The position numbers and the translations under genes were made by a program. The notes below the pieces were generated by a model. The model was not told the origin of the DNA, made no database searches, and was given only the letters and a program-made list of their open reading frames with translations. 42,222 nt of DNA from a virus. Shown here in pieces: positions 1-42,222 of the stretch. Location of the stretch: positions 1 to 42,222 of IMG/VR virus record IMGVR_UViG_3300023179_004872. One strand, written 5' to 3'. Every line of letters begins with the position of its first letter. Positions within the stretch are counted from its first letter, which is position 1.

Positions 1-2
1 GT

Positions 3-167
3 CGCAATATTAGTCCTTGGGGTATTGTTATTGGCGGTGAAGAGTTGCACAACAACCACCACTTGGACCCAGCGAGTGCCCGCCTCTCTAAGAACTGGTA
101 TGAATTTGATATAGGCTGGATGTGGTTGTCAATTTTTAGGTTTTTCAAACTAGCAAGGTTAAAATGA
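3..167 (+). CDS. Fatty-acid desaturase, C-terminal fragment (5' end outside window)
   Basis: The window opens inside this gene; 54 codons and the stop are visible. The fragment contains GEELHNNHH, the third histidine box of membrane delta-9-type fatty acyl desaturases, where the histidines bind the di-iron centre that inserts a double bond in acyl chains. After it comes the conserved amphipathic tail ([12 protein letters not shown]) and a short basic end. The stop overlaps the next start in an ATGA, suggesting co-translation with the Fe-S genes. A phage copy would alter membrane-lipid unsaturation in the host (inference). The family call is firm; the substrate cannot be told. Confidence 0.85.
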
Positions 168-487
168 TTACAATAACAGAGTCAGCTAAAACTAAAATTC
201 TAGACCTTCTTGCAGAAGAAAACAATCCTGACCTAGCACTAAGAACATTCGTTCAAGGCGGTGGTTGTAGTGGTATGAGTTATGGATTTACATTTGATGA
301 AATAACAAATGAAGATGATTTTGAAGTGCCTTTAGAAAAGTTTAAAGTGTTGGTAGATTCTGCAAGTATGCAATACCTACAAGGCGCAAGTATAGATTAC
401 AAAGAAGACATACAAGGTTCACAGTTTGTCATATCTAATCCAAATGCACAAACAACTTGTGGTTGTGGTTCTTCTTTCTCGGTATAA
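164..487 (+). CDS. A-type iron-sulfur carrier (IscA/ErpA/HesB family), copy 1
   Basis: A 107-residue A-type carrier that accepts Fe-S clusters from a scaffold and passes them to apo-proteins. The three cluster-binding cysteines are present: C35 in GGGCSGMSY, and C99 and C101 in the C-terminal CGCGSSF motif. Length is normal for the family. It overlaps the desaturase stop by 4 nt and lies 3 nt before iscU, so it belongs to one operon. It differs clearly from the second copy downstream, so the two may be specialised as in IscA/ErpA pairs. Which subtype it is cannot be decided by eye. Confidence 0.92.
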
Positions 488-490
488 ACA

Positions 491-877
491 ATGGCCTATT
501 CACAAAAAGTAATTGACCATTATGAAAATCCCAGGAATGTGGGTAGTTTTGACTCTAGTGATACTTCCATTGGTACTGGTATGGTTGGGGCACCTGCTTG
601 CGGAGATGTAATGAAATTACAAATTAAAGTAGAAGAGGGAATAATCACAGATGCACGATTTAAAACTTATGGATGCGGATCAGCAATTGCAAGTTCCAGC
701 CTCCTTACAGAATGGGTCAAAGGAAAAACACTTGACCAAGCGGGAAAAATTAGTAATTCAGAAATTGCTGAAGAACTTGCCTTACCACCGGTTAAAATAC
801 ATTGTAGCATACTTGCAGAAGATGCTATCAAAGCCGCAGTAAAAGATTATAAAAACAAACATGATATCATTAACTGA
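491..877 (+). CDS. iscU: Iron-sulfur cluster scaffold IscU
   Basis: A 128-residue IscU-type scaffold on which [2Fe-2S] clusters are built. The three cluster cysteines are visible: C37 (GAPACGD), C62 (YGCGSAIASSS) and C105, preceded by H104. The LPPVK chaperone-recognition motif is at residues 98-102, so docking to host HscA/HscB looks preserved. No cysteine desulfurase (IscS) or ferredoxin is seen, so host sulfur donation is presumably needed. Its end overlaps the next IscA start by 17 nt. IscU is a rare phage gene compared with lone HesB-like carriers (general knowledge). Confidence 0.93.
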   Translation: MAYSQKVIDHYENPRNVGSFDSSDTSIGTGMVGAPACGDVMKLQIKVEEGIITDARFKTYGCGSAIASSSLLTEWVKGKTLDQAGKISNSEIAEELALPPVKIHCSILAEDAIKAAVKDYKNKHDIIN

Positions 878-1181
878 AAAGGCTTCTAACAAAGTAAAAC
901 AACAGTTGATGCGTAGAGGCAAAGGTGAAGGCCTTCGTATTGCTGTTAAGACAACAGGTTGTTCTGGCTTTGCATATGTTTTAGAATATGTTGATGCACC
1001 TAATGAAGATGATTATTGCATAGAATCATATGGTTGCAAAGTATTTGTAGACCCAAAAACCTATGTGTACATCACAGGCCTAGAAATAGACTATATACAA
1101 AAAGGCCTAAATGAGGGATTTGATTTCAAAAATCCCAATGAACGTGACCGATGTGGTTGCGGTGAAAGTTTTAGGATATAA
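861..1181 (+). CDS. iscA: A-type iron-sulfur carrier (IscA family), copy 2
   Basis: A 106-residue second A-type carrier, with cysteines C34 (TTGCSGFAY), C98 and C100 (CGCGESF). The GEGLRIAVKTTGCSG stretch is closer to classical IscA than copy 1. It starts inside the last codons of iscU, consistent with translational coupling, so scaffold and carrier would be made together. It probably receives clusters from the phage or host IscU. Confidence 0.93.
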   Translation: MISLTEKASNKVKQQLMRRGKGEGLRIAVKTTGCSGFAYVLEYVDAPNEDDYCIESYGCKVFVDPKTYVYITGLEIDYIQKGLNEGFDFKNPNERDRCGCGESFRI

Positions 1182-1189
1182 GGATTAAA

Positions 1190-2002
1190 ATGAAAAAGTT
1201 ATTAGTATTATTGGCACTATTCTCAAGTGCCGTATTTGCATGGGAACAACGGGCACCACTACCTCCACAACAATGTGCAGTACATAGTCCATATGGTTTT
1301 GCACAAACTGTTCGCACAGCAGTACCCATCTGTCGTGAAGCATACTTTGTTGCATATGATGCACCAGTTAAGATTCCAGTTTATGTTGCATACACCTTAC
1401 TACCACAGAACGCATTAGGTTGTTTTCCACGCACCAATGCGTTTGTTGCTGATGCAAGTTTAGGTGGTACAGGCGCAAGACCTGATGACTATGCAGGTAC
1501 AGGCTACGACAAAGGTCATGCCGCACCAGATGGTGACTTGTCATGGTCAGCAATTGTAGAATATGAATCATTTCTAATGACCAATATGTACCCACAGGCA
1601 GGTTCTTTGAATCGTGGCATTTGGAAACTATTAGAAACATCCGTTCGTGGTTGGGCAGTTCAATTGAATCAACCATTTACAATCTATGTTGGTGCAATCT
1701 ATGGTCAAGGTGATAAAACCATTGGTAATGGTGTAATCGTACCAAAAGGTTATTATAAGATTGTCATTAACAATACAACCAAACAAGTTGCAGGCTGGGG
1801 TTTTCCACACAATGCACCTTACCCTAACTTAGGTAATGACATGACCAAGTTTCGTATGAGTATTGCTGATATTCAAAAGCAAGCAGGTGTTGAGTATAAA
1901 TTTCCAGCAGGTGCAGTTGAATTGCAACCAGGTCAAGAATGGCCAGTTGATTTCGGTGCATTAACAAACGCTAAGCGTGCTAAGTGTGGTAAAGCAGAAT
2001 AA
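1190..2002 (+). CDS. Secreted DNA/RNA non-specific endonuclease (NUC family)
   Basis: 270 residues. Residues 1-17 form a clear Sec signal peptide ending SAVFA, so the enzyme should reach the periplasm or outside. The NUC (beta-beta-alpha metal) signature is seen as DKGHAAPDGD at 107-116, with H110 as the general base, followed by the conserved TNMYPQ segment with N132 as likely metal ligand. The usual motif is DRGH; here K replaces R. The gene follows the iscA copy by 8 nt with an AGGA-type ribosome site. A periplasmic nuclease could scavenge nucleotides, clear extracellular DNA at lysis or attack incoming DNA; the role is inference. Confidence 0.85.
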   Translation: MKKLLVLLALFSSAVFAWEQRAPLPPQQCAVHSPYGFAQTVRTAVPICREAYFVAYDAPVKIPVYVAYTLLPQNALGCFPRTNAFVADASLGGTGARPDDYAGTGYDKGHAAPDGDLSWSAIVEYESFLMTNMYPQAGSLNRGIWKLLETSVRGWAVQLNQPFTIYVGAIYGQGDKTIGNGVIVPKGYYKIVINNTTKQVAGWGFPHNAPYPNLGNDMTKFRMSIADIQKQAGVEYKFPAGAVELQPGQEWPVDFGALTNAKRAKCGKAE

Positions 2003-2148
2003 TGATTATAAAGCACCAATGTCCTGATTGTGAATCAAAATACACACTTGAATTTATCATAGAGGATTGTGAAGACGATCCTAAGTTCTGTCCCTTCTGT
2101 TCAGCATATATAAATGAAGAAGAAGTGGAACAGGATGATGATTATTAA
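2002..2148 (+). CDS. Small zinc-ribbon protein (48 aa)
   Basis: A 48-residue protein with two CxxC knuckles (CPDC near residue 7 and CPFC near residue 30) and an acidic tail, the pattern of a minimal zinc ribbon. It is joined to the nuclease stop and to the next start by one-base TAATG overlaps, which supports it being real. Function unknown; such ribbons usually mediate nucleic-acid or protein contacts. Confidence 0.6.
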   Translation: MIIKHQCPDCESKYTLEFIIEDCEDDPKFCPFCSAYINEEEVEQDDDY

Positions 2149-2630
2149 TGTGGTTTTATTATAATACACCAGAAGAATTCAAACTTGACGATGCCGAAGG
2201 TTACTTTGGCTTCGTCTATCTTATTACGCACAACCAAACCGGCAGAAAGTATATTGGTAAGAAGTTTTTTACCAAGGCCGGTACTCGGCAAATAAAAGGC
2301 AAAAAGAAAAAGATTCGCAAGACCTCTGATTGGGAATCTTATTGGGGTTCTAATACAGAACTACAAACAGAGGTGAAACAGAATGGAGAGGATCAATACA
2401 CAAGGGAAATTCTACATCTATGCAAATCTAGGTCAGAATGTAGTTATTGGGAGACTTTTGAGATATTCAGTAGACAAGCTCTTTTAAGTGACTCTTATTA
2501 TAACTCATGGGTGACCTGTAAAATCCATAAATCTCATGTAATAGGAAAAATCAATGGCTCGCAAACAAACAGCAAACAACGAAACAATAACAGTAGCCAA
2601 GACAACCAATCAATTGAAGATAAGAATTGA
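2148..2630 (+). CDS. GIY-YIG-type endonuclease-like protein
   Basis: 160 residues. The segment VYLITHNQTGRKYIGKK (about 23-39) fits the first two strands of a GIY-YIG nuclease (VYL in place of GIY, then YIG at 35-37), followed by a lysine-rich stretch. The last ~25 residues are low-complexity and overlap phoH by 77 nt, so the functional protein may end earlier. Similar seg-like proteins are common beside phoH in T4-like environmental phages (recalled). Whether it is an active homing enzyme is unclear. Confidence 0.6.
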   Translation: MWFYYNTPEEFKLDDAEGYFGFVYLITHNQTGRKYIGKKFFTKAGTRQIKGKKKKIRKTSDWESYWGSNTELQTEVKQNGEDQYTREILHLCKSRSECSYWETFEIFSRQALLSDSYYNSWVTCKIHKSHVIGKINGSQTNSKQRNNNSSQDNQSIEDKN

Positions 2631-3294
2631 TGACCTTAAACATTTTGAACCATTAACAGAGAATCAAAAACTATTCTTTGATGCATACAAACGAGGTGAT
2701 TATTTTGTAGCATTACATGGTGTTGCAGGTACAGGCAAAACATTCTGTGCATTATACAAGGCAATACAAGAAGTCCTTGATAAATCAAATCCATTCAACA
2801 AAATCATTGTTGTTCGTTCTGCCGTACAATCCCGTGAGATTGGCCACCTGCCAGGCGATGTAAACGAAAAGATGGACATATATCAACAACCCTATCGCCA
2901 AATCTGTGAGACATTATTTGGTCGCCGTGATGCATGGGATAGGCTAGAAGAACAACACCATGTGGAGTTTATATCTACTTCATTCATTCGTGGTATGTCA
3001 TTTGATGATGCCATTATCATTGTGGATGAGATGCAAAACATGACCTTTGAAGAGATTGATACCGTAATGACACGGGTTGGTTATCGCTCAAAGATTCTAT
3101 GGTGTGGTGACTACAGGCAAACCGACTTGAATAAGAAAAGAAATGATATGTCAGGCATATTGAAATTCTTTGATATTGCCGATGAGATGAAGGCATTTAC
3201 CCGTATTGAATTTACGGCAGATGATATTGTGCGGTCATCATTAGTGAAGGATTACATTCTTGCCAAGATGCATTATGAGGATATGAATCTTTAG
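2554..3294 (+). CDS. phoH: PhoH-like ATPase
   Basis: 246 residues. Walker A GVAGTGKT is at 56-63 and Walker B IIIVDE at 154-159, followed by QN as in the PhoH/SF1-helicase fold; VVRSAVQSREIGHLPGD is the typical PhoH block between them. The start is supported by an AGGAAAA site just upstream. PhoH is a cytoplasmic ATPase often carried by marine and freshwater phages; its role in infection is unresolved despite its historical link to phosphate stress. Confidence 0.92.
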   Translation: MARKQTANNETITVAKTTNQLKIRIDDLKHFEPLTENQKLFFDAYKRGDYFVALHGVAGTGKTFCALYKAIQEVLDKSNPFNKIIVVRSAVQSREIGHLPGDVNEKMDIYQQPYRQICETLFGRRDAWDRLEEQHHVEFISTSFIRGMSFDDAIIIVDEMQNMTFEEIDTVMTRVGYRSKILWCGDYRQTDLNKKRNDMSGILKFFDIADEMKAFTRIEFTADDIVRSSLVKDYILAKMHYEDMNL

Positions 3295-3308
3295 ACATGG
3301 CATACTAG

Positions 3309-3363
3309 TAGAAACACTTAGATAGAGCATATATAATTGTGAGCGCTCAATAATGAGGCTCAC
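3309..3363 (+). promoter_or_regulatory. Promoter with operator-like palindrome upstream of phasin gene
   Basis: A -35-like TAGAAA (3309-3314), a 17-bp spacer and a perfect TATAAT (3332-3337) are followed at once by the perfect 10-bp palindrome TGAGCGCTCA (3340-3349). A larger dyad GTGAGC...GCTCAC (3339-3363, with inner CTC/GAG) then runs into TTTATT. The palindrome lies where a repressor would block initiation; the larger dyad could instead be a weak terminator for phoH. Confidence 0.5.
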
Positions 3364-3385
3364 TTTATTCGTCTAAGGAGATAAT

Positions 3386-3598
3386 ATGTTTGCAGTAGAT
3401 TCATTCATTGACACCGTTCAAGGTGCAAAAAAATACTTTGTTAATACATTCGTAACCGACAAAGAAATTCAAAAACCACTTAACGCTTTTGTTGATACAC
3501 AAACAGAATTCGTTAAGCAAATCGTCAAAACCAACCAAGCATTAGCAGAACAAGCTTTGAATACATTAGAGAAGTTTTCTAAGACAGCGAAGGCCTAA
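3386..3598 (+). CDS. Phasin-like protein (PHA granule-associated family)
   Basis: A 70-residue, helix-forming protein. The C-terminal half (PLNAFVDTQTEFVKQIVKTN, then ALAEQALNTLEKF) resembles the repeating pattern of phasins, amphipathic proteins that coat polyhydroxyalkanoate storage granules. It is shorter than usual bacterial phasins (about 100-190 aa). It has an AAGGAG ribosome site and its own promoter. A host-derived origin is likely; it could remodel carbon granules or act as a small chaperone in infection (inference). The family call rests on pattern only. Confidence 0.55.
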   Translation: MFAVDSFIDTVQGAKKYFVNTFVTDKEIQKPLNAFVDTQTEFVKQIVKTNQALAEQALNTLEKFSKTAKA

Positions 3599-3599
3599 T

Positions 3600-3785
3600 A
3601 TGTCAAATGAGTTGGACGCTCTCAGCGGAGTAGAAACTCCTAGTTTGACTAATTTTTGGAAATGGGTTAAAAAAACCTTTACAATATCATACCAAGATGA
3701 GATAAGCCATTATCTAAATCAATCCGTTGATTATGTGGACTATGAAAATAGAGTACGAATCTTACAACGGAGAGGTATGATATGA
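3600..3785 (+). CDS. DUF3563-like small protein
   Basis: 61 residues. The C-terminal part (ISHYLNQSVDYVDYENRVRI followed by LQRRG) matches the recalled pattern of DUF3563, short proteins mostly of Burkholderiales with a YL..S.DL.DLE.R.R.L.RR core. It starts 1 nt after the phasin stop and so is in the same operon. Function unknown. Its presence supports a betaproteobacterial source for this small cluster. Confidence 0.5.
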   Translation: MSNELDALSGVETPSLTNFWKWVKKTFTISYQDEISHYLNQSVDYVDYENRVRILQRRGMI

Positions 3786-3865
3786 AGAAATTCTTTCAAA
3801 GTATTTTAGAGGCTATTGCAGCTATCAAGAAACATAAGGCAGAACCGGGCATAAAAGGTCGTTAA
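3782..3865 (+). CDS. 27-residue amphipathic microprotein
   Basis: A short frame beginning MKKFFQSILEAIAAIKK that overlaps the DUF3563-like stop by an ATGA. It would form one positively charged amphipathic helix, with a basic tail. No homology is recognised. Support is the tight overlap and the position as third member of a host-like mini-operon. Confidence 0.4.
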   Translation: MKKFFQSILEAIAAIKKHKAEPGIKGR

Positions 3866-3882
3866 AGCATTTTAAAAGTCTC

Positions 3883-3916
3883 GGTTATACTACATACCAT
3901 GATGGATAGTATAACC
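3883..3916 (+). promoter_or_regulatory. 10-bp perfect dyad (stem-loop) before gene at 3931
   Basis: GGTTATACTA and TAGTATAACC form a perfect inverted repeat with a 14-nt loop, 14 nt before the next start codon. There is no T-tract, so it is more likely a leader hairpin or protein-binding site than a terminator. A related dyad with the same TATACTA core lies at 36316-36346, also just before a start codon. Confidence 0.5.
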
Positions 3917-3930
3917 AACAACTTTAGGAA

Positions 3931-4182
3931 ATGCAAAACAAACTGTCAAAAGCACATTGGGTGCAATGGAGTATAATAAACAGCCTACGCTCTTGGAATA
4001 TCTGTGAGCGTAACGGTTGGTTCATTAAACTATCCATACATAGGGAAGTAAACATACTTCTAGTATTTACTTCAACCTTTACTGGGCAAACAATTGTTCG
4101 GTACTTTACCGATGAAGATGAGGCAGTTAATTTTATCAATTTCATAATTGAAAAAGATGCTGATGAAACAATCAGACCTTAA
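3931..4182 (+). CDS. Hypothetical protein (83 aa)
   Basis: Not recognised. Starts after a good AGGAA site and ends inside the following terminator stem. The C-terminal half (GQTIVRYFTDEDEAVNFINF) looks like a small alpha/beta domain. It lies alone between the dyad at 3883 and the terminator at 4181. Confidence 0.5.
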   Translation: MQNKLSKAHWVQWSIINSLRSWNICERNGWFIKLSIHREVNILLVFTSTFTGQTIVRYFTDEDEAVNFINFIIEKDADETIRP

Positions 4183-4206
4183 CCCACCTATTGGTGGGTT
4201 TTTTAT
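4181..4206 (+). terminator. Rho-independent terminator
   Basis: The stem AACCCACC/GGTGGGTT with a TATT loop is followed directly by TTTTATTATT. It overlaps the stop of the 83-aa gene and separates it from the oxygenase gene promoter. Confidence 0.85.
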
Positions 4207-4231
4207 TATTGCCACATAATGAGTTATATTA

Positions 4232-4240
4232 TGTTATAAT
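4232..4240 (+). promoter_or_regulatory. Extended -10 promoter (TGTTATAAT)
   Basis: TGTTATAAT is a perfect extended -10 element 26 nt before the oxygenase start and just after a terminator. A TTGCCA hexamer lies 20 bp upstream, too far for a standard -35, so the extended -10 probably does most of the work. Confidence 0.5.
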
Positions 4241-4265
4241 TATAAAACTAAATGAAAGTGAAAGT

Positions 4266-4883
4266 ATGTTAGCACCTATATTGCACGGAATATTTCCAAC
4301 ACCATTAATATTCACAAATATTGAGAGAGAATTCACTAAAGAAGAGTTAGACTTCTTTGATGAGCAGAGTAAGACCACCTTCAAGAATGAAGGCAATGTT
4401 ACGAGCCTTGATAATTATTTGATGAGGCATGATCCAATGACCACCATCAAACAAGAAATTACTTCGGCATTACAAATGTATTTGGATAATATCATAAAAC
4501 CAAAAGATGATGTAAAACCCTATATCACACAAGCATGGTTGAACTATACAGCCGAGAACCAACACCACCACAAACACGCACACCCTAACAGTTTCCTGTC
4601 TGGTGTGATGTATGTTAATGCTGATCCTGAAAAAGATAAGATTACATTCTTTAATGATAGCATGTATAAACAAATCAAATTATTTCCAAAAGAATGGAAT
4701 CTTTATAATGCCGAGAGTTGGTACTTTACTGTAAAACCAGGCGATATTGTCGTATTTCCTTCATCATTAGTACATATGGTTGAACAGAAGGCTGGTAATA
4801 ACATTAGAACCAGTCTAGCATTCAATTCATTTTTGAGAGGTGCAATTGGTGATAAGCAGATGCTGACAGAATTACTTAACTAG
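4266..4883 (+). CDS. Putative 2OG-Fe(II) oxygenase
   Basis: 205 residues from the ATG at 4266; an in-frame upstream ATG lies inside the terminator and is unlikely. The double-stranded beta-helix pattern is visible: a histidine cluster QHHHKHAHPN (99-108) with the first metal ligands, VKPGDIVVFPSSLVHMVE with distal H170, and R181 (NNIRTSLAFN) for 2-oxoglutarate. The family is common in T4-like aquatic phages. The substrate is unknown; protein or nucleic-acid hydroxylation is possible. Confidence 0.75.
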   Translation: MLAPILHGIFPTPLIFTNIEREFTKEELDFFDEQSKTTFKNEGNVTSLDNYLMRHDPMTTIKQEITSALQMYLDNIIKPKDDVKPYITQAWLNYTAENQHHHKHAHPNSFLSGVMYVNADPEKDKITFFNDSMYKQIKLFPKEWNLYNAESWYFTVKPGDIVVFPSSLVHMVEQKAGNNIRTSLAFNSFLRGAIGDKQMLTELLN

Positions 4884-4892
4884 GAGATGCAT

Positions 4893-5198
4893 ATGAGTGA
4901 CGAAGATTCCAAACTAAAACATTCCAAACGACTACATAAAGAAAATGTGGCTATTATAAAGCAAACAAAGATTGCAAAGGCACATGGCATTGAGGTAAAA
5001 GAACCGCATAAATTTGCAAAGCATCATGCAATGGATTGTGGTCAACCAAACTGTATTATGTGTGCATCACCTCGTAAGATATGGAAAGAAGAGACCATAC
5101 AAGAGCGAAGAGCCAAACAGAAAGAGCCCTATTATGAACAAGATGATGGTCCCTTATCTGAAGACCAAATGAATCAATTAAAAGAAACTGTAAAATGA
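4893..5198 (+). CDS. Conserved phage protein with CxxC motif (101 aa)
   Basis: The start at 4893 is chosen over ATG 4887 because AGGAG at 4882-4886 is 6 nt from it. The central KFAKHHAMDCGQPNCIMCAS block, followed by PRK, is a recognisable conserved motif of a small phage/bacterial family, probably metal-binding through histidines and CxxC. The ends are charged and likely helical. No function is known to me. Confidence 0.65.
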   Translation: MSDEDSKLKHSKRLHKENVAIIKQTKIAKAHGIEVKEPHKFAKHHAMDCGQPNCIMCASPRKIWKEETIQERRAKQKEPYYEQDDGPLSEDQMNQLKETVK

Positions 5199-5353
5199 AA
5201 ACTATGCAACAACAAGAAACTGAAGCAATACTATCAATGGTTGAATTGATTAAAACACTTGAGCAACAATTAGCCAATGCAAAGGCTAGAATTGAAGAGC
5301 TAGAGAATAACCAATCATCAGATTTTGTAAACTTAAAGAGCCATTATGAGTGA
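5195..5353 (+). CDS. Small coiled-coil protein (52 aa)
   Basis: Overlaps the preceding stop by ATGA and the next start by 8 nt. Residues about 10-40 form a heptad-rich helix (MVELIKTLEQQLANAKARIE). No homology recognised. Confidence 0.5.
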   Translation: MKTMQQQETEAILSMVELIKTLEQQLANAKARIEELENNQSSDFVNLKSHYE

Positions 5354-5564
5354 TAAAATAGAACAAATAGCATGTGAAGTTGATAATTATATTGCAGCCT
5401 TGGCTATTAAATATGAGATAGACCCATTAAGTCTGACCGCCATTATGTTTGCAAGGTTAGTGATGACTAACGATTATGCTGGGTCAGGTGATGACTTTCG
5501 CAAGTTATTAACAGTCATACCACCTAAAGCACATATACTAGATAGTGCAGGAATTGTGCATTAA
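5346..5564 (+). CDS. Hypothetical protein (72 aa)
   Basis: Not recognised. Mostly helical, with a hydrophobic segment YEIDPLSLTAIMFARLVMTN; looks like a small cytoplasmic phage protein. It shares a one-base overlap (TAATG) with the next gene, in a run of coupled small genes. Confidence 0.5.
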   Translation: MSDKIEQIACEVDNYIAALAIKYEIDPLSLTAIMFARLVMTNDYAGSGDDFRKLLTVIPPKAHILDSAGIVH

Positions 5565-5740
5565 TGACTATTAAAGATGATTACAGCATAGAATTCAATG
5601 TTCAATTTTGGGATTATGTTTTGCTGATTGATAATGAGGTCATTAGATTACATAGAAATACCATACCACAGGCAGAATGGTACGCAAAGATGATAGTAGA
5701 AGGAAGGAAAAGAAATGAACAACAAAAACTTTTGGGGTGA
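5564..5740 (+). CDS. Hypothetical protein (58 aa)
   Basis: Not recognised. Starts at the TAATG overlap with the preceding stop and ends 26 nt inside the next gene. Predicted beta-rich N-terminus (YSIEFNVQFWDYVLLIDNEV) and basic helical C-terminus. Confidence 0.45.
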   Translation: MTIKDDYSIEFNVQFWDYVLLIDNEVIRLHRNTIPQAEWYAKMIVEGRKRNEQQKLLG

Positions 5741-5897
5741 ACCGGATGATATTGAGCCATTACCTGATTGGATGTTGGCAGAAACACACCGAAACCCACA
5801 AAAAAGAAAACCCTCTAAATCCCTTACAGAGGCAATAGAAGAGGCATTAAGAAAACCACCTGTACCTATTGTAATAAAGGAACCAAGAAATGATTAA
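5715..5897 (+). CDS. Hypothetical proline-rich protein (60 aa)
   Basis: Not recognised. Has a good GAAGG...GGAAA ribosome site. N-terminus FWGEPDDIEPLPDWML, then a basic proline-containing tail. Overlaps the next start by 8 nt. Confidence 0.5.
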   Translation: MNNKNFWGEPDDIEPLPDWMLAETHRNPQKRKPSKSLTEAIEEALRKPPVPIVIKEPRND

Positions 5898-6303
5898 ATT
5901 TAAAAGCTTTATTAATGAAAGCATTAGAGTTGGCCGAGTACAACGATTTGCTGCTAAGGCGCATGAAGATTGGCGTAAAACATTACCACCCAATGAACGA
6001 AATGTTCCTAGAGAGAGAAGTAAAAACGGTGGCCCAAAGGCCGATATCAATGTACCTTTTGATAAATTACATCCAACAGCCCAACAAGAGAATCTTGCGG
6101 CTGGTCATGCTGCTCTTGCCGCTATTAAGAAACATCCAAAAGACATTGAGAAGGCGTCTGACCATGTTCATAAGGAATGGATGAAACGTAATCCTAAAAC
6201 AAAGGATAATGCACATCAGCATGTACCCTATAATGAATTACCTGAAGATGAAAAAGAAAAAGATAGAGTTCATGTTAGAACAATGCAAGGAATAAAGAAT
6301 TAA
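5890..6303 (+). CDS. Tandem RyR-domain-like protein
   Basis: 137 residues after an N-terminus (MIKFKSFINES) typical of T4-like phage proteins. Two related units follow: about 21-70 (AHEDWRKTL, then VPFDKLHPTAQQENLAAGHA) and about 82-133 (VHKEWMKRN, then VPYNELPEDEKEKDRVHVR). The H..W...N...VPY.ELPE.EKEKDR pattern is that of the RyR domain of ryanodine receptors, also known in prokaryotes. The first unit is degenerate. Function in phage is unknown; a ligand- or nucleotide-binding role is speculation. Confidence 0.55.
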   Translation: MIKFKSFINESIRVGRVQRFAAKAHEDWRKTLPPNERNVPRERSKNGGPKADINVPFDKLHPTAQQENLAAGHAALAAIKKHPKDIEKASDHVHKEWMKRNPKTKDNAHQHVPYNELPEDEKEKDRVHVRTMQGIKN

Positions 6304-6530
6304 TGAATGAGAGGTTGAAACAATTAGCAATAGAATGTAATGCATGGGAACAAGTGTATAACCCGCATAAATTCATGGTTGATAGGACATTTGATGTAGA
6401 GAAGTTTGCCGATTTGATTGTGAAAGATTGTGCTGGGATTGCTGATACGGAGAGATCCAATTCAGTTGGTTGCGGATATATTACTAAAACAAACGGTATG
6501 AGAATCAAGGAACATTTCGGAATTGAATAA
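6303..6530 (+). CDS. Conserved small phage protein, HFGIE family member 1
   Basis: 75 residues in a paralogous family found four times here (also 11913, 12044, 12403). Shared signature: MNER(L/I)..LA near the start, FADLIVKDC (FAELIVKEC) in the middle and, in two members, (E/Q)HFGIE. It has a one-base overlap with the preceding stop. Function unknown. Confidence 0.6.
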   Translation: MNERLKQLAIECNAWEQVYNPHKFMVDRTFDVEKFADLIVKDCAGIADTERSNSVGCGYITKTNGMRIKEHFGIE

Positions 6531-6637
6531 TGAAGTATGTCAAGTTGCTTTTATTGATAATAATAACTCTCCCATGGGCATTATTAATGATTGCAATAGG
6601 TTATCATGTTTATAAGTTTATATTGAGTTTATTATGA
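6530..6637 (+). CDS. Single-span membrane microprotein (35 aa)
   Basis: Consists almost entirely of one hydrophobic helix (LLLLIIITLPWALLMIAIGY) preceded by MKYVK. Joined by TAATG/ATGA overlaps to both neighbours. Could be holin-like or a membrane regulator; nothing decides it. Confidence 0.5.
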   Translation: MKYVKLLLLIIITLPWALLMIAIGYHVYKFILSLL

Positions 6638-6759
6638 GTGAAGATGTTATTAAAGAATTTTTGGAGATGTATGGTGACCGACTGCCTAATCCAGAGCATT
6701 GCCCCAAAGAGTTTGAGTATTATGTTAAACTGTATAAGTATATTAAAGGGCTAGAATGA
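6634..6759 (+). CDS. Hypothetical protein (41 aa)
   Basis: Acidic, helical small protein with no recognised homology. Support is the ATGA overlaps on both sides in a continuous chain of small genes. Confidence 0.4.
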   Translation: MSEDVIKEFLEMYGDRLPNPEHCPKEFEYYVKLYKYIKGLE

Positions 6760-6905
6760 AAGTAATTCTATTATCATTGGCACTAGTAGGATGCTCATAT
6801 AACTCACCGAATGTGATAACCGAGAAAACAATTGATACTATGAAATCCATGAGAAACCCCGTATGCCGCCAAGTCGGATCGTATTTGTATTGTAATGAGC
6901 AGTAA
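6756..6905 (+). CDS. Small lipoprotein (49 aa)
   Basis: MKVILLSLALVGCS has a lipobox (LVGC) with lipidation cysteine at residue 13, so a mature lipoprotein of about 37 residues with two more cysteines is expected. Small phage lipoproteins can be outer spanins or superinfection-exclusion factors; there is no sequence basis to choose. Confidence 0.55.
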   Translation: MKVILLSLALVGCSYNSPNVITEKTIDTMKSMRNPVCRQVGSYLYCNEQ

Positions 6906-6907
6906 CC

Positions 6908-7114
6908 ATGAGTGACGTATTTTATTATAAAATGGAAATTAATCCAATGATGTTTGACCATATGATGCGGGAAGAGGATGTGAAAGACCATTATAAGAAT
7001 CGCCTTGCATTTGAGTTGGCAAAACAGTTAGTGGAGACTAACAGAACAAAATTCTCCTATACTAAAGATACCATTAGAGATGTGTATACAATAAAGGGTG
7101 AAGTGCGATTATGA
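6908..7114 (+). CDS. Hypothetical protein (68 aa)
   Basis: Not recognised. Methionine-rich N-terminus (MEINPMMFDHMMREEDVKDH) followed by a charged helix. Overlaps the next gene by 4 nt. Confidence 0.45.
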   Translation: MSDVFYYKMEINPMMFDHMMREEDVKDHYKNRLAFELAKQLVETNRTKFSYTKDTIRDVYTIKGEVRL

Positions 7115-7392
7115 GTGAATATAACATAAAGGAAATAAAGATGAAAACAACCTGTAAACCGTGTATAACTATTAGAACATTTTTTTTTCTATTAAGAAAG
7201 AACTATAATCAATTCCGTAAAGATTTAAAAGACTATTCTAAGGTCAATTATTATGCCTGTGAACTTCCAAAGTATAAGGCACCCAAGACTATAGATGAGG
7301 GTATGGCAGAAGTAAGAAGAGTCCGTGAACTTGCTAAGAGGCTGCATGATAAAGAAAAAGAAGAAGAACTGCTAAAAACTGTAGTGCAATAA
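7111..7392 (+). CDS. Hypothetical protein (93 aa)
   Basis: Not recognised. The ATG at 7111 overlaps the preceding stop (ATGA); an internal ATG at 7141 has a better ribosome site (AAGGAAATAAAG) and may be the true start, giving 83 residues. The C-terminal half is a long charged helix. Confidence 0.45.
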   Translation: MSEYNIKEIKMKTTCKPCITIRTFFFLLRKNYNQFRKDLKDYSKVNYYACELPKYKAPKTIDEGMAEVRRVRELAKRLHDKEKEEELLKTVVQ

Positions 7393-7412
7393 AGTTATAA
7401 GGTAAATAAAGA

Positions 7413-7931
7413 ATGAAGTTATTCCGATGCTGTTCATGTACTATAAAGAAGTTAGCGATTCCAGAGAACTATTACCCAACTCAAATAGAACGATCCAATA
7501 ATCCCATAGTAACTTCATTGGGTAAATGTATTCCTTGCGCCAGAGAATATTCATTAAAATATAGTCAAAAGATAAAGAATAAGAGATTATCCCGTAGTGG
7601 TAAGACACACCACGATAAGGGAAAAACAGGCACCTTGTATATTATTGCAGAGAAGAATAATAAGAATAATCCATATAAGATAGGCATTACTGTAGGGTCT
7701 AATGTAATTACTAGACTAAGCGCATTACAGACCAGTCATTGGATAGACCTAGAGATATATTATAAGTCTCCGTTACTTGGCCATGTAGATAAGATGGAAA
7801 AAATGATTCACCAGAGATATAATGATAAAAGAGTAAGAGGCGAGTGGTTTAATATAGACCAGAATGATATAAATGATATTATATTGGAGTGCAATAAAGT
7901 GGTAAAAAGTGGTAGTAACTTGAACCGATGA
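7413..7931 (+). CDS. T5orf172/MUG113-type GIY-YIG protein
   Basis: 172 residues. An N-terminal CxxC pair (about 6-9 and 39-42) suggests a zinc finger. From about residue 71, GTLYIIAEKNNKNNPYKIGI then TRLSALQTS and HQRYNDKRVRGEWFNI match the T5orf172 branch of the GIY-YIG superfamily (LYII...YKIGI, conserved R, ..F.....GEWF). Probably a DNA nuclease or homing-related protein. It is followed by another zinc-finger gene. Confidence 0.7.
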   Translation: MKLFRCCSCTIKKLAIPENYYPTQIERSNNPIVTSLGKCIPCAREYSLKYSQKIKNKRLSRSGKTHHDKGKTGTLYIIAEKNNKNNPYKIGITVGSNVITRLSALQTSHWIDLEIYYKSPLLGHVDKMEKMIHQRYNDKRVRGEWFNIDQNDINDIILECNKVVKSGSNLNR

Positions 7932-7937
7932 TAATAT

Positions 7938-8264
7938 ATGCCAGGCGTGTATAGATTAAAACGATGTCCCAATTGTGATAAAGAACACAGGAAGAAGGGT
8001 AATTACTGTTCTCAGTCTTGTGCTTCAACAGTTAATAATACGGGCAGAGAGCAATCCGAAGAGACCAGAGAGAAAATAACTAATACAGTAAATGAGTATT
8101 TTCAAACGCCAGAGGGTATTGCAACGGGTCACATGGTTGCAAGACAGAATATTAAGCGTGCTGAGATAAATCAGAAAATAAAAGAAGGTCATTATATACT
8201 AGAGCCAGACGATTGGGCTGTTGAGATACCCACTTTTGATGATGACGATAATATAAGACTATAG
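7938..8264 (+). CDS. Zinc-finger protein (108 aa)
   Basis: The N-terminus CPNCDKEHRKKGNYCSQSCAS is a CxxC...CxxxC zinc knuckle typical of phage homing-endonuclease-associated proteins. The rest is charged with an acidic end. Possibly a DNA-binding accessory of the preceding GIY-YIG gene (inference from adjacency). Confidence 0.5.
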   Translation: MPGVYRLKRCPNCDKEHRKKGNYCSQSCASTVNNTGREQSEETREKITNTVNEYFQTPEGIATGHMVARQNIKRAEINQKIKEGHYILEPDDWAVEIPTFDDDDNIRL

Positions 8265-8313
8265 CGCCCCGCCCCGTAACCACCCCTAAAGTATATCATA
8301 TAATTGCCGTTTT

Positions 8314-8379
8314 GTCAAGCATTCGTTGTTGTGTAAAAGCAACATAGATGCTTGACTTTTTTATTGGTTGTGATACAAT
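8314..8379 (+). promoter_or_regulatory. Strong promoter with upstream dyads (for 8409 gene)
   Basis: TTGACT (8352-8357), 16 bp, TACAAT (8374-8379). Upstream lies TGTTG-N8-CAACA (8327-8331/8340-8344), enclosed by a second perfect dyad GTCAAGCAT/ATGCTTGAC (8314-8322/8348-8356) that includes most of the -35 box. First member of the promoter family described in the findings. Confidence 0.75.
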
Positions 8380-8408
8380 GGTTTCTTATTAGTTGAGAAG
8401 GTAACATT

Positions 8409-8639
8409 ATGTGGAATTTAGAAGGTCTTACAGTTAAGGGTTACTACCTTGGTACTACTCCTGTAGAGGGAGTAGTAACTAATTCTAGGGTTAAACTTGG
8501 CGGTAAAGTACAACACAATGTGGATTTGTACTTTCCTATTACTATGTTTGGCGAAGAGAGAACCACCGTATTACTAGATGCTTCAGAGGTGGCCTTTGTT
8601 GAATACGAAAGCACTACAGCCTGTGAGTTTGATACTTGA
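8409..8639 (+). CDS. Conserved small phage protein (76 aa)
   Basis: Begins MWNLEGLTVKGYYLGTTPVE and is predicted all-beta, matching a small family I recall from uncultured freshwater phages (MWNLEGM.V.G.Y....P..G.V..SRV.). Function unknown. Expressed from its own promoter, so probably early. Confidence 0.6.
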   Translation: MWNLEGLTVKGYYLGTTPVEGVVTNSRVKLGGKVQHNVDLYFPITMFGEERTTVLLDASEVAFVEYESTTACEFDT

Positions 8640-8669
8640 CCGGATTGGTTGTAATACTATTCTCTACGC

Positions 8670-8697
8670 TTGACATTATTGCCGGTTGTGATACAAT
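8670..8697 (+). promoter_or_regulatory. Promoter (for 8723 gene)
   Basis: TTGACA (8670-8675), 16-bp spacer containing TTGCCGGTTGTG, and TACAAT (8692-8697). The start of the transcript (CTCCATATTAAGAAAGC) resembles other family leaders. No TGTTG dyad is visible here. Confidence 0.8.
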
Positions 8698-8722
8698 GGC
8701 TCCATATTAAGAAAGCAATGAA

Positions 8723-9130
8723 ATGAATATTGAACAAATGAATACTATAGTTGAAACAATCGTTAATGAGTGCGAAAGTATTATATCCGAAACTGAAAAT
8801 ATTACAGAAGTAGTAGATTTAGAATCGTTTGCTGAAGAATTGTTAGAAATTCGTACTACTGCTGAAGAATTGCAAACTTTAATATTAAACATTGAAGAAT
8901 CTGAATACATTAGTAACAATATGCTAGATAGCCTTGATAACAAAAGTATTCAATTATACCAAGAAATCAAATACAGTTTTGATAATATTGAAACCCCACC
9001 GTATGATGTTCTTTCCGAAAACGAAAGTTCTACAAATCCAGAAGTGATTGATTCTTTTGTTTGCATGAGAGATTCAATTAATGCTATTCGTGATTCTGTA
9101 TACGAATTAGTTACATCCATGAAAGTATAA
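8723..9130 (+). CDS. Acidic helical protein (135 aa)
   Basis: Not recognised. Very acidic and rich in E, S, I and N, with long predicted helices over residues 1-90. No cysteine motif or signal peptide. Single-gene transcription unit between two promoters. Small acidic early phage proteins may be inhibitors or DNA mimics, but no motif supports that here. Confidence 0.5.
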   Translation: MNIEQMNTIVETIVNECESIISETENITEVVDLESFAEELLEIRTTAEELQTLILNIEESEYISNNMLDSLDNKSIQLYQEIKYSFDNIETPPYDVLSENESSTNPEVIDSFVCMRDSINAIRDSVYELVTSMKV

Positions 9131-9162
9131 CTGACCAAATTAGTCAAGTATTAAAATAGTGC

Positions 9163-9190
9163 TTGACAAATCTGCCCATTGTGATATACT
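9163..9190 (+). promoter_or_regulatory. Promoter (for 9235 gene)
   Basis: TTGACA (9163-9168), 16 bp, TATACT (9185-9190), then the family leader CCATCCATAGATTGA. Upstream GTCAAG (9143-9148) is complementary to the CTTGAC that includes this -35. Confidence 0.8.
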
Positions 9191-9234
9191 CCATCCATAG
9201 ATTGAAAAACAGACAAATTTTTAAAGGAAATAAA

Positions 9235-9552
9235 ATGTCAAAACCCACAGGCCTCACCTCTCTCGCCATCACTTCTAAAAAAGAAGACCTCGCTGCAGCT
9301 AAAGCAGTAGTTGTCGCTATTCGTAAAGAAGTTGCTGACCTCCGCCGTGCTCGTAAAGATGCTCGTATTCAAGTCCGTGCAGAGAAAGCTGCTGCTAAAG
9401 AGTTAAAAGCAATTGACCGTGCAGAGAAAAAAGCTGTGCGTATTGCTAAACTAGAAGCAAAATTGCTATCTTTGAAAACCGGCCCCGTTGGTATCAAAGC
9501 GCTCAAAGCGAACCGCAAACCTTCTAAGGTTGTAGTTAAGAAAATTGCTTAA
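9235..9552 (+). CDS. Very basic Lys/Ala-rich protein (105 aa)
   Basis: Start at 9235 is set by AAAGGAAATAAAATG; an upstream in-frame codon overlaps the promoter. Residues 20-80 are a highly charged Ala/Lys/Arg helix (RKEVADLRRARKDARIQVRA and onward) with a basic tail KPSKVVVKK. No cysteine or hydrophobic core is evident. Codon use is richer in GC-ending codons than in neighbours, suggesting high expression or separate origin. Likely nucleic-acid binding, histone-like in composition; this is inference from charge only. Confidence 0.55.
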   Translation: MSKPTGLTSLAITSKKEDLAAAKAVVVAIRKEVADLRRARKDARIQVRAEKAAAKELKAIDRAEKKAVRIAKLEAKLLSLKTGPVGIKALKANRKPSKVVVKKIA

Positions 9553-9557
9553 CCGAG

Positions 9558-9633
9558 GGGATCGTATCCCTGATGGTGCCAGTTGAAAGAATACTGGCAA
9601 CTAATGTAAGTGCTAGAGTGCTTACATTAGTTG
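9558..9633 (+). other. Three consecutive hairpins in 3' UTR
   Basis: GGGAT-cgt-ATCCC (9558-9570), GCCAGT-N9-ACTGGC (9578-9598) and a perfect 13-bp stem CAACTAATGTAAG/CTTACATTAGTTG (9598-9633, 10-nt loop) follow the basic-protein gene. No long T-tract follows, so the array may stabilise the mRNA 3' end, act as a processed RNA, or be a factor-assisted terminator. Confidence 0.6.
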
Positions 9634-9663
9634 AGTGGAATAAAGTAAGACTTTTGTCTACCA

Positions 9664-9691
9664 TTGACAATTGCCTTGGTTCTGTTATACT
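9664..9691 (+). promoter_or_regulatory. Promoter (for 9719 gene)
   Basis: TTGACA (9664-9669), 16 bp with TTGCCTTGGTTCTG, TATACT (9686-9691), then the leader TCCATCCATAGATTGAGAAA almost identical to the one at 27943. Confidence 0.8.
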
Positions 9692-9718
9692 CCATCCATA
9701 GATTGAGAAAGCAACAAA

Positions 9719-9802
9719 ATGACATTAGAAAAAACCGTGATAATTGTAGTTTACACCCTCGCCGTTGTGGTGATAGCGCTTGACTTGTTTTTCTGGAGAT
9801 AA
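9719..9802 (+). CDS. Membrane microprotein (27 aa)
   Basis: MTLEKTVIIVVYTLAVVVIA followed by LDLFFWR: one transmembrane helix and almost nothing else. It is first in a promoter-led unit, 1 nt before the next start. Confidence 0.5.
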   Translation: MTLEKTVIIVVYTLAVVVIALDLFFWR

Positions 9803-9803
9803 T

Positions 9804-10022
9804 ATGACACCGTATTTTGGAATGTTTAGTGATGCAGGTAACGCAAAGGTTGCCGAGATTATAGAATTTGCTAAGACTAATGGTGCTGAATGGAAAGACA
9901 TTCTTCCCATGCTTGGTAATCTTGCTAAAAGTGACTATGATAAATTTGGTGAAGCACTTGATACTGAAGTCCGTGAAGCAGTATATGATGCTTGCAATTG
10001 TACTGGAGATTTTTACATATGA
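9804..10022 (+). CDS. Hypothetical protein (72 aa)
   Basis: Start at 9804 is chosen for GGAGATAAT just upstream. Soluble, helical, acidic; begins MTPYFGMFSDAGNAKVAEII. Not recognised. Followed by an ATGA overlap. Confidence 0.5.
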   Translation: MTPYFGMFSDAGNAKVAEIIEFAKTNGAEWKDILPMLGNLAKSDYDKFGEALDTEVREAVYDACNCTGDFYI

Positions 10023-10138
10023 GTTTGAATGAAATAGTAGCGCTAGTAGAAGCGCAAATAGCTGACATGGAGTTAGAGGATGCTCAAGACTTCATTATGG
10101 ATTTGCAAGAAAAAATCAGCGAGTTACTGCCTAATTAA
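10019..10138 (+). CDS. Hypothetical acidic helical protein (39 aa)
   Basis: Begins MSLNEIVALVEAQIADMELE; one or two amphipathic helices. Supported by the ATGA overlap upstream and the next start 1 nt after its stop. Confidence 0.45.
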   Translation: MSLNEIVALVEAQIADMELEDAQDFIMDLQEKISELLPN

Positions 10139-10139
10139 T

Positions 10140-10451
10140 ATGAGAAAAAAGCGCTCTGACCGCAACCATGTAATATACCAAGTGACCTGTGTGGACACTG
10201 GTGATAATTACATTGGTCTAACAGTAGCACAGGGACAAGCATTTCTCCGCTCAGTAAAAGTGCGTTGGCAGAAGCATGTGTCCCGTGCCATGAAGGAAGA
10301 CAAGCAATGGTCATTCTGTAATGCTCTGAGAGATAATATTAATGCAGAGTGGCGCTATGAGGTGCTTGAGGTGGTGAGAGGTCGCAAACCTGCACACCAA
10401 AGGGAGCGCCAGTACATTGCCGAATTTGAACCAACCTTAAATACTTTTTGA
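10140..10451 (+). CDS. Putative GIY-YIG nuclease (103 aa)
   Basis: Start at 10140 avoids overlap with the 39-aa gene. HVIYQVTCVDTGDNYIGLTV (about 9-28) shows the GIY and YIG strands; RWQKHVSRA has the conserved arginine region and the C-terminus (HQRERQYIAEFEPTLNT) matches the family. Small stand-alone GIY-YIG proteins occur in many T4-like phages as homing or repair nucleases. Confidence 0.65.
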   Translation: MRKKRSDRNHVIYQVTCVDTGDNYIGLTVAQGQAFLRSVKVRWQKHVSRAMKEDKQWSFCNALRDNINAEWRYEVLEVVRGRKPAHQRERQYIAEFEPTLNTF

Positions 10452-10461
10452 AGGAAAAAAC

Positions 10462-10665
10462 ATGAGCAGAATGAGCGAATTAAATATTTTGTTGGTTGAA
10501 TCACTGGAGGCAGGTTTGTCGGATCAATCCATAATTGAACTGATGGTGATGGAAGGTGTGCCTCGTGAAGCATGCCCTGAAATCCTCAGAGTGTTTAAAC
10601 AGGATGAAAATGATGGTCAACCAGATGAAGCACAGGAGTGGCATGATTTTGATCCAGACTGTTAG
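10462..10665 (+). CDS. Hypothetical protein (67 aa)
   Basis: Has a GAAGGAAAAAAC ribosome site. Acidic, mostly helical, ending EWHDFDPDC. Not recognised. Confidence 0.5.
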   Translation: MSRMSELNILLVESLEAGLSDQSIIELMVMEGVPREACPEILRVFKQDENDGQPDEAQEWHDFDPDC

Positions 10666-10923
10666 TGATTAGCAGCCCCCCGTCAAGACTGGAGAGCAGT
10701 TATATTAAGTGGTAAGGATCCTTAGAAAGGAGACTCTGGGTACCACATGAGGATCCCTTAATTAATTATCCGAGAGACCCCCCGTCTCCCTCTGGAAGTA
10801 ATTGCTTTAAGATTCTCTATTTTTTTCCGAGCCCCACCGTCAATCTCTGGAAGTCTTTTTGTTTTCAGGCAAAGGATCCTTAGATTGCCACTAAGGTACT
10901 TGTGTTTATGTTAGGATGTGTTT
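10666..10923 (+). repeat. Non-coding region with two sets of short direct repeats
   Basis: A 258-nt gap without a gene. Three copies of a C-rich unit occur at about 10674-10699, 10775-10800 and 10830-10854, of the form (A/G)(G/A)CCCC(C/A)CCGTC-N5-7-CTGGA. AAGGATCCTTAGA occurs exactly twice (10714-10726 and 10872-10884), and GAGAC/GTCTC forms a hairpin at 10774-10788. Could be a structured RNA, replication or packaging signal, or regulatory leader. Confidence 0.6.
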
Positions 10924-11088
10924 ATGAATAGAAATTTTATCGTGATTTGTACTGAGTGTTCCGAAGAGCATGATATGGAGAGCATCAAATTTTTAAATGT
11001 GGAAGAGGACATACAAGGTCGTGACATTATGCACTTTGAATGCCCTGTGACTAACTTGGAGGCCAGAAGTCTGGTTTATGCGGAATGA
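10924..11088 (+). CDS. Small Cys-containing protein (54 aa)
   Basis: MNRNFIVICTECSEEHDMES with CxxC, then IMHFECPV later, suggesting a small zinc-binding fold. No Shine-Dalgarno is seen; TAGGAT (10912-10917) lies 6 nt before the ATG, so the transcript could be leaderless. Overlaps the next gene by 4 nt. Confidence 0.5.
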   Translation: MNRNFIVICTECSEEHDMESIKFLNVEEDIQGRDIMHFECPVTNLEARSLVYAE

Positions 11089-11192
11089 AACTAAATGATT
11101 TTTTTGAGGACGCTCTGTTGTTCTCTATTGGTACCCTATATCTTTGTATAGTGGGTTTTGCATTAGCGTTTATTATTGGATATTTGATATGA
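11085..11192 (+). CDS. Membrane microprotein (35 aa)
   Basis: MKLNDFFEDALLFSIGTLYL followed by CIVGFALAFIIGYLI: an amphipathic start and one or two hydrophobic segments. ATGA overlaps at both ends. Confidence 0.5.
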   Translation: MKLNDFFEDALLFSIGTLYLCIVGFALAFIIGYLI

Positions 11193-11410
11193 TTGTACAT
11201 GTATTGATGGAAGAAAATGATAATGGTAATTGTAATACTGCCTTTTGTCAGGGTGTTTACTATACCTTTGAAGATGCAAAGAAAGCTAAGTATGCTATGA
11301 TCCGAGGAGAATATAACATTCCCTTAGATGAGGTTGCAGATGAGGATCTGGATGATGAAATATCTCCTATGAATGTTTATTATACGATTGTCCAAAGAGA
11401 GGTACTATGA
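11189..11410 (+). CDS. Hypothetical protein (73 aa)
   Basis: Start at 11189 from the ATGA overlap. Acidic alpha/beta protein with QGVYYTFEDAKKAKYAMI in the middle, resembling small phage proteins that carry an N-terminal strand and a helix. No function recognised. Confidence 0.5.
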   Translation: MIVHVLMEENDNGNCNTAFCQGVYYTFEDAKKAKYAMIRGEYNIPLDEVADEDLDDEISPMNVYYTIVQREVL

Positions 11411-11601
11411 CAAATTCTGAATTGAAACAAAAACTGGAACAAGCACAGGAATTGCTTGCGGATGTATATCATTGGGCAAGTACACCTATGTCCAATGGTC
11501 TACAGGTATTGCCATTGTCCACTAATTCGGAGATTGAATCTCTAATGAGTGTGGCTGATGGTTGTATTTGTGATGCATTAAGTGAACTGGAGGATGTATG
11601 A
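11407..11601 (+). CDS. Hypothetical protein (64 aa)
   Basis: N-terminal helix ELKQKLEQAQELLADVYHWA, then a loop and second helix. Not recognised. ATGA overlap with both neighbours. Confidence 0.5.
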   Translation: MTNSELKQKLEQAQELLADVYHWASTPMSNGLQVLPLSTNSEIESLMSVADGCICDALSELEDV

Positions 11602-11762
11602 TAGATATTGAACATACCTTATCAGATGGTAAAGTGGATGTTGTATTGGATCTTGAGCATGACCTTCTCTATGAATTGATGCTTATGGCACATGAGCGGG
11701 ATATAACCTTGAACCAGTTGATTGAGACTATATTAAAAGAGTATATAAAAAATGAAAATTAA
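11598..11762 (+). CDS. Ribbon-helix-helix-like protein (54 aa)
   Basis: The C-terminal 35 residues (DLEHDLLYELMLMAHERDIT then LNQLIETILKEYI) follow the Arc/MetJ ribbon-helix-helix pattern: strand, helix, turn with a T/S-x-N/D-x-LI helix cap, and final helix. The DNA-contact strand (TLSDGKVDVVLDLE) lacks many basic residues, so DNA binding is uncertain. Could regulate the surrounding small genes. Confidence 0.5.
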   Translation: MIDIEHTLSDGKVDVVLDLEHDLLYELMLMAHERDITLNQLIETILKEYIKNEN

Positions 11763-11916
11763 CCCTATAGCAATGGCTGCACTAACCCATAGAATAGAAT
11801 TACAGAAGCTTGTCCAACAAGAAATGATTAAGCAACAGCAGATTAAATACATTCAGAACCGCCAAAGTGAAATTGAAACTCAAATCAAAGGCGCCAATGT
11901 GGATGAAAAAGTATGA
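11752..11916 (+). CDS. Coiled-coil protein (54 aa)
   Basis: Residues 12-48 form a glutamine-rich helix (RIELQKLVQQEMIKQQQIKY). Overlaps the preceding gene by 11 nt and the next by 4. Not recognised. Confidence 0.5.
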   Translation: MKINPIAMAALTHRIELQKLVQQEMIKQQQIKYIQNRQSEIETQIKGANVDEKV

Positions 11917-12044
11917 ATGAAGAATTAAAGGCAATTGCAGTTGAAGCTGGCGCACCAAAGGAAGTATTGAATACTCTTTGGTTTAGCATATTCTGTCAGA
12001 AATTTGCCCATTTATTGATTGAAGAATTGGAGAAGGAAGTATAA
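11913..12044 (+). CDS. HFGIE-family paralogue, short form (43 aa)
   Basis: MNEELKAIAVEAGAPKEVLN then FAHLLIEELEKEV follows the MNER..LAEQA...FAELIV pattern of its two downstream neighbours but lacks the C-terminal part. Likely a shortened tandem duplicate. Confidence 0.5.
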   Translation: MNEELKAIAVEAGAPKEVLNTLWFSIFCQKFAHLLIEELEKEV

Positions 12045-12406
12045 TGAACAGAGTAATTAAAGACCTTGCCGAACAGGCTGGGTTCCAATATATCAAAGAT
12101 GAAGGTATCGGCTGGGCTGGCAATTATAATGCCAGTCTACCAAAATTCGCTGAGCTGATTGTGCGTAAATGTATAAGCGAAGTGGCCATGATGGGTGTGG
12201 TGCATTATGAAAATGAAGATATCGCATGGGCAGTAAATTTGATTATTGGTAATCTAAAAGAAACCTTTGATATTGGTAATATAAAAACAAAGAAAACATG
12301 GGTAGACCTGACACCAGAGGAAAAAGACGATATTATTATGAATGCTATTGATCCAGTGGATGCGATGATTCAAACAATGGATAAGCTGAAGGAAAAGAAT
12401 ATATGA
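12044..12406 (+). CDS. HFGIE-family paralogue (120 aa)
   Basis: MNRVIKDLAEQAGFQYIKDE, then FAELIVRKCISEVAMM. In this copy the C-terminus departs from the HFGIE ending and carries an extra acidic helix (LTPEEKDDIIMNAIDPVDAM). Second of three adjacent paralogues. Function unknown. Confidence 0.55.
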   Translation: MNRVIKDLAEQAGFQYIKDEGIGWAGNYNASLPKFAELIVRKCISEVAMMGVVHYENEDIAWAVNLIIGNLKETFDIGNIKTKKTWVDLTPEEKDDIIMNAIDPVDAMIQTMDKLKEKNI

Positions 12407-12720
12407 ATGAACGAATTCAACAACTTGCTGAACAGGCTACTTCATATGCGGACACACTGGATGTAGCTGACCAAAGAATCTACCAAGAGATTAGGGACAG
12501 GGAATTCGCCGAGTTGATTGTTAAAGAATGTATAAACGAGATTGCCTACATTGGAAAAGCAAATGAAGTATTTGGTGATAGAACCGATAGGGGTGGTTTG
12601 AATCATATACTTTGGACTACTGAAACAGCGATTGAGAAGATTAAACAACATTTTGGAATTGAACCTGATGTAAATGAAAATCTACGGAATCGTAGCACTT
12701 ATTTTGGAAATGATATATGA
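12403..12720 (+). CDS. HFGIE-family paralogue (105 aa)
   Basis: MNERIQQLAEQATSYADTLD, FAELIVKECINEIAYIGKAN, and IKQHFGIEPDVNENL near the end: the fullest version of the family. Proteins of this type are widespread in environmental phages. Function unknown. Confidence 0.6.
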   Translation: MNERIQQLAEQATSYADTLDVADQRIYQEIRDREFAELIVKECINEIAYIGKANEVFGDRTDRGGLNHILWTTETAIEKIKQHFGIEPDVNENLRNRSTYFGNDI

Positions 12721-12893
12721 AAGTGAAAGAATATACTGTATTGATGGATTGTGTGGAGCGTGGCATCACAATGGGAATAAACCGTTCTCATAAGTATAGC
12801 GATGCCCCATCGGATGATGAAATTAAGAGGGCATTGATTGATGCGGTTCTATTGGAGATTTGCGAATACTTTGATTTTAAAGATGAGGAATAG
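12717..12893 (+). CDS. Hypothetical protein (58 aa)
   Basis: N-terminal strand MKVKEYTVLMDCVERGITMG, then an acidic helix. ATGA overlap with the preceding gene. Not recognised. Confidence 0.5.
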   Translation: MKVKEYTVLMDCVERGITMGINRSHKYSDAPSDDEIKRALIDAVLLEICEYFDFKDEE

Positions 12894-12929
12894 TCCTCGG
12901 AACCTAGGAAATCCTTTGAAGGAAATAAA

Positions 12930-13154
12930 ATGATTGAAATTGTTGGTCTAACATCTAGGCAAAAGATTCTTGCTGATATTATTTGGAGTATTGAAGAATG
13001 GGATCAGGTGGAAATCTTTATCGCTTCTCTATCTAAGAAGGATAGGATTGATTGTGAAGGTATTCTAGAGCTGATAAAGATGTCCGTTATAGAAGAATTT
13101 AGTGAACGAATAGATTGTACCGAAGCTAAACAATTGATTGAAAGAATTAAATGA
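12930..13154 (+). CDS. Conserved small phage protein (74 aa)
   Basis: LTSRQKILADIIWSIEEWDQ then VEIFIASLSKKDRIDCEGIL: a helical family I recall from T4-like aquatic phages (LT.RQK.LAD.LW....Q..V..FI..L). Good GAAGGAAATAAA ribosome site. Function unknown. Confidence 0.6.
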   Translation: MIEIVGLTSRQKILADIIWSIEEWDQVEIFIASLSKKDRIDCEGILELIKMSVIEEFSERIDCTEAKQLIERIK

Positions 13155-13306
13155 CTGATTTGTTTTTAGCTATTAATGCCTTCTTTGCAGTATTATTCTG
13201 GCGGGCTGGAACTGAAGCTTTTAATCAAGATGCTAATCATGCTGGTTGGTTCCTTATCTTTTTATCGGCATACAACTTTGCATCATTAATGGCAAAATTA
13301 CTATGA
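13151..13306 (+). CDS. Small membrane protein (51 aa)
   Basis: Two hydrophobic segments (LFLAINAFFAVLFW; GWFLIFLSAYNFASLM) separated by a polar loop, with ATGA overlaps on both sides. A two-span protein of this size could be holin-like; nothing else supports that. Confidence 0.5.
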   Translation: MTDLFLAINAFFAVLFWRAGTEAFNQDANHAGWFLIFLSAYNFASLMAKLL

Positions 13307-13497
13307 TAACACCATTAGAGTTTGTTTTAGTTGCCATAATGGTGATTAAGAATCCAAATACCGAAACACTTGAATTGAACTATGTTCCCATGGATCATTT
13401 CAAAACAATGCAGGCCTGTAACATAGAGAAAAACAGAATACAGAAGAAACCAAGCAACACCAAAGTTTATATTTGTTTGAAAGTGGATCGTGATTAA
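13303..13497 (+). CDS. Hypothetical protein (64 aa)
   Basis: Start at 13303 from ATGA overlap. Hydrophobic N-terminus ITPLEFVLVAIMVIKNPNTE may be membrane-associated; the rest is basic. Not recognised. Confidence 0.45.
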   Translation: MITPLEFVLVAIMVIKNPNTETLELNYVPMDHFKTMQACNIEKNRIQKKPSNTKVYICLKVDRD

Positions 13498-13597
13498 AAG
13501 TGAAGTGTTGGAACGTGAGAAAAGAAAAAAGAATATTATAGAATATATTATTATCTTTTTGATATTCTTGGCATTTATTATCCACATCACAGAGTAG
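13490..13597 (+). CDS. Membrane microprotein with GTG start (35 aa)
   Basis: GTG start overlapping the preceding stop by 8 nt. Charged N-terminus (EVLEREKRKK) then one transmembrane helix (IIEYIIIFLIFLAFIIHI), the layout of an inner-membrane spanin or small regulator. Weak support beyond overlap. Confidence 0.4.
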   Translation: MIKSEVLEREKRKKNIIEYIIIFLIFLAFIIHITE

Positions 13598-13641
13598 TAC
13601 AAAAGCATTACATTTGTAAACATATAATTTCACATGCGGAC

Positions 13642-13694
13642 TGTTGCAAAAATACAACAAGGGCTATTGACAATTATCGTGGTTGTGTTATAAT
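13642..13694 (+). promoter_or_regulatory. Promoter with TGTTG-N8-CAACA dyad (for 13725 gene)
   Basis: Dyad arms 13642-13646 and 13655-13659; -35 TTGACA 13667-13672; 16-bp spacer; perfect -10 TATAAT 13689-13694 with TG one base upstream (extended -10). Dyad to -35 distance is 7 bp. Confidence 0.85.
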
Positions 13695-13724
13695 TTCACT
13701 ATTGAAATGTAAAAGGGAAACAAA

Positions 13725-14012
13725 ATGTCAATTGAAGAGTGCTTGTTGGATACTGGAAAATCACTGGAGAATGAAATGACTGAATTTGAAAAAAAATGTT
13801 ATGGTATGTCTGAATCTGAAATTCGTAGACAATATATGAATTCATTCACCGCCAAAATGGCGGGCACAGAAATGGTAGTGATGGGTATTCTTAGTGATTG
13901 CCAAGAATTACAATCTTTTGGTCGTGATACCAAAGAACAGGTTCGCAAACAATTGAATGTTGCAAAATTTATCCTTTCAGAAATGATGGAAAAGAATCGT
14001 GAGGTTGCATAA
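13725..14012 (+). CDS. Hypothetical protein (95 aa)
   Basis: First gene of a promoter-led run, with an AAAGGGAAAC ribosome site. Helical and acidic; the C-terminal half DTKEQVRKQLNVAKFILSEM is a long helix. Not recognised. Confidence 0.55.
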   Translation: MSIEECLLDTGKSLENEMTEFEKKCYGMSESEIRRQYMNSFTAKMAGTEMVVMGILSDCQELQSFGRDTKEQVRKQLNVAKFILSEMMEKNREVA

Positions 14013-14200
14013 TGAATAAAATAAATGATTTTGTTGTGACCTCTGTTGCTTATAATATCACACAAATGAGCAATGAAGAATTGCAGAAGTTAGCTTTTAT
14101 TCTTTCTGGTTCAGTTGGTGAAAGTCTTTGTGATTATCTTACCTTTGCTATTCAAGATGCTCAAATGTTTAAGCAGACAGAAATGGAATTGGTGTTCTAA
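14012..14200 (+). CDS. Hypothetical protein (62 aa)
   Basis: One-base TAATG overlap with the gene before and after. Helical; MSNEELQKLAFILSGSVGES in the middle. Not recognised. Confidence 0.5.
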   Translation: MNKINDFVVTSVAYNITQMSNEELQKLAFILSGSVGESLCDYLTFAIQDAQMFKQTEMELVF

Positions 14201-14406
14201 TGAGTAATAGAAAATTACAAATAAGGGCTATTAAAAGAACTATCCGTGATAATTATAATATGCAAGGCTGCGATATTACTATAGAAAATACTGAGCAGGA
14301 ATATCGTGAGCTTGAAATGTCATTAAAATATGATACTAGCTCTGAATTAACCAAAATGTTTGGTTATCAGTTTGATTTGGAATCGGCTCTTGATTATGAA
14401 AGATAA
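14200..14406 (+). CDS. Hypothetical protein (68 aa)
   Basis: Basic N-terminus (MSNRKLQIRAIKRTIRDNYN), then an acidic part. Not recognised. One-base overlap with the preceding stop. Confidence 0.5.
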   Translation: MSNRKLQIRAIKRTIRDNYNMQGCDITIENTEQEYRELEMSLKYDTSSELTKMFGYQFDLESALDYER

Positions 14407-14409
14407 AAG

Positions 14410-14688
14410 ATGAAAGTTGTAATTAATACTTGTTATGGTGGTTTTGGTTTATCTGAGGCTGCATTAGAAGATTATAAAAAACGTGCTGGTATAACCGACC
14501 CTAATTTTGGGTACTGGCAAATTCCTAGAGATAATGAGCACCTTGTCGCAATGGTTGAAGATGGTGTAAATCTTGACGGCCAGTTTTCTGAATTAAAAAT
14601 TGTTGAAGTTCCAGATGATGTGAACTGGTACATTGAAGAATATGATGGCATGGAACATGTGGCTGAACGCCACAGGACTTGGAGTTGA
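14410..14688 (+). CDS. Conserved protein of the MKVVINTCYGGFGLS type (92 aa)
   Basis: The N-terminus KVVINTCYGGFGLSEAALED is a strongly conserved signature of a small phage/bacterial family. The rest (DNEHLVAMVEDGVNLDGQFS, LKIVEVPDDVNWYIEEYDG, then WHID-like end HRTWS) also fits. Biochemical function is not known to me. Confidence 0.7.
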   Translation: MKVVINTCYGGFGLSEAALEDYKKRAGITDPNFGYWQIPRDNEHLVAMVEDGVNLDGQFSELKIVEVPDDVNWYIEEYDGMEHVAERHRTWS

Positions 14689-14689
14689 T

Positions 14690-14758
14690 ATGAATTTTGC
14701 TATGGTAATAATTTTGATTGTTGAAATCATAACTAATGGTATTGGAAACATGACATGA
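14690..14758 (+). CDS. Hydrophobic microprotein (22 aa)
   Basis: MNFAMVIILIVEIITNGIGN plus two residues; starts 1 nt after the previous stop and ends in an ATGA overlap with the next gene. May be a real peptide or only a translational coupler. Confidence 0.35.
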   Translation: MNFAMVIILIVEIITNGIGNMT

Positions 14759-14931
14759 GTGAAAAATATGACTTTTTAGATAAATTTCGTGAATTTGTGA
14801 TTCTAAATCAGTCACAAATTTCTCGGACTATCTTTGGAATTTTACTTTTTATGAGTTTTTACTCATTTTTATTCGGAGATTTGCTCGGCACAGTAATTTT
14901 TCTGCTAGTAGCTATGATGAGTCGCTTCTAA
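14755..14931 (+). CDS. Small membrane protein (58 aa)
   Basis: A polar N-terminal 25 residues, then two hydrophobic stretches (IFGILLFMSFYSFLFGDLLG and TVIFLLVAMMS). Not recognised. Confidence 0.5.
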   Translation: MSEKYDFLDKFREFVILNQSQISRTIFGILLFMSFYSFLFGDLLGTVIFLLVAMMSRF

Positions 14932-14946
14932 ATCACAAGGAAATCA

Positions 14947-15306
14947 ATGGAAAATTTAAACTATGACGGTTTTTACTTTTTACCGTATGAAGATGATGTA
15001 AATTCTTTGAATTTTACATATTTTAAAGTTACAGGTGACAATCATGGCGAGTCAATTGAAGGAAATCAAGTTGGTGACAAGTACCATGTCGTTATGTTCA
15101 AAGAAGGCGAAGATGGAATGCCGGTTTTTGATGATTCCTTTGAAGCAATCTTGGGTGATCCGACAAAATATGTTGAAAACTTGATTGGCACAGAAATTTA
15201 CGGTTGTGTTTTGCGAAAAACTAAGAATTCAGGCAAATGGATTGAAAATTACCTCACCGATGTGTTAGGTAGTGTTATAATGAAGAAATTAAATTATTTA
15301 AAGTGA
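14947..15306 (+). CDS. Hypothetical protein (119 aa)
   Basis: Good ACAAGGAAATCA ribosome site. Beta-rich N-terminus (YDGFYFLPYEDDVNSLNFTY), FKVTGDNHGESIEGNQVGDK in the middle; probably a compact globular protein. Not recognised. Confidence 0.5.
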   Translation: MENLNYDGFYFLPYEDDVNSLNFTYFKVTGDNHGESIEGNQVGDKYHVVMFKEGEDGMPVFDDSFEAILGDPTKYVENLIGTEIYGCVLRKTKNSGKWIENYLTDVLGSVIMKKLNYLK

Positions 15307-15318
15307 AGGAAATTGTAT

Positions 15319-16191
15319 ATGCCTAATTGGTGTTCTAATAATGTTGAGTTTCATAATGATGATGTTGCAGAAGTTGCAAAACTAGAAGCACATTTACAGT
15401 TTTTAGACAAGAGGGAAAAAGGTGAAAGTGCCGAAGCAGGTCTATTTGCTTATTTTGTACCACGCCCACCTGAAGCCGAAGATAATTGGTATGATTGGAA
15501 TGTTTCTAATTGGGGAACCAAATGGGAAGCTTCAATTTATTCATGGACAAAAGAAAATGACAATTCAATCACAATCAATTTTGATACAGCATGGTCACCG
15601 CCAACAGCACTCTATGAATTCTTAGCAGGAAATACCGAATGGTATGTTACTGCTACTTACTATGAGCCAGGCATGTCATTTGTTGGTTCAAATGTTGGTG
15701 GTTATGATGATTGCTATACTATTGAAAATCTTGAAGCACTTGATAATGTGCCAGAAGAATTGCTTGAAGAATATAATATTCGTGAGCAAATGGAAGAGTG
15801 GGAAGAGGAAGACGATGAGGAAACTGAAAAAGAATCCGATACTGATTTACTTGAAGGACTAGAAGAATTGAAAAAAGAATTTGAAGCGCTAAGTGTGAGT
15901 GATGAACCTGCAAAACATGCGTTTGATGATGAAACTGGTCGTGAATGGTTAAGAGAATTATTGCGTGAGCGTGTTGTCGGTGTAGTATTTACGAAAAAAG
16001 ACGGCACAGAGCGTGTGATGCAAGCTACTTTAAGTGAAGATTTAATTCCTGAAGTGCAAAATTCTGAAAAAACTGCTACGACACGCAAAAAGTCAGACGA
16101 AGCGTTAGCTGTTTGGGATACAGAAGCAGAAGGTTGGCGTAGTTTTCGCTGGGACTCTGTAAAAACTATTAATTTTTCATTAGGAGATTAA
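15319..16191 (+). CDS. Api92-like (DUF1281) protein fused to a WYL_2/DUF2693-like domain
   Basis: 290 residues from the first ATG. The N-terminal ~150 residues (MPNWCSNNVEFHNDD; WYDWNVSNWGTKWEASIYSW; FDTAWSPPTALYEFLA) match the DUF1281/Api92-like ferredoxin-fold family of phages and plasmids. After an acidic linker (about 155-200) comes a second domain of about 80 residues (VVGVVFTKKDGTERVMQATL; VWDTEAEGWRSFRWDSVK) resembling the SH3-like WYL_2 family. Both parts usually occur separately. Role unknown; N-terminal homologues are linked to plasmid/phage early functions. Confidence 0.7.
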   Translation: MPNWCSNNVEFHNDDVAEVAKLEAHLQFLDKREKGESAEAGLFAYFVPRPPEAEDNWYDWNVSNWGTKWEASIYSWTKENDNSITINFDTAWSPPTALYEFLAGNTEWYVTATYYEPGMSFVGSNVGGYDDCYTIENLEALDNVPEELLEEYNIREQMEEWEEEDDEETEKESDTDLLEGLEELKKEFEALSVSDEPAKHAFDDETGREWLRELLRERVVGVVFTKKDGTERVMQATLSEDLIPEVQNSEKTATTRKKSDEALAVWDTEAEGWRSFRWDSVKTINFSLGD

Positions 16192-16193
16192 AA

Positions 16194-16484
16194 ATGAAAT
16201 ATATCGTTGAAACAATGCAAAGTTTCCGTCATATACATGTTATAGAAGCGGAAAGTGAAGATGAAGCATTGAAAATTGCTTCAGTTGCTGATGATAATTG
16301 GCAAGAGTTTATGGGACAATTAAAGATTGATTGCCAAGAATATACTGAAGAACATATTAATTTGTTCCGTAAAAAAGACTTCTTTTGGGAAGGAACCGCT
16401 ATGAAAGATAAAGATGGATTTGTTGCATATGTCCATTCAAACGGTGAAATTTCTGAAAGTAAACAAATGAGAGTTCCAGAATAA
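16194..16484 (+). CDS. Hypothetical protein (96 aa)
   Basis: Begins MKYIVETMQSFRHIHVIEAE then SEDEALKIAS, a strand-strand-helix pattern seen in small phage proteins (DpnD/PcfM-like in outline). 2 nt after the DUF1281 fusion gene. Function unknown. Confidence 0.5.
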   Translation: MKYIVETMQSFRHIHVIEAESEDEALKIASVADDNWQEFMGQLKIDCQEYTEEHINLFRKKDFFWEGTAMKDKDGFVAYVHSNGEISESKQMRVPE

Positions 16485-16495
16485 TTTTGATTTAT

Positions 16496-16572
16496 ATGGG
16501 TGTGTAGCTGAATGGTTAGGCAGCGGATTGCAAATCCGTATCATGCAGGTTCAAATCCTGTCACCCATTCCA
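16496..16572 (+). tRNA. tRNA-Cys(GCA)
   Basis: Acceptor ATGGGTG/CACCCAT is perfectly paired, discriminator is T as usual for tRNA-Cys, and CCA is encoded (16570-16572). Anticodon arm GCGGA-TTGCAAA-TCCGT gives GCA. T arm GCAGG-TTCAAAT-CCTGT. The D arm is odd: four nucleotides lie between acceptor and the GCTG of the D stem, so the exact 5' end may differ slightly. Confidence 0.85.
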
Positions 16573-16606
16573 TTGTAGTGCCGAAACAACAGATTGAAAA
16601 AAGATG

Positions 16607-16634
16607 TTGACAAATTTGTTGGTTGTGTTATAAT
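16607..16634 (+). promoter_or_regulatory. Promoter of the tRNA/structured-RNA cluster
   Basis: TTGACA (16607-16612), 16 bp, TATAAT (16629-16634) with TG one base upstream (extended -10), then the leader TTCCATAGATTGAGAAATCA. It lies after tRNA-Cys and 46 nt before tRNA-Glu, so it should drive Glu, both structured RNAs, Asp, Gln, Asn and His. Confidence 0.85.
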
Positions 16635-16680
16635 ACTTCCATAGATTGAGAAATCAATCATTGTTCTTTAAAATATAAAT

Positions 16681-16756
16681 GCTCGGTTCATCTAGCGGCC
16701 TAGGATAGTGCCCTTTCACGGCATTCACACCGGTTCAAATCCGGTACCGAGTACCA
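16681..16756 (+). tRNA. tRNA-Glu(TTC)
   Basis: Acceptor GCTCGGT/ACCGAGT (first pair G-T), anticodon arm GTGCC-CTTTCAC-GGCAT with TTC, T arm ACCGG-TTCAAAT-CCGGT, and encoded CCA. Its 3' end (16752-16756) is also the first part of the long stem of the following structured RNA. Confidence 0.93.
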
Positions 16757-16965
16757 TATTAAAATACATTGGGTTACCAATTCTAGTAGGTAACTTAGGA
16801 GCACTTGATGGCCGCATCATCTCGCTAAGTTTACATGAAGCCTTCCGATGGCGCTGGAATAAATTGGCAAGTAATGTGGAGATTGTCTTATCGGCAGACG
16901 AAGCCGTGAGAATCCAGATGAAGTTCTGGAACGACAATCACATCCTAATGTATTTTAATATGGTA
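16752..16965 (+). ncRNA. Structured RNA 1, closed by a 22-bp stem
   Basis: Strands 16752-16773 and 16944-16965 pair over 22 bp with only one G-U (16771/16946). Inside are further perfect stems: GTTACC/GGTAAC (16773-16778/16789-16794), AACTTAG/CTAAGTT (16792-16798/16835-16841 region) with GATG/CATC, GATTGTC/GACAATC (about 16881-16887/16933-16939) with CGGC/GCCG and CCAGA/TCTGG. No convincing reading frame. It directly follows tRNA-Glu. Comparable in position to the stable RNAs C and D in the T4 tRNA cluster (known), but no homology is claimed. Confidence 0.75.
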
Positions 16966-16966
16966 T

Positions 16967-17087
16967 CATTTGTTTTGCTGACGTAAGCCATGGGGGAAAC
17001 GTCAACCCTGAGTAACTGCGTACATAAACGGTAGTGTGGCCACCAATTCCGTTGAGCGTAGCAAATAGTGCGTCAGCAAAACAAATG
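16967..17087 (+). ncRNA. Structured RNA 2, closed by a 17-bp stem
   Basis: CATTTGTTTTGCTGACG (16967-16983) and CGTCAGCAAAACAAATG (17071-17087) form a perfect 17-bp stem that starts 1 nt after RNA 1 and ends on the first base of tRNA-Asp. Inside are GGGGGAAACGTCAACCC and AACGG/CCGTT hairpins, and AGCAAATAGTGC before the 3' strand. RNA 3 at 30354 has the same order: stem, GGGGGA, CGTCA, CCC, AATAGTGC, stem. Confidence 0.75.
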
Positions 17088-17161
17088 GTCTTATAGTATA
17101 GTGGTTAGTATAAAGGCTTGTCACGCCTTAGGCAGGAGTTCAATTCTCCTTGAGACCGCCA
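17087..17161 (+). tRNA. tRNA-Asp(GTC)
   Basis: Acceptor GGTCTTA/TGAGACC, anticodon loop TTGTCAC giving GTC, T arm with TTCAATT, discriminator G and encoded CCA (17159-17161). Confidence 0.93.
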
Positions 17162-17167
17162 AATTAT

Positions 17168-17241
17168 TCGGGAATAGTGTAATGGTAACACCGCAGACTT
17201 TGACTCTGTTATTCTAGGTTCAAGTCCTGGTTCCCGTGCCA
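17168..17241 (+). tRNA. tRNA-Gln(TTG)
   Basis: Acceptor TCGGGAA/TTCCCGT with an unpaired first position (T1-T72), D stem GTG/CAC, anticodon arm GCAGA-CTTTGAC-TCTGT with TTG, T arm with TTCAAGT, discriminator G and encoded CCA. A weak 1-72 pair is normal for tRNA-Gln recognition. Confidence 0.88.
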
Positions 17242-17248
17242 AATTTAT

Positions 17249-17324
17249 TCCCTGATAGCTCAGTCGGTAGAGCGACGGACTGTTAATCCGCAGGTCGGTG
17301 GTTCAAGCCCACCTCGGGGAGCCA
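17249..17324 (+). tRNA. tRNA-Asn(GTT)
   Basis: Acceptor TCCCTGA/TCGGGGA, D arm GCTC...GAGC, anticodon loop CTGTTAA giving GTT, T arm with TTCAAGC, discriminator G and encoded CCA (17322-17324). Confidence 0.95.
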
Positions 17325-17327
17325 AAT

Positions 17328-17402
17328 GCAGAAGTTAGTTTAGTGGTAAAACCTCGGATTGTGATTCCGATATCAAGGGTTCAATCCCCTTACTTCTGCC
17401 CA
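17328..17402 (+). tRNA. tRNA-His(GTG)
   Basis: Acceptor CAGAAGT/ACTTCTG with the extra G-1 at 17328 paired to C73 (17399), the hallmark of tRNA-His. D stem GTTT/AAAC, anticodon loop TTGTGAT giving GTG, CCA encoded (17400-17402). Confidence 0.93.
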
Positions 17403-17555
17403 CAGTTAACATTTCATCTATTACAAAAGGTTTTTCTATTTCTATAAAAGACGGAGTAAATTTTCTATTTGTAGTGCAAAATGTATATTCAATATATGGA
17501 AGTTGTTGTGCAATTACCAATAAATTGGTTACGCCTGTTTTGTTAATTGATGACA

Positions 17556-17563
17556 TATAAATA
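17556..17563 (+). promoter_or_regulatory. T4-type late promoter octamer TATAAATA
   Basis: An exact TATAAATA, the T4 late promoter -10 element recognised by gp55/gp33-modified polymerase, lies 22 nt before the phosphoesterase start. It is the only exact copy I noticed. AT-rich sequence makes chance occurrence possible. The preceding stretch 17403-17555 shows no gene. Confidence 0.45.
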
Positions 17564-17585
17564 TTTAGATAATTGAGAGTTTAAT

Positions 17586-18161
17586 ATGCCAGCAATATTT
17601 TTAGTTAGTGATACACATTTCGGTCATACCGGTGTTTGCAAATTCACAAGAAATGATGGAGTGACAAAGTTACGTCCATGGGATAATGCTGACGAAATGG
17701 ATGAAGAAATGATTAAGCGTTGGAACGAAACAGTTCGGCCTAACGATAAAGTATATCATCTTGGTGATGTAGTGATTAACCGTAAGGCGCTAAAGACATT
17801 GTGGCGTTTGAACGGTGATAAAGTATTGATTCGTGGTAATCACGATATCTTCCGTGATGATGAATACAGACAACACTTCCGTGAGCTTCGTGCATATCAT
17901 GTAATGAACGGAATGATTCTATCCCATATTCCAATTCATCCAGAAAGTCTTGGCCGTTTTGGTACAAACATTCATGGCCATCTCCACGCAAATCGTGTGA
18001 TGGCAGAGACTTGGGGTAAATATGAAATTGATCCTAGATATCATTGTGTTTGTGTTGAGCAAACTGATTTTAGGCCAATTCTATTTGAAGATGTTATCAA
18101 ACGAATCAAAGCAGAAGGTGGTGATATAGGTTTCAAAAATGGAAACGGGCCAACAATGTAA
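17586..18161 (+). CDS. Calcineurin-like metallophosphoesterase
   Basis: 191 residues with all motifs of the metallophosphoesterase fold in order: D9-T-H11 (with H14), GD at 60-61, GNHD at 84-87, H114 (LSHIP) and GHLH at 131-134. Length is near that of small phage and bacterial phosphoesterases of the ligase-associated/YfcE-like kind. Probably hydrolyses phosphodiesters or phosphomonoesters; T4-like phages carry similar genes, some acting on nucleic-acid ends. Substrate unknown. Confidence 0.88.
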   Translation: MPAIFLVSDTHFGHTGVCKFTRNDGVTKLRPWDNADEMDEEMIKRWNETVRPNDKVYHLGDVVINRKALKTLWRLNGDKVLIRGNHDIFRDDEYRQHFRELRAYHVMNGMILSHIPIHPESLGRFGTNIHGHLHANRVMAETWGKYEIDPRYHCVCVEQTDFRPILFEDVIKRIKAEGGDIGFKNGNGPTM

Positions 18162-18167
18162 TATAGA

Positions 18168-18401
18168 TTATTTTTTGTGACGATATTCAACACAAATTAA
18201 TTTTCTATTATTGATATCACCGATCCAAGCCGTTCTGACACACTCAGCTGTTCCATAGTTTAGTTTAACTTCTTGTTCTCTAGCTGGTAATTCTTTTGCC
18301 ACAGCTGATTTATCATAGTGATGTTTTTCTCCTCCATGCGGAGGCAAAGCTATGGCTAAAATGGTATAAAACCATAAAACTAACACAATAATATTTTTCA
18401 T
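18168..18401 (-). CDS. Small secreted protein (77 aa)
   Basis: MKNIIVLVLWFYTILAIALP is a signal peptide or anchor; the mature part is basic and has two cysteines (AECVRTAW; KLICVEYRHKK) that could form a disulfide. Last gene of a leftward three-gene group, convergent with the phosphoesterase. Not recognised. Confidence 0.6.
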   Translation of the reverse strand: MKNIIVLVLWFYTILAIALPPHGGEKHHYDKSAVAKELPAREQEVKLNYGTAECVRTAWIGDINNRKLICVEYRHKK

Positions 18402-18402
18402 A

Positions 18403-18543
18403 TTAATGGTTTTTATGGTACCAATTTAGTACATACATCACAGCAGCAAATATCAAAACATAAACTAAATTCACTATCAACAAAGCAGTTACTATTCCTT
18501 TGTCTAATAACCATTCAAAAGCTTCTTTGAATAAATTTAGCAT
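18403..18543 (-). CDS. Small membrane protein (46 aa)
   Basis: MLNLFKEAFEWLLDKGIVTA then LLIVNLVYVLIFAAVMYVLN: an amphipathic helix and one transmembrane span. It starts immediately after the stop of the 258-aa gene and ends 1 nt before the next gene, so it is coupled to both. Confidence 0.55.
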   Translation of the reverse strand: MLNLFKEAFEWLLDKGIVTALLIVNLVYVLIFAAVMYVLNWYHKNH

Positions 18544-19320
18544 TTATCTTCCTGTATATTTTTGTGGTATTGCTTCTCGTTGGCGTTGAGCTTCTGTTTT
18601 TGGTCGCCATTCTGTACCAAGTTCTGGATATTTTTTGATTCTATCTTCTACAACATAAGCAATCATTAATCCAAAAGTTGATGCTATCATCATAGCTACA
18701 AACCCTAGAGCAATCTCTATTTTTAATTTTTGTAATCTTCTTTTTTTTCTTTGTTTGTCCGCATAATCTTTTTGAATTTGCTTAACCATGAGGACTTTTT
18801 GTTGTTTCCCCATGACCTCCATCATTTCTTCTACTTCACTATGTAAAGCACCCAATTCAGGTGGACTCTGATATACCATTATCTCTCGTAACTCTGTTCC
18901 CATTTGTTCTAATTGTTTTTTCATTAAAACTCTTTGTAATGCTCTTTTACCTAAACTAGCATCACCTGCATACACTTCCGTCTTAGCACGTTTTTCTTCT
19001 TCTTCAAAAATAGCCATGCATTTGTAATAGTTGTCATAGTATGCACCGAGATGCTCACCTAATTCAGTATAGATGCCAGTAGTTTCACCATCACGCTTAT
19101 TCAAGTCAATGATACGATTCTTTTCCTCTACAAATTGTTTGCGAGCTTCAGGACTTGCTGGCTTTTCTGGCGGGTGCGCTGAGTGGAACTGCTCGTCAAG
19201 GTCTTTTAGAACAGCCTTAACATCACCAGCAGCTCCTTTAATGTCTTTGTAGAGTTGACAGCCCTTCTTCACCGCAGCTACTGCGGAGTTGGCCATCATA
19301 AAGAGGGTGATTGGATCCAT
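18544..19320 (-). CDS. Conserved phage protein with coiled coil and C-terminal membrane segment
   Basis: 258 residues. The N-terminus MDPITLFMMANSAVAAVKKG followed by CQLYKDIKGAAGDVK is a pattern I recall from T4-like aquatic phages. The middle is rich in charged helices and the segment at about 201-224 (ALGFVAMMIASTFGLMIAYV) is a transmembrane helix, followed by a basic tail. In related phages such genes often sit near baseplate/lysis genes. It may be structural or membrane-active; function unknown. Confidence 0.6.
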   Translation of the reverse strand: MDPITLFMMANSAVAAVKKGCQLYKDIKGAAGDVKAVLKDLDEQFHSAHPPEKPASPEARKQFVEEKNRIIDLNKRDGETTGIYTELGEHLGAYYDNYYKCMAIFEEEEKRAKTEVYAGDASLGKRALQRVLMKKQLEQMGTELREIMVYQSPPELGALHSEVEEMMEVMGKQQKVLMVKQIQKDYADKQRKKRRLQKLKIEIALGFVAMMIASTFGLMIAYVVEDRIKKYPELGTEWRPKTEAQRQREAIPQKYTGR

Positions 19321-19410
19321 CTATTTTTTTATTTTGAATTGATAACAAAATTTCAAGAATGCCTGAACATTCGGATGTACCCATAACCCTATTTATCCCA
19401 AATGGGCAAG

Positions 19411-19462
19411 TGTTGTATTTTTGCAACATGGGGCTTGACATTTGCCTTGGTTCTGTTATACT
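19411..19462 (+). promoter_or_regulatory. Promoter with TGTTG-N8-CAACA dyad
   Basis: Dyad arms 19411-19415 and 19424-19428, 6 bp to TTGACA (19435-19440), 16-bp spacer with TTTGCCTTGGTTCTG, TATACT (19457-19462). First of two tandem promoters before the gene at 19576; its transcript would contain a hairpin AAAGT-aat-ACTTT (19499-19511). Confidence 0.8.
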
Positions 19463-19519
19463 CTTTCCATGTTGTTGATAAAAGTAGTTGACCAGAAAAA
19501 AGTAATACTTTCTTCTGAC

Positions 19520-19547
19520 TTGACAATTTTGCCAATTTGTGTATAAT
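19520..19547 (+). promoter_or_regulatory. Second tandem promoter
   Basis: TTGACA (19520-19525), 16 bp, perfect TATAAT (19542-19547), 28 nt before the start at 19576. Tandem promoters suggest heavy or doubly controlled expression. Confidence 0.8.
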
Positions 19548-19575
19548 GGATTCTATTGAGTTGATAAAGGAAAAA

Positions 19576-19848
19576 ATGTCTACATTAAAAGAATATACGC
19601 TTGAAATTTATAAAACTGACCGCCGTACTAAAGAAGGTCGCCGTTTAGTTGCTAAACAAGATTTTGCACCAAGTACCGATGCTTATATAAAATCAGTTGC
19701 TGATAATAAACGAAAGCTTGGTTTTATCGTTGAAGTGTTTGCAACCTATGTGACCACTAGAAATTTAATGACCAAAAAAGAATTTCAGGAACGCTATGAT
19801 ACTCCGTATTATTGCTCACCTCGCTCAGAATCTTTTTGGTCAATGTAA
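19576..19848 (+). CDS. Conserved small phage protein (90 aa)
   Basis: Start at 19576 follows AAAGGAAAAA; the frame upstream overlaps the -10 box. MSTLKEYTLEIYKTDRRTKE then GRRLVAKQDFAPSTDAYI, ending in an aromatic-rich tail. I recall similar N-termini in freshwater phages. Function unknown. Confidence 0.55.
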   Translation: MSTLKEYTLEIYKTDRRTKEGRRLVAKQDFAPSTDAYIKSVADNKRKLGFIVEVFATYVTTRNLMTKKEFQERYDTPYYCSPRSESFWSM

Positions 19849-19868
19849 TTAATTCTTGGAGATATATT

Positions 19869-20282
19869 ATGGCTTATATGAATCAGCAAAAGAAATCAGT
19901 TATTAAAGCAAATTTGGATAAAGCACTTAAAGGCACTGGTGTAAAATTCAGTTTGTCGGTACACAATAATTCCTCAATTTGTTGCACAATCAAATCGGCA
20001 CCAATTGACTTAATTGCCAATAGCAATGAAACTTGCGGTAAAGATTATTACCAAGTTGCTAAAGGTTTTCAACCTAACGATAGCCGTTATGAACAGGTAA
20101 ACCCGTATCACTACAAGGATCATTTTTCAGGCAAAGCTTTGGAAATAATTGACAAAATTGTAAAATCAATGTATACTGCTGATTACTATGACGAATCGGA
20201 CGCTATGACGGATTATTTCAATACGGCATATTATGTTAGTGTAAATATCGGTAAATGGGATAAACCTTTTGAGGTAAAATGA
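19869..20282 (+). CDS. LPD29-domain protein (137 aa)
   Basis: Start at 19869 (ATG after TTGGAGATATATT). The protein follows the large-polyvalent-protein-associated domain 29 pattern: KFSLSVHNNSSICCTIKSAP, IDLI, then YEQVNPYHYKDHFSGKALEI and DYFNTAYYVSVNIGKWDKPF. LPD29 is found in phage and plasmid early proteins, often fused in giant polyvalent proteins; its biochemical role is not settled. Confidence 0.75.
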   Translation: MAYMNQQKKSVIKANLDKALKGTGVKFSLSVHNNSSICCTIKSAPIDLIANSNETCGKDYYQVAKGFQPNDSRYEQVNPYHYKDHFSGKALEIIDKIVKSMYTADYYDESDAMTDYFNTAYYVSVNIGKWDKPFEVK

Positions 20283-20602
20283 TGCGTAAGGTAAAAATTG
20301 CCAATCTTGTGGCAAAAAATTCGGTTTATGATAAATCTGCGGATAAATTCATAAAGAAAATGAACTATATAATGGAACAAAAAATGACAATTCGTAAAAA
20401 AGCAATTGGTCGTAGAGTAGTTATTGACTTGACAGGCCCCGATGGAAATGCGTTTGTATTGATTCGCACAGCAAATAAATTTGCTAGGCAATTAAGTCTT
20501 GATGCCGAAAAAATTACTGCTGAAATGAAAAGTGGTGATTATGAAAATTTGGTAATGACTTTTGATAGGTATTTCGGGGAATATGTTATTCTTGAAAGGT
20601 GA
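20279..20602 (+). CDS. Conserved phage protein (VVIDLTGPDGNAFVL family)
   Basis: 107 residues, with ATGA overlap. The block RRVVIDLTGPDGNAFVLIRT and the end YENLVMTFDRYFGEYVILER are conserved in small proteins of freshwater and marine phages. An internal ATG before TIRKKAIGRR (20381 region) could also serve as start. Function unknown. Confidence 0.65.
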   Translation: MMRKVKIANLVAKNSVYDKSADKFIKKMNYIMEQKMTIRKKAIGRRVVIDLTGPDGNAFVLIRTANKFARQLSLDAEKITAEMKSGDYENLVMTFDRYFGEYVILER

Positions 20603-20606
20603 TTAG

Positions 20607-21689
20607 ATGGCTCGTTCCTTAAATGCAAGTGAAATTTTTGCAGGATCAGAACCAAGAATTGATGGGCAACTAACGAAAGCAAATTTCCTTAGGTTACTCA
20701 ATTGGTATTCTCAAAATAGAGATTTGAAAGATTCCCAAAAATGGGCTGTTGAATATTTCAAAAAGAAATTAAAACAGCCTGTTGCTATTTCCCAATTAAA
20801 AAATTCTCAAACCAATTTTGGATTCATTTGTCGGATGATATCTAATGGCTCAATACTGGATGAAAAAGACCAGATATGGTTTGAGAATGAAATCAAAAAA
20901 ATAAAAGAAACCAAAGAAGAAGTAATTATTGAAATTGCTTCTGAAGAGGTTAAACCAACAATCAATATTCAAGATAGGATTCGTGAGAAGGCCTCAGATT
21001 GTATTGGTGAATTAAATGGTGCAATAGATGATTTTATAGTATCTGGTTTTACAGCAAACACTTCACCCTATGGAATCATGCATACAAAGGCTATTAAAGG
21101 TGTTCATGTATCGCATATTTTAAATTGGGCAAAAAAGTTCCGTTCTGAATTTGATGATGCATTGAATAGTAAAGATGACCAAGTAAAAGAAGGTTATTCT
21201 AATTTCACTAAACCACAATTAAAGAAAATCATTGCATTTGGTGATTTGATTATATCTGATGCAATGAAGATATCTGGTGAAGCATTATTGACCAGAAAAC
21301 CAAGAAAACGAAAAACAAAGTCACCAGATGAACTGGTGGCTAAAATGAAATATTGTGATAAATTTGATGAATTAAAACTTGAGTCAATTAAAGCAAGAGA
21401 GATTATTGGATGCTCTCAGCTATTTGTCTACAATACAAAAACAAGAAAACTTGGTTGTTATGTTGCCTCTGATTCTTCTGGTTTATCGGTAAAAGGTTCA
21501 AGTATTATTGGGCATTCTGAAACAAAATCGGTACATAAAACTCTCCGAAAACCTGAAGTGACTTTGCCTGAAGTGTTAAAAGGCGGTAAAGTATTATTGC
21601 GTAATGTTATTGCCGATATTCGTGCTAAAGAATCTTGCCTCACAGGACGTATTAATTCTGATATAATACTGTTAAGGAGTTTGAAATGA
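20607..21689 (+). CDS. Conserved hypothetical phage protein (360 aa)
   Basis: N-terminal ~75 residues (LLNWYSQNRDLKDSQKWAVE, VAISQLKNSQTNFGFICRMI) form a helical module; a charged linker (about 95-125) leads to a C-terminal ~230-residue part with KPRKRKTKSPDELVAKMKYC and VYNTKTRKLGCYVASD. Proteins of this layout occur in T4-like environmental phages without assigned function. The basic linker is compatible with nucleic-acid binding (inference). Confidence 0.6.
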   Translation: MARSLNASEIFAGSEPRIDGQLTKANFLRLLNWYSQNRDLKDSQKWAVEYFKKKLKQPVAISQLKNSQTNFGFICRMISNGSILDEKDQIWFENEIKKIKETKEEVIIEIASEEVKPTINIQDRIREKASDCIGELNGAIDDFIVSGFTANTSPYGIMHTKAIKGVHVSHILNWAKKFRSEFDDALNSKDDQVKEGYSNFTKPQLKKIIAFGDLIISDAMKISGEALLTRKPRKRKTKSPDELVAKMKYCDKFDELKLESIKAREIIGCSQLFVYNTKTRKLGCYVASDSSGLSVKGSSIIGHSETKSVHKTLRKPEVTLPEVLKGGKVLLRNVIADIRAKESCLTGRINSDIILLRSLK

Positions 21690-22159
21690 GTGATTTTGAA
21701 TATGATTATCAACGATTTGACGAGATTATAAAACTACTGTTAAAATCTGCATGGATTAGACATGATGAAGAACTGGAGATTGGTGAAGATGTTTCTGACC
21801 AAAAAGAAGTTAAAATTATATTTGATGGTTATGGTGATTTAGAGGATGAAGATGAGAATGATGAATACCGTTACACAGAAGGCGGTAATAGGAACATGCA
21901 ATCATTTGCCATCTTTATACATAATGATGCATTAACTGAAGGCTTTGTTTTTCCACCGCACAATACATATTCATTTACCTTTGGTCGTGTGATTCAACAC
22001 CGACCAGATGAAGAAGTTTGTATCTTTGCTTGGTATGATGTTGAAAGTGATGATTGGGATATTATTCCACTTGAAGATAGATTATCAGAAGATAACTCTA
22101 TGGATGCGGAAGATGTTATGAGAATACTAGAAGGATTACATCAAAAGTATTTTGTGTAA
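21686..22159 (+). CDS. Acidic hypothetical protein (157 aa)
   Basis: Start follows TTAAGGAGTTTGAA. A very acidic loop (YGDLEDEDENDEYRYTEGG) is followed by a beta-rich half (SFAIFIHNDALTEGFVFPPH; EEVCIFAWYDVESDDWDIIP). Not recognised. Confidence 0.5.
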   Translation: MSDFEYDYQRFDEIIKLLLKSAWIRHDEELEIGEDVSDQKEVKIIFDGYGDLEDEDENDEYRYTEGGNRNMQSFAIFIHNDALTEGFVFPPHNTYSFTFGRVIQHRPDEEVCIFAWYDVESDDWDIIPLEDRLSEDNSMDAEDVMRILEGLHQKYFV

Positions 22160-22160
22160 T

Positions 22161-22835
22161 ATGGAGAAAATTTTATATAATGAGTTTGTTGAGGCGACAA
22201 AGATAAATCCGTTTGCAACCACTAAATCATTTGAAGCTGAACAATTACAGTATATTGTAATTGATAGACTATTACAAAATCCAGAAAATATGATAAAGTA
22301 TTTGGATAAATTTCCTGCTTTAGATAAAGAAGATTTTAGAAAAAATGGTAAAGTGATTAGCTATGCGCCAGGTTTACAGCAATTGATACCAGCTAACTGT
22401 TTACAAGATTTGACTATGTATTTTACAAACCTTCTTCACCCAATAATTGGAAAGAAGTTTCGTATTGAATGGTACACTAATATATTTTCTCCTGATATGA
22501 TTGTTACTGAGACTTCTAGATATCCGCATATTGATACATTTGACCTTGCAATCAATATTTGGTTGACAGAGAATCAAGATGGTGATGGAACGGCTTTTTA
22601 TAAATCACAAAACAATTTGTATTATGGAGAACCGGTTAAGTATGATTTTTCAGATGATGAAGAAGAGGTGTGGAAAAGATTTGAAGGCAATAATGATTAC
22701 AAGAAGTATTTGGTAATACCTTCAAAATATAATTCAGCTGTAGTTTACAACGGTAAGTTTTACCACTCGGCATATTATATACCAAAAGAGAACAAGGAAA
22801 GAAAATCGCTCGTTGGCGGTCTATTTGTATTATGA
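22161..22835 (+). CDS. DUF6445-like / 2OG-oxygenase-fold protein
   Basis: 224 residues from the first ATG. YPHIDTFDLAINIWLTENQD, GGTAFYKS-like GDGTAFYKSQ and NSAVVYNGKFYHSAY follow the HxD...H layout of the jelly-roll 2OG-Fe(II) superfamily as found in DUF6445. H and D of PHIDTF and the H of FYHSAY are the likely metal ligands; a clear 2OG-binding arginine follows in KSLVGG's neighbourhood only weakly. It lies next to RNase H. Substrate unknown. Confidence 0.6.
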   Translation: MEKILYNEFVEATKINPFATTKSFEAEQLQYIVIDRLLQNPENMIKYLDKFPALDKEDFRKNGKVISYAPGLQQLIPANCLQDLTMYFTNLLHPIIGKKFRIEWYTNIFSPDMIVTETSRYPHIDTFDLAINIWLTENQDGDGTAFYKSQNNLYYGEPVKYDFSDDEEEVWKRFEGNNDYKKYLVIPSKYNSAVVYNGKFYHSAYYIPKENKERKSLVGGLFVL

Positions 22836-23680
22836 TTATTTTTGACTTTAACCAAGTTGCTATTTCCAATTTAATGGAACAAATAGGGTCTTCTAAGACA
22901 CCTGTTGATGAATCGTTGGTTCGCCACATGATTTTAAACACAATCAGAACTTATGTAAAGAAGTTCAAGGCAGAATTCGGCCCAAATATAATTATTGCTT
23001 GTGACAATAAGAAATACTGGCGCCGTGAGATATTTCCATATTACAAGGCAAATCGTAAAAAATCTCGTGAATCATCTGGTCACGATTGGAACTCTATCTT
23101 TGATTGCTTGAATAAAATCCGTGATGAATTGCGTGAACATTCACCATATAAAGTTATTGAAGTTGATACAGCTGAGGCTGATGATATCATTGCCGTATTA
23201 TCAATTAAGCATTCAGCTAATGAGAAGGTTATGATTCTGTCCTCAGATAAAGACTTTGCACAATTGCAAAAGTATCCTAATGTTGAACAGTATTCACCAA
23301 TTCTAAAGAAATTCATTAAAGAACCTTTGCCTTCTGCTCAATTAAAACAGTTGGTGATTCGTGGTGATAAGAGTGATGGCATTCCAAACATTCTTTCTAA
23401 AGATGATACCTTTGTTGAAGGTGTAAGGCAGAAACCTATTACAGAAGCAAAAATCATTAACTGGATGAATCAGAAGCCAGAAGAATTTTGTACCGAAGAA
23501 ATGTTGCGTAATTTTAACCGCAATGAAATGCTAATTGACCTTACAAAAATACCCGAAAATTTAAAACAAAATATCATAGATACCTATGAATCAAGTAAAG
23601 GTCGTACTCGGCAAGAGTTTATGAATTATATGGTTGCTAATCGTCTTAAAAACTTAATTGAAGTGATTGACGAATTTTAA
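22832..23680 (+). CDS. rnh: RNase H (T4 Rnh, FEN-1-like 5'-3' nuclease)
   Basis: 282 residues. Acidic metal-site motifs are in order: D5 (MIIFDFNQ), D58 (IIACDNKKYWRREIFPYYKA), EADD at 115-118, SDKDF at 138-142 and GDKSDGIPNI at 178-187. This is the flap-endonuclease family that in T4 removes RNA primers from lagging-strand fragments together with gp32. Overlaps the preceding gene by an ATGA. Confidence 0.93.
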   Translation: MIIFDFNQVAISNLMEQIGSSKTPVDESLVRHMILNTIRTYVKKFKAEFGPNIIIACDNKKYWRREIFPYYKANRKKSRESSGHDWNSIFDCLNKIRDELREHSPYKVIEVDTAEADDIIAVLSIKHSANEKVMILSSDKDFAQLQKYPNVEQYSPILKKFIKEPLPSAQLKQLVIRGDKSDGIPNILSKDDTFVEGVRQKPITEAKIINWMNQKPEEFCTEEMLRNFNRNEMLIDLTKIPENLKQNIIDTYESSKGRTRQEFMNYMVANRLKNLIEVIDEF

Positions 23681-23690
23681 AGAGAAAAAA

Positions 23691-24125
23691 ATGAATGATT
23701 TATTATATTTTGAAATAATTGAGCTGTTTCAAAAAGCAGAAACAAGAAAAGATAAAATTGCTGTATTACAAAAATATGGAAGTTCTTCTTTTCAGGATTT
23801 TCTATATTGCGTTTTTAATCCAGATATAAAGTTTGATGTGGAAATTCCACAATACCGACCTGCTATAGAACCAGCTGGATTAAATTTTACTTACATTCAT
23901 AATGAGATGAGTAAGATATATCGTTTTATTGTTGGTCATCCTAAACGCAGCCCAGACTTAACAGGTAAAAAACAAAAACAACTATTAACTGTTATTTTAG
24001 AATCTCTTCATAAAGATGAAGCAGAACTATTTGTTAGGATGATGAAAAAAGATTTAGATGTAAAATATCTATCACAACAAATTGTCCGTGAAGCATTTCC
24101 TAACTTAAATTTTCCAAAGAAATGA
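23691..24125 (+). CDS. DUF6433-family phage protein
   Basis: 144 residues from the ATG at 23691 (AAAGAGAAAAAAATG). LYFEIIELFQKAETRKDKIA, VLQKYGSSSFQDFLYCVFNP then FTYIHNEMSKIYRFI fit the recalled DUF6433 family of T4-like phages, usually beside replication genes. All-helical. Function unknown. Confidence 0.7.
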   Translation: MNDLLYFEIIELFQKAETRKDKIAVLQKYGSSSFQDFLYCVFNPDIKFDVEIPQYRPAIEPAGLNFTYIHNEMSKIYRFIVGHPKRSPDLTGKKQKQLLTVILESLHKDEAELFVRMMKKDLDVKYLSQQIVREAFPNLNFPKK

Positions 24126-24868
24126 AAGTAGCTATTGTAACCCCAACTATCGCATCCGAGCATTTAGCTAAATGTATTGCTTCGGTTGATAAACAAACAT
24201 ACGAAGATATTGTACATTATATCTTTATTGATGGTTGTCAGTATGAACCAAAGGCAAGAGAAATTCTTGTTGGTTCATCTAAGACCAGAATGATTGAATT
24301 GGAAGAAAATGTTGGCAAAGGTTGGTATGGTCATCGTGTATATGCCGCCTCCTCTTTCTTGGTTAATGCTGATATCATTTGTTACCTAGATGAAGATAAT
24401 TGGATTGAACCAGAACATATACAGAAAATGGTTGATACGATTAAAGAAGGTAATCAATGGGCATATTCTTTAAGAAAAATATATGATAAAGATGAAAACT
24501 TTTTGTGTGAAGATAATTGTGAATCATTAGGAAAATGGCCAGTACATTTTAATCCTGATATACATCACATTGACACTAGTTGTTTTGGTGTGCGCCGTGA
24601 TATTGCTGTTCAAATTGGTCACTTTTGGTATGGTCAATGGGGTGCAGATAGACAATTCTTCAATGCAATAAAGAAACATTTTCCAAAGTATGCCTGTACG
24701 AATGATTATACAGTATGCTACAGGCTTGATGGCAATCCTAATTCTGTAACGAAAGAATTTTTTGAGCAAGGTAATGAAGTCAATGAAAAGAAATATAATG
24801 GTAAGTTCCCATGGAAAATAAAACAGAAAACTCTTTCCGTAGGGCCAGGAATTTCAATTATTATTTAA
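24122..24868 (+). CDS. Family 2-type glycosyltransferase
   Basis: 248 residues, GT-A fold: MKVAIVTPTIASEHLAKCIA start, donor-site strand and the DxD-like LDEDN at 89-93, then a GxWP..F acceptor region (LGKWPVHFNPDIHHIDTSCF) and WGADRQFF. Transfers a sugar from a nucleotide-sugar donor. Lying before galE, it could glycosylate phage DNA, a virion protein or host surface sugars; which is unknown. Confidence 0.8.
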   Translation: MKVAIVTPTIASEHLAKCIASVDKQTYEDIVHYIFIDGCQYEPKAREILVGSSKTRMIELEENVGKGWYGHRVYAASSFLVNADIICYLDEDNWIEPEHIQKMVDTIKEGNQWAYSLRKIYDKDENFLCEDNCESLGKWPVHFNPDIHHIDTSCFGVRRDIAVQIGHFWYGQWGADRQFFNAIKKHFPKYACTNDYTVCYRLDGNPNSVTKEFFEQGNEVNEKKYNGKFPWKIKQKTLSVGPGISIII

Positions 24869-24880
24869 TTTTCTTCTAAT

Positions 24881-25828
24881 ATGAAAATTAGAACAGCATT
24901 AATAACTGGAGGTTCCGGGTATCTCGGTAGTCATTTAAGTAAAGCATTAAAGAAGGCTGGTTGGAAAACTTTTGTATATGACAAGGTTAAACCAAAACAC
25001 AACTATGCTGATATGTGTGAAGTTGCAGATATTAGAGATAGGAATTCTTTAGAGAATGTTTTTCGTAAAGTTAAATTTGATACCGTCTTTCATTTAGCAG
25101 GAAGAATTGAGGTCGGTAGTTCTTTTGAAGAACCAACTGAATTTTGGGATGTTAATACTGGTGGTACAGCAACCTTATTGAACATGATGAAGAAATACAA
25201 TGTGGAAAAGATTGTATACTCATCAACTGCCGGTGTATACTTATCTGGAGGTCTAGCGATACCAGAAACAGAATGTACCACTAATAATCATGTTTATGGT
25301 AACACCAAACTAGCTTCTGAATATGCTATTGAAGACTCTGGTCTAAAGTATATCATTTTTAGATACTTCAATTTGGCTGGTGCCGATGAAGATGGTGAAA
25401 TGGGTGAAGACCATCAACCTGAAACTCATTTGATTCCACAAATACTAACCAATCTAAATAACTTTAAACTATTCGGTGATGATTACAATACTCCTGATGG
25501 AACTTGTATTCGTGACTATGTTCATGTAGCTGATGTAGCTAATGCACATATATTAGCTGCAAATTATTTGGAAGAAAATGTAGAATCTCAAGTAGTTAAT
25601 TTGGGTACAGGTAAAGGCTATTCTATTTTAGAAATTATTTCCTTAATTGAATCTTGCCTAAATCTGAAAGTAAATTATACCGTATTGCCAAGAAGAAAAG
25701 GTGACCCTGATAGGTTAGTGGCAAATGTTAAATATGCCTCAGAGTTATTGAATTTCAAGTGTAAATATGATATAATGGATATTATTAAGACAGCATATAA
25801 TTGGCACACAATAAATCATGGAACATAA
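24881..25828 (+). CDS. galE: UDP-glucose 4-epimerase-like (SDR)
   Basis: 315 residues. Rossmann motif GGSGYLGS at 10-17, catalytic SST at 114-116 and YxxxK (Y139-GNT-K143), then RYFNLAGADEDGEMGEDHQP and TPDGTCIRDYVHVADVANAH, all diagnostic of GalE. Interconverts UDP-glucose and UDP-galactose with bound NAD. It probably supplies donor sugar to the adjacent glycosyltransferase. Related SDR epimerases cannot be fully excluded. Confidence 0.88.
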   Translation: MKIRTALITGGSGYLGSHLSKALKKAGWKTFVYDKVKPKHNYADMCEVADIRDRNSLENVFRKVKFDTVFHLAGRIEVGSSFEEPTEFWDVNTGGTATLLNMMKKYNVEKIVYSSTAGVYLSGGLAIPETECTTNNHVYGNTKLASEYAIEDSGLKYIIFRYFNLAGADEDGEMGEDHQPETHLIPQILTNLNNFKLFGDDYNTPDGTCIRDYVHVADVANAHILAANYLEENVESQVVNLGTGKGYSILEIISLIESCLNLKVNYTVLPRRKGDPDRLVANVKYASELLNFKCKYDIMDIIKTAYNWHTINHGT

Positions 25829-26408
25829 AACTTTGACAAATATTAAATCCTTAGCTGAGTTTCCGCAAACTACAACTGAGAGAATTGAAAATTCATTATT
25901 AGACCACCATATTCACTTCATCAATGGAGACATAGATGAAGAATCGGTAAAAGAAGCTATCAAATGGCTTATTTACGAAAATTTAGAAAAAAGTAAAGAC
26001 AAGGTTTTGACCATCTATATCAATTCTTGCGGTGGCAATTTAACTGATGCTTTCGCTTTAATTGATATTATGAAACAATCAAAACACACCATTCGTACAA
26101 TTGGAATTGGTAATGTAATGAGTGCTGCCTTCCTTTTGTTTGCTTGTGGTTCTAGAGGTGAAAGATATATATCTAAACATACAAGCATTATGTGTCATCA
26201 ATTTACTGGCAGTATGGAAAGTAAATACCATGACATTAAGGCTCAAATGAAAGAAACGGAGAATTGCAATAATCGTATGATTGAAATTTTAAAAGAAGCA
26301 ACAGATTTACCGGTGAGTAAAATTAAATCAAAACTTTTATCACCAAGTGATGTTTACTTGACAGCTGAAGAATTAATTACATTTAACGTGGCAGACCACA
26401 TCTTGTAA
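25818..26408 (+). CDS. ClpP-like serine protease
   Basis: 196 residues. Catalytic triad candidates are S102 (GNVMSAAF), H127 (MCHQF) and D178 (SPSDVYLTAEE); INSCGG at 69-74 is the oxyanion-loop region. The fold and length match ClpP without a long propeptide. It overlaps galE by 11 nt. Phage ClpP may process head proteins or work with host ClpX/ClpA; no phage unfoldase is seen here. Confidence 0.85.
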   Translation: MEHKTLTNIKSLAEFPQTTTERIENSLLDHHIHFINGDIDEESVKEAIKWLIYENLEKSKDKVLTIYINSCGGNLTDAFALIDIMKQSKHTIRTIGIGNVMSAAFLLFACGSRGERYISKHTSIMCHQFTGSMESKYHDIKAQMKETENCNNRMIEILKEATDLPVSKIKSKLLSPSDVYLTAEELITFNVADHIL

Positions 26409-26409
26409 A

Positions 26410-26568
26410 ATGATAGCAGGCGGTAATAAGTATCAAAAGATTCGTAGTCCGAAATCTAAGAAAAATGAAGACAAAGAGGACTTTAAAGAGTTTAAAAACA
26501 AAGCTAAACGCAACTATGATAAAGCTATGAAGCGTTTGCGAAAAAAGGATGAAGATGAGTTATATTAA
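26410..26568 (+). CDS. Very basic small protein (52 aa)
   Basis: Lys-rich (KYQKIRSPKSKKNEDKEDFK then KNKAKRNYDKAMKRLRKKDE), helical C-terminus. Starts 1 nt after clpP and overlaps the next gene by 14 nt. May bind nucleic acid; not recognised. Confidence 0.5.
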   Translation: MIAGGNKYQKIRSPKSKKNEDKEDFKEFKNKAKRNYDKAMKRLRKKDEDELY

Positions 26569-26722
26569 AGAACTTCAAAAACAAATTGCTGAATTGAATT
26601 TGCGTATACAACAAAATCAAGGTGATGTTATTGAATTGCAAGAAAAATTAAATAAATTATTAATATCTGAATTTGAAGAAGATATGCGAGAAGAATCCAA
26701 CCAACAATTATTAAAAGGATAA
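26555..26722 (+). CDS. Coiled-coil protein (55 aa)
   Basis: A continuous heptad pattern (IKELQKQIAELNLRIQQNQG, then VIELQEKLNKLL), ending acidic. Last gene before the next promoter. Not recognised. Confidence 0.5.
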   Translation: MSYIKELQKQIAELNLRIQQNQGDVIELQEKLNKLLISEFEEDMREESNQQLLKG

Positions 26723-26723
26723 G

Positions 26724-26776
26724 TGTTGTAATAAAACAACAACACGCTTGACATACCCATCTACCTGTGTTAGGAT
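26724..26776 (+). promoter_or_regulatory. Promoter with TGTTG-N8-CAACA dyad, leaderless gene downstream
   Basis: Dyad 26724-26728/26737-26741, 6 bp to TTGACA (26748-26753), 17-bp spacer, TAGGAT (26771-26776). The ATG at 26783 lies 6 nt after the -10 box, where transcription should start. Confidence 0.75.
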
Positions 26777-26782
26777 GTAGGT

Positions 26783-27154
26783 ATGTTAGAAATTTTAAAA
26801 GAAACCACGGTTTGGGCTGACAGCTCAAATGCCAATCATACTTACTTGCTTGAAGGAAGTAAAATTATCGCTTATGCAAAATTTGGCGGTAATGACATTC
26901 AAGAATTAAGAACACAAATCAAAATTGATAAAAGGTACCGAACCTTTGTAAAGACCAAGCATTCAGGTCTTCAAAAACTTATCAAAAAAACACCCCCAAA
27001 ACCTAATACTTCCGTATTCAAAGTTACAAGTGGTGAAAAAGAATATTTTGTAGAACTTTTTAATTACAATTATACTTGTACTTGTACTGGTTACAATTTC
27101 CGTGGAAAATGTAAACATATTACTGCTGTTGTAGAATCACAACAGCCCGCTTGA
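26783..27154 (+). CDS. SWIM zinc-finger protein
   Basis: 123 residues. The C-terminal SWIM motif CxC-x8-CxH is exact: C99, C101, C110 and H112 (YTCTCTGYNFRGKCKHI). SWIM fingers bind DNA or proteins and occur in MuDR transposases, SWI/SNF-like ATPases and small phage proteins. The N-terminal part (KIIAYAKFGGNDIQELRTQI) is beta-rich. Probably translated from a leaderless or nearly leaderless mRNA, as no Shine-Dalgarno fits. Confidence 0.75.
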   Translation: MLEILKETTVWADSSNANHTYLLEGSKIIAYAKFGGNDIQELRTQIKIDKRYRTFVKTKHSGLQKLIKKTPPKPNTSVFKVTSGEKEYFVELFNYNYTCTCTGYNFRGKCKHITAVVESQQPA

Positions 27155-27178
27155 CAATCCTGCCTGTTCTGTTATAAT
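27127..27178 (+). promoter_or_regulatory. Promoter with TGTTG-N8-CAACA dyad (for 27205 gene)
   Basis: Dyad 27127-27131/27140-27144 (extended to 8 bp GCTGTTGT/ACAACAGC), 6 bp to TTGACA (27151-27156), 16 bp, TATAAT (27173-27178). The dyad lies inside the last codons of the SWIM gene. Confidence 0.85.
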
Positions 27179-27204
27179 ACTTCCATAAATTGTTGAAAGC
27201 GATT

Positions 27205-27531
27205 ATGAAATTACACATTGAAACTCAAGACCAAGAAAACTACGGTGCCCACGATTGGGACGGAGTTGGTGAGTGCCCACAATATTGGAAATTCAAGGGC
27301 GGGCAGGACTTTTTTGTTCTATTCAAAAATCCAAATCGCCCACCTAGTGCCGATACTGTAACCGCCATCATTATGTCGGTTCGTGGTGATATTGAAGAAA
27401 ATAGCAATTATTTCCGCCGTAATATTATTGGTTGGGATATTGTTGCTGATGATTTTATGACCGAATTTGAAAAATCACAATTAGAGTATGATGGTGATAT
27501 TTTCTTTCCTGCTAAAGTGATTGAACTATGA
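27205..27531 (+). CDS. Conserved small phage protein (108 aa)
   Basis: Start at ATG 27205. MKLHIETQDQENYGAHDWDG then YWKFKGGQDFFVLF is a recognised conserved family of phage proteins (MKLHI.TQ..ENYG......YWKFKGG). Alpha/beta; acidic C-terminus. Function unknown. Confidence 0.7.
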   Translation: MKLHIETQDQENYGAHDWDGVGECPQYWKFKGGQDFFVLFKNPNRPPSADTVTAIIMSVRGDIEENSNYFRRNIIGWDIVADDFMTEFEKSQLEYDGDIFFPAKVIEL

Positions 27532-27881
27532 TAATCTACACCTATCAAAAATCTAAAAAGAAAAAGAAAACAAAAAAAGAAATGGCCGAGTATCAGGCTT
27601 GGGTTGATAATATTGCTAATCAGAAAACAAATTTTTCAAGGAAAAATATGGGAAAAATATCTTTTGATCCTAAAGTTATACCGAAACTAACGATACCTGC
27701 TGGTCGTGATGTTAGAAAATATCCGAGTATGGTAACACCTGGCGGTTCTGCTACAAAACCTGTTAAAGGAAATGTTTATACTGGTACTGCTATGTTAGGA
27801 ATTGGTACTTTGCATAAAAGTAATGCTGTGCCGATTTTTAGTGATGAAGAAGCAAAAGACCAAGCGAGTATGCGGAGATGA
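27528..27881 (+). CDS. Conserved phage protein (YTGTAMLGIGTLHKSN family, 117 aa)
   Basis: Basic N-terminus (SKKKKKTKKE), then a short conserved C-terminal motif VYTGTAMLGIGTLHKSNAVP followed by acidic EEA and MRR. This C-terminal signature recurs in many environmental phages. No function known to me. Confidence 0.65.
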   Translation: MIIYTYQKSKKKKKTKKEMAEYQAWVDNIANQKTNFSRKNMGKISFDPKVIPKLTIPAGRDVRKYPSMVTPGGSATKPVKGNVYTGTAMLGIGTLHKSNAVPIFSDEEAKDQASMRR

Positions 27882-27896
27882 ATACTAAAGTATTAC

Positions 27897-27948
27897 TGTT
27901 GCTTTCATGCAACAAGACGCTTGACAATCCTGCCCATTGTGTTATACT
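27897..27948 (+). promoter_or_regulatory. Promoter with TGTTG-N8-CAACA dyad (for 27979 gene)
   Basis: Dyad 27897-27901/27910-27914 (TGTTGC/GCAACA), 6 bp to TTGACA (27921-27926), 16 bp, TATACT (27943-27948), then leader CCATCCATAGATTGAGAAAG. Confidence 0.85.
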
Positions 27949-27978
27949 CCATCCATAGATTGAGAAAGCGAGATTTTT

Positions 27979-28728
27979 ATGAAATTACTTAGTACAGGCA
28001 ACCCCAAGATTTTAAAAGGTTTAAAACAAGGTTTTAACACTTATATTATGCACCTTGCACCTGCAAATTTATCAGGTTATGAAACCTGCCCTAAACGAAC
28101 AGCTGGTTGCACCTCTGCTTGTTTGAATACTGCTGGTCGTGGCGGAATGTTCAAAAAAGGCGAAAATACTAATATGATCCAAAAAGCTCGTATTCGTAAA
28201 ACCAAAATGTTTTTTGAAGACCGTATTACCTTTATGAATTTACTGGTTAAAGATATTGAATTGGGTATTAAACAATCCGCTAAAAAAGGTTTGACTCCTG
28301 TTTTCCGTATGAACGGCACATCCGACCTTTCTTTTGAAAAATACGAAGTGCTTCGCAACGGTCAAACCTACAGTAATATTTTTACCGCTTTTCCTGAAGT
28401 CCAATTTTATGACTATACCAAGATTCTTGGTCGCAAAGTGAAAAATATTTCTAATTACCATTTGACATTTTCTGCTGCTGATGGTAATGATGCCGATGTT
28501 TATCGTGCTATTGCAGAAGGTTACAATGTTGCTACTGTGTTTGGTTTGAAGAAAACCGAAGCGATGCCAAAAACCTATTTGACTCGTATCGTTTTTAATG
28601 GTGATGATTCTGATTTACGCTTTTTAGATCCAAAAGGCGTTGTTGTTGGTTTGTATGCCAAAGGTAAGGCTAAAAAAGATACCTCTGGTTTTGTGAAATA
28701 TCCTACTTTTTTAATGAAGGCTGCTTAA
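27979..28728 (+). CDS. DUF7227 / gp88-like protein
   Basis: 249 residues. STGNPKILKGLKQGFNTYIM, HLAPANLSGYETCPKRTAGC, TSACLNTAGRGGM and ARIRKTKMFFEDR reproduce the conserved cysteine-containing N-terminal core of the DUF7227/gp88-like family (CP..T.GC...CL...GRG...). The three or four close cysteines suggest a metal or Fe-S site. Widely distributed in environmental phages and thought replication-associated by some annotations; enzymatic role unknown. Confidence 0.7.
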   Translation: MKLLSTGNPKILKGLKQGFNTYIMHLAPANLSGYETCPKRTAGCTSACLNTAGRGGMFKKGENTNMIQKARIRKTKMFFEDRITFMNLLVKDIELGIKQSAKKGLTPVFRMNGTSDLSFEKYEVLRNGQTYSNIFTAFPEVQFYDYTKILGRKVKNISNYHLTFSAADGNDADVYRAIAEGYNVATVFGLKKTEAMPKTYLTRIVFNGDDSDLRFLDPKGVVVGLYAKGKAKKDTSGFVKYPTFLMKAA

Positions 28729-28729
28729 T

Positions 28730-28801
28730 ATGTGGATGTATGATGAAGAATTTGATGAATATGTTTATATTCCAACAAAAGAAGAATTGGAAGCATTATG
28801 A
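28730..28801 (+). CDS. Acidic microprotein (23 aa)
   Basis: MWMYDEEFDEYVYIPTKEEL plus EAL. It starts 1 nt after the preceding stop and overlaps the next start by ATGA, so it may be real or a coupling peptide. Confidence 0.4.
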   Translation: MWMYDEEFDEYVYIPTKEELEAL

Positions 28802-28956
28802 TTTTAGATAATAATATTGCTGTTTTAAGAAAAGCAATAAACGGCAAACCTAGTTACACTAAAAAAGTGTTGGCTAAAATGACAAACGCTGGATGGAAAA
28901 TTGTGAAATCACATTCGCATTCTGACGGCACTTTTACTTATGTTTTGGAGTTATGA
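28798..28956 (+). CDS. Hypothetical protein (52 aa)
   Basis: Helix followed by a strand-turn-strand (NAGWKIVKSHSHSDGTFTYV), resembling small winged or two-strand DNA-binding proteins. ATGA overlap upstream. Not recognised. Confidence 0.45.
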   Translation: MILDNNIAVLRKAINGKPSYTKKVLAKMTNAGWKIVKSHSHSDGTFTYVLEL

Positions 28957-28957
28957 T

Positions 28958-29134
28958 ATGAAAATGGATACAGCAATTGCACAATTGAATAAAGAGCGTG
29001 AATTTTTAGGTTTAGGCTTTTTAGAATTGTTAGAAGATATTCAAAAAGACGGTGATATGGTTTATTCTCAAAAAACCATGATTGCTTATCGTGTGTTTAT
29101 GGCAGAAGGTGTTAAACTTTTTGCGGAGGCTTAA
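28958..29134 (+). CDS. Hypothetical protein (58 aa)
   Basis: Start 1 nt after the previous stop. Helical: MDTAIAQLNKEREFLGLGFL then ELLEDIQKDGDMVYSQKTMI. A conserved look but no function recognised. Confidence 0.5.
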   Translation: MKMDTAIAQLNKEREFLGLGFLELLEDIQKDGDMVYSQKTMIAYRVFMAEGVKLFAEA

Positions 29135-29135
29135 A

Positions 29136-29249
29136 ATGAAAGAATTTGAATTTCTTCTTGAAGCATATCAATATTGTAGATTGAATAATATTCCAAAAGA
29201 AAATATTATTCGTAAGGCTTGGAAAATTTGGATTGTGGAGATTGTATAA
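29136..29249 (+). CDS. Hypothetical protein (37 aa)
   Basis: Small helical protein (MKEFEFLLEAYQYCRLNNIP) with TAATG-type junctions to both neighbours. GCGGAGG upstream is a ribosome site. Not recognised. Confidence 0.45.
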   Translation: MKEFEFLLEAYQYCRLNNIPKENIIRKAWKIWIVEIV

Positions 29250-29638
29250 TGGGAACTCGTAGTTTAACTTATGTGTATGATGGTGAAACTCCAATCATGT
29301 GTATGTACCGCCAATATGATGGTTATCTTTCTGGTCATGGTCAAGAATTGGCCAACTTTCTGAATGAATTAACTCTTGGCAACGGCATTCCAGATTCTGG
29401 TGATTTATTTACTTATGCAAATGGCATGGGTGATTTAGCTGCTCAAATGATTGTCTGGTTTAAGAAAACGCCTGGTGGATTCTATATTCATCCAGTTGAT
29501 TTAAACCAAGATTGTTGGCAAGATTATGAATACCATGTTTATGAAAATGAAGTGATTGTGAAGAATCCTACTGAAGTGATTTTTTCTGGTTCTTGGAATA
29601 AATTTTTGTTATTGACTACTGAAAGTGAAACAGCATGA
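29249..29638 (+). CDS. Conserved MGTRSLT-family protein (129 aa)
   Basis: MGTRSLTYVYDGETPIMCMY then RQYDGYLSGHGQELANFL is a strongly conserved signature of a phage/bacterial family (MGTRSLT.....MYRQYDGY..GHG.ELA.FL). The C-terminal part (YIHPVDLNQDCWQDYEYHVY) also matches. Function unknown. Confidence 0.7.
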   Translation: MGTRSLTYVYDGETPIMCMYRQYDGYLSGHGQELANFLNELTLGNGIPDSGDLFTYANGMGDLAAQMIVWFKKTPGGFYIHPVDLNQDCWQDYEYHVYENEVIVKNPTEVIFSGSWNKFLLLTTESETA

Positions 29639-29877
29639 GTACCACATTAAGAGATTATAGCTCACCTCCTTGGGAAACTTCTTTGTATAAGAATATTCCA
29701 ATGGACAAATATTCACCTGAAAAGATTAAGGTGATTCGTTCAATAGTTGGCAAACCATTGAAAGTTCGGTTTCGTGGGCCACGAAATACTGTTAGAGATA
29801 TGGGTCGTAGCACCCATACAAGGCAATCATCTTGCCTTAAAGAAAATGCTACCACTTTTACCGTGTATGTTCGGTAA
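29635..29877 (+). CDS. Conserved small basic phage protein (80 aa)
   Basis: KPLKVRFRGPRNTVRDMGRS, then a Cys/Thr segment and TFTVYVR at the C-terminus, a pattern common in aquatic phages (FRFRGPR...A..F..Y). The C-terminus overlaps the dyad ahead of the next promoter. Function unknown. Confidence 0.6.
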   Translation: MSTTLRDYSSPPWETSLYKNIPMDKYSPEKIKVIRSIVGKPLKVRFRGPRNTVRDMGRSTHTRQSSCLKENATTFTVYVR

Positions 29878-29921
29878 ACATGATAAAAGTGCTTGACAAA
29901 ACTACCGACATGTGTTATAAT
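29853..29921 (+). promoter_or_regulatory. Promoter with upstream dyads (for 29953 gene)
   Basis: CACTTTTA/TAAAAGTG (29853-29860/29884-29891) enclose ATGTT-N5-AACAT, ending 1 bp before TTGACA (29893-29898); 17-bp spacer; perfect TATAAT (29916-29921) with extended TG. Dyad sequence differs from the TGTTG family but sits in the same place. Confidence 0.8.
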
Positions 29922-29952
29922 AGAAGTTCTTTAATCGTTATGGAGATTTAAT

Positions 29953-30354
29953 ATGAGTAAGGCAAAAAAAGTCAAACAAATCCGTTTGAAGCCATTTGAG
30001 AAGTTGTTAACCGTTATGATAAGCGGTAAACCAGTTTCAAAAGATGAAATTGAAACATTGTTAGGCAATGAAATTTATATGTATCGTTTGAGTACATATA
30101 TTTGGCACATCAAGACACATGCTAATGGCATTGTGAAGGCTATCAAAGATGGTCGTAAAGTCACCTGTTATCAGTTGATGAATGTAGCTGATGTTAAGAA
30201 GTACATGGATAGAGTTGGTGTAACTGGTAGTGGTTTTGCACCTAAAACTTCCGTGAAGAAGCTTGACGAAATCAAAACAAGCGAAGTTATTCAACCTGCT
30301 AAACAGGAAGAAGTGACTGAGAATCTTGTGGTTGAAATTCAAGACCCAGCGTAA
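29953..30354 (+). CDS. Putative winged-helix-like phage protein (133 aa)
   Basis: N-terminal ~90 residues (LLTVMISGKPVSKDEIETLL; MYRLSTYIWHIKTHANGIVK; KAIKDGRKVTCYQLMN) have the helix-helix-strand pattern of winged-helix DNA-binding proteins, followed by a disordered Lys/Glu tail. Promoter-led. Possibly a regulator; no family name recognised. Confidence 0.55.
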   Translation: MSKAKKVKQIRLKPFEKLLTVMISGKPVSKDEIETLLGNEIYMYRLSTYIWHIKTHANGIVKAIKDGRKVTCYQLMNVADVKKYMDRVGVTGSGFAPKTSVKKLDEIKTSEVIQPAKQEEVTENLVVEIQDPA

Positions 30355-30514
30355 ATAATTTGCTAAGGGGGATTTGCGTCACCCAACCGCTGGCCGAGCA
30401 AGTAAGTCAGATGCCGGATTCTACGAATCTTAAAAAGGATCGTGCAATAAGTCTCATAAATGCGGAGTTCGCTCATTCTTAAATAACAGCACAATAGTGC
30501 CCCTTAGCATTATT
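30354..30514 (+). ncRNA. Structured RNA 3, related to RNA 2
   Basis: TGCTAAGGGG (30361-30370) pairs with CCCCTTAGCA (30500-30509), extended by AATAA/TTATT (30354-30358/30510-30514) across a 2-nt bulge. Inside: GGGGGATTTGCGTCACCC, hairpin GATTC-tac-GAATC (30418-30430) and AGCACAATAGTGC before the 3' strand. GGGGGA, CGTCA, CCC and AATAGTGC occur in the same order as in RNA 2 at 16967. It fills the gap between two genes and ends 9 nt before the mazG-like start. Confidence 0.7.
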
Positions 30515-30523
30515 AATAAAATT

Positions 30524-30805
30524 ATGAACAAACAACAAAGAGAAGTCTTACTTATCGCACAGGAAGAATGTGCAGAAGTAACTCAAGCCATATCTAAGAT
30601 TTTTAGATTTGGTATTGATGGTTCATACAAAGAAATAACCAACAGAGAACGATTAACCGAAGAAGCTGGTGATTTGCATTGTATGATTGAGTTGCTCGTT
30701 GAATCTGGTTTAATTAACCGAAAAGATTTGCTTCATGCATCAGGCACTAAGCGACATAAGTTAGTTAAGTGGTCAAACATTTTTGATAAAGAAGAAGCGT
30801 TTTGA
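30524..30805 (+). CDS. MazG-like nucleotide pyrophosphohydrolase
   Basis: 93 residues from ATG 30524; an in-frame GTG upstream lies in the RNA stem. EECAE (14-18) and EEAGD (46-50) are the two metal-binding EExxE and ExxD motifs of the MazG/all-alpha NTP-PPase family. Phage MazG enzymes hydrolyse nucleoside triphosphates or alarmone-related nucleotides; the substrate here is unknown. Confidence 0.8.
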   Translation: MNKQQREVLLIAQEECAEVTQAISKIFRFGIDGSYKEITNRERLTEEAGDLHCMIELLVESGLINRKDLLHASGTKRHKLVKWSNIFDKEEAF

Positions 30806-30972
30806 TATATACTTGGATTTTAGTTATTTGGGTTGGTACATTTGATAATTTTACCATACACGATAAATTTGAAAACATAGAACAATGTTTAGATAATCAA
30901 GCTAGATTAACAAGAGCATTGAATCAGGTGAATTCAAAAATGAAAGCCGTTTGTAGGCCAATTGCAAAGTGA
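30802..30972 (+). CDS. Small protein with hydrophobic N-terminus, TTG start (56 aa)
   Basis: TTG overlapping the preceding stop gives MIYTWILVIWVGTFDNFTIH then a helical, cysteine-containing tail (IEQCLDNQARLTRALNQVNS). The N-terminus could be a signal. Start codon choice is uncertain, but the frame is open exactly between its neighbours. Confidence 0.45.
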   Translation: MIYTWILVIWVGTFDNFTIHDKFENIEQCLDNQARLTRALNQVNSKMKAVCRPIAK

Positions 30973-31682
30973 AAAAAGTTTTATTATTATCGTTACTTGT
31001 AACAAACGCTTTTGCTGTAACAGGCATTGGTGAATATCGTTATGGGCCGGATACTACTGAAAACCAAGCCTGTGAATTTGCTGAAGAGAAAGCAAAAGAA
31101 GATGCTATCATTAAATATGTTGGCCAATCAATTGAAGCGCAAATCAAAGAAGAATGTAGAAGTGAAAAATGTGTGTTTCACCGAGATACTTTCTCTGATT
31201 TTAATGGATATATTAAAAGTATATCCAAAAAAGAAACACAGAAAGAAGTATTTCTTGGATATTCTTCTTGCATAGTTACAGTTGAAGCGGAAGTTATTGG
31301 TGCAAAAAATACCATAATTTTTATTGTTGAGGGTAAGTTTGATGTTCGCCATGAAGAAGAATTAACATTCAAGATAGTGGCTAACAAAGTTGGAAAAGTT
31401 GGTATGTTTAATTATCATGGTAACAAATATTATAAAGTTCAAGAGGTGAAGTTTGCCTCACAAAGAACTGAAATTATGTTACCATATGACAAGACTAAAA
31501 AATTAGTTGCTTTGTTGCCACAAGGGCAAACGCAATCAAAAGAATTGGTAACATTTTTGTTCTCTGAAAAAGACATTGTGTTTAAAAATGAATACTCGTC
31601 ATTAGAAATGAAAAATCTAATTGCAAGTATTCCGCCAATGAACCGAAAGGTTATTAATCGTTATGTTAACATTGTAAAGTGA
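30969..31682 (+). CDS. Secreted protein with FlgT-N/LPP20-like N-terminus (237 aa)
   Basis: GTG start. Residues 1-16 (MKKVLLLSLLVTNAFA) are a signal peptide. The mature N-terminus (VTGIGEYRYGPDTTENQACE, FAEEKAKEDAIIKYVG) follows the tGeg...A...A..dA pattern of envelope proteins such as FlgT-N. Four cysteines (ENQAC, EEC, EKC, SSC) could form disulfides. The C-terminal half is beta-rich. It is paired with a lipoprotein gene 12 nt downstream. Role during infection unknown; envelope modification is plausible. Confidence 0.55.
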   Translation: MKKVLLLSLLVTNAFAVTGIGEYRYGPDTTENQACEFAEEKAKEDAIIKYVGQSIEAQIKEECRSEKCVFHRDTFSDFNGYIKSISKKETQKEVFLGYSSCIVTVEAEVIGAKNTIIFIVEGKFDVRHEEELTFKIVANKVGKVGMFNYHGNKYYKVQEVKFASQRTEIMLPYDKTKKLVALLPQGQTQSKELVTFLFSEKDIVFKNEYSSLEMKNLIASIPPMNRKVINRYVNIVK

Positions 31683-31694
31683 TAGGAAATTGAA

Positions 31695-32381
31695 ATGAGA
31701 AAATCGTTTATTATGGTGCCGTTAGTATTAGCTCTAACTGCTTGTGGTACAGTTAAGGTACAGAGTGGAATGGAACTTGAATCAAAGAATCCATTTGCAT
31801 CTACTGGAAAAACTGGTGATGAAGTAAAGTATCCATCTTGGTATACTCAGAAAAATACCGATAACGCTTTGTATTCTGTTGCTACAGAATATTCTAAAGA
31901 TATGCAATTCTCGGTTGATAAAGCAACCATGTCTGCTAAACGGGAACTAGCATCAAACTATTCCTCATATGTTTCGTCATTGATGAAAGATTATTCTACT
32001 GAAGCAGGCGGTTTAAATGCTGATGTTATTCGTGAGATTGATAGAACAACACGATTGATTGTTGCTCAAGTGAATTTGATTGGCGTTCAAAGAACTAACC
32101 TTGAGATTCGCCATGAGAATGAAGGCTATCGTGCATATGTTATGATGCGCTATGTTACCGATGAATCCAATAAAATTCTATTGAATGAAGTTCGTAAGAA
32201 TCGTCAATTGAATCATAAATTGGCTGCATCTAAATCTTTCCGTGAATTGGAAAAAGAAGTTGATAAAATCAATTCACCAGTTGCAGAAGAAACACCAGTT
32301 TCTCGTGGTGATAAACCTGTTTCATTCAAAGAAACATTTAGTGATGCTGTAAGTAACAAACCTGTGACTGTGAATAACTGA
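31695..32381 (+). CDS. LPP20-like outer-membrane lipoprotein (228 aa)
   Basis: MRKSFIMVPLVLALTACGTV has a lipobox LTAC with lipidated C17. The mature protein has the LPP20 layout (YPSWYTQKNTDNALYSVATE; AKRELASNYSSYVSSLMKDY; YRAYVMMRYVTDESNKILLN) and a disordered tail. Host LPP20 proteins are outer-membrane lipoproteins often near flagellar or envelope genes. Phage copy might alter surface properties or block superinfection (inference). Confidence 0.65.
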   Translation: MRKSFIMVPLVLALTACGTVKVQSGMELESKNPFASTGKTGDEVKYPSWYTQKNTDNALYSVATEYSKDMQFSVDKATMSAKRELASNYSSYVSSLMKDYSTEAGGLNADVIREIDRTTRLIVAQVNLIGVQRTNLEIRHENEGYRAYVMMRYVTDESNKILLNEVRKNRQLNHKLAASKSFRELEKEVDKINSPVAEETPVSRGDKPVSFKETFSDAVSNKPVTVNN

Positions 32382-32560
32382 TGTATAACTATTTTAGATA
32401 TAGCGGACTCTCGGTTATATTAATGTTAAATCCATTACATTGGAAAGTTTTGCCTTGGTATCGTAATGAGAAAACGGCAGAAGTTTGGTCAACAAATACC
32501 CATGCTTTTGGGTTTTTGTTTTTGACAATTAGATTTTGGTTAGATAACGGAGATTGGTAA
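32381..32560 (+). CDS. Hypothetical protein, possibly membrane-associated (59 aa)
   Basis: YSGLSVILMLNPLHWKVLPW then GFLFLTIRFWL. The LNP.HWK.LPWY motif recurs in small T4-like phage proteins I recall. Function unknown. Overlaps the lipoprotein stop by one base. Confidence 0.5.
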   Translation: MYNYFRYSGLSVILMLNPLHWKVLPWYRNEKTAEVWSTNTHAFGFLFLTIRFWLDNGDW

Positions 32561-32564
32561 ATAT

Positions 32565-32699
32565 ATGAACTGGATTAAAAATATTATGAATAAAATTGCA
32601 CCTACTAAAGTGGTTTCTACACTTAAAACAAATGAATATATAGCACCGAAGAATACGGAATTAGATGCTGTTATTCGCCAATGGGTTACTAAGAAGTGA
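32565..32699 (+). CDS. Hypothetical protein (44 aa)
   Basis: MNWIKNIMNKIAPTKVVSTL then an acidic/basic tail. Overlaps the next start by 4 nt. Not recognised. Confidence 0.4.
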   Translation: MNWIKNIMNKIAPTKVVSTLKTNEYIAPKNTELDAVIRQWVTKK

Positions 32700-33238
32700 A
32701 CATTTTTTACCTACACCGTGATGTTGATACTTGTGCAGAGATGCATAACGATAAGCACGTGGTCAAAATGATTTTAGAATATGCACAATTACTCTCTACT
32801 GCTCATCGTGTGTTAGATGGTGAAGAACATATCTATTTGAAAAATGGTCGTAAAAAAAGAGTGTGGGATTTGATTGATGAAAGACAACCCATTTTATATA
32901 TGGCTACTCATCTCAATCATCCATCATCCATATGGGTAAGGCAAAATCACCAGAATTATATTTGGTTATCACAGTTGCTTTATGCTTTGTGCAAAGAATA
33001 TACCTATCGTTATGGTAAAGTTCACAAAGTGCAAAGAGAAGGTTTGCTTGAAATGTTATTCAATTGGCCAATGAACATACCAATGGGTGAATTTACAGAA
33101 CCAACACCAGCAATGCCTGATGATGTAAAAATTTCTGGTGATTCTATTAAGTCCTATCGCAACTACTATATAAAGAATAAGACGCATCTTGCGAATTGGA
33201 AAAATAGAAAGGTACCAGACTGGTATGCCAACATATAG
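32696..33238 (+). CDS. Conserved T4-like phage protein (pyrimidine-dimer glycosylase-like annotation)
   Basis: 180 residues, GTG start. MNIFYLHRDVDTCAEMHNDK, HVVKMILEYAQLLSTAHRVL, then NHPSSIWVRQNHQNYIWL and YRNYYIKNKTHLANWKNRKV: the family common in T4-like aquatic phages and often annotated as pyrimidine dimer DNA glycosylase-like. Conserved histidines and the DKHVVK motif suggest an enzyme, but repair activity is not demonstrated by the sequence. Confidence 0.6.
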   Translation: MNIFYLHRDVDTCAEMHNDKHVVKMILEYAQLLSTAHRVLDGEEHIYLKNGRKKRVWDLIDERQPILYMATHLNHPSSIWVRQNHQNYIWLSQLLYALCKEYTYRYGKVHKVQREGLLEMLFNWPMNIPMGEFTEPTPAMPDDVKISGDSIKSYRNYYIKNKTHLANWKNRKVPDWYANI

Positions 33239-33548
33239 TTTTATTGATACTGAAACAGGTGAAGAATTTGACTCGTTTATGAAAATATCCGAGCGTGAGG
33301 AATTCTTAAAAGAAAACCCACATATTCAAACTGTATTAACAACACCAGCTATTGTTTCTGGTGTTGTTGGTACTGGTTCACTAAAAGTTCCTGATGGATT
33401 TAAAGAAGTATTATCTAAAGTGTCCGAGAAGCATAGAGGTTCACCTTTAGCTGAGAGATATAGTAAGAAATCTATTAGAGAAGCGAAAAACTCTGAAGTG
33501 GTTAAGAAGCATGTTGAGAGAGTTACAAAGAGATTACAAGGCCGATGA
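33225..33548 (+). CDS. Conserved T4-like phage protein (MPTY.F family, 107 aa)
   Basis: Start at ATG 33225, overlapping the preceding gene by 14 nt. MPTYSFIDTETGEEFDSFMK and VPDGFKEVLSKVSEKHRGSP, SKKSIREAKNSEVVKKHV match a family of T4-like phages distantly like the FmdB zinc-ribbon start, but without the zinc cysteines. Function unknown; usually beside the exonuclease gene, as here. Confidence 0.65.
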   Translation: MPTYSFIDTETGEEFDSFMKISEREEFLKENPHIQTVLTTPAIVSGVVGTGSLKVPDGFKEVLSKVSEKHRGSPLAERYSKKSIREAKNSEVVKKHVERVTKRLQGR

Positions 33549-34234
33549 ATTTAAAAACTTTCAATCATGTTAAAATACCTGAATTAAATTTTGAGTTAAA
33601 TGCTGTAACAACTGAAGGCGGCAGAAGGTATACAACACCGCAAGGAAATATTTACCCATCTATCACCACAGTCCTTTCTGAATATAGTAAAAAAGGAATT
33701 ATGGAATGGCGTGCTAAAGTTGGTAATGAAGAAGCCACTAGAATAAGTACAAAGGCTGCTCGCCGTGGTACCGCATTACATACAGTTTGTGAAAAGTATC
33801 TATTGAACCAAATTGATTTTCAATATAGTCAGTCATTAATGCCTGATACAAAGGAATTGTTTCTTCAATTAAAACCATACATTGATGATAATGTCGGTGA
33901 TGTATATGCTATTGAGCAATCTTTATATTCTGATTCATTACAAGTTGCTGGTCGTAATGATTGTATAGCTGAATGGAATGGTAAGATATCTGTAATTGAT
34001 TATAAAAGTGCATCTAAAGAAAAGAATGAAAATTGGATTCAAAACTATTTCATGCAATGTACCGCATATGCAATCATGTTTGAAGAGATAACTGGAAGAG
34101 CAATTGAGCAAATCGTTGTAGCAATAGCAGTTGCCGATGGTCAGTCTCAAATATTCGTGCGTAATAAAACTAAATACGTTCAACCATTGACTGAATTTGT
34201 CGGCAAATATCACGGCAAACTCTTGACATTATAA
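33545..34234 (+). CDS. PD-(D/E)XK exonuclease (Cas4/RecB-like)
   Basis: 229 residues. The nuclease motifs are in order: H79 (RRGTALHTVCE), E124 (YAIEQSLYS), D139 (VAGRNDCIAEW), D152-x-K154 (VIDYKSA) and a C-terminal QCTAYA helix. This is the conserved exonuclease of T4-like cyanophages and pelagiphages, presumably for recombination or host-DNA degradation. Its stop precedes the tmRNA promoter, whose -35 box overlaps its last codons. Confidence 0.85.
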   Translation: MNLKTFNHVKIPELNFELNAVTTEGGRRYTTPQGNIYPSITTVLSEYSKKGIMEWRAKVGNEEATRISTKAARRGTALHTVCEKYLLNQIDFQYSQSLMPDTKELFLQLKPYIDDNVGDVYAIEQSLYSDSLQVAGRNDCIAEWNGKISVIDYKSASKEKNENWIQNYFMQCTAYAIMFEEITGRAIEQIVVAIAVADGQSQIFVRNKTKYVQPLTEFVGKYHGKLLTL

Positions 34235-34251
34235 CATAATCGTGTTATAAT
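34223..34251 (+). promoter_or_regulatory. Consensus promoter of the tmRNA gene
   Basis: Perfect TTGACA (34223-34228), 17-bp spacer, perfect TATAAT (34246-34251) preceded by TG one base away. Predicted start at about 34258, just before the first hairpin of the acceptor piece. Confidence 0.9.
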
Positions 34252-34258
34252 CTTTGTT

Positions 34259-34550
34259 ATAGTTGTATGAAGCAACTAGAAAAGTGTTCTGGACGGGGGT
34301 GCGAATCCCCCCAGCTCCACCAAAAGCATATTCGGTATGCACATAGCATACAGAGACATAAGAAACGTGAATATGCTTTTGATGGGGCTGACCTAGATTT
34401 GACAGGGCAACAAGTATAGAAGTGGACAACTCACCAGAGTAGGTGTAAAAACTAAAAAAAAGTAACCGCAAACGACTCACAGTTTCGCATTGCAGCCTAA
34501 CCGCTGCTAGGGTTTCGGTTGGTTCACCTCGTAACAGAAGAACCAACCAC
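34259..34550 (+). ncRNA. ssrA: Circularly permuted (two-piece) tmRNA
   Basis: Order is reversed from standard tmRNA. Acceptor piece first: hairpin TAGTTG/CAACTA (34260-34278), T arm GGGGG-TGCGAAT-CCCCC (34295-34311), acceptor strand CAGCTCC (34312-34318), A, CCA (34320-34322). Then a 61-nt spacer. Then the coding piece from GGGGCTG (34384-34390), which pairs 7 bp with CAGCTCC, followed by ACCTAGATTTGACAGGGCAA, a CACC/GGTG hairpin, the tag frame 34468-34500 and a 9-bp terminal hairpin GGTTGGTTC/GAACCAACC (34517-34548). The spacer has a perfect 12-bp extension AAAAGCATATTC/GAATATGCTTTT. tmRNA rescues stalled ribosomes with SmpB; no smpB is seen here, so host SmpB is presumably used. Confidence 0.92.
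34468..34500 (+). other. tmRNA proteolysis-tag reading frame
   Basis: Resume codon GCA and frame to TAA encode ANDSQFRIAA (with the usual charged alanine, A-ANDSQFRIAA). The AND start is typical; the ending IAA instead of LAA/VAA is unusual and could change recognition by host ClpXP. Confidence 0.85.
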
Positions 34551-34573
34551 TATTAACAACAAGGAGTTTTATT

Positions 34574-35023
34574 TTGAAAAAAGTTTTATTTGCAACATTA
34601 GCCACTTTGGCTTTATCTGCATCAGCAATTGAAGTTGGTGTAAATGGTACACGGGATTATTCTGGTAGTGCCGACCGCACAGGTTATGGTGTTACTTTGG
34701 GTGAAAAATTTGGTGCTATCGGTGTTGAAGCCGGTTACACTCGTTTCGTTCAAGGCACAAATGACCAAGACCGTTATAGTTTAGTTGGTTCATATGATGT
34801 TACTAAAATTGGACCTGTTACTGTTGCAGTAAAAGGTGGCGTTGCATATTTGATGAATCAAACTGGTGCTGATGGTTATGCCGTTACTGCTGGTGTCGGT
34901 GGTTCTGTTCCTGTTGCCAAGAATTTGGCCGCAACGATTGATTGGCGCCGTCAAGAAGGTCAGAAAAGTGTAAATGCATTTGATGGTAATCAAGTTGCAG
35001 TTGGTTTGAAATACTCGTTTTAA
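34574..35023 (+). CDS. Outer-membrane beta-barrel protein (149 aa)
   Basis: TTG start with AAGGAG 7 nt upstream. Signal peptide 1-18 (MKKVLFATLATLALSASA); the mature 131 residues alternate polar/hydrophobic strands with GYGVTLGEKFGAIGVEAGYT, YSLVGSYDV, VAVGLKYSF and a terminal phenylalanine, the C-terminal signal for outer-membrane insertion. Looks like a small porin/OmpW- or OmpA-barrel-like protein of about eight strands. A phage copy may mask receptors or change permeability (inference). It follows the tmRNA directly and may share its transcript. Confidence 0.75.
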   Translation: MKKVLFATLATLALSASAIEVGVNGTRDYSGSADRTGYGVTLGEKFGAIGVEAGYTRFVQGTNDQDRYSLVGSYDVTKIGPVTVAVKGGVAYLMNQTGADGYAVTAGVGGSVPVAKNLAATIDWRRQEGQKSVNAFDGNQVAVGLKYSF

Positions 35024-35036
35024 TAACCAGAGTTTG

Positions 35037-35068
35037 GTGGGTTCTCAATAAAACCCCCACTTTATTTT
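35037..35068 (+). terminator. Putative terminator after beta-barrel gene
   Basis: GTGGGTT (35037-35043) pairs with AACCC...CAC (35052-35060) with a small bulge and is followed by TTTATTTT. Confidence 0.55.
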
Positions 35069-35077
35069 GGAGAGAAT

Positions 35078-35722
35078 GTGAAAGTTTACAAAAGTAATTA
35101 TCGTCATCATTGGATTTCTCCGTATATAATACTGGAGAAAGTATTCTTTTGGCGTGAAATTGATTATGATGAACCATTGATTGAAAAATGGTCTAACCGT
35201 TTGTTGCCTTTCAGTAAGGCATATCAGGCTGTTATGGATTTCATTCATCCAAAAATTGATTATGTGAAGATTGACCGTTATGATACATGGTCAATGGATC
35301 ACACATTGGCTGATATCATTCTTCCTATGTTGAAACAGTTGAATGCTGAGAAACACGGTGCACCTCATGTTGATGATGAAGATGTTCCAATGGAATTACA
35401 ATCTTGGACTTCACCAGCTAAAGATGAATATGATACTGATGGCAATCATTTCGCTCGTTGGGATTGGGTTATGAATGAAATGATTTTTGCTTTTGAATGT
35501 AAAGTTGATGATACATGGCAAGAGAAATTTAGTTCAGGTGAACACGATATGAAAAGTGTGCCATGTAATTGGGATGAAAATGGCAAGCCAACAATATATT
35601 CATTTGAAGAAGGACCCAACCATACATACAAATGTGATTTTGAAGGTATGCAAGTGGTACAAAAACGAATCACAAATGGATTCCGTTTGTTTGGTAAATA
35701 CTTTGAAGCCCTTTGGGATTAA
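35078..35722 (+). CDS. Conserved T4-like phage protein (214 aa)
   Basis: GTG start with GGAGAGAAT upstream. VKIDRYDTWSMDHTLADIIL, PMLKQLNAEKHGAPHVDDED and NHFARWDWVMNEMIFAFECK are near-universal blocks of this family in T4-like cyano- and other aquatic phages. The many conserved acidic and histidine residues suggest metal binding, but the role is unknown. Confidence 0.75.
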   Translation: MKVYKSNYRHHWISPYIILEKVFFWREIDYDEPLIEKWSNRLLPFSKAYQAVMDFIHPKIDYVKIDRYDTWSMDHTLADIILPMLKQLNAEKHGAPHVDDEDVPMELQSWTSPAKDEYDTDGNHFARWDWVMNEMIFAFECKVDDTWQEKFSSGEHDMKSVPCNWDENGKPTIYSFEEGPNHTYKCDFEGMQVVQKRITNGFRLFGKYFEALWD

Positions 35723-35724
35723 TT

Positions 35725-36303
35725 ATGAATAAAAATTTAGAATCTTATGTCAAGGTATATGATAATTGGCTTGATAAAGAGATTTGCAAAAAAACTATAA
35801 CTGAACTTGAAACACCAGTTATAACAGATACATTTCATCAACATACTTTTTATCAAGCATCAACCAAAAGTTATGCAACTCAAAGTGGTGATAAAGAACT
35901 AGATATTTCTTATGCAAATGTTACATCACGAGAATATTTAATGAAAAGAGTTTGGGATGGTTTTGCTAACTATCTTACTGAATTAAGTTTTCCATGGTAC
36001 TCTGGATGGCAAGGATATACTGGTATTAGATTCAACAAATATTCTGAAGATAGATTGATGGCTGAACATTGTGACCACATTCATACTATGTTTGATGGTA
36101 ACATGAAAGGCATACCAACAATGAGTTTTGTTGGTGTATTAAATGATGATTATGAAGGCGGTGAATTTGTTATGTGGACAGATAAGGTGATTGAATTGAA
36201 AGCTGGTTCTATACTTATTTTCCCATCCGTTTTTCTATTTCCACATAAAGTTGACCCAATAAAAAAAGGAACTAGACATTCTTTCGTTTCTTGGGCTTAT
36301 TAA
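35725..36303 (+). CDS. Prolyl-4-hydroxylase-like 2OG-Fe(II) oxygenase
   Basis: 192 residues from ATG 35725. FNKYSEDRLMAEHCDHIHTM contains the HxD metal pair; LNDDYEGGEFVMW is the typical core strand; FPSVFLFPHKVDPIKKGTRH has the distal histidine and the 2OG-binding basic residue, followed by SFVSWAY. This is the common phage P4H-like oxygenase. Substrate unknown. Confidence 0.82.
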   Translation: MNKNLESYVKVYDNWLDKEICKKTITELETPVITDTFHQHTFYQASTKSYATQSGDKELDISYANVTSREYLMKRVWDGFANYLTELSFPWYSGWQGYTGIRFNKYSEDRLMAEHCDHIHTMFDGNMKGIPTMSFVGVLNDDYEGGEFVMWTDKVIELKAGSILIFPSVFLFPHKVDPIKKGTRHSFVSWAY

Positions 36304-36315
36304 ACACTAAATACC

Positions 36316-36346
36316 TATACTACCAAACACACACAATGGTAGTATA
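36316..36346 (+). promoter_or_regulatory. 10-bp perfect dyad before gene at 36366
   Basis: TATACTACCA and TGGTAGTATA form a perfect stem with an 11-nt loop, followed by AACACACACAGGAGAAAA and the start codon. Same TATACTA core and same position relative to a start as the dyad at 3883-3916. No T-tract. Confidence 0.5.
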
Positions 36347-36365
36347 ACACACACAGGAGAAAACT

Positions 36366-36647
36366 ATGTCTAATATGACACCTTTTGAGATACGCCTTGA
36401 ACTTTTAAAAATGGCTCAAGGAATGCTATCAGATGATTATTATGGAAAACGTGAGCAAATCAGTAATGATTGGTCCACAAAATGTGACACTTCACGCAAC
36501 AAAGGCGAAGACCCACCAGACCATCCTGGTTTTCCGCCATATCCCTCAGAATCAGATATCATAGCCAAAGCACAAGTGCTTAATGGTTTTGTATCTAATG
36601 TTTCCGCACCAGAAACACCAAAAGTTTCCGTTAAGAAAACTTCTTAA
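36366..36647 (+). CDS. Conserved T4-like small protein (93 aa)
   Basis: MTPFEIRLELLKMAQGMLSD DYYGK start and GFPPYPSESDIIAKAQVLNG then FV match a small family of T4-like aquatic phages. Has a strong CAGGAG ribosome site. Possibly structural or early; unknown. Confidence 0.65.
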   Translation: MSNMTPFEIRLELLKMAQGMLSDDYYGKREQISNDWSTKCDTSRNKGEDPPDHPGFPPYPSESDIIAKAQVLNGFVSNVSAPETPKVSVKKTS

Positions 36648-36656
36648 TTGAGGGTA

Positions 36657-36680
36657 GTGGGACTTTGCGTCCCACTTTTA
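36657..36680 (+). terminator. Rho-independent terminator
   Basis: Perfect 7-bp stem GTGGGAC-tttgc-GTCCCAC followed by TTTTAA. Lies between the 93-aa gene and the SleB-like gene. Confidence 0.8.
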
Positions 36681-36698
36681 ACACACACAAGGAGAAAA

Positions 36699-37256
36699 AT
36701 GCGAAGTAAACCTATACTTTTAAGTTTATTTTTTTCAATGATAATTTTAACATTATCATATGCGAATGTTGACACATATAATATACTACCGATTAAATCA
36801 ACATACAATAATTTAACCGCTGATGCTAAAATACAAGTAACTTGTTTAGCAGAGAACATCTATTTTGAAGCGGCACACGAACCACTAGACGGCAAAAAAG
36901 CAGTAGCTTTTGTCACTTTGAATAGAGTTCAATCCGGCTATGCCGATAACATTTGTGATGTGGTTCAACAAAAAACAAAAAGCACTTGCCAATTTTCTTG
37001 GTATTGTGACACAACATTTACCTCTAGACGCTTGACAATCAAGCAGACTTCATTGTATAATGATATCTTAGAGTTATCAACAAATCTATTTTTAAACTTT
37101 GAAAGAATGAATGATGTAACTAATGGGGCAACCTATTATCACGCTGATTATGTTAACCCCAAATGGACAAGATTACAAAAGGAGACACAAATTGGCAGAC
37201 ATATTTTCTACAAGAGCAAAATTGACCAAATTGACCGAACAAAAGGAATCATTTGA
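36699..37256 (+). CDS. SleB-like cell-wall hydrolase (Hydrolase_2 family)
   Basis: 185 residues from ATG 36699 (AAGGAGAAAA). Residues 1-22 are a signal peptide or signal anchor. CLAENIYFEAAHEPLDGKKA (49-68) with E52 and E57, VAFVTLNRVQSGYADNICDV, CQFSWYCD and GATYYHADYVNPKWTRL are the conserved blocks of SleB/Hydrolase_2 peptidoglycan hydrolases. Probably the exported endolysin. A TTGACA-18-TATAAT sequence within the gene (37032-37061) could drive the downstream genes. Confidence 0.85.
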   Translation: MRSKPILLSLFFSMIILTLSYANVDTYNILPIKSTYNNLTADAKIQVTCLAENIYFEAAHEPLDGKKAVAFVTLNRVQSGYADNICDVVQQKTKSTCQFSWYCDTTFTSRRLTIKQTSLYNDILELSTNLFLNFERMNDVTNGATYYHADYVNPKWTRLQKETQIGRHIFYKSKIDQIDRTKGII

Positions 37257-37257
37257 T

Positions 37258-37476
37258 ATGAATAAAGACCTAATCACTATCTGTATATCGGTAATAATTG
37301 TATTATTTGCCTCAATAATCGGTGTAACCGTGTATAATGTTAATGATAGAAACAACATGGCGAAAAACATTGAGGCAGCAATTGCTAAAGGTGTTGACCC
37401 ATTATCCGTGAAGTGTGCATATGAAACAAGTTCTAATCCAATTTGTATAACATATGCAGCTACAACAAAGAAATAA
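37258..37476 (+). CDS. Conserved single-span membrane protein (72 aa)
   Basis: Start at ATG 37258 (AAAAGGAATC). LITICISVIIVLFASIIGVT is a transmembrane helix; AIAKGVDPLSVKCAYETSSN then ICITYA is a conserved C-terminal motif in T4-like cyanophage proteins. Directly after the hydrolase, so a lysis role is possible but unproven. Confidence 0.65.
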   Translation: MNKDLITICISVIIVLFASIIGVTVYNVNDRNNMAKNIEAAIAKGVDPLSVKCAYETSSNPICITYAATTKK

Positions 37477-37491
37477 TTTAAGGAATATATT

Positions 37492-37878
37492 ATGAAATAT
37501 GTGTTTAAACAAATAGATGATATCTCTGGCGCTAATGCAATAACTACTATTGAATTTAGTGCAGATTATCTTCCTGATATCTTAGAACATGTTGAAATGT
37601 TTCTCCGTGGTTCTGGTTATATTATATCAGGCAAATTAGATTTTGTTGATTATGAAGACCCATATACTACACCAAAATTTGAATGTGCTGAAGAAAACTA
37701 TGAAGATGAGGATGAGGAATTAGATGAATATACTCAAACTTTAATAGATGATGATGCATGGCCTTTTCCCAAAGAAAGACCACCTGAAGGAACAAAAACA
37801 GAACCATGGCCTGGTGTTGCACCATCTGTTTCAGCACAATATACGGTGACACCAATAAAAGATCCTAATGCCTACTAA
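37492..37878 (+). CDS. Conserved T4-like hypothetical protein (128 aa)
   Basis: ITTIEFSADYLPDILEHVEM and FLRGSGYIISGKLDFV form a globular N-terminus; the rest is acidic and proline-rich (DDDAWPFPKERPPEGTKTEP). Frequently found just before the gp33-like gene in related phages (recalled). Function unknown. Confidence 0.6.
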   Translation: MKYVFKQIDDISGANAITTIEFSADYLPDILEHVEMFLRGSGYIISGKLDFVDYEDPYTTPKFECAEENYEDEDEELDEYTQTLIDDDAWPFPKERPPEGTKTEPWPGVAPSVSAQYTVTPIKDPNAY

Positions 37879-38092
37879 AGAAGAAATGGCAAAATTTGCC
37901 AAAGCAATTGATAAGATAGTTTCTGAAACTAAATTTAATCATATTGAGGCAATCACAGAATATTGTAGCCAAACTGGATTGGAGATTGAGGTCGCAGCTA
38001 CATTAGTTAACTCTAACCTTAAATCTAAAATTCAGATGGATGCAATGGATAATAATATGTTGAAAGAAAAAGGTTCACGCCTTCCAATATGA
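37868..38092 (+). CDS. gp33-like late-transcription accessory protein
   Basis: 74 residues. MPTKEEMAKFAKAIDKIVSE, AITEYCSQTGLEIEVAATLV and LKSKIQMDAMDNNMLKEKGS RLPI fit the small proteins annotated as late promoter transcription accessory protein (T4 gp33 type) in cyano- and pelagiphages. gp33 bridges RNA polymerase and the sliding clamp at late promoters. It overlaps the preceding gene by 11 nt and gp59 by 4 nt, the usual context. Confidence 0.7.
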   Translation: MPTKEEMAKFAKAIDKIVSETKFNHIEAITEYCSQTGLEIEVAATLVNSNLKSKIQMDAMDNNMLKEKGSRLPI

Positions 38093-38679
38093 CAGGTTAT
38101 GAAGCGTTCTCAATTTATAATTCTCTGAAACTTCACTTCTCACAGCAATCATACGATTACTTTAAGTACAATGGTAAATCAAATATAACGATTACCAGTT
38201 TTGAGAATCGTAAAGACAAATACCACTTTTATAAACTCTCAAGGAAATATAATCAAGAGGATTATATTAATTTCCTTGTGGGTAACTTTATTCTCAATGA
38301 AAAAACTTGGGCAGGTGACTTGTTGAAACCTGAAGCAGAGGCAAATTACCTAAGAAGAATGAAATACTTGCAATCCATGACATATAGTTTTGAGACTGAG
38401 TGCAAGTATATCTTTGATGATTTAGATGATCCAAACGATGTTCTGAAGAGTTTGGATGACGATTATCCAGTTCTTCTATTGATGGCTTTTAGGAAAGAAA
38501 TACAACCTGAGACACTTGTTATGTTAAATGCCTTACTCAACTTCTTTCCCGCTTGGACAAAACAAATAACAGAAACTATCCGTTGGCCAGATTATCGGTT
38601 AAGAATGCTCAAGTATGCCTCATTTGTGCCATTTGATAGTGTAAAATATAGGCTGAAGTTGAAAGAGGTGATATCATAA
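38089..38679 (+). CDS. 59: gp59-like helicase loader
   Basis: 196 residues. MTGYEAFSIYNSLKLHFSQQ SYDYFKYNGK and ENRKDKYHFYKLSRKY are diagnostic of T4 gp59, which loads gp41 helicase on gp32-coated DNA. The C-terminal domain (LMAFRKEIQPETLVMLNALL; FPAWTKQITETIRWPDYRLR) also matches. Located next to gp32 and gp33, as in T4. Confidence 0.93.
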   Translation: MTGYEAFSIYNSLKLHFSQQSYDYFKYNGKSNITITSFENRKDKYHFYKLSRKYNQEDYINFLVGNFILNEKTWAGDLLKPEAEANYLRRMKYLQSMTYSFETECKYIFDDLDDPNDVLKSLDDDYPVLLLMAFRKEIQPETLVMLNALLNFFPAWTKQITETIRWPDYRLRMLKYASFVPFDSVKYRLKLKEVIS

Positions 38680-38785
38680 TATTGCCAAATCTCTTCTGAA
38701 AAGGCACATAAATAAATCTATATTATGTTTATGTGGATAAATCGTTTATACTTCGTTAATACTACGTTATACAAAAGGAAAATAT

Positions 38786-39670
38786 ATGAATAGTTTTGCA
38801 AATCTCAAGCGTGGCCGTTCTGACCTCGCTAAACTCACCAAAGCAATTGAAGCTTCTGGCCAGTCCAGTTCTGAGGCTGGTTCTAAAGATGATACAAGAA
38901 TGTGGCAACCCAGCGTTGACAAGTCTGGTAATGGTATGGCCGTAATTCGGTTTCTACCTGCACCTGCTGTTGATGGTGATGATGCTCTTCCTTGGGTTCG
39001 CACATTCAGTCACGGCTTTCAGGGACCTGGTGGTTGGTTCATTGATAACTGCCTCACAACTCTTAATGAGAAGTGTCCAGTTTGTGAACACAACAATACA
39101 TTATGGAATTCTGGTATTGAAGCAAATAAAGATGTAGCTCGTAAGCAAAAGCGTAAGCTTTCTTATCTCGCTAATGTCCTTATTGTTTCTGACCCTAGCA
39201 ATCCAGAAAATGAAGGTCAAATCAAACTGTTTAAGTTTGGTAAGAAAATCTTTGATAAGATTACTGAAGCAATGAATCCAGAATTTGCTGATGAAACTCC
39301 TGTCAATCCATTTGACTTATGGGAAGGTGCTAACTTCAAGTTGAAGATTCGTAATGTTGAAGGCTATCGTAATTACGATAAGTCCGAGTTTGCTGATAAA
39401 TCGGCACTCTTAGATGGTGATGATGCTAAACTGGAAGAATTGTGGAAGAAAGAATTCTCTCTGAAGGAATTCACAGAGAAGAAACAATTCAAACCTTATG
39501 ACCAACTCAAGTCTCGCCTTGATAAGGTTCTAGGTTTTGAAGGTGCAGTATCTTCTATTAAAGCTGAAGATGTTGTATTGAGAAACTTTACTGATGATGA
39601 AGTCAAGATTCTTGATAAAGCAGTCGTTGAAGATGATTTAGATTACTTTAAATCTCTCGCAGAAAAATAA
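38786..39670 (+). CDS. 32: gp32-like single-stranded DNA-binding protein
   Basis: 294 residues. Zinc ligands have nearly T4 spacing: H76, C89, C97 and C100 (FSHGFQG...NCLTTLNEKCPVC). N-terminal FANLKRGRSDLAKLTKAIEA corresponds to the cooperativity (LAST-type) region and the C-terminus is acidic. Coats replicating DNA and recruits gp59 and RNase H. The 106-nt gap upstream holds AT-rich sequence with CATAAATA (38708) and TATACT-like boxes, but no clear promoter. Confidence 0.95.
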   Translation: MNSFANLKRGRSDLAKLTKAIEASGQSSSEAGSKDDTRMWQPSVDKSGNGMAVIRFLPAPAVDGDDALPWVRTFSHGFQGPGGWFIDNCLTTLNEKCPVCEHNNTLWNSGIEANKDVARKQKRKLSYLANVLIVSDPSNPENEGQIKLFKFGKKIFDKITEAMNPEFADETPVNPFDLWEGANFKLKIRNVEGYRNYDKSEFADKSALLDGDDAKLEELWKKEFSLKEFTEKKQFKPYDQLKSRLDKVLGFEGAVSSIKAEDVVLRNFTDDEVKILDKAVVEDDLDYFKSLAEK

Positions 39671-39687
39671 ACTTTCCTTAAAAGTTT

Positions 39688-39713
39688 AAACCCCGCCTAG
39701 TGCGGGGTTTTTT
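39688..39713. terminator. Bidirectional terminator between convergent genes
   Basis: AAACCCCGC-ctagt-GCGGGGTTT: a 9-bp stem with T-tract on the + strand (TTTTTTG) and A-tract upstream, so it can serve gp32 rightward and, less strongly, the baseplate gene leftward. Confidence 0.9.
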
Positions 39714-39715
39714 GT

Positions 39716-41824
39716 TTATAGAGCCTGAGTACGAACAAGGTTACTATAAAAATCACTATGATAAGGTGTTGATTTAGAAGTGGATACAACTTGATTCATT
39801 CCACTTCCACTAGAAGAACCAGATGTTTTCGGACCACCTATTACTGACAATATATCTGCCATATCAGCTGATGAGAATACAGGTTTACTTGCTGCAGCGG
39901 ACTCTTTAGCTGCACTTGCTGTAGCTACAGCTGGACCACTAATTTTTGGTGAAGCTGGTGAAACTGATGGTGTTGATTCTCCATAACCAGTAAAAGATCC
40001 ATTAGCAGCATCATACTGAGCTACCATAGTAGAATCTGATCCACCACCTGTGCCAGGTTTATATTCTGCCAACGCTTGAGCAGCATATTTCATTCTAACG
40101 GGTTCAACAGTCTGGGGTCTTTCAAATTTTGTAGCAAAAATATTTGCAGCTTCTTCAGCTGTTTGTGCTCCACGTAATTCTTTTCCACCCAAAGATGAAT
40201 CTGTGTTTAGTTCATGCATAAGATAATCTAATTGCATTTTAGGATCACCTAAATCTTTTCCTTGACTAGAAGCGTAAGCTGCTAGTTTTTGCAATCTTCC
40301 TGCTTTCGCATTCCATTGAGCAAGACCATATGAATTTTCTTTGCTATTCTCGTTATGTGCTCCACTTTTTAAACCAGATTCTTGAACAAGATTACCAACC
40401 ACACCAGCTGCTTGTGCTGGAGTTAGTCCATGTTTTTTTACCAAATAGTCAATTGCTTCATTACTACTAATTGAACCGCCTTTTGGTAAATCAACTTTAG
40501 CTGGTGTAGTACTTGCTGATGTGGATGTTGCACCACGTATTGGTGATGAAGTTGGTGTTGTGGATGCTGGTGTTACTCCAGTAATATTTCCATTTGCATC
40601 AAAACCTCCACTAACATCTGTTGTTTGAGAAGGTGATTTGCTTTCAGAATCTTTTGATTCTTCTTTGGAATATTCTGTCCATAATTCATATATTTCATAT
40701 GCTGTCCAAAATGAAAAACCTAATTGAACAGCAGCTGCAATCCAACCAAGAACTGGTATAGCAGCTAAAGCGCCAGCAGCTGCAAGTCTTGCACCGAATT
40801 TTGCAAATAATTTTGGAGCTTTTCTTTCAAGAAAGGCTAAAAATTTTCCCCATTTGGATGTTGGAGTTGCACCTTTATATGAAATATTTGATGGTGTTGT
40901 TCTAGCATCTAATATTGCTGATGATGTTTGTTTAGTAGCTGTAACCAGTTTAGAACCAGCACTAACAGCACTTCCAGCTGCAAGAGCACCACCAACACCA
41001 GCAGCTGTGTTAACCGCAGTTTGGCCAAGATTTGAATTATTTGATTCAGTTCCTGGTTCACCACCTTGATTAGGTGCACCTGGTGTTCCAGCATTAGCAG
41101 ATTTAGTGGCAGCAAGAGCAATTCCAGCTAATCCTAAAAGTCTTCCTATTGGACTTTTAATAAAAAAAGTAAGTATTGTTCCAAATACAGCACCAAGTCC
41201 TAAAACTGCAGCACTTAAAGTTGCAAAAACACCAGAAATTGAACCAATACTACTTATAATTGATCCAACAGTTGATGCTATTCCAGTAATTAATGATCCA
41301 AGAAAACTTAAAATTCCAGAACCAGATTTTTCTTTGCTTTCTACTTTAGTTGGTTGTTTATTTCCTGCTTTAAATTGAGATTCATATGCATTTTCTCTAA
41401 AGCTTGCATCTTTAAAAAAAGCATCTGGTCCTTTTGATTTCTTACCAGTCATATATTGTGTCAAATTACCAATATTCTTTTGCATCATATTCATTTGTTT
41501 AGCCATTGCAGGCAATGCCATAGAATTTTTTGCAGTTATTTTGCTATTTGTATTGATATCTTGGAGTATAGAAGATGAATCGGATGTAAGAGAAGATGGT
41601 GATGTTGTTTGAGAAGCACTAGAAACATCATTCTTTCTTGTAGCCGAATAACCTTTACCAAAGATTTTTGTGCCAATGACTGAGCCAATTCCACCACCAC
41701 TAAAAAGTGCGTTGCGTATATCTAACTTTTCTAAGGATCTTTTACCAAAAGTTGAAGCGGCGCCACTAAAAACACCTTTTGTTTTATACTCTTGTTGTAA
41801 TATATTTGCGAGTCTGCTAGCCAT
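39716..41824 (-). CDS. Baseplate-hub/tail protein with phage-type lysozyme domain
   Basis: 702 residues. N-terminal ~160 residues are low-complexity and Ser-rich. Hydrophobic, Gly/Ala/Ser-rich segments at about 168-245 resemble tape-measure-like or membrane-inserting helices. From about 450 to 590 is a phage tail lysozyme domain (SSNEAIDYLVKKHGLTPAQA, AGVVGNLVQESGLKSGAHNE, SYGLAQWNAKAGRLQKL, ANIFATKFERPQ) with catalytic glutamate in NLVQESGL. The tail is again low-complexity. It likely opens peptidoglycan at DNA entry. Follows the gp26-type genes, as in other T4-like phages. Confidence 0.78.
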   Translation of the reverse strand: MASRLANILQQEYKTKGVFSGAASTFGKRSLEKLDIRNALFSGGGIGSVIGTKIFGKGYSATRKNDVSSASQTTSPSSLTSDSSSILQDINTNSKITAKNSMALPAMAKQMNMMQKNIGNLTQYMTGKKSKGPDAFFKDASFRENAYESQFKAGNKQPTKVESKEKSGSGILSFLGSLITGIASTVGSIISSIGSISGVFATLSAAVLGLGAVFGTILTFFIKSPIGRLLGLAGIALAATKSANAGTPGAPNQGGEPGTESNNSNLGQTAVNTAAGVGGALAAGSAVSAGSKLVTATKQTSSAILDARTTPSNISYKGATPTSKWGKFLAFLERKAPKLFAKFGARLAAAGALAAIPVLGWIAAAVQLGFSFWTAYEIYELWTEYSKEESKDSESKSPSQTTDVSGGFDANGNITGVTPASTTPTSSPIRGATSTSASTTPAKVDLPKGGSISSNEAIDYLVKKHGLTPAQAAGVVGNLVQESGLKSGAHNENSKENSYGLAQWNAKAGRLQKLAAYASSQGKDLGDPKMQLDYLMHELNTDSSLGGKELRGAQTAEEAANIFATKFERPQTVEPVRMKYAAQALAEYKPGTGGGSDSTMVAQYDAANGSFTGYGESTPSVSPASPKISGPAVATASAAKESAAASKPVFSSADMADILSVIGGPKTSGSSSGSGMNQVVSTSKSTPYHSDFYSNLVRTQAL

Positions 41825-41829
41825 TATTG

Positions 41830-42012
41830 TTACCTTCTTGTTTGCATTTTTTCTTTTTCTTCTTCAAGATATCTCATTAATAAACCAACATAAACTTCTC
41901 TTTCCCAAGGTATCATATTCTCAAGTTCAGTCAAACTATATTTGTGATGTTGCATTAATGCAAAATTAGTTTGATAGAGATTCCCTAGGTTTTCATAACC
42001 AAAACTTAGACG
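41830..42012 (-). CDS. Baseplate hub protein, -1 frame extension
   Basis: The frame entered after the slippery site reads RLSFGYENLGNLYQTNFALM, then QHHKYSLTELENMIPWEREV and YVGLLMRYLEEEKEKMQTRR. This matches the small protein that follows gp26-type proteins in T4-like aquatic phages. The only in-frame ATG is at 41955 (MQHHKY), which would drop the conserved 20 residues before it, so expression as a -1 frameshift product of the upstream gene is more likely. Ends 5 nt before the 702-aa gene start. Confidence 0.65.
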   Translation of the reverse strand, partial: RLSFGYENLGNLYQTNFALMQHHKYSLTELENMIPWEREVYVGLLMRYLEEEKEKMQTRR

Positions 42013-42222
42013 AAAAAACTTTCTAGTCCTTCAACTGTAATTTTTTCTTCATATCCACATTTGTTGCATTTAAAATCCACATCTTTTGAAATCTTTGGCA
42101 TATTATCAAAAAAGTTTTTAATTTTTTCTAAATCTTTTGATTGCATACCTTCAATGAATTCAACCAATTCTTCTTCTGTTGCATCTTTAGCATAATAAAT
42201 TTGTTCGCCATCATAATGTAAT
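42006..42222 (-). CDS. T4 gp26-type baseplate protein, C-terminal part (5' end outside window)
   Basis: 71 residues are visible: LHYDGEQIYYAKDATEEELV, EFIEGMQSKDLEKIKNFFDN, MPKISKDVDFKCNKCGYEEK, ITVEGLESFFV. The CxxC pair (CNKC), the DNMPK-type motif and GLESFF ending fit the T4_baseplate (gp26-like) family. The zero frame stops right after FFV, overlapping the -1 frame of the next coding region. Confidence 0.75.
   Translation of the reverse strand, partial: LHYDGEQIYYAKDATEEELVEFIEGMQSKDLEKIKNFFDNMPKISKDVDFKCNKCGYEEKITVEGLESFFV
42012..42018 (-). promoter_or_regulatory. Candidate -1 ribosomal frameshift site T TTT TTC
   Basis: Read on the minus strand in the zero frame, the heptamer is T TTT TTC (codons TTT TTC) and is two codons before the zero-frame stop. 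A -1 slip re-pairs both codons with TTT and continues into the open frame ending at 41830, jo ining SFF to RLSFGYENL. Confidence 0.6.

Follow-up and report, generated by a model that had tools for sequence, protein, structure and literature searches.

A predicted two-piece, beta-type tmRNA gene of a T4-like myophage and its relatives in viral contigs

Phage-encoded two-piece tmRNAs

In a study published in 2022, two-piece tmRNAs made up 53 of the 133 distinct tmRNA structures found in 402 phages, and the OM43 phage Melnitz was described as having one (PMC9004378). A beta-class tmRNA has been reported in the Stenotrophomonas phage Marzo and is said to resemble one listed for S. maltophilia (PMC8928761). 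The first-pass annotation of the DNA studied here (the window, an IMG/VR virus record of 42,222 bases) held a phage copy in permuted order to be unusual, but the class is a known one (PMC9004378) and is well represented in viral contigs. Pattern scans of IMG/VR followed by ARAGORN yielded permuted tmRNAs in at least 168 viral-contig loci among the matches listed (numbered within L001-L261 and viral by IMG/VR classification); a few of the ARAGORN calls are doubtful and some loci overlap, the conservative figure being more than 150 loci, and since the loci were picked by tmRNA patterns, their number is uninformative on frequency. The window tmRNA is another instance of the phage two-piece tmRNA already known from aquatic phages.

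The window carries one permuted tmRNA gene on the + strand, at about 34258-34555. An Rfam cmscan matched RF04321 (tmRNA_permuted) at 34261-34500 over the full length of the model (positions 1-213 of 213) with 121.6 bits (cut-off 47, E 2e-23), a score lower than the 143-155 bits of some relatives. RF01850 (beta_tmRNA) matched at 34209-34555 with 121.0 bits (cut-off 84, E 2e-36) and was the best of its clan at this place, overlapping clan matches scoring lower; it is by these Rfam scores only that the gene is assigned to the beta type. ARAGORN also called a permuted tmRNA, with the tag ANDSQFRIAA. The first-pass annotation, which had read the locus as a permuted tmRNA encoded by the phage, with a tag of its own, and had suggested a covariance search as a check, was borne out by the two models, both above cut-off, and by ARAGORN; its coordinates were correct, the 61-nt spacer was exact, and the order that it described, with the acceptor half (CAGCTCC-ACCA) before the coding half (GGGGCTG), is read directly in the sequence.

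The locus can be compared with three described systems. The betaproteobacterial permuted tmRNA (RF01850) shares with it the gene order, the acceptor and tag pieces and a match over the full model; the window differs by a G55 that occurs with A18 in the D-loop, by a spacer of 61 nt that is longer than that of the model (about 30 nt), and by having no terminal hairpin to match the last helix of the model. The ssrA of Melnitz (MZ577097; PMC9004378) is likewise a permuted two-piece tmRNA of a T4-like phage, a member of the Kyanoviridae, and lies at an equivalent place, with the exonuclease gene upstream and gp33, gp59 and gp32 downstream. It is unlike the window gene in scoring as alpha_tmRNA, in its tag ANDNYVPVDYALAA and in the glutamine riboswitch just downstream; Rfam cmscan gave no riboswitch match in the window. 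The Stenotrophomonas Menderavirus phages (Marzo, Bhz51 and Mendera; PMC8928761) are also T4-like and have a permuted tmRNA matching RF01850, whose tag VAANDDSYTVRIAA ends in RIAA as does that of the window. Their gene, unlike that of the window, lies within a tRNA cluster near the ribonucleotide reductase and not beside the exonuclease, and only about 73 nt of the two tmRNAs align by blastn, with 79.5% identity. Permuted tmRNAs were seen in phages of gammaproteobacterial hosts, namely Stenotrophomonas phage Bhz51 (L002) and Xanthomonas phage Rb1 (L003), the record of the latter containing the tmRNA without annotation. These hosts themselves generally have a tmRNA of the standard one-piece form, although, as noted, the Marzo tmRNA is said to resemble one listed for S. 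maltophilia.

Anatomy and conservation of the gene

The features of the gene and of its neighbourhood are collected in Table 1, in which the 5' end of the acceptor piece, about 34258, was placed from the promoter spacing.

Table 1. Features of the tmRNA gene and neighbouring genes in the window
Feature	Position	Strand	Basis
PD-(D/E)XK exonuclease, T4-like, upstream neighbour	33545-34234	+	phrog_298, E 2e-70; PF12705
Sigma-70 promoter, TTGACA-17 nt-TATAAT, TG before -10	34223-34251	+	12/12 consensus
Acceptor piece: 5' strand of the helix joining the pieces, T arm, CAGCTCC, ACCA	34258-34322	+	RF04321 and RF01850 alignments
T stem-loop, GGGGG-TGCGAAT-CCCCC	34295-34311	+	sequence
Acceptor 3' strand, CAGCTCC	34312-34318	+	sequence
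ACCA	34319-34322	+	sequence
Intervening spacer, 61 nt, inner hairpin, GAU end just before G1	34323-34383	+	fold
Coding piece: acceptor 5' strand, D-loop, helix, tag region, 3' hairpin	34384-34555	+	RF01850 alignment to 34555
Acceptor 5' strand, GGGGCTG	34384-34390	+	sequence
D-loop ACCTAGATTTGAC, UUUGAC variant of the usual UUCGAC, A18-G19	34391-34403	+	sequence
Tag frame ANDSQFRIAA, resume codon GCA at 34468, stop TAA at 34498-34500	34468-34500	+	ARAGORN
3' hairpin, GGTTGGTTC / GAACCAACC around CCTCGTAACAGAA	34517-34548	+	stem conserved in related loci
Small outer-membrane-like protein, signal peptide, next gene downstream	34574-35023	+	sequence appearance only
Cell-wall hydrolase, conserved downstream block	36648-37256	+	PF07486, E 1e-19
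gp33-like late-transcription coactivator	37868-38092	+	PF16805, E 3e-17; phrog_254
gp59 helicase loader	38089-38679	+	PF08993 and PF08994
gp32 single-strand DNA-binding protein	38786-39670	+	PF08804, E 6e-48; phrog_224

The acceptor stem formed by GGGGCTG and CAGCTCC contains a G3:U70 pair, the alanine identity element, and the CCA end is present. Across distinct tmRNAs of the related loci the two strands of this stem covary, the combinations being GGGGGTG/CACCTCC (40 tmRNAs), GGGGATG/CATCTCC (27) and GGGGCTG/CAGCTCC (24). A second covariation links the loops. The T-loop of the window has G at position 55, TGCGAAT replacing TTCGANT, and its D-loop stretch CTGACCTAGATTTGACAGGGCAA (UUUGAC) recurs in a single other IMG/VR contig, which contains L004 and L227. 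Among 92 distinct tmRNAs, 50 combine G55 with A18 and 35 combine U55 with G18; the remaining 7 are ambiguous in the D-loop alignment, and there is no clear exception. On sequence evidence, this pattern is a clean tertiary covariation at the contact between D-loop and T-loop in permuted phage tmRNAs, and we found no description of it in a limited literature search.

The first-pass annotation had also described a perfect 12-bp extension of the acceptor stem by the ends of the spacer. The 12 pairs are real in the fold (34322-34333 with 34369-34380), but the extension is not seamless, as the final A of CCA takes part in the spacer stem and ACC opposite GAU separates this stem from the acceptor stem. 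At least 8 closing pairs are found in 92 of 97 distinct spacers, with a mean of 12.3 against 3.4 in base-shuffled spacers, and 78 of 95 related spacers end in GAT. With GAU before G1, the predicted RNase P site has A(-2)U(-1) as its leader dinucleotide, with A(-2) opposite C74. In E. coli this dinucleotide is the optimal one for RNase P, and pairing of the leader with RCCA slows the enzyme (PMC9433436); the spacer stem therefore seems to join the halves but to leave the cleavage site within an open loop.

RNAalifold gave a weak result for the coding piece (-2.5 kcal/mol, 10 pairs), because MAFFT misplaced the gaps of the 3' hairpin and pseudoknots are beyond the model. The 3' hairpin was assessed by a direct count of stems instead, which gave 51 distinct stem versions in related loci, 46 of them of at least 6 bp.

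The consensus promoter noticed upstream of the gene in the first pass was confirmed, and it overlaps the 3' end of the exonuclease ORF. The exact TTGACA-17-TATAAT arrangement has two copies in the 42-kb window (the second at 29893-29921, + strand); with one mismatch allowed, 4 are found in the window against about 1 expected in shuffles. Matches of at least 11/12 lie upstream of 31 of 95 distinct phage tmRNAs as against 5 of 600 random 85-nt windows, an enrichment of about 40-fold, and the hexamers of the window are also present in L004-L007. Taken together, the spacer-closing stem, the promoter, the 3' stem versions and the D-loop/T-loop covariation indicate a selected, and presumably working, RNA.

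Genomic neighbourhood and differences between alleles

Judging by the neighbouring genes, the carrier is a T4-like myophage. When the exonuclease and gp32 are compared with those of annotated phages, the nearest ones belong mostly to the Kyanoviridae and related groups, among them cyanophages, phage C48C1 and Melnitz. Of the 168 loci with a tmRNA, 103 have a relative of the exonuclease, usually upstream of the tmRNA, and relatives of the downstream genes are found in 108 (cell-wall hydrolase), 101 (gp33), 95 (gp59) and 74 (gp32) of them, the typical order in T4-like loci being exonuclease, tmRNA, cell-wall hydrolase, gp33, gp59 and gp32. The window tmRNA is of the Melnitz kind, lying in a T4-like phage within the exonuclease-gp33-gp59-gp32 neighbourhood; as this neighbourhood is shared even with the alpha-type Melnitz, the tmRNA site appears to be old and common to these phages. 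The small protein encoded next to the tmRNA gave no match in PHROGs and Pfam searches and has relatives in 21 of the 168 loci. Elsewhere in the window, six clustered tRNA genes (Cys, Glu, Asp, Gln, Asn, His) lie at 16496-17402, and a tail protein with a Phage_lysozyme2 domain is encoded at 39716-41824 on the minus strand, against the direction of most of the window.

The window and L004, whose exonucleases are 98% identical, are the same across the acceptor piece, the spacer and the first 82 nt of the coding piece, and differ from about the resume codon on, the tag half of L004 being 93% identical to that of L151. The exonucleases of L005 and L006 are 92% and 88% identical to that of the window, and the 5' stretch of their coding piece was not among the blastn matches listed; L211 has an exonuclease only 39% identical, yet its 5' stretch of the coding piece matches at 91%. 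This mismatch between the identities of the tmRNA halves and those of the exonucleases suggests that tmRNA alleles are exchanged at a fixed site. Homing-endonuclease-like ORFs are located downstream of the tmRNA on the opposite strand in three loci (L250:5460-5900, L235:4-342 and L004:6001-6306 (minus)); that of L250 matches phrog_314 (E 5e-12), and Pfam gave no name to these ORFs. We propose, tentatively, that alleles, and separately the tag-bearing 3' half, may pass between distantly related phages, perhaps by means of such neighbours, so that degradation tags would in effect be traded. Swapping of tmRNA alleles between phages, tag half included, is possibly a new detail.

Proposed function and competing interpretations

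The window very probably contains an intact two-piece beta-type tmRNA gene of a T4-like myophage that acts in ribosome rescue during infection. The first-pass annotation had gone further, suggesting that ribosome rescue, or what becomes of tagged proteins, is redirected by the phage. The window tag does end in RIAA, the commonest end being ALAA (65 of 92 distinct permuted tmRNAs), tags are more variable than the RNA core, and nearly identical phages carry different ones (ANDSQFRIAA in the window, ANDESYRIAA in L004), as might be expected if host proteases read the tag differently and its products were spared or redirected. However, the features of an ordinary tag are retained, namely the AND start, the aromatic residue at position 6 and the AA end (the ANDxx[FY]xxAA layout); the IAA end is conservative and rare (5 of the 92), most relatives having ordinary LAA tags (80), and the change between the window and L004 accompanies a swap of the whole 3' half and is not aimed at the tag. 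As the replacement of L by I is conservative and the AND...AA layout normal, there is no evidence for a new tag fate; the suggestion is unsupported and such a fate improbable.

The complete tag frame with its stop, the resume-codon context and the 3' hairpin, all kept across the family, would be needless for a decoy that takes up SmpB and blocks host trans-translation, the role suggested for the tRNA-like molecule of mycobacteriophage DS6A, which has no tag. Such a role would be in line with the unusual D-loop of the window and with the strong inhibition of tmRNA by a phage tmRNA that has the tRNA-like domain only (PMC4131195, PMC11915505), but it was rejected because of the complete tag frame, and we regard it as very improbable. 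The gene could also be a passenger or a decaying host-derived copy, left for example by imprecise excision or at an integration site, ssrA being a frequent integration site for mobile elements (PMC11915505). Its place in a conserved T4-like locus in most of the 168 tmRNA-bearing loci and the maintenance of its pairings by compensatory change make this origin very improbable, as does the T-arm motif of the phage group, for which a scan of 84,980 bacterial and archaeal species genomes gave 0 matches, a result that bears on the exact motif only. A second genome scan also gave 0 matches but is uninformative, since its gap of 40-70 nt probably exceeds the spacer length in bacteria (about 30 nt in the RF01850 model); a plasmid scan in search of the host gave no match. 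A pseudogene reading was rejected, the pairings being retained.

For a tmRNA active in ribosome rescue, the simplest reading would be that the phage adds trans-translation capacity that works with the SmpB, EF-Tu and alanyl-tRNA synthetase of the host. No SmpB gene was found in the window or in 14 related and comparison records (several of 140-180 kb, and some perhaps fragments) by a search that was positive in 10 of 14 control genomes, so that the tmRNA would depend on host SmpB; 13 of these 15 records have one permuted tmRNA each. Host sigma-70 polymerase would transcribe the gene early from its own promoter, RNase P would cut at the conserved A(-2)U(-1)|G1 junction, and the spacer would be removed while the two pieces stay paired. 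Once charged by host alanyl-tRNA synthetase through G3:U70, the tmRNA, aided by the SmpB and EF-Tu of the host, would release ribosomes that have stalled on mRNAs that are broken or lack a stop codon, and the addition of ANDSQFRIAA would direct the products to host proteases. The likely gain is that ribosomes are kept available and incomplete proteins cleared during mRNA degradation.

With the window gene, the two-piece tmRNAs of phages gain a well-preserved member of the beta type. The comparison of more than 150 loci points to selection maintaining such genes in T4-like phages, and this speaks for a benefit of trans-translation in infection. With predicted maturation sites, a promoter and a tag now defined, the role of this tmRNA for the phage can be tested.
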